Assembly (NCBI RefSeq): GCF_029948125.1
Contig: NZ_JASAMB010000011.1
Span: 1-64,000, forward strand
Length of the DNA stretch: 64,000 nucleotides
Direction: 5' to 3'
Source: Catellatospora sp. KI3
Lineage (GTDB): Bacteria; Actinomycetota; Actinomycetes; Mycobacteriales; Micromonosporaceae
Shown here: positions 1-64,000 of the stretch, one piece after another
How the letters are laid out: the number at the start of each line of letters is the position of its first letter
Position numbering within the stretch: the stretch's first letter is position 1
The notes under the pieces: model-generated
What the model was told of the DNA's origin: nothing
The model's database searches: none
Seen by the model: the letters and a program-made list of their open reading frames with translations, nothing else
Made by a program: the position numbers and the translations under genes

Positions 1-154
1 GGGTCAAAGAGTCGCTCCGCAACAGGCAATCCGACCGCATACAGTGATCACCGCCAGCCCCCGCTCACCGCTGCGCACGCGCTCACCGCCGGGTCCGCGT
101 TCACCATCAGCCCGCGGTCACCGCCGGGTCCGCGATCCGGCGGGTCGCCGTTGG
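1..154. other. Left-edge noncoding segment
   Basis: No gene can be supported here. A 17-bp direct repeat, TCACCGCCGGGTCCGCG, occurs at 83-99 and again at 118-134. The segment lies downstream of the response regulator that ends at 155. I see no clear hairpin terminator. Confidence 0.3.
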
Positions 155-811
155 TCAGGAGCGGAGGAAGGTGAGCACGGCCAGGACGCGGCGGTGGTCG
201 TTGTCGTCGGGTGCCAGGCCGAGCTTGGTGAAGATGCTGGTCACGTGCTTCTCGACGGCACCCTCCGTGACGACCAGCCGCCGGGCGACCGAGGTGTTCG
301 AGCGGCCCTCGGCCATCAGCGCCAGCACTTCGCGCTCGCGCGGACTCAGCACCGCCAGCGGATCGGCCTGCCGGCGGCGTACCAGCAGCTGGGCCACCAC
401 CTGCGGGTCGAGCACGGTGCCGCCCGCCGCGACCCGGCGCACCGCGTCGATGAAGTCGGCCACGTCGGCGACCCGGTCCTTGAGCAGGTAGCCGACCCCG
501 CCGGGCCGCGGCCCGCCCATCAGCGCGAGCAGGTCGTCGGCGTAGGACGCCTCGACGTACTGCGACAGCACCAGGATGGGCGCCTCCGGGTGGGTCCGCC
601 GGATCGACACCGCCGCCCGCAGCCCCTCGTCGGTGTGCGAGGGCGGCATCCGTACGTCGACGACGCTGATGTCGGGCCGCAGCCGCGCGACGGCCGCCAC
701 GAGGGCCGGTCCGTCGCCGACGGCGGCCGCCACGGTGCAGCCGTTCTCCTCCAGCAGCCGGATCAGGCCCTCGCGCAGCAGCACCGCGTCCTCGGCGAGG
801 ACTACTCGCAC
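155..811 (-). CDS. NarL/LuxR-family response regulator
   Basis: DNA-binding response regulator of a two-component system, 218 residues. The N-terminal receiver domain has the acidic pocket near residues 7-8, a phospho-acceptor at D52 (VVDVRMPP) and the conserved lysine in YLLKD. The C-terminal LuxR helix-turn-helix starts at LSPREREVLALMAEG and includes the EKHV recognition region. The GTG start at 811 was chosen because VRVVLAED is the typical receiver start. It overlaps the 3' end of the histidine kinase by 10 bp, so the two are translationally coupled. The target genes are unknown; the neighbouring chitin monooxygenase gene is divergent but there is no direct evidence that it is a target. 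Confidence 0.93.
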   Translation of the reverse strand: MRVVLAEDAVLLREGLIRLLEENGCTVAAAVGDGPALVAAVARLRPDISVVDVRMPPSHTDEGLRAAVSIRRTHPEAPILVLSQYVEASYADDLLALMGGPRPGGVGYLLKDRVADVADFIDAVRRVAAGGTVLDPQVVAQLLVRRRQADPLAVLSPREREVLALMAEGRSNTSVARRLVVTEGAVEKHVTSIFTKLGLAPDDNDHRRVLAVLTFLRS

Positions 812-2064
812 GGCAGCTCCCACCGCAGGGTGGTGGGCCCGCCCACCGGGCTGTCGACGGTCATGCGCCCGCCGAGTGCCTCGATCCGGTCGGCCAGGCC
901 GGCCAGCCCGTGCCCCTTCGACATGTGTGCTCCGCCCCGTCCGTCGTCGGTCACCGACGCGAACACGGTAGCGCCGTCGGCGGCCACGGTGACGCTGGCG
1001 ATGCCCGCGCCGCTGTGCTTGGCCACGTTCGTCAGCGCCTCCGCGACGGCGAAGTAGACGCCGGTCTCGACGGCGTCGGGCAGCCGCCCGCCCGCGGCGA
1101 GGGCCTCGTCCAGGCGGAGCGCGACCGGGACCGGGCAGCGGCTGGCGACCGCGGTGAGCGCGCTGGCCAGGCCGCGGTCGGCCAGGATCGGCGGGGCGAT
1201 GCCACGCGAGAGCGTACGCAGCTCGTCGAGGGTCTCCCGGGTGAACTCGATCGCCTCGTCCAGGGTCTCGCGGACCCGCTCGGGGTCGGCGTCGAGCTGC
1301 TGGCGGGCCCGGCCCAGGTCGAGTGCCAGCCGGACCAGGCGCTGCTGCGGGCCGTCGTGGATGTCGCGCTCGAGCCGCCGCAGCGCGGTCGCCTCCGCCG
1401 AGACCGCGGCCCGGGTCTGGGCGCGGGAGCGTACGAGCTGGGCCCGGGTGTCGGCCAGGTCGCTGAGCAGGGTCGCGGCGGGGCGGGCGGTGAGCAGGGC
1501 ACTGCCGCGCACGACCCAGGGCAGGCTGAGGGCCAGCGCCGTACCGATGGCGAACTGCAGCCAGCGCTCGGCGGCCAGGGTGTCGCCCAGCCCGATGAGC
1601 TCGGCCAGGCCGTGCTGGTCGGGGCCGTCGGGCAGCCAGCGCGACCAGAACCAGAAGGTCAGCCCGCCCAGCGCGCCGGCCCACCAGGTCGTGGTCAGGA
1701 CGAAGCCGATGATCGCCAGCGGGAACTGCAGCACGCTCCAGAGCAGGTCCAGCCAGGACTGGCCGTCGCGCAGCGGGGTCAGCAGGCGCCGCAGGGTCGA
1801 GTCGGCCGGTTCGGCGGTGCGGTAGTACGGGCGGGGCAGCGGCCGGTCGAGCACCCGGGCGGCGCGCAGCCGCTCCAGGTCGGCCAGGCCGCGGGCCACC
1901 ATCAGGCTCCCGGCCAGGACGAGCAGGCCGACCCCGAACAGGACCAGGGTGCCGACGCCGAGGCTGAAGCCGACCACGGCGAAGACGAAGGCCGGGACGC
2001 ACAGCAGCATGCTGACCAGGACGTACACGGTGTCGGCGCCCAGGCGGCGCACGGTGGGGGTCAT
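802..2064 (-). CDS. Sensor histidine kinase (HisKA_3 type)
   Basis: Membrane sensor kinase of about 420 residues. The N-terminal half has several hydrophobic segments (about 12-57 and 108-190), as in actinobacterial kinases with an integral-membrane sensor domain. The HisKA_3 dimerisation region contains the phospho-accepting H236 in RDIHDGPQQRL. It is followed by a HATPase domain with an N box (EALTNVAKHSG) and G boxes (DDGRGG, GHGLAGLADR). The ATG at 2064 was preferred over an upstream in-frame start at 2178 because the protein then opens directly into MTPTVRRLGAD and the first membrane segment. It is the cognate kinase of the overlapping response regulator. Confidence 0.92.
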   Translation of the reverse strand: MTPTVRRLGADTVYVLVSMLLCVPAFVFAVVGFSLGVGTLVLFGVGLLVLAGSLMVARGLADLERLRAARVLDRPLPRPYYRTAEPADSTLRRLLTPLRDGQSWLDLLWSVLQFPLAIIGFVLTTTWWAGALGGLTFWFWSRWLPDGPDQHGLAELIGLGDTLAAERWLQFAIGTALALSLPWVVRGSALLTARPAATLLSDLADTRAQLVRSRAQTRAAVSAEATALRRLERDIHDGPQQRLVRLALDLGRARQQLDADPERVRETLDEAIEFTRETLDELRTLSRGIAPPILADRGLASALTAVASRCPVPVALRLDEALAAGGRLPDAVETGVYFAVAEALTNVAKHSGAGIASVTVAADGATVFASVTDDGRGGAHMSKGHGLAGLADRIEALGGRMTVDSPVGGPTTLRWELPCE

Positions 2065-2291
2065 GGTCGAAACGGTAGAGGCCGGACGGCGCGCCTCCCA
2101 TGCGGCCAGCAGGCGAACCGGGGGTGGGGTTAACCCGAACCCGACCGGTCCGCAGAACGTGCCAACCTGAATCGGCATGGTAAGGAGTATTTACTGTTAG
2201 GAATCTTGACTTTACATTTCTATGAACCAGCGTCGATGGCTTCCCACCCCGGCGACCGGCGCGTACCTCTCCAACCAAGTGAGGAGGAGCC

Positions 2292-3038
2292 ATGCGTAAA
2301 CGTCTCGCCGTACCGGTGCTGTCGATCCTCGCGGTCGCGGCGTCCCTGCTGGTCGGTGTACCGGCCGACGCCCACGGCTACATCTCGTCGCCGGCCAGTC
2401 GGCAGGCCAACTGCGCCCAGCACAAGACGTCGTTCGACTGCGGCGACATCGTCTGGGAGCCGCAGAGCGTCGAGGCCCCGAAGGGCTCGATGCAGTGCAA
2501 CGGCGGCGGCAGCCGGTTCGCGATCCTGAACGACAACTCGCGGCCGTGGCCGACCACGTCGGTGGGCAACAACGTCACCTTCAACTGGGTGCTCACCGCC
2601 CGCCACCGGACCAGCACCTGGGAGTACTTCGTCGGGAGCACCCGGATCGGGGTCGTGAACGACAACGGCGCCACCCCGGGCGCGACGGTGTCGCACAACA
2701 TCAGCCTCGGCGGGCGTACCGGCCGGATCACCGTGCTGGCGCGCTGGAACGTCTACGACACCGGCAACGCGTTCTACTCCTGCGTCGACCTGCAGGTGGG
2801 CGGCGGTGGCGGCGGCAACCCGACGCCCAGCCCGACTCCGCCGACCAACCCGACGCCGTCCCCGCAGCCGACCTCCAGCCCGAACCCGCCCTCGGGTACG
2901 ACCTGGACCGCGGGCACGGCCTACGCGGTGGGCGCGACCGTCACCTACGCCGGTCTGAGCTACCGGTGCCTCCAGGCGCACACGGCCCTCGCCGGCTGGG
3001 AGCCGCCGAACACGCCCGCGCTCTGGCAGCGCGTCTAG
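2292..3038 (+). CDS. AA10 lytic polysaccharide monooxygenase with CBM5/12
   Basis: Secreted copper monooxygenase expected to cleave crystalline chitin (possibly cellulose) oxidatively. A signal peptide ends at ADA, so the mature protein starts with H28 (HGYISSP), the first ligand of the copper histidine brace; H105 (TARHRT) is the second. The AA10 domain covers about residues 28-170. A Gly run and Pro/Thr/Ser linker (about 172-200) leads to a C-terminal CBM5/12 chitin-binding module of about 45 residues (WTAGTAYAVG...YRCLQAHTALAGW). An AGGAGG Shine-Dalgarno sits just upstream of the ATG. The upstream region (about 2190-2225) is AT-richer than the surroundings and contains GTTAGGAATCTTGAC, a possible regulator site that I cannot assign. 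A strong hairpin follows the gene. Confidence 0.95.
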   Translation: MRKRLAVPVLSILAVAASLLVGVPADAHGYISSPASRQANCAQHKTSFDCGDIVWEPQSVEAPKGSMQCNGGGSRFAILNDNSRPWPTTSVGNNVTFNWVLTARHRTSTWEYFVGSTRIGVVNDNGATPGATVSHNISLGGRTGRITVLARWNVYDTGNAFYSCVDLQVGGGGGGNPTPSPTPPTNPTPSPQPTSSPNPPSGTTWTAGTAYAVGATVTYAGLSYRCLQAHTALAGWEPPNTPALWQRV

Positions 3039-3053
3039 TCCCACCCGAGGACC

Positions 3054-3085
3054 GGGTCCGCCACCCCCGCCAGGGTGGCGGACCC
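3054..3085 (+). terminator. Hairpin terminator after the AA10 gene
   Basis: Perfect 13-bp inverted repeat (GGGTCCGCCACCC, arms 3054-3066 and 3073-3085) with a 6-nt loop. There is no T-tract, as is usual for terminators in this GC range. It separates the monooxygenase gene from the lipoprotein gene that starts 25 bp later. Confidence 0.85.
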
Positions 3086-3109
3086 GGCACCGTACCCCCG
3101 AGGAGGACC

Positions 3110-3706
3110 ATGAAGCGCGTCGTCGCGCTGGCCGCCGCCGTGCTCGTGCTGGCCGGCTGCGGGAGCACCGAAGGGGCGGCCCCCGCGGCGCAGCCGCCCG
3201 CCGCGTCCGCGCTCGGCTCGCCGCCGCCGATCTCGCCCTCGGGGGCGTTCAACGACACCGACGTGATGTTCCTCCAGATGATGGTCGGCCAGTACGGCCC
3301 AGCCGCCGAGCTGCTGGATCTGGCCCGCAGCCGCAGCACCGACCAGAAGGTGCGGGAACTGGCCGCCGCCATCGCGGTCACCCAGGCCGACGAGGCCAGG
3401 ACCATGCGGGACTGGCTCGCGACCTGGAAGCAGGCGCCGTCGCCCGCCGCCGACCCGCACCTGCACGAGGGCCACGGCGGGCTGCCCGCCACCGGTCCGA
3501 AGGAGATCGAGGCGCTGCGCGGGGCCGCCGCGGCCGACTTCGACAAGACGTTCCTGAACCTGCTCATCGGGCACCAGCACCAGGCCGTCGAGTACGCGCG
3601 GATGGAGCTGGGCGGGGGCATCCACTCCGGCGCGCTGGAACTGGCCACGCGTGTCGACCAGACCAGATCCTCCGAGATCGCCATGATGCTCGGCATGGTC
3701 GCCTGA
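3110..3706 (+). CDS. DUF305 lipoprotein
   Basis: Small exported lipoprotein of 198 residues. A lipobox LAGC places the lipidated cysteine at C17. After a short Ala/Pro linker comes a DUF305 domain, recognisable from FNDTDVMFLQMMVGQ and the HQHQAVEYARM motif, rich in Met and His. DUF305 proteins are ferritin-like helical bundles, often found near metal-handling genes; no such genes adjoin this copy, so its role is open. The ATG is preceded by GAGGAGGACC, a strong ribosome binding site. Confidence 0.9.
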   Translation: MKRVVALAAAVLVLAGCGSTEGAAPAAQPPAASALGSPPPISPSGAFNDTDVMFLQMMVGQYGPAAELLDLARSRSTDQKVRELAAAIAVTQADEARTMRDWLATWKQAPSPAADPHLHEGHGGLPATGPKEIEALRGAAAADFDKTFLNLLIGHQHQAVEYARMELGGGIHSGALELATRVDQTRSSEIAMMLGMVA

Positions 3707-3928
3707 CTGGATTGGACGCGCATCCGGCAATTCCTGGATCTCGTCATCGCCACCATCCGGATTCCAGCGCGCTGACCAGCGACATCCACTCAGGACCTCG
3801 ATCAATTACGGGCGGTCACGCCAAGATCGCTGAAAGTTCTTGCACGCCTTGCGTTACGGGGTATTCCCACCCGGCATAGAAGCTGGTATCTATACGTGCA
3901 CGATCGACCCCCTAGCCCGGAGGACGAC

Positions 3929-4723
3929 TTGCGCCGATCGCGTCTCGTGACCCTCGCAGTAGGATTCGCCACCGCATTCGCTGTGACGGTCACCCTGGCA
4001 GCCACACCCGCACAGGCTGCCTCATCTGTCCGCTACGTCGCCCTCGGCGACTCCTACGCCTCAGGCGTGGGAGCCGGCTCCGAGAGCGGCACCTGCCAGC
4101 GCAGCCCCAACGCGTACCCCGCGCTGTGGGCCGCCGCCAACGCCCCCGCCTCCTACGTGTCGGTCGCCTGTTCCGGGGCGACGACCACGACCGTCATCAA
4201 CTCCCAGCTGTCCGCGCTGAGCAGCACCACCACGCTGGTCAGCATCTCCGTCGGCGGCAACGACATGGGGTTCAGCAACATCATGTCGACCTGCGCGCTG
4301 AAGGGCACCACCGAGTGCGTCGCCGCGGTCCAGGCGGCCGAGGACAAGGCCCGCTCCAGCCTCACCGGTCTGTTGAACAACGTGTACAACGGCATCCGGT
4401 CCAAAGCGCCCAACGCCCGCGTCGTCGTCCTCGACTACCCGGTCTTCTACCAGCTCGGCACCACGTGTGTCGGGCTGAGCGCCACCTCGCGCACGAAGAT
4501 CAATGAGGGCATCAACGTCATCGACGACATCATCCGCTCCGCCGCCCAGGCGCACGGGTTCGTCTTCGCCGACGTCCGCTCGATCTTCGTCGGGCACCAG
4601 CTGTGCAGCGGCGACAAGTGGCTGCACGCGCTGAACTTCGCCAGCCTCAGCATCTCCTACCACCCCAACAGCTCGGGCCACGCCAAGGGATACCTGCCGG
4701 TGTTCCGCACGGCCGCAGGCTGA
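3929..4723 (+). CDS. Secreted SGNH/GDSL esterase
   Basis: Secreted ester hydrolase of the SGNH fold, about 264 residues. The signal peptide ends near TPAQAAS. Block I is GDSYASG with the nucleophilic Ser, block III is GGND (oxyanion Asn), and the Ser/His segment near the C-terminus is YHPNSSGH. Several Cys pairs suggest the disulfide-stabilised Streptomyces type (SCO7513-like lipase). The TTG at 3929 was chosen because GGAGGACGAC lies at the right distance and the signal peptide then starts LRRSRLVTL; an in-frame GTG at 3896 is the alternative. The upstream 220 bp hold no gene. A large hairpin follows the stop codon. Confidence 0.9.
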   Translation: MRRSRLVTLAVGFATAFAVTVTLAATPAQAASSVRYVALGDSYASGVGAGSESGTCQRSPNAYPALWAAANAPASYVSVACSGATTTTVINSQLSALSSTTTLVSISVGGNDMGFSNIMSTCALKGTTECVAAVQAAEDKARSSLTGLLNNVYNGIRSKAPNARVVVLDYPVFYQLGTTCVGLSATSRTKINEGINVIDDIIRSAAQAHGFVFADVRSIFVGHQLCSGDKWLHALNFASLSISYHPNSSGHAKGYLPVFRTAAG

Positions 4724-4728
4724 TCCGG

Positions 4729-4770
4729 GGTCCGGTGCGGCGGGCACCTCCCGGCCCGCCGCGCCGGACC
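4729..4770 (+). terminator. Hairpin terminator after the SGNH esterase gene
   Basis: A 16-bp inverted repeat with one non-canonical pair (arms 4729-4744 and 4755-4770) around a 10-nt loop, starting 5 bp after the stop codon. The following 4771-4999 contain no gene that I can support. Confidence 0.85.
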
Positions 4771-4999
4771 TCGCCCCCGGCCCCCTCGACCCTCGTCGGG
4801 TCAGCGCGAGCGGCGGGCCGGCCGCAGCCGTTCCGGTGATGATCGCCGTCTGGAAGCGCAATCTGGTCTCAGCGCGCGCCGTCCGACTCCGATCCCTGAC
4901 GCGCTCGGAGTCCGGGAGCGGCTGCGGGCAGGATACGGTGAAAGCTGTGAATTGCCGCCTCGGTGAGGCACCGGTGGCGGTATTGGTGGAAGTGCCGCA

Positions 5000-6013
5000 G
5001 TGACGGCGGCGGCATCGATGGTGGAGGGTGATCAGGTGGCGGCAGCGGGTGAGACGCGCGACGGGGTGTCGCTGACCAACCTCGACCAGGCCCTCTTCGA
5101 GGGGGCCGACGCGACCAAGCGCGACCTCGTCGACTATCTGGACGCCGTACACCCGATGATGCTGCCCGCGCTGCGCGACCGGCCGCTGTCGGTGGTGCGG
5201 ATGCTGCGCGACCAGCCTCCGTTCATGCAGAAGAACCTGCCGAAGTACACCCCGGACTGGGTGCGGTCGATGTCGCTGTGGGCCGAGACCTCGCACCGCG
5301 AGGTGAACTACGCGCTGTGCGACGACCGCCGCACGCTGCTGTGGTTCGCCAACCAGAGAGCCATCGAGTACCACCCGACGCTCGTGCTCGCCGCCGACTT
5401 CGGCCACCCGACCCATCTCGTCCTGGACCTCGACCCGCCGGACGTGCACGAGCACGCCGCGGAGGCGTTCGCCGCGGCCGCGCGGGCCGCGCTGCTGGTG
5501 CGCCAGGTGCTGACCGAGGCCGGTCTGGACGGCGCCGTAAAGACCAGCGGCGCCAAGGGCGTGCACGTGTTCGTGCCGCTGGACGGCAAGGCCGGCACCG
5601 AGGACGTCGCGGCCGCCACCAGGGCGGTCGCCGCCCGCGCCGAACGGCTCGACCCGGCGCTGGCCACCACCGCGTTCATCAGGGCCGACCGGGGTGACCG
5701 GGTGTTCCTCGACTCGACCAGGGCGGGCGGCGGCACGGTCGTCTCCGTGTACAGCCCGCGCCTGCGCCCCGGCGCGCCGGTGTCGTACCCGGTCGGCTGG
5801 GCGGATCTGACCTCGGCCACCCCGGCCGACTTCACCATCCGGACCGTGCCGGGGCTGCTCGGCGGCGTCGACCGCTGGGCCGAGGCCATGCCCGCCGCGC
5901 AGGTGCTGCCGGCGGATCTGATCGCCGAGGGCCACACCATCCCGATCGCCCGGGTCCAGGCGATGCACGAGGGCAAGCGCCGCGCCAGGGCCCGCCGCGA
6001 GCAGGCCGACTAG
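5000..6013 (+). CDS. LigD-type polymerase/primase domain protein
   Basis: Stand-alone polymerase domain of the LigD (archaeo-eukaryotic primase) family, 337 residues. In LigD proteins this domain fills gaps and adds nucleotides during non-homologous end joining. Recognisable features are the opening VSLTNLDQALF...TKRDLVDYL, the catalytic acidic motif in VLDLDPP, the HVFVPL strand after KTSGAKG, and the third acidic motif in FLDSTR. Length matches the isolated polymerase domain, with no ligase or nuclease domain attached, and no Ku or ligase gene lies nearby. The GTG at 5000 is the longest plausible start. A GTG at 5036 has a better GGAGGG ribosome binding site and would remove 12 weakly conserved residues. 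Confidence 0.9.
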   Translation: MTAAASMVEGDQVAAAGETRDGVSLTNLDQALFEGADATKRDLVDYLDAVHPMMLPALRDRPLSVVRMLRDQPPFMQKNLPKYTPDWVRSMSLWAETSHREVNYALCDDRRTLLWFANQRAIEYHPTLVLAADFGHPTHLVLDLDPPDVHEHAAEAFAAAARAALLVRQVLTEAGLDGAVKTSGAKGVHVFVPLDGKAGTEDVAAATRAVAARAERLDPALATTAFIRADRGDRVFLDSTRAGGGTVVSVYSPRLRPGAPVSYPVGWADLTSATPADFTIRTVPGLLGGVDRWAEAMPAAQVLPADLIAEGHTIPIARVQAMHEGKRRARARREQAD

Positions 6014-6120
6014 CGGTGGTATCGGGTCAGGGTGCGCCACACGTAGGCACCCGGATCCCAGAGCAGCAGCGGCGTCATGGTCCACCAGCAGAAGAGGCCG
6101 GCGTCGTGCCATGACCAGAC
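6010..6120 (-). CDS. Possible 36-residue Trp-rich microprotein
   Basis: A short minus-strand ORF that fills the gap between the polymerase gene and the next small gene. GTG start at 6120, preceded by GGAG with 6-nt spacing (GGAGTGCGAC-GTG). Its stop overlaps the stop codon of the convergent polymerase gene. The predicted peptide contains six tryptophans and ends in WRTLTRYHR. I recognise no family. Composition and ribosome binding site favour a real gene; size and lack of any known family keep confidence low. Confidence 0.3.
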   Translation of the reverse strand, partial: VWSWHDAGLFCWWTMTPLLLWDPGAYVWRTLTRYHR

Positions 6121-6171
6121 GTCGCACTCCGGGCGACGATTGGGCGGGCGCGGAGGGGGTATGCGATCTTC

Positions 6172-6414
6172 ATGGTGACGAACGTGACTGCCCCGCCCGG
6201 TGGGGTGATGACCGACGAGGTCGGGACCATCACCGGCGACCTCAGCCTCGAACCGACGGTGACGCCCGACGGCCTTGTCACGCTCCGGGTGCAGTACCAG
6301 GGGGCCGACGAGTGGTACACGGTCGCCGGTGCCAGCGCGAGGGTGCCCGACCCCGCCGATCAGGAGGCGGTGGAGCGGGTCGAAGAGCAACTTCTGGCCC
6401 GGTTCGCCGGATAG
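6172..6414 (+). CDS. Small acidic hypothetical protein
   Basis: An 80-residue acidic protein of unknown function. It shows a regular beta-strand-like N-terminal half (TITGDLSLEPTVTPDGLVTLRVQYQ... seen at about residues 19-45) and a helical C-terminus (about 62-80). A purine-rich stretch, GGAGGGGG, lies 12 bp before the ATG. An internal ATG at 6208 (MTDEVGTITGD) is an alternative start. It lies 41 bp upstream of the ABC transporter pair but nothing links their functions. Confidence 0.6.
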   Translation: MVTNVTAPPGGVMTDEVGTITGDLSLEPTVTPDGLVTLRVQYQGADEWYTVAGASARVPDPADQEAVERVEEQLLARFAG

Positions 6415-6455
6415 GCGCCGTCCATTCCCGATGATCGTCGTGGCGCGATGTCGGT

Positions 6456-7370
6456 ATGGTGCAACGCATGCCACCTACGATCCAGGTCACCGACCTGCGC
6501 AAGGCCTACGGGGAACTCGTGGCCGTGGACGGGGTGTCGTTCGAGGTCCAGACCGGGGAGTTCTTCGGCATCCTCGGCCCGAACGGCGCCGGCAAGACGA
6601 CCACGCTGGAGATGATGGAGGGACTGCGCCAGCCCGACGCGGGGCAGGTCACCCTGTTCGGCGAGAAGCCGTGGCCGCGCAACCCGAAGCTGCTGCCCCG
6701 CATCGGGGTGCAGCTTCAGGCCAGCGCGTTCTTCGAGCGGCTGACCGCCCGCGAGCAGATCCGCACCTTCGCCTCCCTGTACGGCGTCTCCGCCAAGAAG
6801 GCCGACGAGTGGCTCGACCGCGTCGGCCTGTCCGACATGGCCGGCAAGCGCAACGAGGACCTGTCCGGCGGCCAGCAGCAGCGGCTGTCCATCGCCTGCG
6901 CGTTGGCGCACGAGCCCGACCTGGTCTTCCTTGACGAGCCCACCTCGGGGCTGGACCCGCAGGCGCGCCGCAACCTGTGGGACGTGCTGCGCGACATCAA
7001 CTCCCAGGGCCGCACCGTGGTGCTGACCACGCACTACCTGGACGAGGCCGAGTCGCTGTGCGACCGGGTCGCCATCATGGACCACGGCCGGATCCTGGAG
7101 TCCGGCCCGCCCGCCGCGCTGGTGCGTGACCTGGACGCGCCGACCCGCATCTCCGTCGAGACCGGCACCATGGCGCTGGACGCGGCCCGGGGGCTGGTCG
7201 AGGGCGTGGAGGTGGAGGACGACGGGGTGTCGCTGACCTTCGCCACGCGTACCCCCGCGCCGGTGCTCTCCGCCCTGGCCGAGCGTGACGCGCTGCGCGG
7301 CCTGTCGGTGCGCGGCGCCACGCTCGAAGACGTCTTCCTGCACCTGACCGGACGGGAGTACCGGGCATGA
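6456..7370 (+). CDS. ABC-2 exporter ATP-binding protein
   Basis: ATPase subunit of a DrrA-like ABC exporter, 304 residues. Walker A GPNGAGKTT, Q-loop region GVQLQASAFF, signature LSGGQQQR, Walker B LVFLDEPTSGLD and the H-loop TTHYLDEAE are all present. The C-terminal 80 residues form the accessory domain typical of this subfamily. The ATG at 6456 may be replaced by the ATG at 6468 (MPPTIQVTDLRK), which fits family starts equally well. The stop codon overlaps the permease start by 4 bp (ATGA). The substrate cannot be read from sequence; drugs, lipids and peptides are all known for the family. Confidence 0.95.
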   Translation: MVQRMPPTIQVTDLRKAYGELVAVDGVSFEVQTGEFFGILGPNGAGKTTTLEMMEGLRQPDAGQVTLFGEKPWPRNPKLLPRIGVQLQASAFFERLTAREQIRTFASLYGVSAKKADEWLDRVGLSDMAGKRNEDLSGGQQQRLSIACALAHEPDLVFLDEPTSGLDPQARRNLWDVLRDINSQGRTVVLTTHYLDEAESLCDRVAIMDHGRILESGPPAALVRDLDAPTRISVETGTMALDAARGLVEGVEVEDDGVSLTFATRTPAPVLSALAERDALRGLSVRGATLEDVFLHLTGREYRA

Positions 7371-8434
7371 CCGGGCTGCTCAGCCTCTCCGCGGCGATGG
7401 CGCGCGGCTTCTTCCGCGACCGCACCGCGCTGTTCTTCACCATCCTGTTCCCGCTGATGTTCCTGATCATCTTCGGGGCGCTGCTGAACTCGCCGGGCTC
7501 CTCGAAGACCGAGGTGGTGCAGATCGGGTCGATCGCGGCCCTGGACAATCTGCCCGCCGACGCGAAGCAGCAGCTGTCGGACGTGCTCGAGGTGGTGCGC
7601 GTGGACGACCGCGCCGCCGCGCTGCAGCAGGTGCGCGACGGTGACGTCGCCGCCGCGCTGGAGCAGCAGGGCGACCGGGTGATCGTGCACTTCTCCGCCG
7701 CCGACCAGGTCAAGGCGGCCACGGTGCACGGCATCATGCAGGCGCTGGTGCAGCAGGGTAATCTGGCCGCCGCGGGGGTGACCAAGCCGGCGCTGACGCT
7801 CACCAGCCAGCAGGTCGAGGACGAGTCGCTCAAGGCGATCCAGTACATGACCCCGGGGCTGCTGGGGTGGGCCATCGCCAGCGGCGCGACGTTCGGCGCC
7901 GCGCTGACGCTGGTGTCGTGGCGGCAGAAGAAGATCCTGCGGCGCCTGCGGCTCTCGCCGGTGCCGCTGGTCTCGGTGATCGGCGCCCGGGTCTCGGTCA
8001 GCGTCATGATCGCGCTGGTGCAGTCGGCGGTCTTCGTCGGCGTGGCGCTGCTGCCGATGTTCGGCCTGCAACTGTCCGATCAGTGGTACGCCTTCATCCC
8101 GCTCATGATCGTCGGGACGCTCGCGTTCCTCTCGATCGGCCTGCTCGCCGGGGCGGCGGCCAAGACGTCCGAGGCCGCCAGCGCCATCGCGAACCTGATC
8201 GTGCTGCCGATGGCGTTCCTGTCCGGCGCGTTCTTCCCGCTGGACAACGCCCCGAAGTGGCTGCAGCAGATCTCCGACCTGCTGCCGCTCAAGCACCTGG
8301 TCAGCTCCATGCAGGACGTGATGGTCCGGGGCGAGGGCTTCACCGCCACGCTGCCCGCCATCGGCATCCTGGCCGGGTTCTCGATCGTGGTGTCCGGCAT
8401 CGCCGCACTGCTGTTCAAGTGGGACGACGCCTGA
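7367..8434 (+). CDS. ABC-2 type exporter permease
   Basis: Membrane subunit partner of the preceding ATPase, 355 residues. One N-terminal membrane segment (about residues 20-42) is followed by an extracytoplasmic region of about 130 residues and then five hydrophobic segments in the C-terminal half (from about residue 165 to 350). This is the layout of ABC-2 permeases of the YhgE/DrrB type. It is translationally coupled to the ATPase and converges on a minus-strand gene 4 bp downstream. Confidence 0.93.
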   Translation: MTGLLSLSAAMARGFFRDRTALFFTILFPLMFLIIFGALLNSPGSSKTEVVQIGSIAALDNLPADAKQQLSDVLEVVRVDDRAAALQQVRDGDVAAALEQQGDRVIVHFSAADQVKAATVHGIMQALVQQGNLAAAGVTKPALTLTSQQVEDESLKAIQYMTPGLLGWAIASGATFGAALTLVSWRQKKILRRLRLSPVPLVSVIGARVSVSVMIALVQSAVFVGVALLPMFGLQLSDQWYAFIPLMIVGTLAFLSIGLLAGAAAKTSEAASAIANLIVLPMAFLSGAFFPLDNAPKWLQQISDLLPLKHLVSSMQDVMVRGEGFTATLPAIGILAGFSIVVSGIAALLFKWDDA

Positions 8435-8438
8435 CGGT

Positions 8439-8768
8439 TCAGCGCCGTACGCCGCGCTCGCTGCCAGCCTGGCGCGAGCGCGGCAGCGGCAGCTTCACGC
8501 CGCGTTTGCGCAGCTGGCTGGTCAGGTAGACGAGCGCCGCGGCGAGCACGCCCATGTCGTCCAGGTAGATCGGGTCGGGCAGCAGGTCGACCGGCAGGAA
8601 CGTGTAGATCAGCGCGCCGTAGAAGGCCCATCTGCCGCCGGCGCCGACCTGGTCCAGCAGGCGCTTGGTGACGAACAGCCGCTTGCCCAGCTTGATGGCT
8701 CCCCAGAGGGTGAGCAGGCAGAAGACAGCGCCGACGACGGCGATCAGAATCCAGGTCTCTCGCGACAC
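8439..8768 (-). CDS. DUF1232 (YkvA-like) membrane protein
   Basis: Small membrane protein of 109 residues. An N-terminal hydrophobic helix (about 6-24) precedes the DUF1232 core, recognisable by the conserved YTFLPVDLLPDPIYLDDMG motif; a basic C-terminal tail follows. The function of the family is unknown. It converges with the ABC permease gene with almost no spacer. A 62-bp palindromic element lies 64 bp upstream of its ATG. Confidence 0.88.
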   Translation of the reverse strand: MSRETWILIAVVGAVFCLLTLWGAIKLGKRLFVTKRLLDQVGAGGRWAFYGALIYTFLPVDLLPDPIYLDDMGVLAAALVYLTSQLRKRGVKLPLPRSRQAGSERGVRR

Positions 8769-8832
8769 GAACGCTTTCTACCCCATCCCCCCGCGAATAA
8801 GCACCGGGGTGTCGGGCGGGCTCGTCGGCAGG

Positions 8833-8894
8833 TGCAGTTTCGGGGAAAGTGCTGGAATCTTGGCTCGGATTCCTACACTTTCCCCGAAACTGCA
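8833..8894. repeat. 62-bp palindromic element, copy A
   Basis: Outer 19-bp perfect inverted repeat (TGCAGTTTCGGGGAAAGTG at 8833-8851 and its complement at 8876-8894). Inside it an inner stem GGAATC/GATTCC closes an 8-nt loop. It lies between the MMPL exporter stop codon and the DUF1232 start codon. Copies B-E of the same element occur at about 14939, 30707, 46314 and 57826. Confidence 0.95.
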
Positions 8895-8927
8895 GTGACC
8901 ACCAGGCCGTGGAGGCCGGCGCGACGA

Positions 8928-11135
8928 TCAGTCGACGGCGACCGGCTCGGCGAGCGCCGCGGGCGCCGCCGGCTCCGGCTGGTGCAGGCGCTGGCCCTCG
9001 ACGTCCATGTCGGGCAGCAGGCGGCCCAGCCAGCGGGGCAGCCACCAGGCCGCCTTTCCGAGCAGCGACATCACCGCGGGCACGATCGTCATCCGGACGA
9101 TGAACGCGTCGACCAGTACCCCGAACGCCAGCGCGAACCCGATCGACTGGATCAGCGTCTCGCCGGAGAACACGAACCCGCCGAACACGCTGATCATGAT
9201 GATCGCCGCCGCGGTGACCACCCGGGCCCCGTGCCGGAACCCGGTCACGACCGCCTCCCGCGCCGGCGCCCCGTGTACGAAGTCCTCGCGCATCCGGGTC
9301 ACCAGGAACACCTGGTAGTCCATGGCCAGGCCGAACAGGATGCCGATGAGCAGCACCGGCAGCATGCTCATGATCGGGCCGGTCTCCTCGACCCCGAACA
9401 CCTCGCTCAGCCAGCCCCACTGGAACACGGCCACCACCGCGCCGAACGTGGCCGCGACGCTGAGCAGGAACCCGAGCGTGGCCTTCAGCGGCACCAGCAG
9501 CGAGCGGAACACCAGCAGCAGCAGCAGGAACGCCAGCCCGACCACGACCGCCAGGTACGGCACGAGCGCGTCGTCGAGGCGGGTGGACACGTCGATGGCC
9601 AGTGCGGTGACGCCGGTGACCGCGAGGGTGGCGCCCGTTCCGGCGGCGATGTCGGCGCGGTGGTCGCGGATGCGGTGCACCAGGTCGGCCGTGGCCTGGT
9701 CGTTCGGGCCGGTCTTCGGGATCACCGCGATCAGCGCCGTGCGCCCGTCGGGGGACAGGCCCTGCGGCGCGGCGTACGCCACGTTGCGCTGGCTCATCAG
9801 CTTGCCGGTGAGCGCACCGGTCACGGCCTGCGGGTCGGCGCCCGCGGGCAGTTCGGCCACGATCACCAGGGAGCCGTTGAAGCCGGGACCGAATCCGGTG
9901 GTGAGCAGGTCGTACGCCTTGCGCTGGGTGGTGGCCGAGGGCTGCATGCCGTCGTCGGGCAGGCCGAGGCGCAGGTCCTTGGCGGGGACCGCGATCACGG
10001 CGAGGGCGGCGATGGCCAGGATCAGCACCGGGATGCGGAAGCGGACCACGAACCGGGCCCAGCGCTCGCCCATCGGCACCGGCCCGCCGTCGGCCTCCGG
10101 GTCGGGCGTGGCGTGGCCGAACAGGCGGCCCTTGACCAGGCGGTTGCCGCTGAAGCCGAGCAGCGCGGGCAGCAGGGTGACGGCCACCAGCACCGCGATC
10201 GCGACGACGCCGGCGGCGGTCAGGCCCATACCGCGCAGCAGCGGGATGCCGACGACCGACAGGGCCGCCAGCGCGATGATCACGGTGAGGCCGGCGAAGA
10301 CCACCGCCGATCCGGCCGTGCCGACCGCGCGCCCGGCCGCCTCCGCGCCGTCCTTGCGCACCAGCAGCTCGTGCCGGAACCGGGACACGATGAACAGCGC
10401 GTAGTCGATGCCGACGGCCAGCCCCAGCATCAGGGCCAGGATCAGGCTGTTGGAGTTGATGTCGGCCACGCGGGCGACGATGAGGATGGCCGCCATGCCC
10501 ACGGCCACGCCCGCGAACGCGGTGAGCAGCGGCAGCCCGGCGGCGATCAGCGAGCCGAGTGTGATGATCAGCACGAGCGCGGCGATGGCCAGGCCGATGA
10601 CCTCGACGATGCCGGTCTCCGGGTTGGCCCGCAGCGCGTCGCCGCCCACCTCGACGGTCAGCCCGGCGTCGCGGCCGGTCTGCGCGGCGTCCATCAGCGC
10701 CGCGCGGTCGTCGTCGGTCAGGGCCATCCCCTGCACCGCGTACGAGACCTGGGCGAAGGCGTAACGGCCGTCCAGGGAGATGGACTTCGCCGTGTACGGG
10801 TCGACGACCCGCGCCACCTGCGGCGCGTGCTGCAGCTGCGCCACCACCTGGCCGATCGCCGCCTGCACCGCCGGGTCGGCGACGGTCTTGCCCGCCGGCA
10901 TCGCGAACACGACCCGGGCGCTGGCGCCACCGGCATGCGCCTCGGGGAAGCGCTCGGCCAGCTGGTCGATGGCCCGCTGCGCCTCGGTGCCCGGAATCTT
11001 GAAGTCGTTGGACATCTTGCCGGACAGGGTGGCCGCGCCGGCGCCCGCGAGGGCGAGCAGCAGCACCCAGACGCCGAGCACCAGCCAGCGACGGCGGTAA
11101 GAGAACCGGCCGAGTCGGTAGAGGATCGTTGCCAC
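8928..11135 (-). CDS. MMPL/RND-family exporter
   Basis: Large integral membrane transporter of 735 residues in the MMPL (RND) superfamily, expected to export lipids or drugs using proton motive force. The N-terminal helix (RRRWLVLGVWVLLLALAGAGA) is followed by an extracytoplasmic domain and a first bundle of helices with the GIDYALF motif. A second domain and second bundle contain GLAMDYQVFL; these paired acidic-Tyr motifs form the proton relay in the family. Length matches actinobacterial MMPL proteins. It diverges from a TetR gene across a region with six operator-like palindromes, so TetR repression relieved by a transported or toxic ligand is the natural reading. Confidence 0.95.
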   Translation of the reverse strand: MATILYRLGRFSYRRRWLVLGVWVLLLALAGAGAATLSGKMSNDFKIPGTEAQRAIDQLAERFPEAHAGGASARVVFAMPAGKTVADPAVQAAIGQVVAQLQHAPQVARVVDPYTAKSISLDGRYAFAQVSYAVQGMALTDDDRAALMDAAQTGRDAGLTVEVGGDALRANPETGIVEVIGLAIAALVLIITLGSLIAAGLPLLTAFAGVAVGMAAILIVARVADINSNSLILALMLGLAVGIDYALFIVSRFRHELLVRKDGAEAAGRAVGTAGSAVVFAGLTVIIALAALSVVGIPLLRGMGLTAAGVVAIAVLVAVTLLPALLGFSGNRLVKGRLFGHATPDPEADGGPVPMGERWARFVVRFRIPVLILAIAALAVIAVPAKDLRLGLPDDGMQPSATTQRKAYDLLTTGFGPGFNGSLVIVAELPAGADPQAVTGALTGKLMSQRNVAYAAPQGLSPDGRTALIAVIPKTGPNDQATADLVHRIRDHRADIAAGTGATLAVTGVTALAIDVSTRLDDALVPYLAVVVGLAFLLLLLVFRSLLVPLKATLGFLLSVAATFGAVVAVFQWGWLSEVFGVEETGPIMSMLPVLLIGILFGLAMDYQVFLVTRMREDFVHGAPAREAVVTGFRHGARVVTAAAIIMISVFGGFVFSGETLIQSIGFALAFGVLVDAFIVRMTIVPAVMSLLGKAAWWLPRWLGRLLPDMDVEGQRLHQPEPAAPAALAEPVAVD

Positions 11136-11228
11136 GGTGGAGAACTCCAGACGAGGGAAGGGTGGCGGTCATCACGGCGAAACACGCAGTTCATACGCGT
11201 GAAGGGGTTGCCGTGCTCGGGGCCGACA

Positions 11229-11359
11229 CTAGCCGTTCGTCAAGGCCGCAGCAAGCCGATCGGCAAGGCGTGAACTTGACGTTCGGCAAGTTTTCAGCTT
11301 GCCGTTCGGTAAGTTCGCAGCTAGCCGAACGGCTGGGTAAGGGCTTGCCGAACGGCTAG
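11229..11359. promoter_or_regulatory. Six tandem operator-like palindromes, 23-bp period
   Basis: Six 16-bp near-palindromes start at 11229, 11252, 11275, 11298, 11321 and 11344, an exact 23-bp spacing. Examples are CTTGCCGTTCGGTAAG and CTTGCCGAACGGCTAG; the shared form is CTnGCCGwwCGGCnAG. The 7-bp spacers vary. The array fills the space between the divergent MMPL and TetR genes and probably binds the TetR protein encoded next to it. Confidence 0.85.
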
Positions 11360-11414
11360 CCTTTACTCGAACAGGGACTTTCCCTAGAGTGAGTGATCTG
11401 GTAAGGAGTACGCC

Positions 11415-11996
11415 GTGACAGCTGTGGCCCAGGCCGACTCGCGCGGTCCGGAGCGCACCCGGCAGCGCCTGATCGACGAGGCCTGCCGGCTGTTCGCCAT
11501 GCACAGCTTCGCGGGCACCTCGCTGCAGATGATCGCCGACAACCTCGGTGTGACGAAGGCCGCGATCTACCACCACTTCAAGACCCGTGACGACATCCTC
11601 ACCGCCGTGATCGCGCCCGCGATCGAGGAGCTGCGCGGCATCATCACGACGGCGCAGGCGCAGCGGACCCCGGCCCTGCGGGCCGACGCGATGCTGTCGG
11701 GGCTGGTGGACCTCACGGTCAAGCACCGGGCGCTGATCGCGATGATCGGCACCGACCCGGGGGTGACCAGCGCGCTGGAGAGCCACCCGGACATAGTGGA
11801 CCTGTTCCGGCGTCCGGCCGAGCTGATGACGCTCGACGACACCCCGGCCGCCGAGATCAACGCGGTGGCGGCACTGGCGGGTATCGCCACGACCGCTTCG
11901 TCGCCGATTCTGCAGCACCACGAGTCGTCGGTGCTGCGCGAGTGCCTGATCGCGGTGGGCCGCCGCATCCTGGGCATCCGCGGCCGCCGCGCCTGA
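11415..11996 (+). CDS. TetR-family repressor of the MMPL exporter
   Basis: Transcriptional regulator of 193 residues. The N-terminal TetR helix-turn-helix is clear: RQRLIDEACRLF, then TSLQMIADNLGVTKAAIYHHFK (about residues 35-56). The C-terminal ligand-binding half is all-helical and not diagnostic. GTG start at 11415, with AAGGAG about 8 bp upstream. It is divergent from the MMPL exporter, and the six-palindrome array lies between them. Autoregulation plus control of the exporter is inferred from position. Confidence 0.92.
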   Translation: MTAVAQADSRGPERTRQRLIDEACRLFAMHSFAGTSLQMIADNLGVTKAAIYHHFKTRDDILTAVIAPAIEELRGIITTAQAQRTPALRADAMLSGLVDLTVKHRALIAMIGTDPGVTSALESHPDIVDLFRRPAELMTLDDTPAAEINAVAALAGIATTASSPILQHHESSVLRECLIAVGRRILGIRGRRA

Positions 11997-12178
11997 CCGG
12001 CGCCGGGGCTCGACCGCCGGTGGCGATCTCTGGGCCGAGATCGCTTCGTGATCGCTGTTCGCGGTCGGAAAGTGGCGCGGTGGCCGAGGTCTTCACCCCG
12101 GACGGCGATCTTGGAGGTTCGGCGGGCTGGTGATCGCCGGCTGGGGCGGAAAGCCGGTGGCCGTCGGCTGCGGGGTGA

Positions 12179-12211
12179 GCGGGTCCGTCGCGGTGGGCGC
12201 GACGGACCCGC
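12179..12211 (-). terminator. Hairpin terminator after the GH16 gene
   Basis: A 13-bp perfect inverted repeat (GCGGGTCCGTCGC, arms 12179-12191 and 12199-12211) with a 7-nt loop. It lies just past the glucanase stop codon and between two convergent genes, so it may serve both. The rest of 11997-12178 shows no gene. Confidence 0.8.
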
Positions 12212-12227
12212 GAGCCGACACGTCGGA

Positions 12228-13478
12228 TCAGCCCTTGCGCCACTTCTGGGCGCTGGTGCCGTTGCAGGTCCACAGCTGGAGCTTGGTGCCGTTGCCGGTG
12301 GCCGCGCCGGTCACGTCGACGCACTTGTTGGCCTGCGGGTTCACCAGGTCGCCGGCGGCGTTGAGGGTGAACTTCTGCGCGCCGCTGCCGTTGCAGGTGT
12401 AGAGCTGGATCGCCGCGCCGTCGGCGGATGAGCCCGCCGCGACGTCCATGCACTTGCCCAGCGCCTGCACGCTGCCGTTGGCGGCGAAGGTCCACTTCTG
12501 GGCACCGGTGCCGTTGCAGTCCCAGATCTGCAGGCGCGCGCCGTCGACGGCGTTCGAGCTGGGGATGTCGATGCAGCGGTTGCTGCCGCTGCCGATGATC
12601 GAGGAGCCGGTGGGGGTGGTGCCCCCGTCGTTGGCGTACACGCGGACGTAGTCGACGACCATGGTCTGCGGGAACACGGTGCCGGCGTTGGGGGAGCCGG
12701 GCCAGTTGCCGCCGACCGCCACGTTCATGATCATGAAGAACGGGTGGTCGAAGACCCAGCGGTTGCCGCCCGCGTCGGCGCTGGTCTTGCGGGAGTACTG
12801 GATGCCGTCGATGTACCAGGTCACCGAGCCGGGCGCCCAGTCCACCGCGTACGTGTGGAAGTCGTTGGCCAGCGCGGCGCCGCCGGGCAGGGTGTACTGG
12901 CCGGTGAGCGGGTTGCCGCCGGAGTAGCCCGGGCCGTGCAGGCTGCCGTGGACGGTGCCCGGCTCGGCGCCGATGTTCTCCATGATGTCGATCTCGCCGT
13001 TGTTGGGCCACGGGTTGGTGGCGATGTCGTTGCCCAGCATCCAGAACGCGGGCCACAGACCCTGCCCGCGCGGGATCTTGAGGCGCGCCTCGAACCGCCC
13101 GTACGTCTGGGTGAACTTGCCCTGGGTGAGCAGGCGCGCGGAGGTGTACTGGCAGCTGCCGTACCAGCAGCCGTAGCCGGCCGGGTTCTCCTTGCGCGCG
13201 GTGATCACCAGGTGGCCCTGGCCGTCGTGTGCGGCGTTGCTGGTGCTGTTGGTGTAGTACTGCAGCTCGTTGTTGCCCCAGCCGCCACCGCCGATGTCGA
13301 ACTTCCACTTGCTGCCGTCGACCGGCGTGCCCGCGGCGGCGTTGAACTCGTCGGCCCAGGTCTGCGGGCCGACCGCGGCGGCGGGTGCGGCGGTGACCAC
13401 ATTGACCGGAACGGCCAGGCCGACCGCGACGAGTGCGGCCGCGGACAGCCGTGCGACCAGGTGTGTTGCTCTGCGCAT
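12228..13478 (-). CDS. Secreted GH16 endo-beta-1,3-glucanase with ricin-type CBM13
   Basis: Extracellular laminarinase-type glucanase, 416 residues. The signal peptide ends around APAAAVG. The GH16 domain (about 38-285) carries the active-site motif GEIDIMENIG with nucleophile E162, D164 and acid/base E167, plus substrate-cleft aromatics (WPAFWML). A short linker (GGTTPTGSS) leads to a C-terminal ricin-B/CBM13 trefoil (about 293-416) with three repeats ending in QKW/QKF motifs. The expected substrates are beta-1,3-glucans such as laminarin or fungal wall glucan. GGGAGG precedes the ATG. A LacI-type operator-like site lies about 120 bp upstream, which suggests sugar-controlled expression. Confidence 0.95.
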   Translation of the reverse strand: MRRATHLVARLSAAALVAVGLAVPVNVVTAAPAAAVGPQTWADEFNAAAGTPVDGSKWKFDIGGGGWGNNELQYYTNSTSNAAHDGQGHLVITARKENPAGYGCWYGSCQYTSARLLTQGKFTQTYGRFEARLKIPRGQGLWPAFWMLGNDIATNPWPNNGEIDIMENIGAEPGTVHGSLHGPGYSGGNPLTGQYTLPGGAALANDFHTYAVDWAPGSVTWYIDGIQYSRKTSADAGGNRWVFDHPFFMIMNVAVGGNWPGSPNAGTVFPQTMVVDYVRVYANDGGTTPTGSSIIGSGSNRCIDIPSSNAVDGARLQIWDCNGTGAQKWTFAANGSVQALGKCMDVAAGSSADGAAIQLYTCNGSGAQKFTLNAAGDLVNPQANKCVDVTGAATGNGTKLQLWTCNGTSAQKWRKG

Positions 13479-13596
13479 GTGACTACCTCCCGGGCTCGGG
13501 ATCGGATGCCGCCAAGCGGTGCCGAGCGGGACACATTGGAAGCAAACTTTATAGATGTATGTCGCTGACGTTACAAATCCGCACCGGTCCCGTCAA

Positions 13597-13610
13597 GAGA
13601 GCGCTCCCTC
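13597..13610. promoter_or_regulatory. LacI/CebR-like operator
   Basis: GAGAGCGCTCCCTC contains the palindromic core GAGCGCTC (13599-13606). This resembles the TGGGAGCGCTCCCA operator bound by CebR-type LacI repressors of actinobacterial glycoside hydrolase genes. It sits upstream of the minus-strand glucanase gene. No LacI gene is in the window, so the regulator would act in trans. Confidence 0.55.
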
Positions 13611-13753
13611 GCGGCCCGACGGAGCTGGTCGATCAGGAAGCCGTGCCCGCGACACGCCGCCGAACCGTGCCATAGGTTCATGATCGACGGGGTGAGGGGC
13701 GGCGCCGGTCACAGCCAGGAATACGGAATTGGTCGTCGTGGCGGGCCCCGGCC

Positions 13754-14605
13754 GTGACTACGGTCGGGGGCGTGGAGATCCTGCGATACACGGCGTTCAG
13801 CGAAGATCCGCGCGGCGGCAACCCGGCCGGGGTGGTGCTCGACGCGACCGGCGCCGACGACGCCTCGATGCAGGCCGTCGCCGCCGAGCTCGGCTACTCG
13901 GAGACGGCGTTCCTGGTGCCGCGCGGCGGTGACGACTTCGACGTGCGGTACTTCAGCCCGCAGGCGGAGGTGCCGTTCTGCGGCCACGCCACCATCGCCA
14001 CCGCGGCCGCGTACGCGCGGCGGCACGGGGCCGGGCGGCTGCGCCTGCACACCAGGGCGGGCCTGGTCGAGGTCGGCACGGCGGTGGACGGCGGCACCGC
14101 CACGGCGACCCTGACCAGCGTCGCGCCCCGCGTCGAGCCGCTGGCCGAGGCCGACCTCACCGAGCTGCTGGCCGCGCTGGGCTGGTCGGCCGACGACCTC
14201 GAGCCGGTGCTGCCGCCCCGGCTGGCGTACGCCGGGGTGTGGCACCCCGTCATCGCCGCCGCGAGCCGCGAGCGGCTGGCCGAGCTGTCGTACGACATGG
14301 ATGCGCTCGCCCCGCTGATGGCCCGGCGCGGCTGGACGACGGTGGCCCTGGTGTGGCGCGAGTCGGCGACGGTGTTCCACGCCCGCAACCCGTTCCCGCC
14401 CGGCGGCGTCTACGAGGACCCGGCGACCGGTGCGGCCGCCGCCGCGTTCGGCGGCTACCTGCGCGAACTCGGCCTGGTGGCGGCACCGGCGACGATCACC
14501 GTGCGCCAGGGCGACGACATGGGCCGCCCCAGCCTGCTCACGGTCGCCATCCCGGCCGGGACCGGCGGCATCGACGTCACGGGCACGGCCGTGCCGCTGG
14601 CCTGA
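13754..14605 (+). CDS. PhzF-family isomerase/epimerase
   Basis: Enzyme of the PhzF fold (diaminopimelate-epimerase-like), 283 residues. Family marks are ILRYTAFSEDPRGGNPAGVV near the start, the catalytic Glu in SETAFL (E50), PFCGHATIATA, and the second-domain EDPATGAAAAAFGGYL. Members catalyse isomerisations of small carboxylated metabolites; the substrate here is unknown, and no phenazine genes accompany it. The start is uncertain: GTG at 13754 gives the longest form, and GTG at 13772 (VEILRYTAF) fits the family start better. A terminator follows. Confidence 0.9.
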   Translation: MTTVGGVEILRYTAFSEDPRGGNPAGVVLDATGADDASMQAVAAELGYSETAFLVPRGGDDFDVRYFSPQAEVPFCGHATIATAAAYARRHGAGRLRLHTRAGLVEVGTAVDGGTATATLTSVAPRVEPLAEADLTELLAALGWSADDLEPVLPPRLAYAGVWHPVIAAASRERLAELSYDMDALAPLMARRGWTTVALVWRESATVFHARNPFPPGGVYEDPATGAAAAAFGGYLRELGLVAAPATITVRQGDDMGRPSLLTVAIPAGTGGIDVTGTAVPLA

Positions 14606-14614
14606 ACCCGTTCT

Positions 14615-14648
14615 GAGCGCGGGTCCGCCGGCACGCGGACCCGCGCTC
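14615..14648 (+). terminator. Hairpin terminator after the PhzF-like gene
   Basis: Perfect 14-bp inverted repeat (GAGCGCGGGTCCGC, arms 14615-14628 and 14635-14648) with a 6-nt loop, between convergent coding sequences. Confidence 0.88.
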
Positions 14649-14673
14649 ATTCCAGCGGGGAGGATCGCCGGAG

Positions 14674-14934
14674 TCAGTGGGCGTACGAGTTCCAGCCGGC
14701 CAGTTCGGCCGGACGGTTGGTGATGATCCCATCGACGCCCAGCGCGTCCAGCTGGTTCCATGTCGTGTCCGAATCGACTGTCCACGCCATCACGGCCACC
14801 CCTGCCGCGTGCAGTCCCGCCACCGCGGCGGGGCGGCCGAGCAGCGCGGAAGCGTCCGGGTTGTACGCGGTCAGGTGCAGTTGCGCGGCGAACGCGGCCG
14901 GGTCGGTGTCCAGGGCGGGTGGAGCGGCGCGGGG
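14674..14934 (-). pseudogene. Truncated glycerophosphodiester phosphodiesterase remnant
   Basis: About 85 codons matching only the C-terminal third of a GDPD-family TIM barrel. The barrel strands GVAVMAWTVDSD and LGVDGIITNRPAEL are typical of GDPD C-termini. The N-terminal HRG and ENT catalytic motifs are missing. The reading frame upstream runs directly into palindromic element copy B (14939-15000), and nothing beyond that resembles a GDPD. The gene has therefore lost its 5' two-thirds at or near the element. Confidence 0.75.
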
Positions 14935-14938
14935 TTCG

Positions 14939-15000
14939 TGCAGTTTCGGGGAAACTGCACGAATCTCGGCCCGCATTCGTGCAGTTTCCCCGAAAATGCA
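14939..15000. repeat. 62-bp palindromic element, copy B
   Basis: Same length and arms as copy A, with GAAACTGC in place of GAAAGTGC and an extended inner stem (CACGAAT/ATTCGTG). It abuts the broken 5' end of the GDPD remnant. One arm ends in AAAATGCA rather than AAACTGCA. Confidence 0.93.
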
Positions 15001-15082
15001 GTCACCGCACGCGCGGGCGGGGGGCGCGGCGCGGGCAGTCGACTCTGACGCTGCCGTCGGTGCGCGGTGCCGGTTTCCGACT

Positions 15083-15112
15083 TGAGTCTCCAGTAGGGGG
15101 AGACGGCAGGGT
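15083..15112 (+). promoter_or_regulatory. MerR-type promoter/operator with long spacer
   Basis: TTGAGT (15083-15088) and CAGGGT (15107-15112) can act as -35 and -10 hexamers separated by 18 bp. Between them lies a 19-bp dyad (15086-15104, GTCTCC...GGAGAC). An overlong spacer carrying a dyad is the hallmark of MerR-controlled promoters. The ATG follows the -10 by only 6 bp, which implies a leaderless transcript and autoregulation. Confidence 0.55.
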
Positions 15113-15118
15113 GGGGGC

Positions 15119-16066
15119 ATGAACGACGACGACACGCTCTACACGATCGGCGCGTTGGCCCGGCGGACCGGGCTGACCGTGAAGACCATCCGCTTCTACG
15201 CCGACAGCGGGATCGTGCCGTCGACCGACCGCAGCCCGGCCGGCTACCGGCGCTACGACGTCCACGCGCTCGCGCGGCTGGATCTGGTGCGTACGCTGCG
15301 CGACCTGGGATTCGACCTCGCCGCCATCCGGCGGGTGCTGGACCGCGAGGTCTCCGTGCCCGAGGTTGCGGCGATGCACGCCGATGCCCTTGACGTGCAG
15401 ATCCGCACACTCCGCCTGCGCCGGGCGGTGTTGCGCGCGGTGGCCCGGCGGGGCTCCACTTCCGAGGAGCTGGATCTCATGCACAAGCTGGCGAAACTCT
15501 CCGACGCCGAGCGGCGCCGCCTCATCACCGACTTCGTCGACGACGTCTTCGGCGAGTACGACGCCAACACGGCCTTCATCGAGCTGCTTCGCTCCACGAT
15601 GCCGGAGCTGCCCGACGACCCCGAGCCCGAGCAGGTCGAGGCGTGGGTGGAGCTGGCCGAACTCACGCAGGACGAGGACTTCCGGGCCTCCGTACGCCGG
15701 CTGGCGCGATACCAGGCGGCCGAGCGGGCCAGCGGAGACGACACCGGTCTGCACCACGAGCTGACCGAGCAGGTGCGCAGCACGGTCGCGGCGGCCATCG
15801 AGGCGGGCGTCGATCCGACGTCCGCCGCGGCGGCGCCCGTCCTGGCCCACGTCGCCGCCCGGTACGCCGCGGTGTTCGCCCGTTCCGACGACGATGAGCT
15901 GCGGCGCTGGCTGCTCGACCGGCTGGAGACCGCCAACGATCCGCGTACCGAGCGTTACTGGCACCTGCTGTCCGTCGTCAACGGATGGCCGGTCCCGCCG
16001 AGCCTTGCCCCCGTCTTCGCCTGGCTCATCGAAGCCCTCCGCCACCACGTACGCGACGAGCGTTAG
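15119..16066 (+). CDS. MerR-family transcriptional regulator
   Basis: Regulator of 315 residues. The N-terminal winged helix is typical: YTIGALARRTGLTVKTIRFYADSGIVP...GYRRYD (residues 8-46), followed by the dimerisation helix. The long C-terminal region (about 120-315) is helical and acidic and probably a ligand-sensing domain; I see no metal-binding Cys pattern. Similar long MerR proteins in actinomycetes respond to drugs. No obvious target gene lies downstream, and its own promoter has a MerR-type spacer dyad. Confidence 0.92.
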   Translation: MNDDDTLYTIGALARRTGLTVKTIRFYADSGIVPSTDRSPAGYRRYDVHALARLDLVRTLRDLGFDLAAIRRVLDREVSVPEVAAMHADALDVQIRTLRLRRAVLRAVARRGSTSEELDLMHKLAKLSDAERRRLITDFVDDVFGEYDANTAFIELLRSTMPELPDDPEPEQVEAWVELAELTQDEDFRASVRRLARYQAAERASGDDTGLHHELTEQVRSTVAAAIEAGVDPTSAAAAPVLAHVAARYAAVFARSDDDELRRWLLDRLETANDPRTERYWHLLSVVNGWPVPPSLAPVFAWLIEALRHHVRDER

Positions 16067-16113
16067 GAAGGGGCCCTTTTACATCGTATTGCGATAAGAA
16101 GGGTCTCTTCCTT
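16064..16113. terminator. Palindrome between convergent genes
   Basis: AGGAAGGGGCCCTT (16065-16078) pairs with AAGAAGGGTCTCTTCCT (about 16096-16112) through an AT-richer loop. It overlaps the MerR stop codon and ends just before the stop of the convergent minus-strand gene. It probably works as a bidirectional terminator. From memory, closely similar hairpins are common in Micromonosporaceae genomes. Confidence 0.7.
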
Positions 16114-16116
16114 TCC

Positions 16117-16692
16117 TCAGGGCCAGCGGGCCGTGAGGTGGCGGGTGATGAGGGCGGCGTGGGACAGCGGGGTGGCCAGGTCGGTCACGTCGCCGTTGAC
16201 GGTGTAGTCCAGCAGGACCAACGGGCCGGCCAGGGCCAGCGCGCGCAGCTCGGCGACCACGTCGGCGGCGCGTTGCTCCAGCTGGAACAGGTAGGTCGGC
16301 AGGTAGATCTCGCGGCGGGCCTGCTCGTATCCGAGCAGTTCCGTGCCGTGCAGGCCGCGCCGGTGCCCGCGGACCGTGCCGCCGCGGTGCGGGGCCCGCT
16401 TGATGCCCCGCATCGCGGCGACGGAGAGCTTGGCCGGGTCGACGTCGGCGTGGTCGAGCACCTTCAGCGCCTGCCAGACGCCCTCGGTCGACATGCTCGT
16501 CACGCCCGGTGTGAACGGCACCGGAATGCCGCCGTGCGGGTAGAACGGGCTCAGCCGCACCCACGGCTGCTCGCCGCGCGAGGTCACGTCGACGACGGTC
16601 GCGCCGGGAAACCGGCGGGCCAGCGTCGCCGCGCCCAGTCGCGCGCTCGCGACCTGCAGATTCTGCGGCGGTACGGTCTCGGCGTCGGTCAC
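16117..16692 (-). CDS. Conserved-looking hypothetical protein
   Basis: A 191-residue cytoplasmic protein with no signal peptide or membrane segment. It has internally regular sequence (LARRFPGATVVDVTSRG, RLSPFYPHGGIPVPFTPG, LVLLDYTVNGDVTDL) and looks like a structured enzyme or binding protein. I do not recognise the family with confidence. GTG/ATG choice: the ATG at 16692 opens MTDAETVPPQNLQ. It is divergent from the hydrolase gene at 16997. Confidence 0.75.
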   Translation of the reverse strand: MTDAETVPPQNLQVASARLGAATLARRFPGATVVDVTSRGEQPWVRLSPFYPHGGIPVPFTPGVTSMSTEGVWQALKVLDHADVDPAKLSVAAMRGIKRAPHRGGTVRGHRRGLHGTELLGYEQARREIYLPTYLFQLEQRAADVVAELRALALAGPLVLLDYTVNGDVTDLATPLSHAALITRHLTARWP

Positions 16693-16996
16693 GGACCGAT
16701 ACTGCCGCCCGGGTGTGACAAGCCGTCTGAACAGGACTTCCGATCGCTACGTCGGCAAGCCGGGTCCTTGCTCGGCGCCGGTGGTTGAAGAGATCGTTCT
16801 GCGGTCGGTGCCGAAACGGATTAACGCAGCAAACAGGCATTTTGCTCCTGAACGGCCTCGGAGCTCTCGCTAGGGCAAACCGCTGAGGGTGAAATGTCGC
16901 TGATGCTAGCTTCGTGAGATGGCGGCCCGGCGCCGTGCCGCGACACCCCCGACGCCACTCGCCCGTACCTGGGCGTCGACCTCAGGGAGTCGCAGC
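16693..16996. other. Divergent intergenic region
   Basis: About 300 bp between divergent genes. No ORF with a good ribosome binding site was seen. The in-frame extension upstream of 16997 (from 16919) is Arg/Ala/Pro-rich and looks noncoding. The segment 16795-16920 is less GC-rich than its surroundings and probably holds the promoters of both flanking genes. Confidence 0.5.
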
Positions 16997-17824
16997 ATGA
17001 GCACCGGTAGGGTCACCACCAAGGACGGCACCGAGATCTTCTACAAGGACTGGGGCACCGGCCAGCCGGTCGTGTTCAGCCACGGCTGGCCGCTGACCGC
17101 CGACGCCTGGGACGACCAGATGTGGTACGTCGTCTCCAACGGCTTCCGCGCCATCGCCCACGACCGGCGCGGCCATGGCCGCTCCAGCCAGCCCTGGGAG
17201 GGCAACGACCTCAACACGTACGCCGACGACCTGGCCGCCGTGATCGAGAAGCTGGACCTGCGCGACATCGTCCTGGTCGGACACTCCACCGGCGGCGGCG
17301 AGATCACCCGGTACATGGGCCGGCACGGCACCGACCGGGTGGCCAAGGCGGTGCTGGTGGGTGCGATCCCGCCGCTGATGCTGCAGACCGACGCCAACCC
17401 CGAGGGCCTGCCGCGCAGCGTCTTCGACGGGCTGCGGGAGAGTGTCGAGCGGGACCGGTCGCAGTTCTGGCAGGACCTCAGCGCCCCGTTCTACGGCGCC
17501 AACCGGGACGGCTCGAAGGTGAGCCAGGGGGTGCGGGACGCGTTCTGGCTGATGGGCATGACGGTCGGATTCAAGGGGGCGTACGACTGCATCAAGGCGT
17601 TCTCGGAGACCGACCTGACCGAGGACTGCAAGAAGATCGACGTGCCGACGCTGATCATCCATGGCGACGACGATCAGATCGTGCCCATCGTGGCCTCGGC
17701 GAACAAGTCGTCGAAGCTGATCAGGGACTGCACCCTGCACGTGTACAAGGGCGCGCCGCACGGGCTGACCGCCACGCACCAGGACGAGTTCAACGCCGAC
17801 CTGCTCGCCTTCCTGAAGGGCTGA
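16997..17824 (+). CDS. Alpha/beta hydrolase, cofactor-free haloperoxidase type
   Basis: Cytoplasmic alpha/beta hydrolase of 275 residues close to the non-haem chloroperoxidase/esterase group. The oxyanion motif is SHGWPL, the nucleophile elbow GHSTGGG with S97, the acid in HGDDDQIVP (D224-D226) and the histidine in APHGLT (H255). Such proteins are usually esterases or perhydrolases; the physiological substrate is unknown. The ATG at 16997 has GGGAG upstream. A strong hairpin follows. Confidence 0.93.
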
Positions 17825-17869
17825 CGGCGTTCCGTTCAAAGGAACAGTGTTTCTCGTAAGGAAATTTTG

Positions 17870-17902
17870 GTGGGCCGATCCCTGGTCAGGGGCTCGGCCC
17901 AC
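17870..17902 (+). terminator. Hairpin terminator after the haloperoxidase-type hydrolase
   Basis: Stem GTGGGCCGA / TCGGCCCAC (17870-17878 and 17894-17902), with an inner CCCTG/CAGGG stem. It lies 46 bp after the stop codon and isolates the surface-protein locus that begins downstream. A TTGACA hexamer at 17936-17941 could be the -35 of that locus; no convincing -10 was found. Confidence 0.8.
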
Positions 17903-18026
17903 CGCTCGTTGTTTGGCAACCCCCGATTCGACCGGTTGACAACCGGGTTCGGCCCTGCCTTCATTGTCGTATCGCAGATGAGAACGACGTTTCATCTAGC
18001 GAAACAATCGAGGGAAGGGAGGTGCC

Positions 18027-19682
18027 ATGCGAAAGAAACGTGCGGTCGTCACCAGCAGTCTTGTGGTCGTCGCCGCGCTCGGCCTGAGCAGCACAGCCGC
18101 CCAGGCGTACGGGCCGACGGCGGACTCGCTGGGTTGCCGCCTGTACTTCGGCGACACGGGCACGGGCAGCTCGCCCAGCACGTGGAGTGACACGTTCGGG
18201 CTGACCCTGTCGCCGGCCACGCCGACGCCCGGGCAGACCGTGACGGTCACCCTCACCGCTGCGGCAGGTGTCACCAACGGGCCCGCACCGCTGAACCCGG
18301 GCGACGTGCCGGTGATCGTCAAGATCGCGCTCGGCGGGTCGCAGTCGGGTTCGGTGAACCTGAACCTGGCCGCCTACCCGGCGGCGGCGAAGGCGGGCTA
18401 CGTCCCGCTCGGTCCGATCACGGCGACGGGCACGTTCGTCGCCGGAGCGGCCGGTGCCGCCACCGCCACGGTCAGCCAGGTCAAGTTCGCCAACGCCACC
18501 GCGGCCACGTACTGCTCGGCCGCGGGCGACCGCGACCAGAAGGCCGCGCCGCAGGCGACCGACATCGCCGAGGCGTTCACCGTCTTCGACGGAGCGGTGC
18601 ACGTCACCACGGTGTCCGGGCAGACCGTCAGCACGCATGCCCGCGCCGGCAACATGATCGACTACACGGTCTCGGGCCTCGCGCCCGGCGCCACGCTCTC
18701 CGCGTCGCTCAAGGACGCGGCCGGGGCGGGCACCGGCGAGGGCTCGGGCACGGGCAGCACGGACGGCACGGGCGCCGGCAGCGGCACCCTGGTCGTACCG
18801 GCTGGGGCCACCACCGGTGCGCGGACCCTCGCGGTCACCGACGGGGTCAACACCGTGGTCACGCCGATCACCGTCCTGGGTACGCCGAGCATCGCCATCA
18901 CCCCCGGTGGCGGCGGCGCGGGCACCTCGGTCACGGTGACCGGCACCGACTGGAACCCGGGCAGCGCCGTCGCGATCCGCGGCTACAAGGCGCTGACCGG
19001 GCCGCCGCCGCCCAACCCGACCGGTGACGCCCCCGTGGGTGTGACCGCCTCGGCGACCGGCGGCATCAGCGGCACGTACGTCGTGAACGACGCCGCCACC
19101 GCGTACCTCGGTGCGTCGTCGGGCGTCGGTCCGAGCACGCTGTTCGCCGTCGCGGCATGGGCGGCCTCGGCCGACTCCTGCGCCGCGAAGACGGGCTCGG
19201 CGACGACCGGGACGTGCGGGCTGACCTACAACCTGTCGCAGACGGTCACCGCGGGCAACCTCGCGATGGGCCGCGCGGCGGGCACCGGCAACATCGCGCT
19301 GTCGGGCGTCACGCTCGACGGCACCGTCCACACCAGCACCGGCGCCCTGGCGCCGATCACGGTGACGGACTACCGCGGCAGCACCTTCGGCTGGAGCCTG
19401 GTCGGTACGGTCACCGACTTCACCGGCACCCCCGGCGGCACCATCCCGAAGGCGAACCTGTCCTGGACGCCTGCCTGCACCGGCACCGCCGGCGCGACCA
19501 ACGCCGCGACCGCGGTCGCGGGTTCGGCAGGCCCCGTCAACGGCGCCACGCTGTGCTCGGCCCCGGCCGACGCGGCAGGCACCGGCGGCAGCTTCGACGC
19601 CTCCGCGGCGCTCGCCCTGACCGTGCCGGCGAACCAGCTGGCCGGTTCGTACACCGCGACGCTCACGCTCACGCTGAGCTGA
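18027..19682 (+). CDS. Secreted WxL-domain surface protein
   Basis: Exported protein of 551 residues. The signal peptide ends at TAAQAYG. The N-terminal part is Ala/Gly/Thr-rich, with one IPT/TIG-like segment (ITPGGGGAGTSVTVTGTDWNPG starts near residue 290; only part quoted). The C-terminal 150 residues match the WxL cell-wall domain: LAPITVTDYRG, then GWSLVGTVTDF with W456-L458, and the closing YTATLTLTLS. WxL domains bind peptidoglycan non-covalently in Firmicutes and usually occur with a DUF916 partner; here that partner is the next gene. An AGGGAGG ribosome binding site precedes the ATG. The function as a surface scaffold is inferred from domain and context. Confidence 0.8.
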   Translation: MRKKRAVVTSSLVVVAALGLSSTAAQAYGPTADSLGCRLYFGDTGTGSSPSTWSDTFGLTLSPATPTPGQTVTVTLTAAAGVTNGPAPLNPGDVPVIVKIALGGSQSGSVNLNLAAYPAAAKAGYVPLGPITATGTFVAGAAGAATATVSQVKFANATAATYCSAAGDRDQKAAPQATDIAEAFTVFDGAVHVTTVSGQTVSTHARAGNMIDYTVSGLAPGATLSASLKDAAGAGTGEGSGTGSTDGTGAGSGTLVVPAGATTGARTLAVTDGVNTVVTPITVLGTPSIAITPGGGGAGTSVTVTGTDWNPGSAVAIRGYKALTGPPPPNPTGDAPVGVTASATGGISGTYVVNDAATAYLGASSGVGPSTLFAVAAWAASADSCAAKTGSATTGTCGLTYNLSQTVTAGNLAMGRAAGTGNIALSGVTLDGTVHTSTGALAPITVTDYRGSTFGWSLVGTVTDFTGTPGGTIPKANLSWTPACTGTAGATNAATAVAGSAGPVNGATLCSAPADAAGTGGSFDASAALALTVPANQLAGSYTATLTLTLS

Positions 19683-19803
19683 CCGGGACCGGTGGGGGCG
19701 GGCGCTATCCGTCCCCACCGGCCGATCGAGGACGCGGACCGGCCTTCCGGCGCGTCCCGCGTGTTGATTCTGCGATCCAATTCAAGCATCGGGGAGTCGG
19801 ACC

Positions 19804-20754
19804 ATGACCACGCTGGCCCGTACCACCGCCGCCCTGGCGGCCCTGCTGCTGGCCGGGGCGCTGACGGCGGTGCCCGCCGCGCCCGCCGCAGCCGCGGGCA
19901 ACGGCCGGTGGGCCGTGGTGCCCACCCCGCCGAAGACGCCCACCCCGGCCGCGCGGCAGTACTTCTTCCTGGAGTCGCCACCCGGCCAGACGGTGCTGGA
20001 CTCGGTACGGGTGACGAACCTGACCGACGCCGCGCTCACCCTGCGCGTCTACGGCGCCGACGCCTACAACACCGCCGACGACGGCGGGTTCGGCCTGCGG
20101 GAGCAGTCCCAGCCCCAGCACGACATCGGCGCCTGGACCAGCACCGGCGTCACCGACCTGGTCGTGCCCGCCCGCCGCGGGGCCGACATCCCGTTCACGG
20201 TGGTGGTGCCCAGCAACGCCAGCCCCGGCGACCACGTCGGCGGCATCGTGGTCGCCGAGGCCGCCCCCAGCGGGCAGCTCGACAGCGGCGGGGTCGCCGT
20301 CGCCGTGCGGCAGGCCGTGGCCGCCCGCGTCTACCTTCGGGTCAGCGGTCCGGCGGTGCCGGCGCTGACCGTCGGCGCGGCGGCCGCGGAGCGGGACCGG
20401 ATCGCGTACACGGTCACCAACACCGGCAACCTGCACCTCGCCCCGACGATCACCGTCGCCTCGACCGGACTGTTCGGACACGCGGTCCAGGCGGGGCCGG
20501 TGCCGAAGCTCGACCTGGTGCCCGGTGCGCAGACGGTGCTGCGTACGGCGCTGCGCGGCGCCTGGCCCGTCGACGTCGTGACCACCACGGTCACGGTCAC
20601 CGCCGACGGCGGTGTGCGCGCCAGCACCGAGGCCACCACCGTCACCGGCGGATGGCAGCTGCTCGCCGCCGTGGGCGTACTGCTGGCCGCCGGGTTCGCG
20701 CTGCTACGCCGGCGCCGCCGGGCCCGCCTGCGCCGCCCGCGAGGCATCGCGTGA
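19804..20754 (+). CDS. DUF916 (WxL-interacting) membrane-anchored protein
   Basis: A 316-residue exported protein. After the signal peptide comes a DUF916-like domain: YFFLESPPGQTVLDSVRVTNL (about residue 57), VYGADAYN, then the hallmark VPFTVVVPSNASPGDHVGG pattern near residues 138-157. A second beta-sandwich follows (VYLRVSGPAVPALTV onward), then one C-terminal membrane helix (LLAAVGVLLAAGFALL) and an Arg-rich cytoplasmic tail. This matches WxL-interacting proteins. It overlaps the next gene by 4 bp (GTGA) and lies 121 bp after the WxL gene. Confidence 0.78.
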   Translation: MTTLARTTAALAALLLAGALTAVPAAPAAAAGNGRWAVVPTPPKTPTPAARQYFFLESPPGQTVLDSVRVTNLTDAALTLRVYGADAYNTADDGGFGLREQSQPQHDIGAWTSTGVTDLVVPARRGADIPFTVVVPSNASPGDHVGGIVVAEAAPSGQLDSGGVAVAVRQAVAARVYLRVSGPAVPALTVGAAAAERDRIAYTVTNTGNLHLAPTITVASTGLFGHAVQAGPVPKLDLVPGAQTVLRTALRGAWPVDVVTTTVTVTADGGVRASTEATTVTGGWQLLAAVGVLLAAGFALLRRRRRARLRRPRGIA

Positions 20755-21911
20755 ACCGCCGGATGAGCGTCTTCGGCGACGGGCGTCACGGCCGCCGCTC
20801 GACACCTGCCGGGCGCCGCGCCGCCAGGAGGTTCGCCGTGCCGCGCGGTGCCGCCGCCACACTGGCCCTGTGCTGCGCCTTCGTGCTGGCCGGCCCGGCC
20901 GCGGCGACGGCTGAGCCGGGCCGCAGCGTCAGCCTGGCCGCCGCCCGCGCCCAGGCCGGAGACCGGCTGCGGGTCACCGGCGCCGGCTGGCCGCAGGGCG
21001 CCCTGATCCAGCTGGTCACCTGCGGCGAGCTGGCGCTGCCCGGATCGTCGTCGTGCGACATGCGCGCCGCGCTGGCGACCGTGGCCCGCGCCGACGGCAC
21101 GTTCGCGGTCGAGCTGACCCTCGGCGACCCGCCCCGGCCCTGCCCGTGCGTCGTACACGCGGCCGAGGTAGGCAGCGGCAGCGGCGGCGGGCACGTGGAC
21201 GCGCCCATCGAGCTGACCGGCCACGCCACCGGCCCGACTCCGGTGCCCGGCCGGGTGCAGGCCCGGCTGGAGGTGATCGAGGCGCGGCTGACCGGCGGCA
21301 GCAGGACGGCCGCCTGGTTCGGCTGGGTGCAGCACCGGAAGCTGGTCTACACCGTGCGCAACGCGGGCAGCCAGCCGCTGGACGGGGCGCCGCTGGTGGT
21401 ACGCGTCGGCCGCAGCGCCGAGGGCGTGCCCACGCCGCCGACCGGGCAGCTGCGACCGGGGGAGACCCGCACCTTCGAGGTGCCGGTGACCATCCCGTTC
21501 GCCGCGTTCGGGGCGTACCCGGTCACCGCCGAACTGGGCGGACTGGGCCAGGCGAAGGCGGTGCACCAGGCGTACCCGTGGGGCCTGGTGGTGCTGAACG
21601 TGATCGGCGCCGCGATGATCGCGTTCGGCGTGCTGCGCCTGGTCCGCCGCCGCCGTGCCCGCACCGTGCCCGCCCTGGCCGTCACCGACGAGGTGCTGCT
21701 GCCCGCCGTGGTACGCGTGCCCGCGCTGCAGGCGTACCTGGTCTTCGACGACGCCCCCGGAGCGGGCCGGCTGCGCCGCCTGGCCGCGGGGCAGCTCGAC
21801 CCGGCCGAACTGGACCGGCTGCTGCACGCCGCGCCGCCGCAGCAGGAGCCCGACGCCGTCGTGGACCTCGCGGCGCTCGACGAACACCTGACCCGACCAC
21901 GAAACGGGTGA
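20751..21911 (+). CDS. Exported membrane-anchored protein with neocarzinostatin-like domain
   Basis: A 386-residue protein with a basic N-terminus and signal helix (about residues 24-47). The first extracytoplasmic domain (about 48-150) begins SVSLAAARAQAGDRLRVTG and contains two close Cys pairs, resembling the neocarzinostatin-type immunoglobulin fold also seen in the last protein of this locus. A second beta-rich domain (about 165-275) resembles an adhesion-type sandwich. A membrane helix (LVVLNVIGAAMIAFGVL) and a cytoplasmic tail of about 95 acidic residues follow. The GTG start overlaps the DUF916 stop. Function unknown. Confidence 0.7.
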   Translation: MNRRMSVFGDGRHGRRSTPAGRRAARRFAVPRGAAATLALCCAFVLAGPAAATAEPGRSVSLAAARAQAGDRLRVTGAGWPQGALIQLVTCGELALPGSSSCDMRAALATVARADGTFAVELTLGDPPRPCPCVVHAAEVGSGSGGGHVDAPIELTGHATGPTPVPGRVQARLEVIEARLTGGSRTAAWFGWVQHRKLVYTVRNAGSQPLDGAPLVVRVGRSAEGVPTPPTGQLRPGETRTFEVPVTIPFAAFGAYPVTAELGGLGQAKAVHQAYPWGLVVLNVIGAAMIAFGVLRLVRRRRARTVPALAVTDEVLLPAVVRVPALQAYLVFDDAPGAGRLRRLAAGQLDPAELDRLLHAAPPQQEPDAVVDLAALDEHLTRPRNG

Positions 21912-21914
21912 CCC

Positions 21915-23246
21915 GTGGACCGACCCCTCATCCTGCGGCTCGGCGCGGTCGCGGCCGCCGCCGTGCTCGCCTTCACCGGCTGCTCGGCGATCATGCCGGG
22001 CGCCATCGACCAGCCCGGCACCGCGACCGCCGACGGCGTCGGCCCCGGCGTCACCGACAGCACCGTCAAGGTGGTGTTCGTCGGCGTCGACCTGGGCAAG
22101 ACCAGCTCCTTCACCGGCTTCCGCACCGCCGACGCGGGGAACCTGCCCGAGCAGGTCAAGGCGCTGCAGACGTGGATCAACGCCAACGGCGGCATCGCCG
22201 GGCGGCGGCTGGAGGCCGTCTACCGCAGCTACGAGGCCAGCGACGACTCCCCGGCGGCCGAAGAGAAGCTGTGCAACCAGATCACCCAGGACGACCGGGC
22301 CTTCGCGGTCGTGCTGACCGGGCAGTTCCAGGCCAACGCGCGCCCCTGCTACGCGCAGCGGCACACGCTTGTGCTGGACGCGACCCTGGTCGCCACCGAC
22401 GACGCCACCTACGACCGGCTCGCGCCCTACCTGTGGTCGGCCAGCTACCCGGGCTACGACTCCTTCGTCCGGGCGCTGCTGAAGACGCTGGCCGAGCAGG
22501 ACTTCCTGGCCCAGGGCAGCGCCGTCGGGGTGGTCGCCGCGGACACCCCGGCCAACCGCGCCGTCTACACCGGACTGGCCGCGCCGGAGCTGGCCCGGCT
22601 GGGCACCACCGCGACCGTGGCCTGGGTCGACACCACCGACCTGGGCACCCTCAACGCCGGGCTCAACCAGGCCGCCGTGGACTTCCGCAGCAAGGGCGTG
22701 ACCCGGGTGGTGTTCCTCGGCGGCGCCCGGCTCGCCTCGTTCTTCCTGACTACGGCGGCGGCGCAGGACTTCACCGCCCGTTACGCGGTGTCCAGCTTCG
22801 ACAACCCCGCGTTCCTGGTGAACAACCCGGCCACCATCCCGCCCGCCTCACTGCGCGACATGGTCGGCATCGGCTTCAACCCCAGCCAGGACGTGCCCGA
22901 CAGCCAGGCGCCGTTCCCCGGCGGCGACGCGGAGAAGCAGTGCCTGGACATCTTCGGCGCGGGCGGGCAGACCTTCAAGACCAGGGAGAACGCGCGGATC
23001 GCGTTCACCTACTGCGACGCCGCGCTGCTGCTGCACGCCGCGGCCAAGGACCTCGGGCCGAACCTCAACGCCACCGCGTTCGCGCGGGCGGCCGCCGCGC
23101 TCGGCGACGGGTTCACCCCGGCCGCCGGGGTCAGCGGCGGGCTGGGCGGCGGCCGCCGCGCCGCCGGGGGCGGCTACCGGGTGCTGGCGTACGACACCGC
23201 CTGCTCCTGCTTCACCTACCGGGGCGAGGAGGTGCGCTTTGACTGA
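21915..23246 (+). CDS. Liv-type ABC substrate-binding lipoprotein
   Basis: Type-1 periplasmic-binding-fold lipoprotein of 443 residues. The lipobox FTGC gives C23 as the lipidated residue. The mature part opens VTDSTVKVVFVGVDL, shows the LivJ-like INANGGIAGRRLE segment, and continues with the two-lobed pattern of branched-chain amino-acid or amide receptors. There is a Gly-rich insert near residue 410 and a Cys-rich C-terminus. It starts 3 bp after the previous stop and overlaps livF, so it supplies substrate to the transporter encoded next. The ligand is unknown; the surface-protein neighbours argue against an ordinary leucine uptake system. Confidence 0.85.
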   Translation: MDRPLILRLGAVAAAAVLAFTGCSAIMPGAIDQPGTATADGVGPGVTDSTVKVVFVGVDLGKTSSFTGFRTADAGNLPEQVKALQTWINANGGIAGRRLEAVYRSYEASDDSPAAEEKLCNQITQDDRAFAVVLTGQFQANARPCYAQRHTLVLDATLVATDDATYDRLAPYLWSASYPGYDSFVRALLKTLAEQDFLAQGSAVGVVAADTPANRAVYTGLAAPELARLGTTATVAWVDTTDLGTLNAGLNQAAVDFRSKGVTRVVFLGGARLASFFLTTAAAQDFTARYAVSSFDNPAFLVNNPATIPPASLRDMVGIGFNPSQDVPDSQAPFPGGDAEKQCLDIFGAGGQTFKTRENARIAFTYCDAALLLHAAAKDLGPNLNATAFARAAAALGDGFTPAAGVSGGLGGGRRAAGGGYRVLAYDTACSCFTYRGEEVRFD

Positions 23247-23955
23247 CGCGCTCACCGCCACCGGGGTCTGCTGCTCGTACGGCCCGGTGCAGGCGCTGTT
23301 CGGGGTGGACCTGCGGGTCGGCCCCGGGGAGCTGGTCGGCCTGTGCGGGCCCAACGGGGTCGGCAAGTCCACGCTGCTGCGGGTGCTGTCCGGCCTGCAC
23401 CGGCCCTCGTCGGGCACGGTCGAGCTGCTGGGCGCCGACGTCACCGCCGTGCCGGCCGCCCGCCGGGTACGGCTCGGCCTGAGCACCGTGATCGGGCAGG
23501 CCGCGTACGGCTCGCTGACGGTCCTGGAGAACCTGCGCCTGCAGGGCTACCGCATGCCGACCGCCGACGCCCGCGCCGGACTGGACGCGGCGCTGGCCGT
23601 CTTCCCGCGCCTGGCCCGGCGGGCGCATCAGCCCGCCAGCACCCTGTCCGGCGGCGAGCGCCAGATGCTGGTGCTGGCCAAGGCGCTGGTGCAGCGGCCC
23701 CGGGTGCTGCTGGTCGACGAGCTGTCGCTGGGCCTGGCCCCGATCGTGGTCGGCGGGCTGCTGGAGATGCTGCGCCGCATCAACGCCACCGGCGTGGCGA
23801 TGCTGATCGTCGAGCAGTCGGTGAACGTGGCCCTGTCGCTGGCCGACCGGCTGTACTTCCTGGAGAAGGGCGCGGTCGCCGCCGAGCACGACGCGGCGCG
23901 CCTGGCCGGGCGGCCGGAGCTGGTCCGCTCGCTGATGCTGGGCGGTCACTCGTGA
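23239..23955 (+). CDS. LivF-type ABC ATP-binding protein
   Basis: Second ATPase of a Liv-type importer, 238 residues. Walker A is GPNGVGKST, the signature is LSGGERQML, Walker B is VLLVDELSLGLAP and the VEQSVNVALSLADR H-loop region is as in LivF. The start is a TTG at 23239, inside the end of the binding-protein gene with an 8-bp overlap and with GGCGAGGAGG upstream. The stop overlaps the GTG of the next gene (GTGA). Confidence 0.93.
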   Translation: MTDALTATGVCCSYGPVQALFGVDLRVGPGELVGLCGPNGVGKSTLLRVLSGLHRPSSGTVELLGADVTAVPAARRVRLGLSTVIGQAAYGSLTVLENLRLQGYRMPTADARAGLDAALAVFPRLARRAHQPASTLSGGERQMLVLAKALVQRPRVLLVDELSLGLAPIVVGGLLEMLRRINATGVAMLIVEQSVNVALSLADRLYFLEKGAVAAEHDAARLAGRPELVRSLMLGGHS

Positions 23956-26780
23956 TCGACGCGGTGGTGCTGGGACTGTTCACCGGGCTGACCTACGGGC
24001 TGCTCGCGGTCGGGCTGGTGCTGGTGTACCGGTCCAGCCGGTTCGTCAACTTCGCGCACGGCTCGGTCGGCGTCTTCGGCGCGGCGGTGCTCGGCAAGGT
24101 GGTGACGAGCGGGGTGCTGCCGTACTGGGTGGCGTTCCCGCTGGCCATGGCCGCCGCCGGAGCGGTGGCCGCGGCGATCGAGGTCGTCGTCGTACGCCGG
24201 CTGAAGAACCGGCCCGCCGTGACCGGCATGATCGCGACGCTCGGCCTGTCGCAGTTCATCCTGATCGCGGCGCTGCTGCTCAACAGCCAGGGCCTGAGCG
24301 GCCTCACCTTCCCGCGCCCGCCGGGCCTGCCCACGTTCACGCTCGGCCGGACCCCGATCGGCCCCGCCTTCGTGGCGATGGCGCTGCTCGCGCCGGTGCT
24401 CTTCGGGGCGCTGGCGCTGCTGCTGCGGCGCAGCCGGGCCGGGCTCGGCCTGCGGGCCGCCGCCGACGCGCCGGACATGGCCCAGCTCGACGGGGTGCCC
24501 GCCGCCCGGATGACCACCCTGGCCTGGGCGGTGGCCGGTGCGGTCGCGGCGTTCTCGGCGATCCTGGTCACCCCGACGCAGGGCGCCCAGTCCATCGACA
24601 CCCTCGGCCCGGAGCTGCTGCTGCGCGGGCTGGCCGGTGCGGTGGCGGCGCGGATGTCCTCGCTGCCCCGGGCGCTGGCGGCGTGCCTGGGCATCGGCGT
24701 CGCCGAGCAGGTGCTGCTGTCCTGGGGCGCCGGACGCGGCGGGGTCAGCCTGGCGTTGGCCCTGTTCATCCTGGTCACGCTGCTGAGCCAGCCCCGGTTG
24801 GGGCGCCGCGACAGCGCGCAGGCCGGCTGGCCCCGCAGCGTGCCGCTGCCGGGCACCGCGCTGGGCCGCGCGGCCACGGGCGTCGGGCTGCTGGCCGCGG
24901 CCGGGCTGGCGTACCTGGTCAGCAACGAGACCGCGTCGGTGCTGACCACTGTCGCCGGGTTCGCGCTGGTCGGACTGTCGGTGCTGCTGGTCACCGGCCT
25001 GGCGGGCGAGCTGTCGCTGGGCCAGTTCGCCTTCGCCGGTATCGGCGCGGCCGTGTCCCTGCATGTCGCGGCCGCCACGGGCAACTTCTTCACCGCCGCG
25101 CTGGCCGGCTGCGCGGCGGCCGCGGCAGCGGCGGCCCTGGTCGGGCTGCCCGCGCTGCGGCTGCGCGGGCTGGCGCTGGCGGCGGTCAGCCTGGCGTTCG
25201 CGCTGGCCGCCGAGGGCTGGCTGCTGCGCCTGCCGGTGCTGCTCGGCGACGGCGTCGAGGCGGCCAAACCGCAGTGGCAGGGCTATCCGCTGCTGCTGGC
25301 CAAGGACTACTACCTGTTCGCGCTGCTGATGCTGGGGCTCGGGCTGTGGCTGGCGCACCGGCTGCGCACCGGCGGGTTCGGACTGACGGTGCTGGCGCTG
25401 CGCGACAACGAGGACGCGGCCAAGGCCCTGGCGATCCCCGCGACGCTGCGCAAACTCCAGGTTTACGCCGCCGCGGGCGTGCTGGCGGGCCTGGGCGGCG
25501 TCGTCATCGCGCACGGCCAGACCCAGGTCACGGTCAACAGCTTCCCCGCCGCCGCCGGGATCGACGCCGTCGCGCTGACCGTCGTCGGCGGCCTGGGCGT
25601 GCTCGGCGGCCCGGTGCTGGGCTCGCTGCTGCTGGTGGGCCTGCCCGCCCTGGTCGACCTCGGCATCGGAGGTCAGGCCGTGCTCACCGTGGGCTGGCTG
25701 CTGGTGGTGGTGCTGCTGCCCGGCGGGCTCGGCGAACCGCTCGCCCGGCTGGCCGGGCGCCTGCCGTCGCACCGCCGACCGTCCACCTCCGACGCCGCGC
25801 CGCCGCCACCGCCGCCGCCGTCGTCGCCGAAGCCGGAGCCCGAGGCGCCGATCGGTGACCCGGCCGTCCGGGCGCGCTGGGCGACCGTCGGCGAGGTCGC
25901 GGCGGCCCGCGCCCGCTCGGCGGCCGGTGACGCGGACGCCAGGGTGCAGCGGATACGGCTGCCGCGCTTCGAGTTGCCGACGACGGCGGCCGGGGTGCCG
26001 CTGCTCAGCGCCCGCGCGGTGGCGCGGTCGTTCGGCGGGGTACGGGCCGTGGCCGGGGTCGACCTCGACGTCGCCGCCGGTGAGGTGGTCGGCATCATCG
26101 GGCCGAACGGCGCGGGCAAGACCACGCTGTTCGAGATCCTGGCCGGGTTCACCCGCCCCGAGTCCGGGCGGGTGCTGCTGGCCGGGCACGACGTGACCCG
26201 GCTGCCGCCGCAGCGGCGGGCGCGGCGCGGCCTGGGCCGCTCGTTCCAGGACGCCCGGCTGTTCCCGACCCTGACGGTTCGGGAGTCGCTGCTGGTCGCG
26301 GCCGAGCGGCGGGACCCGGCCGGGCTGGCCGCGGCCGCGCTCGGCGCCACCGCGGGCGCCCGGCGCCGGGCCGGGCGCACCGGCGAGCTGCTGGACCTGT
26401 TCGGGCTGGCCGAGGTCGCCGACCGGCCGGTCGGCGCGCTGTCCACCGGCACCCGGCGCACCGTCGAGCTGGCCTGCCTGCTCGCGCTGGAGCCGGCCCT
26501 GCTGCTGCTGGACGAGCCCTCGTCCGGGGTGTCGCAGGCCGACGGGGTCGCGCTGGGGGAGCTGCTGCTGCGGGTCAACGGCGAGCTGGGCGTCGCCCTG
26601 GTGGTCATCGAGCACGACCTGCCGCTGCTGGCCCGGCTGGCGCCGCGGCTGGTCGCCATGGAGTCGGGCCGGGTGATCGCCGACGGGCCAACCGCGTCCG
26701 TACGGGCGCATCCGGCCGTGGTCGCGTCATACCTCGGCACCGATCCGGTGGCCGAGAACCGGTCCGGCACACCTGTCTAG
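23952..26780 (+). CDS. LivH-LivM-LivG fusion transporter
   Basis: A single 942-residue polypeptide carrying three normally separate subunits. Residues about 1-285 are a LivH permease (GLTYGLLAVGLVLVYRSS, VNFAHG). About 300-595 are a LivM permease (GELSLGQFAFAGIGA, LRDNEDAAKALAI, VGGLGVLGGPVLGS). A Pro-rich linker follows at about 610-640. About 685-935 are a LivG ATPase with Walker A GPNGAGKTT, Q-loop SFQDARLF, signature LSTGTRR and Walker B LLLLDEPSSG. The frame is uninterrupted throughout. LivH-LivM fusions are known; having LivG as well is unusual. With LivF it would form an importer from only two polypeptides. Confidence 0.9.
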   Translation: MIDAVVLGLFTGLTYGLLAVGLVLVYRSSRFVNFAHGSVGVFGAAVLGKVVTSGVLPYWVAFPLAMAAAGAVAAAIEVVVVRRLKNRPAVTGMIATLGLSQFILIAALLLNSQGLSGLTFPRPPGLPTFTLGRTPIGPAFVAMALLAPVLFGALALLLRRSRAGLGLRAAADAPDMAQLDGVPAARMTTLAWAVAGAVAAFSAILVTPTQGAQSIDTLGPELLLRGLAGAVAARMSSLPRALAACLGIGVAEQVLLSWGAGRGGVSLALALFILVTLLSQPRLGRRDSAQAGWPRSVPLPGTALGRAATGVGLLAAAGLAYLVSNETASVLTTVAGFALVGLSVLLVTGLAGELSLGQFAFAGIGAAVSLHVAAATGNFFTAALAGCAAAAAAAALVGLPALRLRGLALAAVSLAFALAAEGWLLRLPVLLGDGVEAAKPQWQGYPLLLAKDYYLFALLMLGLGLWLAHRLRTGGFGLTVLALRDNEDAAKALAIPATLRKLQVYAAAGVLAGLGGVVIAHGQTQVTVNSFPAAAGIDAVALTVVGGLGVLGGPVLGSLLLVGLPALVDLGIGGQAVLTVGWLLVVVLLPGGLGEPLARLAGRLPSHRRPSTSDAAPPPPPPPSSPKPEPEAPIGDPAVRARWATVGEVAAARARSAAGDADARVQRIRLPRFELPTTAAGVPLLSARAVARSFGGVRAVAGVDLDVAAGEVVGIIGPNGAGKTTLFEILAGFTRPESGRVLLAGHDVTRLPPQRRARRGLGRSFQDARLFPTLTVRESLLVAAERRDPAGLAAAALGATAGARRRAGRTGELLDLFGLAEVADRPVGALSTGTRRTVELACLLALEPALLLLDEPSSGVSQADGVALGELLLRVNGELGVALVVIEHDLPLLARLAPRLVAMESGRVIADGPTASVRAHPAVVASYLGTDPVAENRSGTPV

Positions 26781-26788
26781 GAGGAACC

Positions 26789-27376
26789 ATGTGGAAGGCA
26801 CGAGTCGTGGCCGTGCTGGCCGCGGTCGCGGTGAGTGTCCCGCTGTACGCCCAGCCCGCCGCGGCGGCACCGCGGCTCACGCTGAGCAAGTCCAGCGGAC
26901 TGTCCAACGGCAGCCAGATCACGGTCAACGGCTCCGGGTTCACCGCGAACCTGAAGCAGATCGCGATCGGGCAGTGCATCGCGAACCCGGTCGGCCCGAC
27001 CGACTGCAACCTGGCCGGGGGTGCCCAGTTCGTCAACGCCGACGGCAGCGGGAAGATCCCGGCCGTCACGTTGAAGCTGGCGACGAAGTTCGGGTCGTAC
27101 GACTGCACCAAGCGGCAGTGCGTGATCGCGGCGCAGATCCTGCCGTCGTCGGCCTCCGACGCCGTGGTGAAGGCGAACCGGGCGAGCACGCAGATCTCGT
27201 TCGGCGCGGCGAGCTCGCCCAAGCCGGGCGTCAGCACCAGCCCGGACGCCCTGGCCAAGACCGGCCCCGGGGACGAGCACTGGGTGCTGGTGCTGGGCGG
27301 CTCCGCGCTGCTGCTGCCCGGTATCGGGCTGCTGCTGCTCCTGCCGCGCCGCCGCCGGGCGGCCGCCGCAGCGTAG
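26789..27376 (+). CDS. Neocarzinostatin-fold surface protein with LAxTG sortase signal
   Basis: A 195-residue exported protein. The signal peptide ends at PAAAAP. The mature domain begins RLTLSKSSGLSNGSQITVNG and has four cysteines at 63, 73, 106 and 111. The 10- and 5-residue spacings match the two disulfides of neocarzinostatin-family apoproteins. The C-terminus has LAKTG (155-159), a hydrophobic helix and an Arg-rich tail: a sorting signal of the LAxTG type used by class E sortases. A GGAGG ribosome binding site lies 8 bp after the fusion-transporter stop, so it is the last gene of the unit. No enediyne genes are present, so a structural or ligand-binding surface role is more likely than chromophore carriage. 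Confidence 0.8.
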   Translation: MWKARVVAVLAAVAVSVPLYAQPAAAAPRLTLSKSSGLSNGSQITVNGSGFTANLKQIAIGQCIANPVGPTDCNLAGGAQFVNADGSGKIPAVTLKLATKFGSYDCTKRQCVIAAQILPSSASDAVVKANRASTQISFGAASSPKPGVSTSPDALAKTGPGDEHWVLVLGGSALLLPGIGLLLLLPRRRRAAAAA

Positions 27377-27392
27377 GCGGCGCGCGGTGACC

Positions 27393-27434
27393 CGGACCGG
27401 TCCGGGCGGGTGAGCCCCCGCCCGGACCGGTCCG
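27393..27434. terminator. Large hairpin ending the surface/transport locus
   Basis: Perfect 18-bp inverted repeat (CGGACCGGTCCGGGCGGG, arms 27393-27410 and 27417-27434) with a 6-nt loop. Further GC pairing flanks it. It lies between convergent genes and so probably serves both directions. Confidence 0.92.
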
Positions 27435-27442
27435 CCGCGCGC

Positions 27443-27931
27443 TCAGACGGTCTGGCGGTGGCGGTCGGTCCACTGCGGAGCGCTGAGCAGGTGGTGGTTG
27501 TCGTACTGCTCCTGCGCGGCCTTGATGTCCTCGGCCGTGGCCTGCCCGGCGTGGAAGCGGTCGAGCAGGCGGTAGTACTCGAAGCGGGCGGGGCCCGGGG
27601 TGAACAGGAACAGCACGTCGGCGTCGGTGCCGGGTGCGGGTGCGAACGCGTGCGGCATATACGGCGGGACGATCAGCAGGTCACCCTGGTTGAGCGTGAC
27701 GATCTCCTCGCCGAGCAGCACCTCCAGCTCCCCGCCGAGCATGAAGAGGATCTCGTCGGAGCGTTCGTGGAAGTGCGGCGGGGCGCCGGGTGAACCGGCC
27801 TTGAGCAGCGAGCGGTTGCTGGTCAGCACGTTGCCCGTGTGCGGGGCGTCGGCCAGCAGCGTGATGACGCTGCCCGGGTCGCGGGTCAGCCGCTCCGCCT
27901 CGCCGGCCCGCACCAGTACTCCTCCGCGCAT
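27443..27931 (-). CDS. Cupin-domain protein
   Basis: Small single-domain cupin of 162 residues. Cupin motif 1 is visible as PPHFHERSDEILFMLGGELEVLLG and motif 2 as DLLIVPPYMPHAF; the His/Glu residues would bind a metal. The C-terminal 50 residues are helical and charged. The ATG at 27931 was chosen for its GGGAGG ribosome binding site over an upstream TTG. It is divergent from a TetR gene, with two operator-like palindromes between, so it is the probable target of that regulator. The substrate is unknown. Confidence 0.88.
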   Translation of the reverse strand: MRGGVLVRAGEAERLTRDPGSVITLLADAPHTGNVLTSNRSLLKAGSPGAPPHFHERSDEILFMLGGELEVLLGEEIVTLNQGDLLIVPPYMPHAFAPAPGTDADVLFLFTPGPARFEYYRLLDRFHAGQATAEDIKAAQEQYDNHHLLSAPQWTDRHRQTV

Positions 27932-27962
27932 CGCGGCCTCCCTCAATGATGTGGAGTCAAGG

Positions 27963-28038
27963 CGAGACAGCCCGTCTCGTCTTGCGCAGACGGTAGGCGC
28001 TGCTCGTGGAGGGTGTCAAGACGAGACGTACCGTTTCG
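27963..28038. promoter_or_regulatory. Pair of 17-bp TetR operator-like palindromes
   Basis: CGAGACAGCCCGTCTCG (27963-27979) and CGAGACGTACCGTTTCG (28022-28038) share the form CGAGACnnnCCGTyTCG. They lie between the divergent cupin and TetR genes, one close to each start codon. Confidence 0.75.
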
Positions 28039-28050
28039 CCATGCGCTACG

Positions 28051-28638
28051 ATGCGTGACGTGACCCCACCTCCACCGGACGCCACCCGCCGTAATGAGCA
28101 GTCCCGCCAGGCGATCCTCAAAGCCGCGCGCGAACTCTGCGCCGAGCGCGGCTACGCGGCGACGACCATCGAGGGCATCGCCGCCAAGGCGGGCGTCGGC
28201 AAGCAGACGATCTATCGCTGGTGGCCGTCGAAGGCGGCGGTGCTCATCGAGGTGATGGAGGAGCAGCGCGACCGGGCGGCCGGGTTCCCCGACACCGGCG
28301 ACATCTGGCGCGACCTGGGCACCCAGACGCGCAGCGTGATGCGGCTGTTCATGTCGGACTTCGGGCTGATCTGGCGCGGGCTGATCGGTTCGGCGCAGAC
28401 CGAGCAGGCCGCGGCCGACGGCGTACGGCGGATCCTGCGGGTGTCGATCGACCAGTGCACGGCCCGGCTGGCGAGGGCGCGCGACGCCGGGCAGCTGCGC
28501 GCCGACCTCGACCTGCAGCTGGCGGTCGAGCTGATCTACGGCCCGGTCTACCACACGTGGCTGCTGCGCGTGCGCACGATCGACGAGTCGTACATGGACA
28601 CCGTGCTGGCGGCACTGCGCCCCGCGCTGGCCCCGTAG
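28051..28638 (+). CDS. TetR-family regulator (cupin-linked)
   Basis: Regulator of about 195 residues. The helix-turn-helix reads RQAILKAARELCAERGYAAT followed by IEGIAAKAGVGKQTIYRWWPSK, as in AcrR-type TetR proteins with the WWPSK turn. The C-terminal half fits the common TetR_C ligand-binding type. Start ATG at 28051; GTG at 28060 is possible. It probably represses itself and the divergent cupin gene through the two palindromes between them. Confidence 0.92.
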   Translation: MRDVTPPPPDATRRNEQSRQAILKAARELCAERGYAATTIEGIAAKAGVGKQTIYRWWPSKAAVLIEVMEEQRDRAAGFPDTGDIWRDLGTQTRSVMRLFMSDFGLIWRGLIGSAQTEQAAADGVRRILRVSIDQCTARLARARDAGQLRADLDLQLAVELIYGPVYHTWLLRVRTIDESYMDTVLAALRPALAP

Positions 28639-28692
28639 CCCGGTGGCGCGCGGGCCCTACGATACGGCCATGTCCCTGGGCGGAGTGACCTC

Positions 28693-29304
28693 GTGAGGCT
28701 CGACTGGCCCGGCTGCCGCAACGCCCGCGACCTGGGCGGCCTACCCGCCGCGGACGGCGGCCGGATCCGGGCCGGGGCGCTGCTGCGCTCCGACCGGCAC
28801 GACCGGATGACCGAGGCGACGGTCCAGGCCCTGCGCGGCGGCGCCCTCAGCCGCATCCTGGATCTGCGCTGGTCCTGGGAGTGCGCCGAGCTGCCGAGCC
28901 CGTTCGCCCAGGATCCCTGCTACCGGCATACGCCGCTGCTCGAAGACGTGCTGGACTACGTGCCGCCGCCGGACAGCTACGCGCCGATGCTCGACCACAA
29001 CCAGGTCCGCATCGGCGCGGCCGTGCGCGCGTTCGCGCAGGCGCCGCCGGGCGCGGTGGTGATCCACTGCCACGCCGGGCGCGACCGCACGGGCGTGCTG
29101 GCCGCGCTGCTGCTGCGGACGGCGGGCGTGGACGACGACACGATCGCCGCCGACTACGCGCTGACCGAGGGCTGCGTGCCCGGCCCGATGCTGCACACCC
29201 TGGCCCACCTCGACCAGGCGCACGGCGGCGCGGCGGCCTACCTGGCGAAGGCCGGGGTCGGCGCCGACGACGTACGCGCGGTGCGCAGCCGGCTGCTCGC
29301 CTGA
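28693..29304 (+). CDS. Tyrosine-protein-phosphatase-like enzyme
   Basis: A 203-residue dual-specificity/PTP-fold phosphatase. The opening NARDLGGLPAADGGRIRAGALLRS is the LipA/Y_phosphatase3 signature. The catalytic loop HCHAGRDRTG contains C126 and R132 (CX5R). It may act on phosphotyrosine, phosphoinositides or other phosphoesters. The start is GTG at 28693. It lies 54 bp after the TetR gene and converges with a small membrane-protein gene. Confidence 0.9.
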   Translation: MRLDWPGCRNARDLGGLPAADGGRIRAGALLRSDRHDRMTEATVQALRGGALSRILDLRWSWECAELPSPFAQDPCYRHTPLLEDVLDYVPPPDSYAPMLDHNQVRIGAAVRAFAQAPPGAVVIHCHAGRDRTGVLAALLLRTAGVDDDTIAADYALTEGCVPGPMLHTLAHLDQAHGGAAAYLAKAGVGADDVRAVRSRLLA

Positions 29305-29309
29305 CCGGG

Positions 29310-29498
29310 TCAGCTGCCGCGCTTGCGCAGCCCGAACCAGGTCAGGGCCAGCCCGACGACGGCCGTGATCGGACCGACGACGGCCCACGTCCGGTCGCCG
29401 CTCATCGCGCTGCCGCCGAGCACGTCCAGCCCCTGCAGGGTCCACACGAGCCCGGACAGCACCAACAGGATCCCGATACCCGCCCACACCCAACGCAT
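29310..29498 (-). CDS. Small two-helix membrane protein
   Basis: A 62-residue protein with two membrane helices (about residues 5-22 and 40-56) separated by a polar loop that contains GGSAMSGDRTWAVVGP, and a basic C-terminus. The ATG at 29498 gives MRWVWAGIG; an in-frame GTG lies 9 bp upstream. Proteins with this exact layout seem widespread in actinomycetes, but no function is known to me. Confidence 0.78.
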   Translation of the reverse strand: MRWVWAGIGILLVLSGLVWTLQGLDVLGGSAMSGDRTWAVVGPITAVVGLALTWFGLRKRGS

Positions 29499-29633
29499 GA
29501 CCGACACGGTACGCGTCCGGGCCTGGTCGCGGCGTCAGCCGAACGGTGCCCGATGATCGCCGCGGTTGCGCGACCGGGGCCGCTGTCGTACGGTTTCGGC
29601 ACGCCACGCGAGCCGAGAGGAGGTCAGAACACC

Positions 29634-29684
29634 ATGTCCGATGTTCTGCGCCCCTTCCGCGGCCCGGCGTACTCGCGGAGCTGA
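29634..29684 (+). CDS. 16-residue leader peptide ORF
   Basis: A very short ORF, ATG to TGA, preceded by a strong ribosome binding site (AGAGGAGG, 8-9 bp upstream). It ends 29 bp before the start of the acetyltransferase gene. The encoded peptide is Arg/Pro-rich (MSDVLRPFRGPAYSRS). The ribosome binding site is better than that of the following gene, which suggests a translated leader controlling downstream expression. There are no repeated regulatory codons of the classical attenuator type. Confidence 0.4.
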   Translation: MSDVLRPFRGPAYSRS

Positions 29685-29713
29685 CCGGGGCGTTCGCCCG
29701 GAAGGATCCACCT

Positions 29714-30652
29714 ATGGCCGATCTGGTCATCCGCCCGCTCACCGCGGGCGAGGAGCACGTCTTCGACTCGATGCCCGACCCGCAGCCCGAACTGCGGCAG
29801 GTCGGCTACGCCGACGGCCTGGCCGGCGGCGGCTACCGGCCCGAGCACACCTGGATCGCCCAGCTCGACGGGCAGGTGGTGGCCCGGGCCGCCTGGCTGC
29901 TGCCGCCGGGTTCGGTGGGCCGCCCCTGGCTGGAGCGCTTCGACCTCACCGCCGAACCGTCGGTGGGCGCGGCGCTGCTGGCCGCCGCGCACCGCAGCCT
30001 CGGCGGCCCCACCGGCTACTACGCCTCGATGCCCGCGTCCTGGCGGCAGGTGCCGCACCAGCAGGCCGCGGCGCGGCCGCCGATGGCCGCGGCACGCCTG
30101 GCCGGCCTGGTCGAACAGGGCGAGCGGCTGCGTATGGCCTGGACCGGGACTCCGGTCGCGCCCGGCTCCGACCGACGCGCGCTCCGGTCCGCCGCCGACG
30201 CGGCCGAGACCGGGGCCCGGTGCACGTTCCGACCCGCGGCCGACGTGGCGGAGATCGAGGCGTTGACGGCCCGGGTCGGCGAGCCCGACGTGCTGACCGG
30301 AGCGGAGATCGCCCGCCTGGTGCGCGGCGTGGACCTGGCCCGGGAGCCGCTGAAATGGCTCTCCGGGCCGCCCGGGGACTGGCGCGTGGCACTGGTCGAC
30401 GGCGAGCCGGTCGGCCTGACCGGCCCGGCCGGAGACGCCTGCTACCCGATGATCGCCTACCTGGGCCTGCTCGACCCGCCCGATCCGGCGGTGCGCGCAG
30501 AGATGCTGGCCGACGCGGTCAGCGGCCTGGTCGCCGGGGGTGCGCTGGAGATCGTCGCCGACGTCGACGCCGACCGCCCCGGCGTCCGGGCAGACCTCGA
30601 ACGCACCGCCTTCGCCCCGGTCCGTTCCCGCGTCCACTTCGCACCGGCCTGA
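29714..30652 (+). CDS. GNAT-family acetyltransferase
   Basis: A 312-residue protein with two GNAT-like halves. The N-terminal half (MADLVIRPLTAGEEHVF) resembles the start of GNAT proteins. The C-terminal half (about 165-312) contains RVALVDGEPVGLTGP and a helix-rich end, but the classic acetyl-CoA loop (Q/RxxGxG/A) is not obvious. The catalytic status is therefore uncertain. GGAAGGA precedes the ATG. A leader ORF and a downstream hairpin bracket it as a single-gene unit. Confidence 0.7.
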   Translation: MADLVIRPLTAGEEHVFDSMPDPQPELRQVGYADGLAGGGYRPEHTWIAQLDGQVVARAAWLLPPGSVGRPWLERFDLTAEPSVGAALLAAAHRSLGGPTGYYASMPASWRQVPHQQAAARPPMAAARLAGLVEQGERLRMAWTGTPVAPGSDRRALRSAADAAETGARCTFRPAADVAEIEALTARVGEPDVLTGAEIARLVRGVDLAREPLKWLSGPPGDWRVALVDGEPVGLTGPAGDACYPMIAYLGLLDPPDPAVRAEMLADAVSGLVAGGALEIVADVDADRPGVRADLERTAFAPVRSRVHFAPA

Positions 30653-30659
30653 CGGACCC

Positions 30660-30692
30660 GCGCCCCCGGACCGTGGCCCGCTCCGGGGGCGC
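30660..30692 (+). terminator. Hairpin terminator after the GNAT gene
   Basis: An 11-bp perfect inverted repeat (GCGCCCCCGGA, arms 30660-30670 and 30682-30692) with an 11-nt loop, starting 8 bp after the stop codon. Confidence 0.8.
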
Positions 30693-30706
30693 GCCCGCGC
30701 GCAGCG

Positions 30707-30769
30707 TGCAGTTTCGGGGAAACTGCACGAATCGCGGCCATGATTCCGGCAGTTTCCCCCGAAACTGCA
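30707..30769. repeat. Palindromic element, copy C (63 bp)
   Basis: Same arms as copy B, with one extra C in the right arm (TTTCCCCCGAAA). The inner stem is GGAATC-like and imperfect. It lies in the 394-bp gap between the GNAT stop and the M23 peptidase start. The remaining 30770-31046 holds no gene and is the probable promoter and leader of the peptidase; I could not match it to a known riboswitch. Confidence 0.92.
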
Positions 30770-31046
30770 CCCACCGTTCGCTCGGGCGGCGCGGCGGGGT
30801 GTCCGGGATGGTGTATATGCGGCACCTGTCAGCGGGGTGTCCGGGTGTCGGAGCCGTCACATTCATGAGTGCGCATTTTCGCGGGTACCGGCTGGCGCAC
30901 CTGGGTAGACGGTCCCCGGCGGGGGGCGGAGCGCAACCCGTGGGGTTGTCCGCCCGGTGACGGGCCGTTACGTTGGTTCAGGTCTTGAAAGAGCACGCAA
31001 GGTGAACCGGCACATAGGATCACCGCGACGCTACGGAGAGTGTGTT

Positions 31047-31754
31047 GTGCAGTACCGGCCCGCGCTGTCGAAAGAGAGCGACCGATACCGGGGACGTCGA
31101 CGAGTCGACACCCCGCCACGGCACCGGTACGTCGCCGTGCTCGCCACCGCCGTCGCCGGAGCGGGGGTCGTGGCGTTCGGCGCCGGAGCGACCGTCGACG
31201 ACGGCAAGGCCGACCCGTACGCGGTCGAGATCTCGGCGTACTCGACGGGTGTGGCCGACCGCGCCGATACCGTCGACCGGGCCAGCCGGTCCGACACCCG
31301 CGAAGCGGTCGCCACGACCGACGACCGCGACCCGAACGCCTGGGTGCTGCCGCTGCACGACTTCAAGCTGACCTCGCGCTTCAAGTCCGACTGGAACCAG
31401 ACCCACCAGGGCGTCGACCTGGTCGGCCCAGCCGAGGGCACCGCGATCGGCGCGCTGCACCGGGGCACGGTCGTGCAGGCGGGCTGGAACGGCGCCTACG
31501 GCTACTCCGTCGTCGTCGACCACGGCGACGGCATCCGCTCGCTGTACGGGCACGCGAGCAAGGTGCTGGTGAAGGTCGGCCAGCGGGTCGAGGCGGGGCA
31601 GACCGTCGGGCTGCTCGGCAACACGGGCCTGTCCTACGGCACCCACCTGCGCCTCGAGGTCTACGTCAGCGGCGTTCCGCAGAACACGCTGGAGTGGCTG
31701 CGCGAGCAGAAGGTCGACCTCGAGCTGGAGATCGAAGCCGTCCTCGGCAGCTGA
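31047..31754 (+). CDS. M23-family cell-wall endopeptidase
   Basis: Exported or membrane-anchored peptidase of 235 residues. A basic N-terminus and one hydrophobic segment (VAVLATAVAGAGVVAFGAG) form a signal anchor. The C-terminal LytM/M23 domain has the zinc motif HQGVDLVGP and the second motif THLRLEV, with a normal VDHGDGIRSLYGHAS core. It should cleave peptidoglycan cross-bridges during growth. The GTG at 31047 was chosen for GGAGAG five bases upstream. Confidence 0.92.
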   Translation: MQYRPALSKESDRYRGRRRVDTPPRHRYVAVLATAVAGAGVVAFGAGATVDDGKADPYAVEISAYSTGVADRADTVDRASRSDTREAVATTDDRDPNAWVLPLHDFKLTSRFKSDWNQTHQGVDLVGPAEGTAIGALHRGTVVQAGWNGAYGYSVVVDHGDGIRSLYGHASKVLVKVGQRVEAGQTVGLLGNTGLSYGTHLRLEVYVSGVPQNTLEWLREQKVDLELEIEAVLGS

Positions 31755-31786
31755 CCACCCGGGCCGCGCGCGGCGGCCCGGGGTCA
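31752..31786. terminator. Bidirectional hairpin
   Basis: CCCGGGCCGC (31758-31767) pairs with GCGGCCCGGG (31773-31782), and flanking TGACC/GGTCA extends the stem. It lies between the convergent M23 peptidase and racemase-like genes, whose stop codons are almost adjacent. Confidence 0.85.
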
Positions 31787-31788
31787 CC

Positions 31789-32910
31789 TCAACCGGCCAG
31801 CCAGTCGGCCAGCACCTGGTCCGTGTGCTCGCCCGGTTCGGCGGGCGGTCCGCTCAGGGCCGCCGGCGTACGCGAGAAGCGAGGCGCGGGTGCGGGCTGC
31901 ACCACCCCGTCGCGGTCCACATAGGTCTGCCGTGCCCGCAGCTGCGGGTCGGCGGGCGCCTCGGCCCAGGACAGCACCGGCGCCACGCACCCGTCGCCGT
32001 CGGCGAACACCTCGGTCCACTCCTGCCGCGTACGCTGCGCGAACCGGTCGGCGATCGCGGTGCGCAGGCGGGGCCAGGTCGCCGGGTCGTACTGCGCGGC
32101 GGCCTCTTCGCCCAGGCCCAGGCGCTGGGCGAAGACGGCGAAGAACTGCGGTTCGATCGGGCCGACCGCCATGTGGCCGCCGTCGGCGGTGGCGTACACG
32201 TCGTAGAACGGGGCGCCGGAGTCGAGCAGGTTCACCCCGCGCCGGTCGCGCCAGGCGCCGCCCGCGCGCAGCCCCGCCACCATGGTGGCCAGGTGCGCCG
32301 CGCCGTCGGTGATCGCCGCGTCGACGACCTGCCCCTGGCCGCTGGCCTGTACCTCCCACAGCGCCGCGAGGATGCCGGTGGCCAGGTACAGTGCACCGCC
32401 GCCGAAGTCGCCGACCAGGTTGAGCGGGATCTGCGGTGGACCGCCGGCCCGGCCCATGGCGTGCAGGACGCCGGTGACGGCGAGGTAGGTGAGGTCGTGT
32501 CCGGCCGTGTGGGCGCGGGGGCCGTCCTGGCCCCAGCCGGTCATCCGGCCGTACACCAGGCGCGGCTGGCGGGCCAGGCACACGTCGGGGCCGAGGCCGA
32601 GCCGCTCGGCGACGCCCGGCCGGTACCCCTCGATCAGCACGTCGGCCCGCTCCACCAGCCGCAGCGCGGTCTCCAGGCCGGCCGGGTCCTTCAGATCGAG
32701 GGCGATCGAGCGCTTGCCCCGGTTCAGCAGGTCGAAGCGCGGCTCGACGGCCATGGTGCCGCCGCCGGGCCGGTCCACCCGCACCACGTCGGCGCCCAGG
32801 TCGGCCAGGTGCATGGCGCAGAACGGGCCGGGCCCGAGCCCGGCCAGCTCCAGCACCCGCAGCCCGCGCAGTGGGCCGGTCGGCGCAGGCGCCGCGATGC
32901 CGTCGGTCAT
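31789..32910 (-). CDS. Alpha-methylacyl-CoA racemase-like CoA-transferase family III protein
   Basis: A 373-residue CaiB/BaiF-family protein closest in motifs to alpha-methylacyl-CoA racemase. LELAGLGPGPFCAMHLADLGADVVRVDR is the family opening (first part quoted: LELAGLGPGPFCAM). A His in TAGHDLTYLAVTG and an Asp in NLVGDFGGG match the catalytic pair of bacterial MCR. AMACR enzymes epimerise 2-methyl branches so that branched-chain or sterol side-chain acyl-CoAs can enter beta-oxidation. The ATG at 32910 overlaps the stop of the ligase gene by 4 bp, so ligase and racemase are coupled: activation then epimerisation. Confidence 0.88.
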   Translation of the reverse strand: MTDGIAAPAPTGPLRGLRVLELAGLGPGPFCAMHLADLGADVVRVDRPGGGTMAVEPRFDLLNRGKRSIALDLKDPAGLETALRLVERADVLIEGYRPGVAERLGLGPDVCLARQPRLVYGRMTGWGQDGPRAHTAGHDLTYLAVTGVLHAMGRAGGPPQIPLNLVGDFGGGALYLATGILAALWEVQASGQGQVVDAAITDGAAHLATMVAGLRAGGAWRDRRGVNLLDSGAPFYDVYATADGGHMAVGPIEPQFFAVFAQRLGLGEEAAAQYDPATWPRLRTAIADRFAQRTRQEWTEVFADGDGCVAPVLSWAEAPADPQLRARQTYVDRDGVVQPAPAPRFSRTPAALSGPPAEPGEHTDQVLADWLAG

Positions 32911-34601
32911 GACGCTCCCGAGGTGTTGTAGAGCCGCTCGATCTCGGCGGCGTACTTGGCGGACACGGCCGAGCGGCGCAGTTTCAGGGTCGGGGTGAGC
33001 TCGTCGCCGCCGGGCTCCCACGGTCCGGGCAGGATCGCGAACTTCTTGATCTGCTCGACGCGGGACAGCGTACTGTTCGCGGCCGCGACGCCGTCGGCGA
33101 CGAGCGCGTGCGGGTCGGCGCCGGGTTCGCGCCGGTGCAGCGCCGCCAGCGCGTCGGCGTCGAGCACGAGCAGTGCGACGTTGTACGGCCGCCCGTCGCC
33201 GACCACGGCCACCGTCCCGACGAGCGGGCACGCCGACAGCAGCGCGCTCTCGATCGCCACCGGGGACATGTTCTTGCCCGCCGCGTTGATGATCAGTTCC
33301 TTCTTGCGCCCGACGATGCTCACGTACCCGTCGGCGTCCATCGTGGCCACGTCGCCGGTGCGCAGCCAGCCGTCCTCGAACAGCTCCTCGCTGCGCGCCC
33401 GGTCGCCCCGGTAGCCGCGGGTGGTGATCGCGCCGCGTACCAGCAGCTCGCCGTCGTCGGCCAGGCGCAGCTCGACCCCGGGCAGGGCCCGGCCGACCGT
33501 GCCGGGGCGGATCGCCGACGGCGGGTTCAGCGTGGCGACGCCACAGGTCTCGGTCATGCCCCACACGTCGCAGACGGTGACGCCCAGGTCCAGGAAGTAG
33601 GTCAGCACGGCGGGCGGCAGCGGCGCGGCGCCCGACATGACCCAGCGCGCCCGGTCCAGGCCGAGCTGGGCGCGTACCTTCGCGAGCACGACCCGGTCGG
33701 CCAGGCGGCCGAGCAGGCTGTCCGGCTTGGCGCGCATCGCGGCCCGCAGGAGCCGTCGGCGCGGGGCCGGGGCGGTCGCCAGCGCGTCCTCGATCCGGCC
33801 GCGCATCTTCTCCAGCACCCGGGGCACCGCCGCCCAGAACGTGGGCCGCACCTGCTGCAGCGCCTCGCCGAGCCGGGCCAGGTCGGACAGGCACACGATC
33901 TGCAGGCCGTACACGATGGGGATGTAGTGGCTGGCCAGGCGGTCGGCGATGTGCGCGGCGGGCAGGTAGGACAGGCCGACGTCGTCGGGTTGCAGGTCCA
34001 CCACCTGCGTCAGCCCGTCGATCTCGGCGAGCAGGTTGGCGTGCGTCAGCTCGACACCCTTGGGCAGCCCGGTGGTGCCGGAGGTGTAGATGATCGTGAG
34101 CAGGTCGTCGGGTCCGACGGCGGTCCACGCCGCGTCGAAGTCGAACCCGGCCGTCGCCGCCGCCGCCTTCAGCTCGGCCAGGGTGATCGCGCCGGTCGCC
34201 GGACCGTCCACGCAGACCACCGCATCCAGGGGCACGCCGCTGGCCAGCACCCGGGGCAGGTACTGCGACTCGGTGGCCACCAGCCGTGCCCCGCTGTCGC
34301 GCAGCACGTGGGCCAGCTGCTCGGGCGACGAGGTGTTGTACACCGACACCGGCACCGCGCCCAGGTGGACGGCGGCCAGGTCGAGCAGGTGGAACTCGGG
34401 GCGGTTGCCGAGCATCAGCGCCATCGCGTCGCCCCGGCCCAGCCCGAGCCCGGCCAGGCCCGCGGCCAGCGCGGCGACCTCCTCGGCGTACTCGGACCAG
34501 GTCAGCGCGCCGCCGCGGACATGGTCGCGCAACGCGACCGCCCCCGGTGTCCGGGCGGCGGTCTGCTGGAACACGGCGCACAGGCTCGCCGGTGTGGTCA
34601 T
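32907..34601 (-). CDS. Long-chain acyl-CoA ligase (FadD15-like)
   Basis: AMP-forming acyl-CoA synthetase of 564 residues. The P-loop-like motif is IIYTSGTTGLPKG, the adenylate motif GMTETCG, and the hinge/Asp motif GWLRTGDVA; the C-terminal lysine region is ELTPTLKLRR. The SLSYLPAAH-like segment (GLSYLPAAHIADR) and the linker domain are typical of the FadD15 subgroup that activates long-chain fatty acids. It is preceded by GGAGAGG and followed without gap by the racemase-like gene. In context it feeds fatty or steroid-derived acids into the beta-oxidation genes at 41.8-46.3 kb. Confidence 0.92.
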   Translation of the reverse strand: MTTPASLCAVFQQTAARTPGAVALRDHVRGGALTWSEYAEEVAALAAGLAGLGLGRGDAMALMLGNRPEFHLLDLAAVHLGAVPVSVYNTSSPEQLAHVLRDSGARLVATESQYLPRVLASGVPLDAVVCVDGPATGAITLAELKAAAATAGFDFDAAWTAVGPDDLLTIIYTSGTTGLPKGVELTHANLLAEIDGLTQVVDLQPDDVGLSYLPAAHIADRLASHYIPIVYGLQIVCLSDLARLGEALQQVRPTFWAAVPRVLEKMRGRIEDALATAPAPRRRLLRAAMRAKPDSLLGRLADRVVLAKVRAQLGLDRARWVMSGAAPLPPAVLTYFLDLGVTVCDVWGMTETCGVATLNPPSAIRPGTVGRALPGVELRLADDGELLVRGAITTRGYRGDRARSEELFEDGWLRTGDVATMDADGYVSIVGRKKELIINAAGKNMSPVAIESALLSACPLVGTVAVVGDGRPYNVALLVLDADALAALHRREPGADPHALVADGVAAANSTLSRVEQIKKFAILPGPWEPGGDELTPTLKLRRSAVSAKYAAEIERLYNTSGAS

Positions 34602-34621
34602 GGGCCTCTCCAGGGGACGGT

Positions 34622-34657
34622 CCGGCCGAGGGAGCCAGCGGTGGCTCCCCCGGCCGG
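34622..34657 (-). terminator. Hairpin terminator after the secreted hydrolase
   Basis: A 16-bp inverted repeat with one mismatch (arms 34622-34637 and 34642-34657) and a 4-nt loop. It lies just past the hydrolase stop codon and before the ligase start, so the ligase probably has its own promoter. Confidence 0.82.
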
Positions 34658-34663
34658 AGCGGA

Positions 34664-35638
34664 TCACGAACCGCTGAGCGTCTGCGTCACGCCGGCGGCG
34701 ATCAGCGAGTCGTAGTAGCCGCCGCCGGGGTAGTAGGCGGCGGTCGTGGTGCCGCTCACGGCGTCGCCGGCCCAGGCCACGGCCAGGGTCTGCAGTGCCG
34801 CGATGTTCTGCTGCTGCGGCGTGCCGGAGGTGACGGTGCACAGCCCGTCGGTGCTGGCGCCCTCGGCGTCGCAGTGGCAGCCGGTGGTCAGCCGGACCCC
34901 GAGGAACGGCCGGTGCAGGTCGTTCGTCAGCTCGACCGTGCCGTTGGCGTCGCTGTTGGCCGTGTACGGCGGCGACGAGATCGCGTAGACCGGCAGCCCG
35001 GTCGGGGCGATCCCCTTCAGCCCGGTGCCCATGTTGGATCCGATGAACGACTTCACCGGGTCGAGCAGCTGCACCAGCGCCACCCGCGCGTACTGGCTCG
35101 GGTAGGTGCTGCGCAGCCGGTTGGCGACGTACGCGGCGACCTCGCCGCCGGCTGAGTGGCCCGCGATGACGTACCGCGTCGGCAGGCTGCTCGCCGGCCG
35201 CCCGGCCTTGGCCAGCGCGTTGGCGTAGCTGCGCGCCAGCGCGCCCGAGCTGTTGCCCGCGGTGCCCAGCAGCGCCGCGACGTTGTTCAGGAACGGCGAG
35301 TTGTTGCCCAGGTTGCTGACCGTGCAGCCGAAGATGTCGGCCGACGGCAGCGTCGGGGCGACCACGACGAACCCGGCCGCGGCGTAGTGCTCGGCGAGGT
35401 CGGCCATGTTGCCGTTGGAGCGGGAGAAGCCGTGCTGCAGGTAGACCAGGCCCTTCGGGCTGGCCGTGGCGGGCAGGAACCAGTCCGCGGACTGGCGGTA
35501 GGTGAACGCCGCGCAGGACACGTCGACGGTGTTGCTGACCTGTGTCCAGCTGACCGCTGCGGCGGCAGGCTGGGCGGACAGGGCGATGGCGACCGTCGCG
35601 AGCAGGGCGGGAAGGCTGATCAGGCGTCGTAGGGACAT
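34664..35638 (-). CDS. Secreted alpha/beta hydrolase (lipase-like)
   Basis: Exported hydrolase of 324 residues. The signal peptide ends at PAAAAVS. The oxyanion segment is YLQHGFSRS and the nucleophile elbow is GHSAGG with S162. Several Cys residues suggest disulfides. It resembles extracellular PET/polyester-type or triacylglycerol hydrolases, but the substrate is not certain. It is divergent from the decarboxylase-like gene, and operator site a of the four-site motif lies between them. It could release the esters whose acids or ketones are degraded by the neighbouring enzymes. Confidence 0.85.
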   Translation of the reverse strand: MSLRRLISLPALLATVAIALSAQPAAAAVSWTQVSNTVDVSCAAFTYRQSADWFLPATASPKGLVYLQHGFSRSNGNMADLAEHYAAAGFVVVAPTLPSADIFGCTVSNLGNNSPFLNNVAALLGTAGNSSGALARSYANALAKAGRPASSLPTRYVIAGHSAGGEVAAYVANRLRSTYPSQYARVALVQLLDPVKSFIGSNMGTGLKGIAPTGLPVYAISSPPYTANSDANGTVELTNDLHRPFLGVRLTTGCHCDAEGASTDGLCTVTSGTPQQQNIAALQTLAVAWAGDAVSGTTTAAYYPGGGYYDSLIAAGVTQTLSGS

Positions 35639-35706
35639 CGTGCACGTACCGCCTTTCGTGTATCGCTGGATGGAACGGTGTTTCCTACGAAGGGATTTAG
35701 CACTTC

Positions 35707-35724
35707 TTGTTGGCAGACTGTCAA
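35707..35724. promoter_or_regulatory. Catabolic-regulon operator, site a
   Basis: TTGTTGGCAGACTGTCAA, between the divergent secreted hydrolase and acetoacetate-decarboxylase-like genes. It is one of four copies of the same motif (35707, 38535, 40969, 41757). Confidence 0.8.
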
Positions 35725-35772
35725 GAGGCGTAGAGTGCCTTCATCAGCTCGGCCCGGCGTCGGAGGTGTCGC

Positions 35773-36393
35773 ATGGCGTACCCGCCCCAACCGTGGTCGC
35801 TGCGCGGGCAGATGTACGTCTCCGTGTGGCTGGTGCCGGTCGACCGGCTGCCGCCGGTACCGCCCGAGGTCGCCGCCGCCGTCCGGCTGGTCCGGCTCGG
35901 CCGGTTCGCGCTCGTCGGCACCGCCTGGGTCGACTACCAGCCAGGAGGCGACATGGCGTACCGCGAGCTGCTCGGCGCGGTGCTGATGCGGGCCGGGCTG
36001 CGGCCCCGCGTCACGATCACCCACATCTGGGTCGACAGCGCCGACTCCCGCGACGGCGGCCGGGAACTGTGGGGCATCCCCAAGGACCTGGCCGACTTCG
36101 AACTGACCGGTACGGAAGCCGCCGCCGTCACCGCCGGTCAACCGATCGCCACGGCGAGCATCCGCCGCTCCCGCCTCGCGCTGCGCCTGCCCATCGGCTT
36201 CCGGGTCGTCCAGGCGCTGGCCGGCCCCGCCCTGACCACGCCCGTACGCGCCCGCGCCCGGTGCGGCCCGGCCCGCCTCACCTGGCAGATCGCCCCCGAC
36301 GGTCCGCTGGGCTTCCTCGCCGGCCGCCGCCCGCTGCTCTCGCTCGCCGCCACCGACTTCGACATGCGCTTCGGCACCCCACCCCCGAACTGA
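35773..36393 (+). CDS. Acetoacetate decarboxylase-family protein
   Basis: A 206-residue ADC-family protein. The conserved LWGIPKDLADF motif contains K104, equivalent to the Schiff-base lysine region of acetoacetate decarboxylase. In this family the lysine may support decarboxylation, aldol/dehydratase or lyase chemistry. The length is shorter than the clostridial enzyme (about 245). It has no signal peptide. The position next to operator site a places it in the same regulon as the monooxygenase, where it might act on a keto-acid intermediate. Confidence 0.85.
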   Translation: MAYPPQPWSLRGQMYVSVWLVPVDRLPPVPPEVAAAVRLVRLGRFALVGTAWVDYQPGGDMAYRELLGAVLMRAGLRPRVTITHIWVDSADSRDGGRELWGIPKDLADFELTGTEAAAVTAGQPIATASIRRSRLALRLPIGFRVVQALAGPALTTPVRARARCGPARLTWQIAPDGPLGFLAGRRPLLSLAATDFDMRFGTPPPN

Positions 36394-36490
36394 CCCACAT
36401 CCCGACGCCTCGCACCCCGCCATCACCGCGTCCCAGCGCTCCAGCCCCTCAACGCCCCAGCCCTCAACGCCCCAGCCCCCACCGGTTTTT

Positions 36491-36561
36491 CATAGACGTT
36501 GGCCTATTACGTCGAAAATGATCAAGCAAGCTTTAGTCGACGTAATAGGCCAACGTCTATG
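36491..36561. repeat. Perfect 25-bp inverted repeat in an AT-rich island
   Basis: Arms 36491-36515 and 36537-36561 are exact reverse complements (starting CATAGACGTTGGCCTATT), with a 21-nt loop that contains HindIII-like AAGCTT. It lies in the 363-bp gap 36394-36756, which is clearly less GC-rich than its surroundings and holds no supportable gene. No T-tract or transposase accompanies it. Confidence 0.9.
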
Positions 36562-36756
36562 CGGATCGTGGATCGGCCCGTGGCATGGAGGGTTTGCGGC
36601 GCGTTATTTGACCGGAAGTGGCGATCGGCGCTGTTCCGCGCTGCGATTGACACAAGGAGTGCTGGCTGCGTCTCATGTGTCGAGACGGAATGCGCAGATT
36701 CCGACCGCGAGTGGCGATCAAGCTCCCGGTTCACCGCCATGATCGTCGTTTGTGGT

Positions 36757-38517
<1,761 letters not shown>

Positions 38518-38534
38518 GGCCGGAACGTAACAGC

Positions 38535-38552
38535 TTGTTGGCCGACTGCCAA
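38535..38552. promoter_or_regulatory. Catabolic-regulon operator, site b
   Basis: TTGTTGGCCGACTGCCAA in the 52-bp gap between the TetR stop codon and the monooxygenase start codon. This is the best candidate for control of the monooxygenase. Confidence 0.8.
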
Positions 38553-38569
38553 TAGGTGGCGCGGCCGGA

Positions 38570-39190
38570 CTACTCCGGATCGAGGGTCGGGAAGACCCGC
38601 TCCACCAGCGTGATCAGCGTCGTGGCCAGCAGCAGGTGCGCCTGCTCGCGGTCCAGCGCGTCGCGCTCCAGCCACTCCCGGGCGGTCGCCTTGGCCAGCC
38701 CGCAGTACGCCCGGACCATCGCCCGCAGCTCGTCGCGGTGCCGGGTCGCCTCGGCGAGCCCGACCGCGACCAGGATGCTGTCGGCGGCGATCTCGTCGGC
38801 CTCGGCCAGCACCCGCTCGATGTCGGGGTCGCGGCCCACCCCGCCGCCGTCCACCGCGGCCAGCCAGGACCGGCTGTGCCGCGACACCACGTCCAGGAAC
38901 CACGTCACGCTCGCGTCGACGCGGGTGGCCAGGTCGCCCCGCGGCAGCTGCTCCACCGCGACCGCCGGAATGGTCACCAGCACCCGCACCGACTCCAGGA
39001 ACAGGCCCTTCTTGGTGCCGAAGTAGTGGTTGATCAGCCCGCGGGCCACGCCCGCCGCGTTGGCGATGTCGGTGGTGCTGACGTCGGCGTACGGCCGCTC
39101 GCCGAACAGCCGCACGGCACAGGCCAGGATCTGCTCGCGGCGGGCGTCCGGCTCCAGCCGGCGGCCGCGCGGCATCACGTCACTGGTCAT
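38570..39190 (-). CDS. TetR-family regulator of the catabolic region
   Basis: Regulator of about 206 residues. The helix-turn-helix is REQILACAVRLFGERPYADV then TTDIANAAGVARGLINHYFGTK, a TetR type in which the recognition helix ends in GLINHYF. The C-terminal domain is of the TetR_C type seen in lipid-metabolism regulators. The ATG at 39190 was taken; GTG at 39211 is also possible. It lies between the GMC oxidoreductase and monooxygenase genes, all on the minus strand, and is the most likely binder of the four-copy 18-bp motif. Confidence 0.9.
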   Translation of the reverse strand: MTSDVMPRGRRLEPDARREQILACAVRLFGERPYADVSTTDIANAAGVARGLINHYFGTKKGLFLESVRVLVTIPAVAVEQLPRGDLATRVDASVTWFLDVVSRHSRSWLAAVDGGGVGRDPDIERVLAEADEIAADSILVAVGLAEATRHRDELRAMVRAYCGLAKATAREWLERDALDREQAHLLLATTLITLVERVFPTLDPE

Positions 39191-39238
39191 CGAAGGCGTT
39201 CCGGCAGGCACAGTCAGCCATTATCACCCAGCGCACGC

Positions 39239-40951
39239 TCACCCCGCAGTGCCGTCACCCGGCAGGCGCAGCTCGCCGGGCGCCCCGGCGGGCACCGCCG
39301 GCGCGGTCGGCGGCACCGCCCGCACCGGCCGGTACGCCGCACCCAGCGGCGGCCGCGCGTCCGCCTCGCCCTTGTTGGGCCACATCGCCAGCGCCCGCTC
39401 GGCCAGCGCGCAGATGGTCAGCGACGGGTTGACCCCGAGGTTGGCGGCGACCACCGCGCCGTCGACGACATGCAGGCCCGGGTGGCCGAAGACGCGGTGG
39501 TACGCGTCGACGACGCCGTGCCCGGCGTCCGCGCCGATCGGGGCGCCGCCGAGGAAGTGGCCGGTGACCGGCCGCCCCGCCAGCTCGGTGACCGAGCCGA
39601 TCGGGATGCCGTCGATCTTCTCGGCGACGCGCCGGGTCACCTCGTGCGCCACCGGGATGTACAGCGGCGCGGGCTCGCCGATCCCGGGGCGGCTGGTCAG
39701 GCGCTGGCCGCCGAGGGGGCCGCGCCTGGGCCGTACCGTGATGGAGTTGTCCTTGGGCTGCATCGCCAGCAGCACGATCGTCTGCTGCGACCAGCGGCGC
39801 GGCCACAGCAGCCGGGGCCAGTCGCGCCAGCTCGCCAGGGTCCTGCCGAGCCCGGCCAGCCAGCGCGGCACTCGGCCGGTGTCGTCGACCAGCACCGCGG
39901 CCATCAGGCCGAGCAGGTTGCTGCCCGGTCCGTAGCGGACCGGCTCGATGTGGGTGTCGGCGTCGGGGTGGAACGACGAGGTGATCGCCACGCCGTGGCT
40001 GAAGTCGCGGTCGTCGCGGCGGGTGCGCGGCCCGAGGATCGACTCCGAGTTGGTCCGGCTCAGCTCGCCCAACCGGTCCGACAGGTGCGGCAGCGTGCCG
40101 CCGCGCTTCATGTGGTGCAGCAGCCGCTGCGTGCCGAGCGCCCCGGCCGCCATGATCACCTGCCCGGCGGTGAACGTCCGCGCCCGTCTGCGCAGCCTGC
40201 CTGCGGTGCGCACGGTCCGCACCGCGTACCCGCCCTCGGGCCGCGGCGCGACCGACACCGCCGTGGTCAGCGGGTGTACCACCGCCCCGGCCTGCTCGGC
40301 GAGGTGCAGGTAGTTCTTGACGGTGGTGTTCTTGGCGCCCACCCGGCAGCCGGTCATGCACGACCCGCAGAACGTGCAGGTGGTCCGCTGCGGCCCGGCC
40401 CCGCCGAAGTACGGGTCGGCCACCGGCTGCCCCGGCTGCGCGCCGAACAGGACGCCGACCGGGGTGGGCCGGAACGTGTGCCCGACGCCCATGTCCTGCG
40501 CGACCTGGCGCAGCACCTCGTCCGATGCGGTGTGCACCGGGTTGGTCGCGACCCCGAGCATCCGGGTGGCCTGGTCGTAGTACGGCGCGAGCTCGCGCTT
40601 CCAGTCGGTGATGCCCGCCCACTGCGGATCGGCGAAGAACACGTCCGGCGGCTGGTAGAGGGTGTTGGCGTAGCCGAGGGACCCGCCGCCGACGCCCGCG
40701 CCGGTCATCACCAGCACGTCGGGCAGCACCGTCATCCGCAGGATGCCGTAGCAGCCCAGAGCCGGGGCGAACAGGTAGTCGCGCAGCCGCCACGACGTCT
40801 TCGCGAAGTCGGCGTCGGCGAACCGGCGCCCGGTCTCCAGCACCCCGACCCGGTAGCCCTTCTCGGTCAGCCGCAGCGCGCTCACGCTGCCGCCGAAGCC
40901 GGAGCCGATGATCAGCACGTCGTAGTCGAGATGCGGTGCCAGCGTGGACAT
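39239..40951 (-). CDS. GMC oxidoreductase (ChoD-like)
   Basis: FAD-dependent GMC-family oxidoreductase of 570 residues. It has the dinucleotide motif IIGSGFGGSVSALRL, the family stretch GVGGGSLGYANTLYQPPDVFF and DPQWAGITDWKRELAPYYD, and the C-terminal active-site region HVVDGAVVAANLGVNPSLTI. A Cys cluster CTFCGSCMTGC in the middle is characteristic of the mycobacterial ChoD-like group. ChoD was named for putative cholesterol oxidation, but substrates of this group are not settled. A sterol or long-chain alcohol oxidation step fits the surrounding catabolic genes. Operator site c lies in its upstream region. Confidence 0.9.
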   Translation of the reverse strand: MSTLAPHLDYDVLIIGSGFGGSVSALRLTEKGYRVGVLETGRRFADADFAKTSWRLRDYLFAPALGCYGILRMTVLPDVLVMTGAGVGGGSLGYANTLYQPPDVFFADPQWAGITDWKRELAPYYDQATRMLGVATNPVHTASDEVLRQVAQDMGVGHTFRPTPVGVLFGAQPGQPVADPYFGGAGPQRTTCTFCGSCMTGCRVGAKNTTVKNYLHLAEQAGAVVHPLTTAVSVAPRPEGGYAVRTVRTAGRLRRRARTFTAGQVIMAAGALGTQRLLHHMKRGGTLPHLSDRLGELSRTNSESILGPRTRRDDRDFSHGVAITSSFHPDADTHIEPVRYGPGSNLLGLMAAVLVDDTGRVPRWLAGLGRTLASWRDWPRLLWPRRWSQQTIVLLAMQPKDNSITVRPRRGPLGGQRLTSRPGIGEPAPLYIPVAHEVTRRVAEKIDGIPIGSVTELAGRPVTGHFLGGAPIGADAGHGVVDAYHRVFGHPGLHVVDGAVVAANLGVNPSLTICALAERALAMWPNKGEADARPPLGAAYRPVRAVPPTAPAVPAGAPGELRLPGDGTAG

Positions 40952-40968
40952 GCCGAAACCGTGCACTG

Positions 40969-40986
40969 TTGTTGTCGGCCTGTCAA
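40969..40986. promoter_or_regulatory. Catabolic-regulon operator, site c
   Basis: TTGTTGTCGGCCTGTCAA, extended outward to a GTTGTTG/CAACAAC dyad. It lies in the 51-bp gap between the divergent GMC oxidoreductase and alpha/beta hydrolase genes, so one site can govern both. Confidence 0.8.
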
Positions 40987-41002
40987 CAACTACCGTGGGG
41001 TG

Positions 41003-41791
41003 ATGCTCGCGCATCATCGCGGCGGCTCGGGCGAGCTGCTGGTCCTGATCCACGGTATCGGCGCCACCTGGCGGCTGTGGCGGCCGGTCCTGCCCGCGCT
41101 GGAGGCGCGCTACGAGGTCCTGGCCGTGGACCTGCCCGGGTTCGGCGACTCGCCGGTCGGGCCGCGCGCCGACGTCGCCGCCTTCGCCGACGCGGTCGCC
41201 GAGCTGGCGGGCCGCCCGTGCCACGCGGCCGGCAGCTCGCTGGGCGGCGGCGTCGCGCTCGAGCTGGGCCGGCGGGGCCTGGCCCGGTCGGTGACCGCGT
41301 TCGCCCCGATCGGCTTCTGGGGGCCGCTGGGCCGCCGCTGGTGCCAGGCCTCGGTCAGCCTCGGCCGGGCCGCCGCCCGGGGGCTCGGTCCGTCGCTGCC
41401 CCGGCTGGCGGCCACGGGTCCCGGCCGGTCCGTCCTGTTCGGCCTGTTCTACGGGCGCCCGAGCCGGGTCGATCCGGAGTCCGGGCTGGCCGACGCCCGC
41501 GCGCTGGCGGCCGCGCCCGGCTTCGCGGCGGCGCGGGCGGCGTTCGCGGACCACCGATTCACCGATGCCGGTGCGCTGCCGCGGATCCCGGTCACGGTCG
41601 CGTGGGGCAGCCGGGACCTCGTTCTTCCGGTGCGGCAGGCGAAGCGCGCCGCCGAGCTGCTGCCCTCGGCGCGCCACGTCCGCCTGCCCGGCTGCGGCCA
41701 TCTGCCGTTCGGCGACGACCCGGGCAGGTGTGTCGAGTTGATCACCCAGACCACTATTGACAATCTGCCAACAACTGGAAAAGCTGGCTGA
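41003..41791 (+). CDS. Alpha/beta hydrolase of the catabolic region
   Basis: Cytoplasmic alpha/beta hydrolase of 262 residues. The oxyanion motif is LIHGIGATWRLW, the elbow GSSLGGG supplies the nucleophilic Ser in an unusual S-S-L context, the acid is in WGSRDLVLP and the His in GCGHLPFGDDP. It may hydrolyse the ester or lactone produced by the Baeyer-Villiger enzyme. Its 3' end overlaps operator site d, and its stop lies 16 bp before the start of the acyl-CoA dehydrogenase gene. Confidence 0.88.
   Translation: MLAHHRGGSGELLVLIHGIGATWRLWRPVLPALEARYEVLAVDLPGFGDSPVGPRADVAAFADAVAELAGRPCHAAGSSLGGGVALELGRRGLARSVTAFAPIGFWGPLGRRWCQASVSLGRAAARGLGPSLPRLAATGPGRSVLFGLFYGRPSRVDPESGLADARALAAAPGFAAARAAFADHRFTDAGALPRIPVTVAWGSRDLVLPVRQAKRAAELLPSARHVRLPGCGHLPFGDDPGRCVELITQTTIDNLPTTGKAG
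41757..41774. promoter_or_regulatory. Catabolic-regulon operator, site d (inside a coding end)
   Basis: TTGACAATCTGCCAACAA, the reverse complement of TTGTTGGCAGATTGTCAA. It lies within the last codons of the alpha/beta hydrolase gene and 34 bp before the acyl-CoA dehydrogenase start, so the beta-oxidation genes probably have their own regulated promoter. Confidence 0.78.
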
Positions 41792-41807
41792 GACGTTGGG
41801 AGGTCCC

Positions 41808-42977
41808 ATGCCCGCAATCCCTGGGCTCGACGGCTACCGGTCCCGGTGGCGCAGCGCCGATCATGACGCGCTGGCCGAGACGGTCGCCACGTTCTTCAGC
41901 CGGGAGGTGACGCCCCGCGAGCAGGAGTTCGCCGCGCAGGGCCACACCGACCGCGAGCTCTACCGCCGCGCCGGCGCGCTCGGCCTGCTCGGCCTGTCCG
42001 TGCCGGAGGAGTACGGCGGGGGCGGCGGCGACTTCAGCCACGAGACCGTCCTGTTCGAGCAGCAGACGTACTCGGGGGACGCGAGTCTGGGGCTGGCCGT
42101 GCACAGCGGCATCGTCACCGGCTACCTGACCGCGTACGGCACCGACGAGCAGAAGCGCGCCTACCTGCCCGGCCTGTGCAGCGGCGAGCTGGTCGGCGCG
42201 ATCGCGATGACCGAGCCGTCCGGCGGCTCGGACCTGCAGTCGATGCGCACCTGGGCCCGAGCCGACGGCGACGACCTGGTCGTCAACGGCGCCAAGACGT
42301 TCATCACCAACGGGCAGCTGGCCGACGTACTGCTGCTGGCCGTCAAGACCGACCGCGACCAGGGCGCCTCCGGCATCTCGCTGATCGTGTGCGACCTGCG
42401 CGACGACCCGCCCGGCTTCCGGCGCGGCCGCACCCTGCACAAGATCGGATTGCAGGCCAACGACACCGCCGAGCTGTTCTTCGACGACTACCGGATCCCG
42501 GGCAGCGCGATCCTCGGCGGCCTGCCCGGCCTCGGGTTCGTCCAGATGATGCAGCAGCTGCCGCAGGAGCGCCTGGTCATCGCCGTCGGCGCGGTGGCGG
42601 CGATGGAGCGGGCACTGGAGCTGACCGTGGCGTACACCAAGGAGCGGACCGCGTTCGGCAAGCCGGTCTACGCCCAGCAGAACACCCGGTTCACACTGGC
42701 CGAGTGCGCCGCCCTGGTCCGTACCGGCCGGATCTTCCTGGACGACTGCGTGCAGCGCCACCTCGACGGCGAGCTCGACCTGCCGACCGCGGCGATGGCC
42801 AAGTTCCACCTGACCGAGTCGCAGTGCACCGTCATCGACCGCTGCCTGCAGCTGTTCGGCGGCTACGGCTACATGACCGAGTACCCGATCGCGCGCATGT
42901 ACGCCGACGCACGCGCGCAGAAGATCTACGGCGGCACCAACGAGATCATGAAGGAGCTGCTGGCCCGTGCCCTCTGA
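41808..42977 (+). CDS. Acyl-CoA dehydrogenase
   Basis: FAD-dependent acyl-CoA dehydrogenase of 389 residues, first oxidative step of beta-oxidation. Family motifs are [13 protein letters not shown], the FAD/electron-transfer segment KTFITNG, and the C-terminal [16 protein letters not shown] and [14 protein letters not shown], where E379 is in the usual catalytic position. The ATG at 41808 follows GGGAGG. It overlaps the thiolase gene by 11 bp. Confidence 0.95.
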
Positions 42978-44181
42978 AGCGTTCATCTACGACGCGGTCC
43001 GCACCCCGCGCGGCCGCGGCCGGGCCACCGGCTCGCTGCACGGCGTCAAGCCGATCACGCTGGTCACCGGCCTGATCGACGCGCTGCGCGAGCGCAACCC
43101 CGGGCTCGACCCGGCCCGGATCGAGGACCTGCTGCTCGGCATCGTCACCCCGGTCGGCGAGCAGGGCGGGGTGCTGCCCAAGGCGGCCGCGCTGGCGGCC
43201 GGGCTGCCCGACCACGTCGGCGGCGTGCAGCTGGACCGGTTCTGCGCCTCCGGGCTGGAGGCGGTCAACATCGCCGCGCAGAAGATCCGCTCCGGCTGGG
43301 AGCACCTGATCGTGGCGGGCGGCGTCGAGTCGATGTCGCGGGTGCCGATGGGCTCCGACGGCGGCGCCTGGGCGATGGACCCCGAGACCGCGCTGACCAC
43401 CTCGTTCATCCCGCAGGGCATCAGCGCCGACCTGATCGCGACGGTGGAGAGCTTCAGCCGCGCCGACGTCGACTCGTACGCGCTGACCTCCCAGCAGCGG
43501 GCCGCGCACGCGCAGGCCGCGGGCTGGTTCGACCGGTCGGTCGTGCCGGTGCGCGACCGCAACGGCGTACTGATCCTGGAACGGGACGAGCACCTGCGGC
43601 CCACCACCACCCTGGACGGGCTCGGGGCGCTGCCCGCGTCGTTCGCGGCGGTCGGCGACGCGGGCGGGTTCGACGCGGTCGCGCTGCGCAAGTACCACTG
43701 GCTCGAGGCGATCGAGCACGTGCACACCGCGGGCAACTCCTCGGGCATCGTCGACGGCGCCGCGCTGGTGCTGATCGGGTCCGAGCAGGTCGGCCGGGAA
43801 CTCGGCCTCACCCCGCGCGCCCGGATCGCCGCCGTCGGCGTCAGCGGCGCCGACCCGACGCTGATGCTCACCGGCCCCGCCCCGGCCAGCCGCAAGGCGC
43901 TGGCGGCGGCCGGGCTGACCGCCGACGACATCGACCTGTGGGAGATGAACGAGGCGTTCTCCGCCGCCGTGCTGCGCTACCGCAAGGACCTCGACCTCGA
44001 TCCGGAGCGGCTCAACGTCAACGGCGGCGCCATCGCGCTGGGGCACCCGCTGGGCGCCACCGGGGCGATGCTGGTCGGCACGGTGCTCGACGAGCTGGAG
44101 CGGCGCGAGCAGCGCCGCGGACTGATCACCCTGTGCATCGGCGGCGGCATGGGCGTCGCCACCATCATCGAGCGCTGCTGA
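42967..44181 (+). CDS. fadA: Acetyl-CoA C-acyltransferase (thiolase, FadA-like)
   Basis: Thiolase of 404 residues that releases acetyl-CoA (or propionyl-CoA from methyl-branched chains). The acyl-accepting C93 is in [10 protein letters not shown]. The catalytic H360 is in [11 protein letters not shown] and the second Cys, C390, in TLCIGGGMG. Starts at a GTG within the end of the acyl-CoA dehydrogenase gene, and is followed 11 bp later by the FadB-like gene, so the three form one operon. Confidence 0.95.
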
Positions 44182-44192
44182 GGGGCGAGGCT

Positions 44193-46271
44193 GTGATCTC
44201 CTACGAACTGGGCGCCGACGGCGTCGTCACGCTGACCATGGACGACCCCGAGCAGTCCGCCAACACCATGAACGACCGGTACGTCACCGCGATGGGCGCC
44301 GCGCTGGACCGCCTGGAAGCCGACCGCGACCGGATCACCGGCGTGATCGTGACCAGCGCGAAGTCCACCTTCTTCGCCGGTGGCGACCTCGACCTGATGG
44401 TCAAGGCGCAGCCCGAGGACGCGTCCGCGCTCACCGAGCTGGTCAACCGGATCAAGCACGACCTGCGCCGGCTGGAGAAGCTGGGCCGCCCGGTCGTCGC
44501 GGCGGTCAACGGCTCGGCGCTGGGCGGCGGCCTGGAGATCGCGCTGGCCTGCCACCACCGCGTCGTCCTCGACGCCAAGGGCTGCCGCCTGGGCCTGCCC
44601 GAGGTCACCCTCGGGCTGCTGCCCGGCGCGGGCGGCGTCACCCGCACCGTACGGATGCTGGGCCTGGCCCCGGCCCTGATGAACGTGCTGCTCACCGGTC
44701 GGCAGTTCCGCCCTGCCGACGCGAAGGTGGCCGGGCTCGCCGACGAGGTCGTCTCCACGCCCGAGGCCATGTTCGCGGCCGCCCGCGCCTGGATCGCGGC
44801 CAACCCCGGCGCGTCCCAGCCCTGGGACCGCAAGGGCTTCCGGATCCCGGGCGGCGGCCCGAACGACCCCAAGGTCGCCGTGCAGCTGCCCGCGTACGCG
44901 GCGAACCTGCGCAAGCAGCTCAAGGGGGCGAGCCTGCCCGCGCCCGAGGCGATCCTCGCCACCGCGGTCGAAGGGGCGCTGGTCGACGTCGACACCGCGA
45001 CCCTGATCGAGACCCGCTACCTGGTCAGCCTGCTGACCGGGCAGATCGCCAAGAACATGATCGGGGCGCTGTTCTTCGACCTGAAGGCGGTCAACTCCGG
45101 CGCCAACCGGCCGCAGCTGCCGCCCACCGCCGCCACCCGGGTGGCCGTGCTGGGCGCGGGCATGATGGGCGCGGGCATCGCGTACGTCTGCGCCAAGGCC
45201 GGGCTTGACGTGCTGCTCAAGGACATGACCCTGGAGGCGGCGGCCAAGGGGCGCGGCTACAGCGAGAAGCTGGTGGCCGGGCAGGTCGCCAAGGGGCGGC
45301 TGAGCGCCGAGGCGGCGGCCGCGCTGCTGGACCGGATCACCCCGACCGCCGACGCGGCCGACCTGGCCGGGTGCGACGTGGTCATCGAGGCCGTCTTCGA
45401 GGACCTGGCCCTCAAGCACCGGGTGCTGGCCGAGGTGAGCGCGGTCGTGGGGGAGGGCGCGCTGCTCGCCTCGAACACGTCCACGCTGCCCATCACGCAG
45501 ATCGCCGAGCCGCTGGACCGGCCCGGTGACGTCGTCGGCATGCACTTCTTCTCGCCCGTGGACAAGATGCCGCTGCTGGAGATCGTGGTCGGGGCCCAGA
45601 CCGGCGACGCCGCCATCGCGCGCGCGTTCGACCTGGGCCGCCTGATCGGCAAGACGCCGATCGTGGTGAACGACAGCCGGGGCTTCTTCACCAGCCGGGT
45701 CATCGGCACGTTCATCGAGGAGGCGATCACCATGGTCGCCGAGGGCGTGCCGCCCGCCTCGATCGAGCACGCGGCGCTGCAGGCCGGGTACCCGACCGGG
45801 CCGCTGGCGCTGGCCGACGAGGTGACCCTGACCCTGATGCAGCGCATCCGGCGTTCGGCGCAGGCCGCCGGGCAGGCCCGCGCCGAGGTGCCCGCGCACG
45901 CCCTGATCGACGCCCTGGTCGACGCGCACACCCGCCCGGGGCGCTCCGGCGGCGCCGGGTTCTACGAGTACGCCGACGGGCGGCGGGCCGGGCTCTGGTC
46001 CGGGCTCGCGGCGTACGCCACCGAGGCGGGGCGGGCGGTGCCGATCGAGGACATCAAGGACCGGATGCTGTTCGTCGAGGCGATCGAGTCGCGGCGCTGC
46101 CTCGACGAGGGCGTGCTGCGCTCCGAGGCCGACGGCAACATCGGGTCGATCCTCGGCATCGGCTATCCGGCCTGGACCGGCGGCGTGCTGCGCTTCATCG
46201 CCCAGCACCCGGACTTCCCCGGCCGCGCCGCCGAACTGGCCGACCGCTACGGAGACCGCTTCCGCCCGTAG
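44193..46271 (+). CDS. fadB: Bifunctional enoyl-CoA hydratase / 3-hydroxyacyl-CoA dehydrogenase
   Basis: FadB-like multifunctional protein of 692 residues. The N-terminal crotonase domain (1-about 190) has the oxyanion strand [18 protein letters not shown] and [16 protein letters not shown]. The NAD-binding domain starts at [16 protein letters not shown] (about 315). The dehydrogenase C-terminal domains follow ([23 protein letters not shown]). The start is GTG at 44193 with GGGGCGAGG upstream. With the thiolase it supplies the hydration, oxidation and thiolysis steps. Palindromic element D lies 43 bp after its stop. Confidence 0.95.
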
Positions 46272-46313
46272 GCGACGCGGCACCGCATCGCGACGTCGCC
46301 GCGCCATGATCGC

Positions 46314-46375
46314 TGCAGGTTCGGGGAAACTGCAGCGATCATGGCGCTTTTTCGTGCACTTTTCCCGAAACTGCA
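46314..46375. repeat. 62-bp palindromic element, copy D (diverged, nested)
   Basis: Outer arms follow the common form (TGCAGGTTCGGGGAAACTGCA / TGC..TTTTCCCGAAACTGCA, each quoted in part). The inner half has diverged. A second palindrome with 18-bp arms (46301-46318 and 46330-46347, GCGCCATGATCGCTGCAG) overlaps its left side. The TetR reading frame that follows terminates inside the element at 46339. Confidence 0.85.
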
Positions 46376-46980
46376 CCGTCCGTCGCCCCCGTCGCCCCCG
46401 TCGCGTCCGTCGCGGCGTCCAGCAGGGCGCGGGCGGTGCGGTGGACGGTGCGGGTGGCCTGGGTGCGGTCGTACCCGGCGATGTCGGTGAGCCAGATCAG
46501 CGACTCGATGCCGATGGCCGACCGGATCGCCACCGCGAGTTCGTGGCGGTCCACCCGCGGATGGGTCGCGGCCAGCGGGCGCAGCGCGTCCTCGACCCAG
46601 GCCACGGCCCGGCCCTGCCGCAGCGTCGGCCGGGCCGCGCCCGGTTCCAGCGCCACCCGCAGCGCCGCCCGCAACTGGTGCTGCCAGGTGAAGTTGTAGT
46701 CGCAGAAGGCCTCGACGAACGCGTCCAGCCGCTCGGGCAGGGTGCCGGGCGCGTCCGGGCCGAGCAGCGTGTCGGGGGCGATGTCGGGCTGGGCCGCGTG
46801 CAGCAGTTCGCGCTGGTTGGGGAAGTAGCGGTACGCGGTGGTGCGGGAGATGCCCGACGCCTCGGCCGCGTCCTCCACCTGCGGCGTCTGCCCCTCGGCG
46901 AGCAGCCTGCGGGCCGCCTCGACCAGTGCCTGCCGGGTGCGCGCCTTCTGGTTGGTGCGCCCGGTCGTCTCATATGGCAT
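46339..46980 (-). CDS. TetR-family regulator with element-derived C-terminus
   Basis: Regulator of about 213 residues. The helix-turn-helix is [17 protein letters not shown] then [22 protein letters not shown]. The C-terminal helices are of a common TetR_C type. The last 11 or so codons, reading [11 protein letters not shown], come from palindromic element D, and they follow a DAT/GAT low-complexity stretch, so the native end was probably replaced or extended. The ATG at 46980 is favoured by GGAG six bases upstream; ATGs up to 46995 are possible. It is divergent from a cupin gene. Confidence 0.9.
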
Positions 46981-47009
46981 CGGCATCTCCATCATGGTAC
47001 CGTAGTCCC

Positions 47010-47026
47010 ACGAAAGCGGCTCTCGT
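47010..47026. promoter_or_regulatory. TetR operator-like palindrome
   Basis: ACGAAAGCGGCTCTCGT, a 17-bp dyad (ACGAnAG-CGG-CTnTCGT), centred between the divergent TetR (start 46980) and cupin (start 47043) genes. Confidence 0.7.
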
Positions 47027-47042
47027 AGAAGCGGACCTGCCC

Positions 47043-47387
47043 ATGATCCAGGACGATCCGGTGGTCACCGACCCGGAGTGCTACACCGTCATCTTCGAGA
47101 ACGACCGGGTGCGGGTGCTGGAGTACCGCGACCGCCCCGGCGACCGCACCCATCCGCACCGCCACCCCGACAGCGTGATGTACACGCTGAGCGCCTTCCG
47201 GCGCCGGGTCTCCTCCGGCGGCCGCGAGGTCGAGGTGGAGCTGCCCGCCGGGCAGGTGCGCTGGGTCTCCGCGCAGGAGCACGTGGGCGAGAACATCGGC
47301 GACACCGGCACCCACGCCGTCTTCGTCGAGCTCAAGGAGCCGGGCCTGGCCGCCGGACCGGCTGGCGCGCTTGGTCCGACCCAGTAG
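47043..47387 (+). CDS. Small cupin protein
   Basis: A 114-residue single-domain cupin. CYTVIFENDRVRVLEYRDRPGD (first half seen at residues 13-34) leads into the metal motif THPHRHPDSVMY; the later strand GTHAVFVELKEPG closes the barrel. Similar proteins are annotated as cytoplasmic cupins of unknown function. It is the natural target of the divergent TetR protein. Confidence 0.87.
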   Translation: MIQDDPVVTDPECYTVIFENDRVRVLEYRDRPGDRTHPHRHPDSVMYTLSAFRRRVSSGGREVEVELPAGQVRWVSAQEHVGENIGDTGTHAVFVELKEPGLAAGPAGALGPTQ

Positions 47388-47442
47388 CCGCCGTCCTGCC
47401 TGGACGTCCGATGCGGAACAGCGAGGCCTGTATGCCTTGCGG

Positions 47443-47470
47443 TTGAATATATTTCGAAGACGTATATGCT
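47443..47470 (+). promoter_or_regulatory. Leaderless promoter of the padR gene with ATAT operator
   Basis: TTGAAT (47443-47448) and TATGCT (47465-47470) have a 16-bp spacer. Two ATAT blocks (47447-47450 and 47464-47467) flank it, the type of site bound by PadR proteins. The ATG begins 6 bp after the -10, which implies a leaderless, autoregulated transcript. Confidence 0.6.
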
Positions 47471-47476
47471 CGCCTC

Positions 47477-47824
47477 ATGGCTGAGCTACCCCTTGGCGAG
47501 CCCGCGTTCCTGATCCTCACCGCCCTGGCGGCCGAGCCGAAGCACGGATACGCGGTCATCGAAGACGTTCGCGAGATATCCGGCGGGCAGGTGCGCCTGC
47601 ACGCGGGCACGCTCTACTCCGTACTGGACCGGCTGCGCACCAGCGGCCTGATCGAGGTCGAGCGGGAGGAGATCGTCCAGTCGCGACTGCGCCGCTACTA
47701 CCGGCTCACCGGTGCCGGGCAGCAGCGCCTGTCCGGCGAGGCGCTGCGCCTGCGCCGCAACGCCGACGCGGCCGCCAGCCGCCTGGCCGGGTTCACGCCG
47801 CGCCCCGGGACGGGGCTCGCATGA
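47477..47824 (+). CDS. PadR-family regulator
   Basis: Winged-helix repressor of 115 residues. The family signature PAFLILTALAAEPKHGYAVIEDV is followed by GTLYSVLDRLRTSGLIE and the wing RRYYRLTGAGQQRL. The C-terminal helix is short, as in subfamily 2. The stop overlaps the next gene by 4 bp (ATGA), an arrangement in which the partner membrane protein is co-expressed. Confidence 0.95.
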   Translation: MAELPLGEPAFLILTALAAEPKHGYAVIEDVREISGGQVRLHAGTLYSVLDRLRTSGLIEVEREEIVQSRLRRYYRLTGAGQQRLSGEALRLRRNADAAASRLAGFTPRPGTGLA

Positions 47825-48930
47825 GCGACCTGCTGGCCCGCCGCTACGAGCGCCTGCTGGCGCTGTACCCGGCCGCCCACCGCGCCGAGTACGGCGACGA
47901 GATGATCGGCGTGCTGCTGGCGGGGGCGCGCCCCGGGCAGCGGGTGCCCGGCATCCGCGAGACGGTGAACCTGCTGTTCTGCGCGGTGTCGCTACGCCTG
48001 GGCAGCCGGGGGACCCGTCCGGTGGCCGCCGCGGTGAACCGCTCCTGGCGCACCTCGGCCGGGGTCTTCGGACTGGTCGGCGCCATGGTGCTGGCCGCGC
48101 TCCAGCTGCGTGACGTGCAGTGGGTCTGGTTCGGCGGGCCGATCCTGCAGGCGCGCGCGCCGATGGAGTGGGTGCTGGTGCTGGGCTGGCCGGTGGTCGC
48201 GCTCGCGGCCTTCGCCCGGCTGCGCGTGCCGGCGGCGCTGGCGGCCTGGGCGGTCGTCCTCTGGCAGCTGGCCGAGCTGCCCCGCTCCGTGGCGGAGCCG
48301 AGCACGGTGCTGCTCGAACGGTGGTGGACGCTGGTGCTCGCGGTGGGTACGGCCGTGGCGCTGACGCTTCGGGGGACCACCGGCGGGCGCACCGTGCTCG
48401 GCTCCGCCCGCGCCTGCGTCGTGGCGGCGGCGCTGCTTGTGCTGGGCTTCCTGCCCCTGCTGGAGGACATGCTGCGGGAACCGCCGGAGGGCAAGGCGAT
48501 CTTCTTCGACGGCGCGCCGGGGAAGGTCGTGTACTACGAGGACACCGTCTACGCGTCCAGCGAGTGGCTGCGGCGGCTCGGGATCGGCGGTCCGGTCTCC
48601 GCGGTGCTGACCCCGGTCTGCGTGCTGGTCGTGGTGGTGTGCCTGGCGGGGCTGGCCGCCGGGGTGCGGCGCCGGTTCGCGGTGCTCGCCGTGCCGAACC
48701 TGCTCACCATGTTCGCCGTGCCGTGGCTGGTCGACGACGTGATGTTCGCGCCGGTGCCGATGGGCTCAGCGCAGGCGCTGCGGCCCGACCAGTGGCTGGT
48801 GGTCTTCGGGCTGCCGCTGCTGTCGCTGGCCGCAGGTGTGCTGCTGGTGCGCCGAGCGGAGCGGAGCGGCGCGGCCGGGGACTCCGGCGACCTGCCCGAA
48901 GCCGGCGCCGGGGTATCGGCGGTGGGCTGA
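47821..48930 (+). CDS. PadR-associated integral membrane protein
   Basis: A 369-residue protein. The N-terminal 50 residues are cytoplasmic and contain ALYPAAHRAEYGDEM, a motif typical of PadR-linked permease-like proteins. About eight hydrophobic segments follow. No transport motif is visible. The coupling to PadR suggests a sensor or stress-response membrane protein. It converges with the acetyltransferase gene with a 4-bp gap. Confidence 0.85.
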   Translation: MSDLLARRYERLLALYPAAHRAEYGDEMIGVLLAGARPGQRVPGIRETVNLLFCAVSLRLGSRGTRPVAAAVNRSWRTSAGVFGLVGAMVLAALQLRDVQWVWFGGPILQARAPMEWVLVLGWPVVALAAFARLRVPAALAAWAVVLWQLAELPRSVAEPSTVLLERWWTLVLAVGTAVALTLRGTTGGRTVLGSARACVVAAALLVLGFLPLLEDMLREPPEGKAIFFDGAPGKVVYYEDTVYASSEWLRRLGIGGPVSAVLTPVCVLVVVVCLAGLAAGVRRRFAVLAVPNLLTMFAVPWLVDDVMFAPVPMGSAQALRPDQWLVVFGLPLLSLAAGVLLVRRAERSGAAGDSGDLPEAGAGVSAVG

Positions 48931-48934
48931 GCGG

Positions 48935-49516
48935 TCAGCCGGCCAGGCGGCGGACCACCCGGGCCGGGTTGCCCACGGCGACCACGGCGGGCGGCACGTC
49001 CCGGGTGACCACGGCGCCCGCGCCGATGACGCTGTTCGCGCCGACGGTCACCCCGGGCAGGATGATCGCGCCGCCGCCCAGCCATACGTTGTCGCCGATG
49101 GTGATGGGCAGCGCCGCCTCCCACTTGTCGCGGCGCGGCCCCGGCTCCAGCGGGTGCGTCGGCGTGAGCAGCTGCACGTTCGGTCCGATCTGGACGTCGT
49201 CGCCGATGGTGATCGCGGCGACGTCCAGGGCGACCAGCCCGAAGTTGGCGAAGCAGCGCGCCCCGATCCGGAGCTGGTAGCCGTAGTCGCAGTAGAACGG
49301 CGCCCGGATCTCGGTGCCTTCGCCGAGCGAGCCCAGCAGCTCGGCCAGGATCTCGCGCCGGTGCGGGTCGGCCGGGTCGCACGCGTTGAACCGGGCGCAC
49401 AGCCGCCGCGCCTGGTCGCTCTCGGCGGCCAGCACCGGGTCGCTGCCCTGGTACAGGTCACCGGCCAGCATGCGTTCGCGCTGGCTGCGGCTGTCGGCCG
49501 GATCATCGTGGCTCAC
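48935..49516 (-). CDS. Sugar O-acetyltransferase (maltose acetyltransferase type)
   Basis: Acetyltransferase of 193 residues with a left-handed parallel beta-helix. The N-terminal Mac domain is RERMLAGDLYQGSDPVL. Hexapeptide repeats follow (IGDDVQIGPNVQLL, IGDNVWLGGGAIILPGV), with the catalytic histidine in TPTHPL. The family transfers acetyl groups to maltose, glucose or galactosides. The GTG at 49516 fits the start and has GGTGGG upstream. Confidence 0.93.
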   Translation of the reverse strand: MSHDDPADSRSQRERMLAGDLYQGSDPVLAAESDQARRLCARFNACDPADPHRREILAELLGSLGEGTEIRAPFYCDYGYQLRIGARCFANFGLVALDVAAITIGDDVQIGPNVQLLTPTHPLEPGPRRDKWEAALPITIGDNVWLGGGAIILPGVTVGANSVIGAGAVVTRDVPPAVVAVGNPARVVRRLAG

Positions 49517-49542
49517 GACGTCCCACCCTGCCACAGCGAAGG

Positions 49543-49572
49543 CGGCGGCACCCGGCAACCGGGGTGCCGCCG
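49543..49572 (-). terminator. Hairpin terminator after recQ
   Basis: CGGCGGCACCC (49543-49553) pairs with GGGTGCCGCCG (49562-49572) over an 8-nt loop, just beyond the helicase stop codon and upstream of the acetyltransferase. Confidence 0.8.
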
Positions 49573-49588
49573 TCGCCGTGTCCTCCGC

Positions 49589-51229
49589 TCAGCTGAGGGT
49601 GAGCAGGCTGCGGGCGCGGACCGCCTTCAGGGACAGGGTGCGGTAGCCGACCTCGTCGAACAGCACCGTGATCCGGTCGGGCTCGGTGCGCATGACGATG
49701 CCGGGGCCCCACTCGGCGTGGCGCACCCGCGCCTGCACCGCGAACTCGCCGTCGGCCGCCGCGTCGTCCTGCGCGGTCCCGGCGGCGCAGGTGTCGCAGT
49801 TGCCGCAGAGGCCGGGCAGCTGCTCGCCGAAGTAGCCGAGCAGGAACTGGCGGCGGCAGTCGTCGGTCTCGGCGTACCCCCGCATCATCTCGACGCGGGT
49901 CAGCTCGATGGTCCGCTGCTGCTCGGCCTCCTGCGCGGCGGCCGCGACCGCCTGCTCGGGCGTGCCGCCGGACCAGCGCAGGCCCTCGGGGCCGGAGGTG
50001 AGCGCCTCGGCCTGCTGCAGCAGGTTGGCCGCGCGGGTGATCCGGGCCCGGGTGACGTCCAGCTCCGCGACGAGGTCGTCGATGTCCACCGGGCGGTCCG
50101 CCGCGATGAGCGCGGTGGACACCAGGGTGAGCAGCTCCTCGTCGACGGTGCCGGAGGAGAAGAAGCGGGGCAGGCGCAGGTCCTCGGGGCGGAAGTAGAG
50201 CACGGCGGCGGCCGGGTCGCCGTCGCGGCCCGCGCGCCCGATCTGCTGGTAGTACGAGTCCAGCGACTCGGCGGGCGCGGCGTGCACGACGAACCGCACC
50301 CCCGGCTTGTCGATGCCCATGCCGAACGCCGAGGTGGCCACGACGATGACCCGGTCGGAGGCCAGGAACGCGTCGTGCACCCGGGCGCGCTCGGCGGCCG
50401 ACAGCCCCGCGTGGTACGCGTACGCCTCCTCCCCGGCCTCGGCCAGCGCCTGCGCGTACTCCTCGGTCTCGGCGCGGGTCTGCACGTAGAGCAGGCCGGG
50501 CGGGTCCAGCGCGATGATCCGGTCGACGATCTCGCGGCGCTTCTCCCGCTCGGTGATCTCGCGCGACACCTCCAGCCGGATGTTGGGCCGGTCGAACCCC
50601 TTGACCAGCTGCAGCGCGTCGCGCATGCCCAGCCGCTCGACGATGTCGGCGCGCACCGGCGGCGACGCGGTCGCCGTCAGCGCCAGCACGGTCGGGTGCC
50701 CCAGCCGCGCCACGACCTCGCCCAGCCGCAGGTAGTCGGGCCGGAAGTCGTGCCCCCAGGAGGAGACGCAGTGCGCCTCGTCCACCACGAACAGCGAGGG
50801 CTTCGCCTCGGCCAGCTCGGCCACCACGTCGTCCTTGGCCAGCTGCTCGGGCGCCAGGAACAGGAACTCGGCCGCGCCCGCGCGCAGCGCCTCGAACGCC
50901 GCGGCGTTGGCACTGTCCGGGCGCGACGAGTTGACCACGTGCGCGTCGGCGGCGCCGCGCTCCAGCAGGCTCTGCACCTGGTCGCGCTGCAGCGCGATCA
51001 GCGGCGACACCACGATGGTGGGGCCGCCGACCAGCATCGCCGGCACCTGGTAGATCGCCGACTTGCCCGACCCGGTGGGGGACACCACGAGCGTGTCGCG
51101 CCCGGCCATGACCTGCGCCATCGCCTCCTCCTGCGCCGGTCGCAGCGACGGCCAGCCGAACACGCGCCCGGCCACCTCCCGCAGCTGGTCGAGGTGCTCG
51201 GTGGGCGTGGGCGTCGGTTCGCTGCGCAT
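49589..51229 (-). CDS. recQ: RecQ-family ATP-dependent DNA helicase
   Basis: 3'-5' DNA helicase of 546 residues used in recombination and repair. Motif I is SPTGSGKSAIYQ, motif II is VVDEAHCVSSWGHDFRPDY (DEAH), and motif VI is QQIGRAGRDG. The zinc-binding region has CRRQFLLGYFGE and CGNCDTC. A C-terminal segment (about 490-546) resembles a small beta domain rather than a full HRDC domain. The ATG at 51229 opens MRSEPTPT; longer in-frame forms up to 51316 look noncoding. Confidence 0.93.
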   Translation of the reverse strand: MRSEPTPTPTEHLDQLREVAGRVFGWPSLRPAQEEAMAQVMAGRDTLVVSPTGSGKSAIYQVPAMLVGGPTIVVSPLIALQRDQVQSLLERGAADAHVVNSSRPDSANAAAFEALRAGAAEFLFLAPEQLAKDDVVAELAEAKPSLFVVDEAHCVSSWGHDFRPDYLRLGEVVARLGHPTVLALTATASPPVRADIVERLGMRDALQLVKGFDRPNIRLEVSREITEREKRREIVDRIIALDPPGLLYVQTRAETEEYAQALAEAGEEAYAYHAGLSAAERARVHDAFLASDRVIVVATSAFGMGIDKPGVRFVVHAAPAESLDSYYQQIGRAGRDGDPAAAVLYFRPEDLRLPRFFSSGTVDEELLTLVSTALIAADRPVDIDDLVAELDVTRARITRAANLLQQAEALTSGPEGLRWSGGTPEQAVAAAAQEAEQQRTIELTRVEMMRGYAETDDCRRQFLLGYFGEQLPGLCGNCDTCAAGTAQDDAAADGEFAVQARVRHAEWGPGIVMRTEPDRITVLFDEVGYRTLSLKAVRARSLLTLS

Positions 51230-51344
51230 CAGGGCAGTCTGCCACGCGCCGGTGCGCATCGACGCGGGCGGGCAATCCGACCACGGCATGGCAGCATGGT
51301 CACGGCAGACTGGCACCGAAATGGACGGACGGGTGGGGGATCGG

Positions 51345-52175
51345 ATGGCGGGGCTCTACGCGATCAGCGACCTGCATGTGGCGTATCCGCAGAACCGGGA
51401 GTACGCGCTGTCCCTGCGCCCGCAGGATCCGGGCGACTGGCTCATCGTCGCCGGTGACGTGGCCGAGAACGTCGCCGACGTCGCCATGGTGCTGGAGACG
51501 CTGGCCGCCCACTGGGCCAAGGTGATCTGGGCGCCGGGCAACCACGAGCTGTGGACCTCGCCGCACGACCCGGTGCAGGTGCGCGGGGTGGACCGCTACG
51601 AGCTGCTGGTCAAGGTGTGCCGGGAGCTGGACGTGGTCACGCCGGAGGATCCGTTCCCGGTGTGGTCCGGGCCCGACGGGCCGGTCACGGTCGCGCCGCT
51701 GTTCCTGCTGTACGACTACACGTTCCGCCCCGCCGGGGCGAGCAACAAGGAGGAGGGCCTGGCCCAGGCGTACGCGGAGGGCATCGTGTGCTCGGACGAG
51801 TACGTGCTGCACCCCGATCCGTACCCGAGCCGGGAGGCGTGGTGCCGGGCGCGGGTCGAGCACACCGAGCGGCTGCTGGCCGGCCGGGACGAGAGCCTGC
51901 CCACGGTGCTGATCAACCACTGGCCGCTGACCCGCACGCCCACGCTGGTGCTGCGCTACCCGGTGTTCGCGCAGTGGTGCGGCACCGAGCTGTCGGCCGA
52001 CTGGCACGTGCGCTACCGGGCCGCCGCCGTGGTCTACGGCCACCTGCACATCCCCCGTACCACCTATGAGGACGGGGTGCGGTTCGAGGAGGTGTCGGTG
52101 GGCTACCCGCGCGAGTGGGGCCACCGGGGTACGAACCCGCCCAAGCCGCGCCGGATCCTGCCGGTGACGGCATGA
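51345..52175 (+). CDS. Metallophosphoesterase
   Basis: Calcineurin-like phosphoesterase of 276 residues. Metal motifs are AISDLHV, AGDVAENV, PGNHELW, a lone His in INHWPL and the closing GHLH. The family hydrolyses phosphomonoesters or diesters. It overlaps the 4'-phosphopantetheinyl transferase gene by 4 bp, so the two are co-translated. A role linked to phosphopantetheine turnover is a reasonable inference, not shown by sequence. Confidence 0.93.
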   Translation: MAGLYAISDLHVAYPQNREYALSLRPQDPGDWLIVAGDVAENVADVAMVLETLAAHWAKVIWAPGNHELWTSPHDPVQVRGVDRYELLVKVCRELDVVTPEDPFPVWSGPDGPVTVAPLFLLYDYTFRPAGASNKEEGLAQAYAEGIVCSDEYVLHPDPYPSREAWCRARVEHTERLLAGRDESLPTVLINHWPLTRTPTLVLRYPVFAQWCGTELSADWHVRYRAAAVVYGHLHIPRTTYEDGVRFEEVSVGYPREWGHRGTNPPKPRRILPVTA

Positions 52176-52837
52176 TCGAGCAGGTGCTGCCGTCGGCCGT
52201 ACGCGTCGCCGCCGTGTTCGCCGACCCCGAGCACGCCCCCGACGTGCTGTTCCCGCAGGAGCAGGCGCAGATCGCCAAGGCGGTCGACAAGCGGCGGCGC
52301 GAGTTCACCACCGTCCGCGTGTGTGCCCGCGCGGCCCTGGCCGAGCTCGGCTTCGCACCGGCGCCGCTGCTGCCCGGCGTACGCGGCGCGCCGACCTGGC
52401 CCGCCGGGGTGGTCGGCAGCCTGACCCACTGCGACGGCTACCGCGCCGCGGCGGTGGCCCGCGCGGCCGACTTCGCCTCGGTCGGCATCGACGCCGAGCC
52501 GCACGACGCCCTGCCCGAGGGCGTGCTCGGCATGATCACGTCGGAGTCCGAGCGGCGCCACCTCGACGGCCTGGCCCGGACCGCCCCGCAGGTGCACTGG
52601 GACCGGCTGCTGTTCTGCGCCAAGGAGGCCGTCTACAAGACGTGGTCGCCGCTGACCGGCGGCCGGTGGCTGGACTTCCTGGAGGCCGACGTCGCCCTCG
52701 ACCCGCGGGCCGGGACCTTCCGCGCGCGCCTGCTGGTGCCCGGCGACTGCCCGGACGGCCGGGTGCTGACCGGATTCGACGGCCGGTGGCACGTCGCCGA
52801 CGGACTCGTGGTGGCCGGGATCACCGTGGCGCCCTGA
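52172..52837 (+). CDS. 4'-phosphopantetheinyl transferase (EntD/Sfp type)
   Basis: Transferase of 221 residues that converts apo carrier proteins of polyketide or peptide synthases to the holo form. The magnesium motif is SVGIDAEPH and the second motif is FCAKEAVYKTWSPLTG (WxxKEAxxK class); the N-terminal RRREFTTVR and SLTHCDGY segments bind CoA. No synthase gene is in the window, so it probably serves distant clusters. Coupled to the metallophosphoesterase. Confidence 0.95.
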   Translation: MIEQVLPSAVRVAAVFADPEHAPDVLFPQEQAQIAKAVDKRRREFTTVRVCARAALAELGFAPAPLLPGVRGAPTWPAGVVGSLTHCDGYRAAAVARAADFASVGIDAEPHDALPEGVLGMITSESERRHLDGLARTAPQVHWDRLLFCAKEAVYKTWSPLTGGRWLDFLEADVALDPRAGTFRARLLVPGDCPDGRVLTGFDGRWHVADGLVVAGITVAP

Positions 52838-52923
52838 CCTACCGGGCGTGTGCCCCGTGACAGGCGGGCCTATGGTGTTCCAGCACTGTCACGAGTCGGG
52901 TTCAGGTTGGGTAGCGGAAGGTC

Positions 52924-54909
<1,986 letters not shown>

Positions 54910-54914
54910 TGCAG

Positions 54915-54950
54915 ACAGGGGCCGCACCGCTCAGCCGGTGCGGCCCCTGT
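54915..54950. terminator. Bidirectional hairpin terminator
   Basis: Perfect 15-bp inverted repeat (ACAGGGGCCGCACCG, arms 54915-54929 and 54936-54950) with a 6-nt loop, followed by TTCC. It lies between the convergent permease and DUF2855 genes. Confidence 0.92.
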
Positions 54951-54961
54951 TCCGGGTACGC

Positions 54962-56050
54962 CTACCGCATGGCGACCACGTGCCCGGTCCGGGCGGGAGC
55001 GCGGCCGCCCAGCACGTCCAGCCACGCCGCCCGCAGCGCGTCCGGGCCGGTGCCCACGGTCACGTCCACCCAGTCGCGGGCGGCGACACTGAACCGGCGC
55101 CACGCGTCGGCGAACCGCGCGTCCAGCCCGTCGCGGCCCCAGTCCTGGGTCCGCTTGCGCATCTGGACCGGGGCGAAGAACACCGCCGACGCACTCTGCG
55201 CGTTGGGCGTCTGCGAGGTCAGCCCGACGGCGAGGTCGTGCACCAGGCGCGGGCCGAGGCGGGCGCGCACCGCCTCCCGCACCTCGGGACGGCCGGACAG
55301 GTCGAGGTAGACCGTCGGCCGGTCCGGGTCTAGGTCGTGCACCCGGTCGTAGGTGAGCACCTCGTCGTAGCAGCCCAGGTCCGCGGTGAACGCGACGTTG
55401 CCGGGCGAGGTGAGCCCGACCAGTCGCGGCCCCTTGCCGTGCAGTTCGAACGCCGCCGCGTAGGCCGTCTTGCTCGACGCCGAGGAGACGACCAGCGCCT
55501 CGGCGCCGTGGTAGCCGCTGTCCTCGAGCTGGTCGGCGAGCATGAACGAGGTGAAGAACAGCGGCCGGAACAGGATCAGCAGATCCTCCTGCGCGGCGTC
55601 GTACGCCTGGTCGCCGGTGGTCAGCCGGTAGGCGTTGTACGGCGACGGCAGCTCGGCGCGGTGCGCGGACGCGTCGCGGAAGCCCTGCGCGTCCACCCGG
55701 TCGGGCCGTACGACCAGGTGCGAGGCTGGCGGCAGGTAGCCGTAGAGCCGCCGGCCGGGCGTCACCCCGGGCACGGTCGAGGCCTGCACCTCGGCGAAGC
55801 CCCACACCGGCGGCAGCCCCCAGGCGGCGTCCAGCCCGCGCGGCTGCGGCGGGAAGAACTCCCAGTAGCGGAACGACTCGCCCAGCACCGCATAGGTGAT
55901 GTTGTTGGCGGTCACGCCGACCCGGTCCACCCGCAGCAGCACCTCGCCGTCGACCAGGTCGGGCAGCGGATGCGCCGCCACGGTCACGCGCGACAGGTCG
56001 GCGCGGTCCACGGCCAGCGTCCAGGCGGTCGGGGCGGGGGTCTGGGTCAT
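54962..56050 (-). CDS. DUF2855-family protein
   Basis: A 362-residue cytoplasmic protein of the DUF2855 family, recognisable from VTANNITYAVLGESFRYWEFF near residue 50 (part quoted) and the central SSASSKTAYAAAFEL segment that resembles a degenerate MDR-type nucleotide-binding fold. A zinc-independent reductase role has been suggested for such proteins, but no activity is established to my knowledge. The ATG at 56050 is preceded by GGAGCC. Confidence 0.85.
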   Translation of the reverse strand: MTQTPAPTAWTLAVDRADLSRVTVAAHPLPDLVDGEVLLRVDRVGVTANNITYAVLGESFRYWEFFPPQPRGLDAAWGLPPVWGFAEVQASTVPGVTPGRRLYGYLPPASHLVVRPDRVDAQGFRDASAHRAELPSPYNAYRLTTGDQAYDAAQEDLLILFRPLFFTSFMLADQLEDSGYHGAEALVVSSASSKTAYAAAFELHGKGPRLVGLTSPGNVAFTADLGCYDEVLTYDRVHDLDPDRPTVYLDLSGRPEVREAVRARLGPRLVHDLAVGLTSQTPNAQSASAVFFAPVQMRKRTQDWGRDGLDARFADAWRRFSVAARDWVDVTVGTGPDALRAAWLDVLGGRAPARTGHVVAMR

Positions 56051-56093
56051 CGAGGCTCCGTTCGAGAGGTGGCGTTCGCAGGGGACAGCCGGC

Positions 56094-56128
56094 GGCGCTC
56101 CCCGCGCCGGTGCCACGCGGGGAGCGCC
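56094..56128 (-). terminator. Hairpin terminator after the lipase gene
   Basis: GGCGCTCCCCGCG (56094-56106) pairs with CGCGGGGAGCGCC (56116-56128), a perfect 13-bp stem with a 9-nt loop, just past the lipase stop codon. Confidence 0.88.
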
Positions 56129-56139
56129 AGGGTCGCGGG

Positions 56140-56814
56140 TCAGGCCGCGATGAAGGAGCGGATCTGCGTCAGCACGCTGGTGTTCGTGAGGAACCCGATG
56201 TGGGTCTCGCAGGCCACGTTGTTGTTGCTGGCCCCGGACAGCGGCGTGCTGGTGTACGGGATGATGATGCCGTCGCAGGCGGAGTACCAGGTGCCGTACT
56301 TCGCGGTGCCGGGCGTCTCGTCGCCGTCGGCGAGGTCGAGGATGAACAGCGAGCCCGGGTACATCTCGATGCAGGAGACGTTGATCAGGCAGGCGCCCGC
56401 GTAGGTGGTGCCGTGGTTGGCCCCGGCGATCGAGGCGACGTGGCTGACGTACGCCGAGCCGCCCAGCTCCTCCAGGTACCAGCGGGTGACCAGGCCGCCC
56501 ATCGAGTGGTTGACGATCGCGACCTTCGACGCGCCGGTCGAGGCGCGCACCGAGTTGACGTAGTCGCGCAGCCCGGCCGCGCTGACCTTGTTCGACCCGG
56601 CCCAGTTGTAGTTGTACGTGTAGAGCTTGCTGAACCCGCCCGCGCGGAACACCGAGAGCGCGGTGGTCCAGTTGGAGCCGCTGCCGGTGTAGCCGTGCAC
56701 GAAGATCACGGGGGTGCTGGTCGCGGCGTTTGCCGCGGTCGCCGGCGCCAGGAACGTGGCGGTGGCGGCGACCAGGGTTGCGGCGAGTGCGGCGAGACGG
56801 TGACGCATACGCAT
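56140..56814 (-). CDS. Secreted triacylglycerol lipase (lipase class 2)
   Basis: Exported lipase of 224 residues. The signal peptide ends near ATAANAATS. The oxyanion strand is VIFVHGYTGSGSNW, the nucleophile elbow VNHSMGG with S104, and the catalytic His is in CETHIGFLTN; AGANHGT is also typical of the LipA/EstA group. Two Cys pairs are probable disulfides. The ATG at 56814 follows GGAGGGG. Confidence 0.93.
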   Translation of the reverse strand: MRMRHRLAALAATLVAATATFLAPATAANAATSTPVIFVHGYTGSGSNWTTALSVFRAGGFSKLYTYNYNWAGSNKVSAAGLRDYVNSVRASTGASKVAIVNHSMGGLVTRWYLEELGGSAYVSHVASIAGANHGTTYAGACLINVSCIEMYPGSLFILDLADGDETPGTAKYGTWYSACDGIIIPYTSTPLSGASNNNVACETHIGFLTNTSVLTQIRSFIAA

Positions 56815-57055
56815 GTGACCCCTCCGGGGACTGTCGGGTTGGGACGTGCTGGAAGCCTCGCAACCGGACGGATGCCCATGCATCGGTAGGATCGCCGGTC
56901 GCTTGCCAGCGCGCGGGACGTCAGAGATCGGCGACGGTGACGGCGATGCGGTCGATGCCTGACGTGGTGAACCCTGGGTCCCGCCGCCCGCCCGGGACCG
57001 GACCGCGAGCGTGATCGAGCCGGCGGCGTCGGCGCCCGGCTGGGCCGCGATGGTT

Positions 57056-57109
57056 CGAGATCTTGTGCACTTCGCGTCGCTCCGGCGACGGAAGGTGCAC
57101 AAGATCTCG
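57056..57109. repeat. 54-bp palindrome of a second type
   Basis: Arms 57056-57080 and 57085-57109 are near-perfect complements beginning CGAGATCTTGTGCAC, with a 4-nt loop. It shares no sequence with the 62-bp family. It sits in the 316-bp gap 56815-57130, beyond the end of the membrane-protein gene; the rest of the gap shows no gene and includes the lipase promoter. Confidence 0.88.
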
Positions 57110-57130
57110 GAGCGGGTGGGCGCGGCGGCG

Positions 57131-57787
57131 CTACGGCCGGGCCGGACCGGGTCGCGCCGCCGCGACCAGGGTCGCCACGATCGTGGCCTGGAGCGCCAGC
57201 TCGCCGAGGTTGCCGAGCCAGAAGTGGCGGAACCCGGCCCCGGCCGCGACGAACATGGCCACCGCGCCGAGCAGCAGCCATACCGTCCGGGCCTGGCGCC
57301 ACAGCAGCGCTCCGATCACGATCAACGCCAGCATCGTGACGATCGCGGGCACCGGCGGTCCGGCCGCGGCGGTGTTGGTGTAGCGCAGCGTGTCGGCGTA
57401 CGCGGCCGGTTCGAGGTCCAGCCGCACGATGTCGGTGGCGGCGCCCAGGGCGATCAGCACCAGCGCGAGGACCCCGGCGGCGGTGATCACGCCCCGCCGG
57501 GCGAGGACGGCCACCCCGAGCCGTGCCCCGATCAGCACCGCCCCGACGAGCAGTAGCGGGGTGAGCAGGGCGTGGACCCAGTAGCGTCCCGCATTCACGG
57601 CTTCCAGCGTCGGGCCGTAGCCGAGTGAGGAGCCGACGGCGACCGCGGTGTTGTCATAGGCCAGGCCGGTGCAGAGGACCGCGACGAGGACGGCCGCCGA
57701 ACCTGTGGTGGCGCGCAACCGCAGCGCGTACACCCCCAGCCCCAGCATGCAGATCGCGACAGCACCCAGCAGAGCAGAAATCATCAT
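57131..57787 (-). CDS. Integral membrane protein, unknown family
   Basis: A 218-residue protein with about seven hydrophobic segments. Polar positions cluster in GLAYDNTAVAVGSSLGYG and GRYWVHALLTPLLL, and in GAGFRHFWLGN. The conserved-looking His and Tyr inside membrane segments suggest a ligand- or cofactor-binding membrane protein. I do not recognise the family. The ATG at 57787 (or 57784) lies 38 bp downstream of palindromic element E. It follows the tetrapyrrole-type operon in the same direction and might be co-transcribed. Confidence 0.7.
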   Translation of the reverse strand: MMISALLGAVAICMLGLGVYALRLRATTGSAAVLVAVLCTGLAYDNTAVAVGSSLGYGPTLEAVNAGRYWVHALLTPLLLVGAVLIGARLGVAVLARRGVITAAGVLALVLIALGAATDIVRLDLEPAAYADTLRYTNTAAAGPPVPAIVTMLALIVIGALLWRQARTVWLLLGAVAMFVAAGAGFRHFWLGNLGELALQATIVATLVAAARPGPARP

Positions 57788-57825
57788 GCCACCTATCGGG
57801 GAGGGTGGCCGCGCCGTGCCCAGGG

Positions 57826-57887
57826 TGCAGTTTCGGGGAAAGTGCCGGAATCTTGGCGCTGATTCGTGCACTTTCCCCGAAACTGCT
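57826..57887. repeat. 62-bp palindromic element, copy E
   Basis: Nearly identical to copy A in arms and in the inner stem (GGAATCTTGGC...GATTC); the last base differs (TGCT). It lies between the maleate-isomerase-like gene and the membrane-protein gene, so it is inside the possible transcript. Confidence 0.93.
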
Positions 57888-57932
57888 GGAAAACGCCACC
57901 GGGGCGGAGGCGGGGCGGGTGGGAGGGGTGGG

Positions 57933-58676
57933 TCAGTGGTCGCGGAGCAGGGAGCCCGCGCCGTACACCTTGTCGTTGATGCCGTTGTCGCGCAGCGCCA
58001 TCCACCAGGTGGCGGCGTTGATGGCGATGACCGGCTTGCCCAGCCACCGCTCGGCCTCGTCGGCCAGCCGCACCATCGACAGGTTGGTGCCGCACTGGAC
58101 GATCGCGTCCACCTCGGGCCCGTCCACGGCGAGGATCGCCTCGCGCAGCCGCTCCTCGCTGACGTGGGCGATGGACACCGCGGTCGGGCACTTGAGCCCT
58201 TCGATCGCGGTGACCTCGAAGCCGATCTCGGAGAAGAACTTCACCACGTTCTCGTCGCCCACCGGCTGGTACGGCGTGACCACGCCGATGCGGCGCGCCC
58301 CGTACAGCTTCAGCGCGCGCTCGCACGCCTCGGCGCCGGTGGCCACCTCCAGTCCGGTGATCGACTTGATCTGCCGGACGAACTCCCGGTTGCCCTCGAC
58401 CCCGCCCCAGAACGTCTCCGCCGACATGCCCATGACCATGTAGTCCGGTTCGCAGGTCAGCACCCGCTCGCAGGCGGCGCCGATCTCGTCGCGGATCTGG
58501 ACCAGCAGGTTCTCGAACTGCGAGTCGTCGGAGAGGTCCTGGTTGCGGATGTGGATGCGGGAGAAGTGCGCGGTCACGCCGGGCACCGTCATCGAATAGA
58601 AGTCGGGCTCGACGATGGTGTTGGTCGACGGGGCGATGACGCCGAACTTGCGGCGCCAGCCCAGCGCGTCGGTCAT
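57933..58676 (-). CDS. Maleate cis-trans isomerase / Asp-Glu racemase family enzyme
   Basis: A 247-residue enzyme of the maleate isomerase/arylmalonate decarboxylase group. The typical opening FGVIAPSTNTIVEPDFY and the C-terminal IVQCGTNLSM with C195 are present. The N-terminal catalytic Cys of true maleate isomerases appears to be replaced (S85 in MGMSAET), so it may be a one-cysteine decarboxylase-like or isomerase variant. It is the last coupled gene of the operon (4-bp overlap). Oxidative cleavage of tetrapyrroles gives maleimide-type products, so processing of such products is conceivable; this is inference. Confidence 0.85.
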   Translation of the reverse strand: MTDALGWRRKFGVIAPSTNTIVEPDFYSMTVPGVTAHFSRIHIRNQDLSDDSQFENLLVQIRDEIGAACERVLTCEPDYMVMGMSAETFWGGVEGNREFVRQIKSITGLEVATGAEACERALKLYGARRIGVVTPYQPVGDENVVKFFSEIGFEVTAIEGLKCPTAVSIAHVSEERLREAILAVDGPEVDAIVQCGTNLSMVRLADEAERWLGKPVIAINAATWWMALRDNGINDKVYGAGSLLRDH

Positions 58677-59332
58677 GCGGGCACCTCCGCCAGGGTCGCG
58701 GTGCGCGCGGCGGCCCGCACCGTCAGCCAGGCGGCGATCAGGAACAGCGCCTGCGAGGCGGTGTTGATGCCCTGCTCCAGCCACTGGAACGTCAGCGTGT
58801 GGTGCTCCGGGTGCGAGCGCAGCGGCACCATCGCGGTGACGCCGACCAGCCCGATCACGAACAGCGCGACCGCGCCGAAGACCCGGCGCCGCCAGGCCAG
58901 TACCGCGCCGAGGATGCTGATCGTGGTGACGCCGACGGTGGCGGCGATGAAGGGCGGCTGAAGGCTGGCGGTGCCGACCGCGGCGCCCGCGACGGCGGCC
59001 GCGATCAGCGCGTACGGCCACCACGGCGCGGTCCGGCCGCGCAGGCTGGTGTGCAGCGACCACAGCACCAGCAGCGCCCCGGTCGCCATCAGCGGGAACA
59101 GCGACTGCTGCAGCCAGGGGTGGTCCTGGTCGGCGGTGGACAGGATCAGCTTCCAGGTCGACTTGGCGACCCCGCCCAGTCCGATCAGGACGGCGCCGAT
59201 CCGCCCGGCCGTGGCCACGCGGCGGTCGATGTCGCGGGCCGCCCCGCCGAGCAGCCAGAACCCGAACATGGCGAGCAGCGTGGGGACGTAGTCCTCCAGC
59301 GCCATGACCACCGGGTAACCGTGTTCGTTCAT
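58673..59332 (-). CDS. Integral membrane protein of the tetrapyrrole-type operon
   Basis: A 219-residue protein with six or seven membrane helices, starting after a short polar N-terminus (MNEHGYPVVMALEDYVPTL). Histidines in QDHPWLQQSLFP and in HPEHHTLTFQWLEQG may line a membrane site. No family recognised. It overlaps the reductase gene upstream and the isomerase-like gene downstream by 4 bp each, so it belongs functionally to the operon; transport or membrane anchoring are possible roles. Confidence 0.8.
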   Translation of the reverse strand: MNEHGYPVVMALEDYVPTLLAMFGFWLLGGAARDIDRRVATAGRIGAVLIGLGGVAKSTWKLILSTADQDHPWLQQSLFPLMATGALLVLWSLHTSLRGRTAPWWPYALIAAAVAGAAVGTASLQPPFIAATVGVTTISILGAVLAWRRRVFGAVALFVIGLVGVTAMVPLRSHPEHHTLTFQWLEQGINTASQALFLIAAWLTVRAAARTATLAEVPA

Positions 59333-60102
59333 GCTTCTTCTCCGAAGACGTCGCGCTTGCGGAACGCGGTCAGGAACCTGAAGAACGCCTTGCGCTGGGT
59401 CAGCCACGCGACCCGCGCGCCGTTGGGTGCGCCGGCCAGCACCTTCTCGGCCAACCACGGCGTGACCGTCTCTACCCGGTCGGCCAGGATGTTGAAGATC
59501 TTCTTTGCCTGGGCCAGTTCCTCGGGGGTGTAATCGTGGGTGAGCAGGTCGGTGACGACCATGCCCGGCGACAGGTGGTGCACGGTCACCCCGGTGCCCT
59601 CGACCTCTTTGGCGAGGCTGTCGGTGGTGTACGTGACCGCCCGCTTGGTCGCGCCGTACACGGTGAGGCCCGGTCGGCGCATGCCGTTGGAGCCGAACCC
59701 CTCCATGTTCCACACCGCTCCCGCACCCTGGGCGGCCATGGCGCCGAGCACGACGGCGTTGGCGTGCAGCAGGCCGCGCAGGTTGAGGTCCACGGTGGCG
59801 TCCAGCTCGGCCGCGGGCAGTTCCCAAAGCCGCTTGCGGGCCGGGGACATGCCCGCGTTGTTGATCCAGATGTCGACCCGGCCGTGCCGCTCGGCGGCCG
59901 CGTCCCACAGCCGCTGGACCGCCGCGCGGTCGGTGACGTCGGCGACCACTCCGTACGCCTGCGGCACCTGCTCCTGGGCCCGTCTGACCGAGTCGACCGA
60001 GCGGCCGCAGAAGACCACCTGGGCGCCCCGCGCCGACAGCTCGCGGACCAGGCCGAGGCCGATGCCCCGGGTGCCGCCCGTGACGACGACGACCTTGCTC
60101 AC
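59329..60102 (-). CDS. NYC1/NOL-like short-chain dehydrogenase
   Basis: SDR of 257 residues. The cofactor motif is TGGTRGIG (8-15), with INNAG at 80-84 and the catalytic YGATK (Y149, K153). Stretches WNMEGFGSNG, HHLSPGMVVTDLL and KKIFNILADRVE follow the pattern of plant chlorophyll b reductases NYC1/NOL (NMDGAGSGG, SPGMVLTELL, MFNI). Those enzymes reduce the 7-formyl group of chlorophyll b. The order of motifs and the operon context support this relationship; the true substrate is unknown. The GTG at 60102 follows GGGAGG. Confidence 0.82.
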   Translation of the reverse strand: MSKVVVVTGGTRGIGLGLVRELSARGAQVVFCGRSVDSVRRAQEQVPQAYGVVADVTDRAAVQRLWDAAAERHGRVDIWINNAGMSPARKRLWELPAAELDATVDLNLRGLLHANAVVLGAMAAQGAGAVWNMEGFGSNGMRRPGLTVYGATKRAVTYTTDSLAKEVEGTGVTVHHLSPGMVVTDLLTHDYTPEELAQAKKIFNILADRVETVTPWLAEKVLAGAPNGARVAWLTQRKAFFRFLTAFRKRDVFGEEA

Positions 60103-61043
60103 GAGGCCTCCCAGTGCAGCACCCCGTGCAGGACCGCGTCCAGGACGTTGCCCTGGAACACCTCGTACACGACGGCCAGGCGCCCGTCGGCGGACATGCC
60201 CGGCTCGGCGTCGATGGCGAACTCGCGGAACTTCAGCTTGGTCACGTCGGTGAAGTGCAGCGAGCCGAACAGCGCCCGGCCGAAGCCGATGGCGTTGCCC
60301 CAGGCCTGCGGGCCCTCGTAGAAGTGGCGGTTGCCGTCGCGGCGGGCGCTGAAGGCCGCGGTCCGGGACAGGGCCCCGGACCAGGTGACGGTGCGGGTGG
60401 TGTGCAGCAGGTCGACGGGGTCGAGCGCGATGCGCACGTCCACGGTGCCGCGCGGCTTCTGGTCGGCGCCGAACAGCTCGCAGCTGCCCACGTACGCCCC
60501 GGCCTGCTTGGTCGGGGTGATGTACGGGACGGCACCGCGCCGGCTCTCCCCGGCCAGGAAATCCTCGACCCGCTGCGTTGACTCGGGCGAGTCGTCCAGG
60601 GTGCGGGTGTAGACGCCGTTGAAGCAGCCCACCACCGACCAGCCCTGGTACAGCACCGACGAGTAGACCTGCGTCTCGCCGTCGGGCAGCACCTGGTTCC
60701 AGGTGTTCAGGTCGACCTGCCAGCCGGGGCCGTAGTAGTGCGAGTCCACGAACCCGCCGTAGGGCTGGCCGGTGCCGTAGAAGTCCGGCCCGGTGTAGAC
60801 CCGGTTGTCGTCGGCGTCGACCACCCCGAACGCGAACGGCGCCCCCAGCCGGAACTGCCCGGCCAGGGGTCCGCCGCCGATCAGGCCGCCGTTCATGTAG
60901 TACGTGGTGACGCCGTTCTCGAACACCGACGACCGGTGGATCTCCTCGAACCCGCACCAGGTCCCGGTGGCGTCGAACAGCGACGGCCGCCCGTGCCACT
61001 GCCCGGCGATGCGCTGCTGCCAGACGCTGGGCTGCTCAGCCAT
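60099..61043 (-). CDS. Hypothetical protein, possibly two lipocalin-like domains
   Basis: A 314-residue soluble protein with no signal peptide. It appears to contain two related beta-rich halves: the first starts GQWHGRPSLFDATGTW, the second near residue 186 at GAYVGSCELFGADQKPRG. A GxW motif near the start and alternating strands suggest a lipocalin/calycin fold such as bilin-binding or lyase proteins use. This fold assignment is tentative. Overlaps with both neighbouring genes (8 and 4 bp) mean it is made together with the bilin-reductase-like and NYC1-like proteins; a pigment carrier is a reasonable guess. Confidence 0.7.
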   Translation of the reverse strand: MAEQPSVWQQRIAGQWHGRPSLFDATGTWCGFEEIHRSSVFENGVTTYYMNGGLIGGGPLAGQFRLGAPFAFGVVDADDNRVYTGPDFYGTGQPYGGFVDSHYYGPGWQVDLNTWNQVLPDGETQVYSSVLYQGWSVVGCFNGVYTRTLDDSPESTQRVEDFLAGESRRGAVPYITPTKQAGAYVGSCELFGADQKPRGTVDVRIALDPVDLLHTTRTVTWSGALSRTAAFSARRDGNRHFYEGPQAWGNAIGFGRALFGSLHFTDVTKLKFREFAIDAEPGMSADGRLAVVYEVFQGNVLDAVLHGVLHWEAS

Positions 61044-61758
61044 TGGCCACCAGCTCGGCCCGGATCGCGTCGGTGGTCTCGTCGCCGAGCAGTCGCGACA
61101 CCTGCGCCCAGACCGGGTCGACGTCGCGGCTGAAGATGTTGCCGCGCACCGCCGCGTCCCGGGCCGCCAGGTCCACTCCGGCCACGCTCGCGGCCGCCTC
61201 GGCGGGCAGGCCGGTCTCGACCAGCCCCGACCAGTGGTCGGCGTAGGCGTCGACGTACCCGTTGATGCTGGCGAAGGCGTCCTCGGTGGCCCGGTTGACC
61301 AGCATCCACGGCGACATGATGGCCCGCTGGCGCGGCCCGATCGCGGCCGGGGACAGGCCCTCGGTCGCCGAGGCGGCGTCGAAGGTCTCGGTCAGCGGGC
61401 GGAAGGCCGCGTCCAGGTAGGGCAGGTGCGCGGCGAGGTCGGCGCGCGGGATCAGGTCGAGGTGGAAGGCGTGGTACGAGCCGCCGTACACCGAGTCGAG
61501 GGTGAAGTGCGGGACGGCCGAGTCCTCCGGTGTGAACGCGAAGATCATGTGGCTGTCCAGGTGGATCATCGGCACGACCAGGCCGACGTAGACCAGCTTG
61601 GCGACCGACGTACCCCGGAAGATCCGCACGCTGCCCACCGGCGCGGGCGACATCGGGCTGCGCAGCTCGGCCAGCGGCGTCTCGACCGGCTTGAGGTCGG
61701 GGTGGCGGGCCAGGATGCGCTGCAGGGTGGCCTCGCACAGGTCGGCGGGCAGGCTCAC
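61036..61758 (-). CDS. RCCR/ferredoxin-dependent bilin reductase-like protein
   Basis: A 240-residue protein whose core follows the ferredoxin-dependent bilin reductase pattern. HMIFAFTPEDSAVPHFTLD places H70 and D88 like the catalytic His88 and Asp105 of PcyA (HCVMF...PMFGCD). YHAFHLDLIPRADLAAHLPYLD resembles the red chlorophyll catabolite reductase segment ILDLPPRKDLVLYPDYL. The C-terminus fits the helical end of the family. Such enzymes reduce linear tetrapyrroles with ferredoxin electrons. The GTG start overlaps the Rieske gene stop by 4 bp (GTGA), placing it directly after the ring-opening type oxygenase. Confidence 0.68.
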   Translation of the reverse strand: MSLPADLCEATLQRILARHPDLKPVETPLAELRSPMSPAPVGSVRIFRGTSVAKLVYVGLVVPMIHLDSHMIFAFTPEDSAVPHFTLDSVYGGSYHAFHLDLIPRADLAAHLPYLDAAFRPLTETFDAASATEGLSPAAIGPRQRAIMSPWMLVNRATEDAFASINGYVDAYADHWSGLVETGLPAEAAASVAGVDLAARDAAVRGNIFSRDVDPVWAQVSRLLGDETTDAIRAELVANG

Positions 61759-62957
61759 GACGGCTCCTCGGGGGTTCGGGCGTCCGCCTCGGCGGCGTCC
61801 CAGGCGGCCTGGACGGTGGGGTGCTCGCCGCGCGCCTTGTGCACCCAGGCACGGGCCAGTTCGGGGTTCTCGCGGCGGGCGGGGGAGGCGATGACGGTCG
61901 CGGTACGCCGGGGCACGTCACCGGTGATGGTGTCCTCGTCGGACAGCAGCCAGCCCTTCTCGGCCAGCTCCTGGCGGCGGCGCCGGTAGTGCACCGCGAT
62001 CAGGTCGCTCTTGATGTGCAGCTCCGCGCCCAGGTCGAAGGGCAGCAGCTCGGGCCGCACCTTGTTCACGACCTCGGCGTCCTCGTAGAAGATCTTCAAG
62101 GTGCGCTGCACGGCGTTCTTGTCGGCCCACTTGCCGGTGAAGAAGGTGCGCAGCGCCACCCACTTGACCAGGGTGGTCGTCTCGTCGATCGGGATGTTCG
62201 TGTCGTAGATGATCAGCTCGCCGATCGGCAGCCGCACGTGCAGCTTGATCATGTTCGGCAGCATCCAGCCCGCCGAGGTGCGCACCGGCGGCCGGTTGTT
62301 CAGGTCGCCCTTGTTCCGGTTGAGCATCGACCAGATGCCCTTGGGGCGCGGCGGGAACAGGTCGACGGTGGCGAACGCCGACCACTCGTCCGGCACCTCC
62401 AGCTCGTACTCCTGCACCTCCGGGCGCTCCGGGTTGCCGAACGCGCCCGCGTGCACGAACGGGGCGTGCGCGATGTCGCAGCCGTTCTCCAGGATCCGCT
62501 CGTAGTTGGAGTGCCACAGGAACTCGCCGGTCACCGCCCGGAAGCGGCCGCCGTTCTCCTTGAGGTCGTCGAACTCCGGCCACACCGGCAGCGGCGGGCG
62601 CTCGGCCTCGGGCAGGTCGCCGAGGAACACCCACACGAAGCCGTACTTCTCCTGCACCGGGTACGAGTCGACGCGCGCCTTCTTCGGGATGGCGCGCCCC
62701 GGCAGGTTCGCCGGGATCTTGGTGCACTGCCCGTCCGCGTCGTACTCCCAGCCGTGGTACGGGCAGACGATGCAGCCGTCCTTGGTCCAGCCGCCCGACA
62801 GCGCCGCACCCCGGTGCACGCACAGGTCCGACAGCGCCACCGGGCGGCCCTTCGGGGTGCGGTACAGCGCCAGGTGCTGGCCCAGCACGGTCACCCGCAT
62901 CGGCTTGGTGGTGACCCGGTCGGCGAACTCGACCGCGTACCAGAAGTTCTTCAGCAT
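61755..62957 (-). CDS. Pheophorbide a oxygenase-like Rieske oxygenase
   Basis: Rieske non-haem iron oxygenase of 400 residues. The [2Fe-2S] ligands are C46-H48 (CVHRG) and C65-H68 (CPYHGW). The mononuclear iron site is in NGCDIAHAPFVH (D161, H164, H169). The C-terminal region fits the pheophorbide a oxygenase group (PaO/TIC55/CAO relatives). Unlike the plant proteins it lacks the C-terminal membrane helices and their CxxC motif, so it should be soluble. PaO opens the chlorin ring; here the substrate is inferred from the adjacent bilin-reductase-like gene. GGAGG precedes the ATG at 62957. Confidence 0.82.
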   Translation of the reverse strand: MLKNFWYAVEFADRVTTKPMRVTVLGQHLALYRTPKGRPVALSDLCVHRGAALSGGWTKDGCIVCPYHGWEYDADGQCTKIPANLPGRAIPKKARVDSYPVQEKYGFVWVFLGDLPEAERPPLPVWPEFDDLKENGGRFRAVTGEFLWHSNYERILENGCDIAHAPFVHAGAFGNPERPEVQEYELEVPDEWSAFATVDLFPPRPKGIWSMLNRNKGDLNNRPPVRTSAGWMLPNMIKLHVRLPIGELIIYDTNIPIDETTTLVKWVALRTFFTGKWADKNAVQRTLKIFYEDAEVVNKVRPELLPFDLGAELHIKSDLIAVHYRRRRQELAEKGWLLSDEDTITGDVPRRTATVIASPARRENPELARAWVHKARGEHPTVQAAWDAAEADARTPEEPS

Positions 62958-62959
62958 CT

Positions 62960-63922
62960 CTACCTCCGCTGGATCGATGCGACGCCGTGGTGGGCGGTGA
63001 GCTTGTCCCACTCGGTGAACGACGCCGGGTCACCGCTCAGGTGCATCCGGCAGAAGACGGCCAGCAGGTCGGCGAGCAGCGCCCGGTGCGCGGCCGGGTC
63101 GCCGTCGGGGGCCTGGTCCAGGAACGCCCGCGCGGCGGTGTGGTCGACCGGGTCCACGATCGCGAAGTGGTTGGCCCCGGCCAGGCGGATCAGCGCGTTG
63201 GCGCCGTCGCGGTCGGGCAGCGCCTCGTCGAACGTGCGCGTGATCGGGTCGCGCCGGGCGGCCGCGTCCTCGCCGTACCGGTCGGCGGAGCCGTTGATGA
63301 CCCCGTCGTTGGTGCCGCCGACCAGCAGCACCGGGCAGTCCGCCTGCGCGGGCAGCACCGTACCGGCCGGCCAGCCGAGCATCGTGGCGACCATGTTGTG
63401 CGCACCGTACGTCGCGACCGCCTTGACCTCCGGCACGAAGCTCGCCGACTGCAGCGCGACCGTGCCGCCCGCCGAGTGGCCGATCAGGGCCACCCGGTCC
63501 AGGTCCAGCAGCCCGGCCACCGGGCCGGTCATCGACGCCAGCGCGTCGAGCACCGGCCGCAGCGACGGGCAGGTCGGCCGCTTGCCGTAGCCGTCGGGCC
63601 GGGCCGCGTCCAGGTCCACGCCCGGTGTGATGCCGTGCAGGCCCCCGAACAGGGTGCCGACCCAGTCGTAGGTGACCGCGACGATGCCGCGCTCGGCCAG
63701 CCGGGTGGCCAGCCAGCGGTACGCCTCCTGCCCGACGTTCACGCCGGACACGATCACCGCCACCGGGAACGGCGCCCCGGCCGGGTCGGCGGCCATCACG
63801 CCCGACAGCCGCTCCCGGTCGCTGCCGTCCGGCGCGGCCGGGTAGTAGACGCGCAGGTGGGCCGTGTCGAACGGGGCCTCGTGGCCGGGGATCGTCGCGG
63901 CCCACCACACCGAGCGGATCAT
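62960..63922 (-). CDS. Chlorophyllase-like alpha/beta hydrolase
   Basis: A 320-residue cytoplasmic alpha/beta hydrolase of the chlorophyllase/dienelactone hydrolase type. PFPVAVIVSGVNVGQEAYRWLATRLAERGI starts the fold at about residue 55 (part quoted). The nucleophile elbow is LIGHSAGG, compared with GHSRGG in plant chlorophyllase. The acid is in LLVGGTNDGV and the histidine in GANHFAIVDP. Chlorophyllase removes phytol from chlorophyll. It ends 2 bp before the Rieske gene start and its ATG overlaps the stop of an upstream gene by 4 bp. Confidence 0.75.
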   Translation of the reverse strand: MIRSVWWAATIPGHEAPFDTAHLRVYYPAAPDGSDRERLSGVMAADPAGAPFPVAVIVSGVNVGQEAYRWLATRLAERGIVAVTYDWVGTLFGGLHGITPGVDLDAARPDGYGKRPTCPSLRPVLDALASMTGPVAGLLDLDRVALIGHSAGGTVALQSASFVPEVKAVATYGAHNMVATMLGWPAGTVLPAQADCPVLLVGGTNDGVINGSADRYGEDAAARRDPITRTFDEALPDRDGANALIRLAGANHFAIVDPVDHTAARAFLDQAPDGDPAAHRALLADLLAVFCRMHLSGDPASFTEWDKLTAHHGVASIQRR

Positions 63923-64000
63923 CGCGGCCGCTCCAGTTCCCGGTCCCCGCCCCACAGGCCGCGCACCAGGCGGTCGGTGGTCTCCTGGCCGAAGAAGCGC
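63919..64000 (-). CDS. 3' end of a further operon gene (partial)
   Basis: The last 26 codons of a minus-strand gene that continues beyond the window. The C-terminal peptide ends GLWGGDRELERPR and the TGA overlaps the ATG of the chlorophyllase-like gene (ATGA). The family cannot be told from this fragment. It shows that the operon extends to the right. Confidence 0.65.
   Translation of the reverse strand, partial: RFFGQETTDRLVRGLWGGDRELERPR

Follow-up and report, generated by a model that had tools for sequence, protein, structure and literature searches.

At one end of the window (the whole 64,000-nucleotide stretch of DNA analysed here) lies an operon of seven complete minus-strand genes and an edge gene, H, whose last 82 bases (63919..64000; contig 63919-64722) fall inside the window. 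H encodes a long-form protein (267 aa) of the superfamily that unites RCCR (red chlorophyll catabolite reductase, which reduces opened chlorophyll in plants) and FDBR (ferredoxin-dependent bilin reductase). It is followed by A (62960..63922), for a PETase/chlorophyllase-like alpha/beta hydrolase (320 aa, with GHSAGG); B (61755..62957), for a VanA-type Rieske non-haem iron oxygenase (400 aa); C (61036..61758, GTG start), for a short RCCR/FDBR-superfamily protein (240 aa) with D88 and D214; D (60099..61043), for a 314-aa protein of unassigned family with an apparent internal duplication; E (59329..60102, GTG start), for a short-chain dehydrogenase (SDR; 257 aa; adh_short, E = 5.5e-42); F (58673..59332), for a membrane protein recognized by eye (219 aa), which is variable and found in 24 of the 48 loci described below; and G (57933..58676), for a 247-aa member of the maleate isomerase/arylmalonate decarboxylase/EutA superfamily. 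Adjacent genes overlap by 4 bp at H/A, B/C, D/E, E/F and F/G and by 8 bp at C/D, and 2 bp separate A from B. The first-pass annotation had described seven genes and a partial one coupled within 2-8 bp, which the settled starts and junctions confirm; the partial gene, to which it gave no function, is H. Upstream, 4 bp separate H from the end of a nitrilase-family gene (I), and past a Dabb gene on the opposite strand are further minus-strand genes, perhaps another transcript. Neighbouring genes were called with a simple codon-usage script. In the early family scans A began at 63919, a codon short of its settled start, and G carried three residues too many; A was later rescanned and G compared again with its settled start.

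The cluster was compared across 48 loci, most of them found via C (L052 and L053 via PF06405), with B present in 42, A in 42, H in 41, the nitrilase-family gene in 41 and D in 40; it is also conserved in an additional locus found via PF06405 (L059). Actinomycete loci share the order H-A-B-C-D-E-F-G, usually with I first, and in other phyla B, C, D and H lie mostly within one cluster, so the operon is not a chance arrangement. The gene set is common to actinomycetes in culture and to MAGs from other phyla, including one whose title places it in the Red Sea. C occurs without H in L028 (13.1 kb examined), and in L041-L043 it has none of B, H and D nearby (9.6-14.4 kb examined); the L041 record is titled Bifidobacterium breve, a title that we think wrong. 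Scans of 396 actinobacterial genomes placed H in three, the window's among them, and located C and the B clade in exactly those; few candidates were scored per genome (7 for C, 4 for B), so absences in these scans are not absolute. A search for H in plasmids gave no match.

The first-pass annotation had called one protein a relative of RCCR or the bilin reductases, and the operon proves to encode two, H and C. Against Pfam RCC_reductase (PF06405), H scores 53.8 bits (E = 2.1e-14; gathering cut-off 24.9) and is the sole match in its own genome at E <= 0.01; against Fe_bilin_red (PF05996) it reaches 19.3 bits (E = 1e-3), below the cut-off of 31. When a profile of 24 of the 39 H genes was compared with known structures, it matched AtRCCR (E = 4e-18) over nearly the whole length of H and GtPEBB less closely (E = 2e-9; 69 versus 41 bits). 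At the level of sequence, the relationship of H to RCCR is solid.

C is the diverged member of the pair. The window's own C scores 14.0 bits against PF06405 (E = 0.028), below the gathering score, and finds nothing in PF05996 at E <= 10; among the 27 aligned members of its family (of 46 C genes), 14 match PF06405 and five match PF05996 at E <= 0.1 (best 2e-4 and 5.5e-4, respectively). RCCR proper was ruled out as an identity for C by the Pfam score, and C is named only a superfamily member, on its likeness to H. Profile comparisons show it to be homologous to both H and RCCR, and the C profile retrieves H from two other genomes, with E-values of 1e-13 and 2e-9.

Two aspartates of GtPEBB, Asp-99 and Asp-219, are reported as essential (PMC6755814). 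Under three alignment modes they align with D88 (45/45) and D214 (44/45, one gap) of C, counted in 45 of the 46 genes after a filter on score and unread residues removed one. In H, counted in all 39 genes, the second aspartate is likewise invariant and the first position is always alanine, so that the bilin-reductase pair is found in C only. We take the catalytic acids of AtRCCR to be Glu154 and Asp291; at the first of these, which is Asp in bilin reductases, neither C (Asp, 45/45) nor H (Ala, 39/39) has the glutamate. The AtRCCR aspartate that matches GtPEBB Asp-219 varies by alignment, one of which has a mixed Asp/Glu column at 291 and a conserved Asp at +2.

All 24 aligned B homologues (22 of 40 B genes and those of L052 and L053) have Rieske and VanA_C domains, and C46/H48, C65/H68 and D161/H164/H169 are invariant among them; we take these to be the likely 2Fe-2S and mononuclear iron ligands. 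The domain of pheophorbide a oxygenase (PaO; PF08417) was found in none of the 24 at E <= 0.1, nor anywhere in the window's genome, in a search whose control was positive in 2 of 14. The enzyme is thus VanA-type, and its earlier description as PaO-like was abandoned. In the 396-genome scan the B clade was found only alongside H and C, scoring 592-690 bits versus 231 for the next protein.

The other genes gave mixed results. The window's A falls short of the Pfam Chlorophyllase cut-off (PF07224; 11.8 bits, E = 0.1, cut-off 26), and yet 11 of 19 aligned family members (18 of 42 A genes and that of L059) match it at E <= 0.1 (best 8e-8), in some accord with the earlier label of chlorophyllase-like hydrolase. 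For D, of which 21 of 38 genes were aligned (L045's with an unread stretch as X), the window's protein has no Pfam or NCBIfam match. The first-pass suggestion of a lipocalin is backed only by a trace of DUF3598_N, a family we take to be lipocalin-like, in two of the 21 members (best E = 0.019) and finds nothing below E = 0.5 in the PDB; D may be a lipocalin-type barrel. Its halves align to each other (hhalign, 84%), apparently by internal duplication, and it is homologous to another cluster protein, S (98.5%); R shows kinship only with S, and V and W show none with D. E matches 235 NCBIfam families at E <= 1 and is classed by these matches as a generic SDR. G belongs to the maleate isomerase superfamily, as first annotated, matching Amdase (E = 3.5e-20), EutA (3e-22, below its cut-off) and a putative maleate isomerase structure (E = 3e-13). 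Maleate isomerase has two catalytic cysteines; in an alignment of four G genes the position that we take to be the first is not Cys in any, and the second is Cys in three.

Around the core are a CN_hydrolase, two aldehyde dehydrogenases, an FAD_binding_3 protein, an IclR regulator, a prpB-like protein of the methylisocitrate-type lyase family (Q, with KRCGH) and an acyl-CoA-dehydrogenase-like flavoprotein, presumably a monooxygenase, that adjoins a flavin reductase. Acidimicrobiia MAGs and a similar Actinomycetota MAG (L029, where they were scanned) add a Cyclase, a CaiB CoA-transferase and a RipC/CitE-like lyase; other loci add isochorismatase, HMGL-like and hydantoinase/oxoprolinase A and B genes; and the window's contig (C3:91.7-101.5 kb) carries Cyclase, MmgE/PrpD, HMGL-like and isochorismatase genes by Pfam and CaiB-like genes by similarity. 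These downstream families are mostly generic, and Q, CitE and CaiB all score under the curated equivalog cut-offs. Neighbours of the aldehyde dehydrogenase, flavoprotein, nitrilase and lyase families suggest catabolism. No ferredoxin or Rieske-reductase gene was seen among the neighbourhood genes scanned or called, and a search for Mg-dechelatase (Staygreen, PF12638) found none in 28 cluster genomes, with its control silent too.

The operon probably forms the heart of a regulon that breaks down a tetrapyrrole aerobically, linear bilins included; a macrocycle derived from chlorophyll is the favoured substrate, at somewhat below an even chance. The substrate, the sequence of reactions, the opening of the ring by B and all activities are inferred, as follows. 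Hydrolase A would remove an ester, and B would oxidise the macrocycle, probably opening it. C, with a ferredoxin, would reduce the linear product in the fashion of a bilin reductase; H would act on, or hold, the same kind of ligand, and D and its relatives might bind pigment. The flavoproteins and aldehyde dehydrogenases (L, N+O, K and M) could then cut the chain to one- or two-ring fragments, whose lactam or maleimide rings would be converted to alkyl-substituted diacids by the nitrilase/amidase I and by imide-, lactam- or amide-opening enzymes from the wider gene set. G and Q would channel the diacids into central metabolism, a CoA transferase and a citramalyl-type lyase being an alternative to Q. 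The complete pathway, in which a new type of Rieske enzyme opens chlorophyll, RCCR-type reduction follows and mineralisation of the pyrrole rings proceeds via substituted maleimides and dialkyl-maleates, scattered over several phyla and with a possible source for plant RCCR, is somewhat unlikely.

Within the tetrapyrrole reading, the substrate might instead be a bilin that is linear from the outset (heme-derived biliverdin or bilirubin, a phycobilin, or phyllobilins of litter), which B would hydroxylate or cleave with no macrocycle to open. This is somewhat unlikely, though it accords with the bilin-reductase aspartates, rather than the RCCR glutamate, in C and with the lesser matches of H to Fe_bilin_red and GtPEBB. 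Heme oxygenase (PF01126) is present in three of seven cluster genomes, the window's own included, where heme could thus supply a bilin. It was not found in the other four, two of which are 96-97% complete, and this weighs against a linear substrate, as do the closeness of H to RCCR and the presence in 42 of 48 loci of the hydrolase A, 11 of whose 19 aligned members match Chlorophyllase at E <= 0.1.

An unlikely explanation is that the RCCR/FDBR fold was recruited to some other N-heterocycle or polycycle in an ordinary aromatic catabolic operon, where Rieske oxygenases, flavoproteins, aldehyde dehydrogenases, nitrilase-family proteins and IclR regulators are usual; all of these are here, the Rieske enzyme being VanA-type, and H has lost one catalytic acid. 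A lumichrome cluster has a similar parts list serving another heterocycle (PMC12746152). Two superfamily members nevertheless stay together, one of them with both catalytic aspartates, and the characterised relatives matched by the profiles act on linear tetrapyrroles. Biosynthesis of a phyllobilin-like natural product is very unlikely: actinomycetes are prolific producers, and a Rieske oxygenase with reductases and tailoring-type enzymes would suit such a role, but the lyase, CoA-transferase, two aldehyde dehydrogenase families and IclR regulator speak against it, as do a set shared with MAGs of other phyla and the lack of any PKS/NRPS-type gene noticed among the called neighbours. The first-pass proposal, taken as a single operon of orthologues to the plant's chlorophyllase, PaO, RCCR and NYC1/NOL (chlorophyll b reductase), is highly improbable, since H is related to RCCR but B lacks the PaO domain and the SDR is generic; its logic of a Rieske oxygenase followed by an RCCR-type step remains plausible.

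The preferred reading, tetrapyrrole catabolism, can be set against known systems. The plant PaO/phyllobilin pathway likewise uses a Rieske oxygenase and RCCR-family reduction, here encoded by adjoining genes, but the cluster's oxygenase is from another Rieske subfamily (PaO was not found in this genome), its RCCR-type proteins number two rather than one and have altered catalytic acids, and breakdown-type enzymes share the bacterial cluster, whereas plants store phyllobilins. Ferredoxin-dependent bilin reductases belong to the same superfamily, and C keeps the pair essential in GtPEBB. The pre-PcyA clusters come from non-photosynthetic bacteria, and those of pre-1 and pre-3 typically include heme oxygenase, Fe-S, V4R and globin genes (Rockwell et al. 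2023, PMC10151467), none of which turned up in the scans made here; in that study RCCRs serve as an outgroup and the word 'Rieske' is absent from the main text (PMC10151467). B resembles VanA-type monooxygenases (dicamba O-demethylase, SxtT/SxtDIOX) in its domains and likely metal ligands but falls in a clade of its own that goes with RCCR genes. Q, CitE and CaiB recall the methylisocitrate lyase, itaconate RipC lyase and mesaconate CoA-transferase routes, although these sub-equivalog matches lie beside pigment-reductase relatives and their substrates here are conjectural. Another end route of this kind uses the 2,3-dimethylmalate lyase of nicotinate breakdown.

The turnover of chlorophyll, in synthesis and in destruction, is enormous, and we know of no bacterial genes that dismantle its macrocycle or the resulting pyrroles. 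A literature search, mostly of freely available journal papers, found neither a description of a Rieske-RCCR cluster nor one of chlorophyll catabolism in bacteria. The cluster looks like an undescribed bacterial route that consumes chlorophyll-type pigments, in an actinomycete and in scattered unrelated bacteria. If so, it would open pigment turnover in soil and sea to genetic study and supply enzymes for tetrapyrrole chemistry; it is directly testable because several carrier species are cultured, by their strain titles. It would also be a candidate bacterial reservoir for plant RCCR, consistent with a report that SGR was acquired from bacteria (Obata et al. 2019, as cited in PMC8621299). RCCR-domain proteins have been reported in Nostoc and Anabaena (PMC2716323).

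The seven complete genes of the operon lie on the minus strand where the first-pass annotation had placed them, joined by overlaps of 4-8 bp and one 2 bp gap, and the partial gene at the window edge (H) runs on, also on the minus strand, to position 64722 of the contig in this 8.2 Mb genome. Past H come I (nitrilase family), a Dabb protein on the opposite strand, an ice-binding-like adhesive protein, K (ALDH), L (FAD_binding_3 protein), Q (methylisocitrate-lyase-like), M (ALDH), N (acyl-CoA-dehydrogenase-like), O (flavin reductase) and, on the opposite strand, the IclR regulator P. The ice-binding-like gene (PF20597; L001:9736-11049, contig 66736-68049), between the Dabb gene and K, is also in locus L002; it looks like a lineage-specific insert because ORF grouping gave two loci.

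The cluster is real and conserved. A single scan of genome contigs with C, the short RCCR/FDBR-superfamily protein, gave 45 loci, which together with the window's own locus, L052 and L053 make a set of 48. C is present in all 48 (by construction in 46), and the other operon genes follow with B in 42, A in 42, H in 41, D in 40, E in 39, G in 31 and F in 24; among outside genes, I is found in 41 and K and L in 27 each. Absent genes often, not always, coincide with short contigs: of the seven loci lacking H, three are shorter than 6 kb, and the rest are L028 (13.1 kb) and L041-L043 (9.6-14.4 kb), the last three also lacking B and D. L041 is titled Bifidobacterium breve, yet has the cluster variant of the actinobacterial MAGs L042 and L043 and is probably mislabelled. 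The window's C is 81-95% identical to the C proteins of seven Catellatospora genomes.

Among 396 actinobacterial genomes, PF06405, the C profile and B-type Rieske genes all occurred in the same three, that of the window included, the Rieske genes scoring 592-690 bits against 231 for the next best; the absences are not absolute, because few candidates were scored per genome. The other two genomes were picked through PF06405 without B or C, and in them H, B, C and D are adjacent. Three of 282 genomes in the phylum of genome G014 have PF06405; two are the genomes of loci L024 and L044, and the third (L059) carries I, G, C, N, W, M, L, U, H, A, B and D in a single run, W and U being further members of the cluster. 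No Rieske-RCCR cluster in bacteria appeared in the literature searched (preprints excluded, few subscription papers), and as far as that search extends the cluster is undescribed. PMC10151467 handles RCCRs as an outgroup, and according to PMC2716323 Nostoc and Anabaena have proteins with an RCCR domain.

H passes the Pfam RCC_reductase cut-off (53.8 bits, cut-off 24.9) and stays below that of Fe_bilin_red (19.3 bits, cut-off 31). A profile of 24 H homologues matches the structures of Arabidopsis RCCR (E 4e-18) and of the bilin reductase GtPEBB (E 2e-9). The window's C by itself matches RCC_reductase weakly (E 0.028), the sole Pfam family at E <= 10; 14 of 27 C homologues match RCC_reductase and five match Fe_bilin_red at E <= 0.1, and the best PDB matches of the C profile are RCCR (E 0.016). 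C and H are related in profile comparison (98.1%, E 6.6e-14), and in two other genomes the C profile picks up H (E 1e-13 and 2e-9).

Asp-99 and Asp-219 of GtPEBB are described as essential in PMC6755814. In the chain they are residues 101 and 221, and the same shift of two places Arg-215 on an Arg. Both were mapped on C and H by alignments built three ways. C has Asp at the first position in 45 of 45 proteins and at the second in 44 of 45, with one gap, and accordingly has the look of a working bilin-type reductase. In H the first position is Ala in 39 of 39 and the second Asp in 39 of 39; having lost one acid, H may act differently or only bind. For Arabidopsis RCCR we take Glu154 and Asp291 to be catalytic; one alignment puts the Asp kept in C and H two residues beyond position 291, and in another RCCR itself shows Asp in the Asp-219 column.

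The first-pass annotation had proposed a plant-like chlorophyll-breakdown operon with chlorophyllase, PaO, RCCR and NYC1/NOL, and was partly right. Its RCCR stands, on stronger grounds (H over the Pfam cut-off, the Arabidopsis match) than its author knew; its PaO does not, the PaO domain being found in none of 24 B homologues. All 24 have Rieske and VanA_C domains, and the best structure matches of B are SxtDIOX, SxtT and dicamba demethylase. Of 19 A homologues, 17 match PETase and 11 match Chlorophyllase at E <= 0.1. E is a generic SDR. D of the window has no family match in Pfam or NCBIfam; its two halves can be aligned to one another (84%), and it has a relative in cluster protein S (98.5%), itself related to R (94%). 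F has no family above cut-off in the same two collections. A paralogue of F (49% identity; L047:2472-3209) adjoins an IclR regulator and lies beside an alpha/beta hydrolase weakly like A (28%). G falls in the maleate isomerase/arylmalonate decarboxylase superfamily, with a cysteine pattern that differs from the one we take to mark maleate isomerase.

The gene set is also bigger than had been proposed and looks degradative. To differing extents, Acidimicrobiia MAGs and L029, an Actinomycetota MAG resembling them (on which Cyclase, CitE and CaiB were scanned), have Cyclase (PF04199), MmgE/PrpD, a CitE/RipC-like lyase and a CaiB CoA-transferase whose nearest relatives are succinate-glutarate and mesaconate transferases, together with proteins S, R, T (DUF3891) and V. 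Isochorismatase and HMGL-like proteins adjoin G and L in L034 and L053, and L052 adds hydantoinase/oxoprolinase A and B. The window's own contig has MmgE/PrpD, Cyclase, two CaiB-like genes, an amidohydrolase, an HMGL-like gene and an isochorismatase at about 91.7-101.5 kb, and a CitE-like gene, grouped by similarity, at about 80.7 kb. The families added vary by lineage; they could open imides, lactams or amides and split substituted diacids or the corresponding CoA esters. Oxidative breakdown of tetrapyrroles yields lactams and substituted maleimides, while the degradation of substituted maleates runs through isomerases and lyases of these kinds; we infer that the wider set fits such chemistry.

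Of seven cluster genomes tested for heme oxygenase (PF01126), three have it, including the window's; it was not found in the other four, two of which are 96-97% complete. Biliverdin supply through this family is therefore not required in general. This speaks for an external substrate and, with respect to B, for either opening of the macrocycle or attack on a bilin taken from outside. A tetrapyrrole substrate, taking both forms together, is the best explanation and a fairly probable one. We tentatively put a chlorophyll-derived macrocycle first, for which the esterase-type hydrolase speaks; Staygreen gave no match, in a search whose control also gave no signal. A linear bilin, the other target open to B, comes not far behind. 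A substrate that is not a tetrapyrrole is unlikely, and biosynthesis, or some other reading, is quite improbable.

The DUF3891 protein (PF13030, scanned in L024; L024:6017-6829, L033:11276-12094) occurs in 10 of the 48 loci alongside V and S, a possible clue to its function. Directly downstream of G, a probable membrane protein gene (window 57131-57871) recurs in four of the 48, the window's included, and more minus-strand ORFs follow at 54962-57102, one of them lipase-like by eye.
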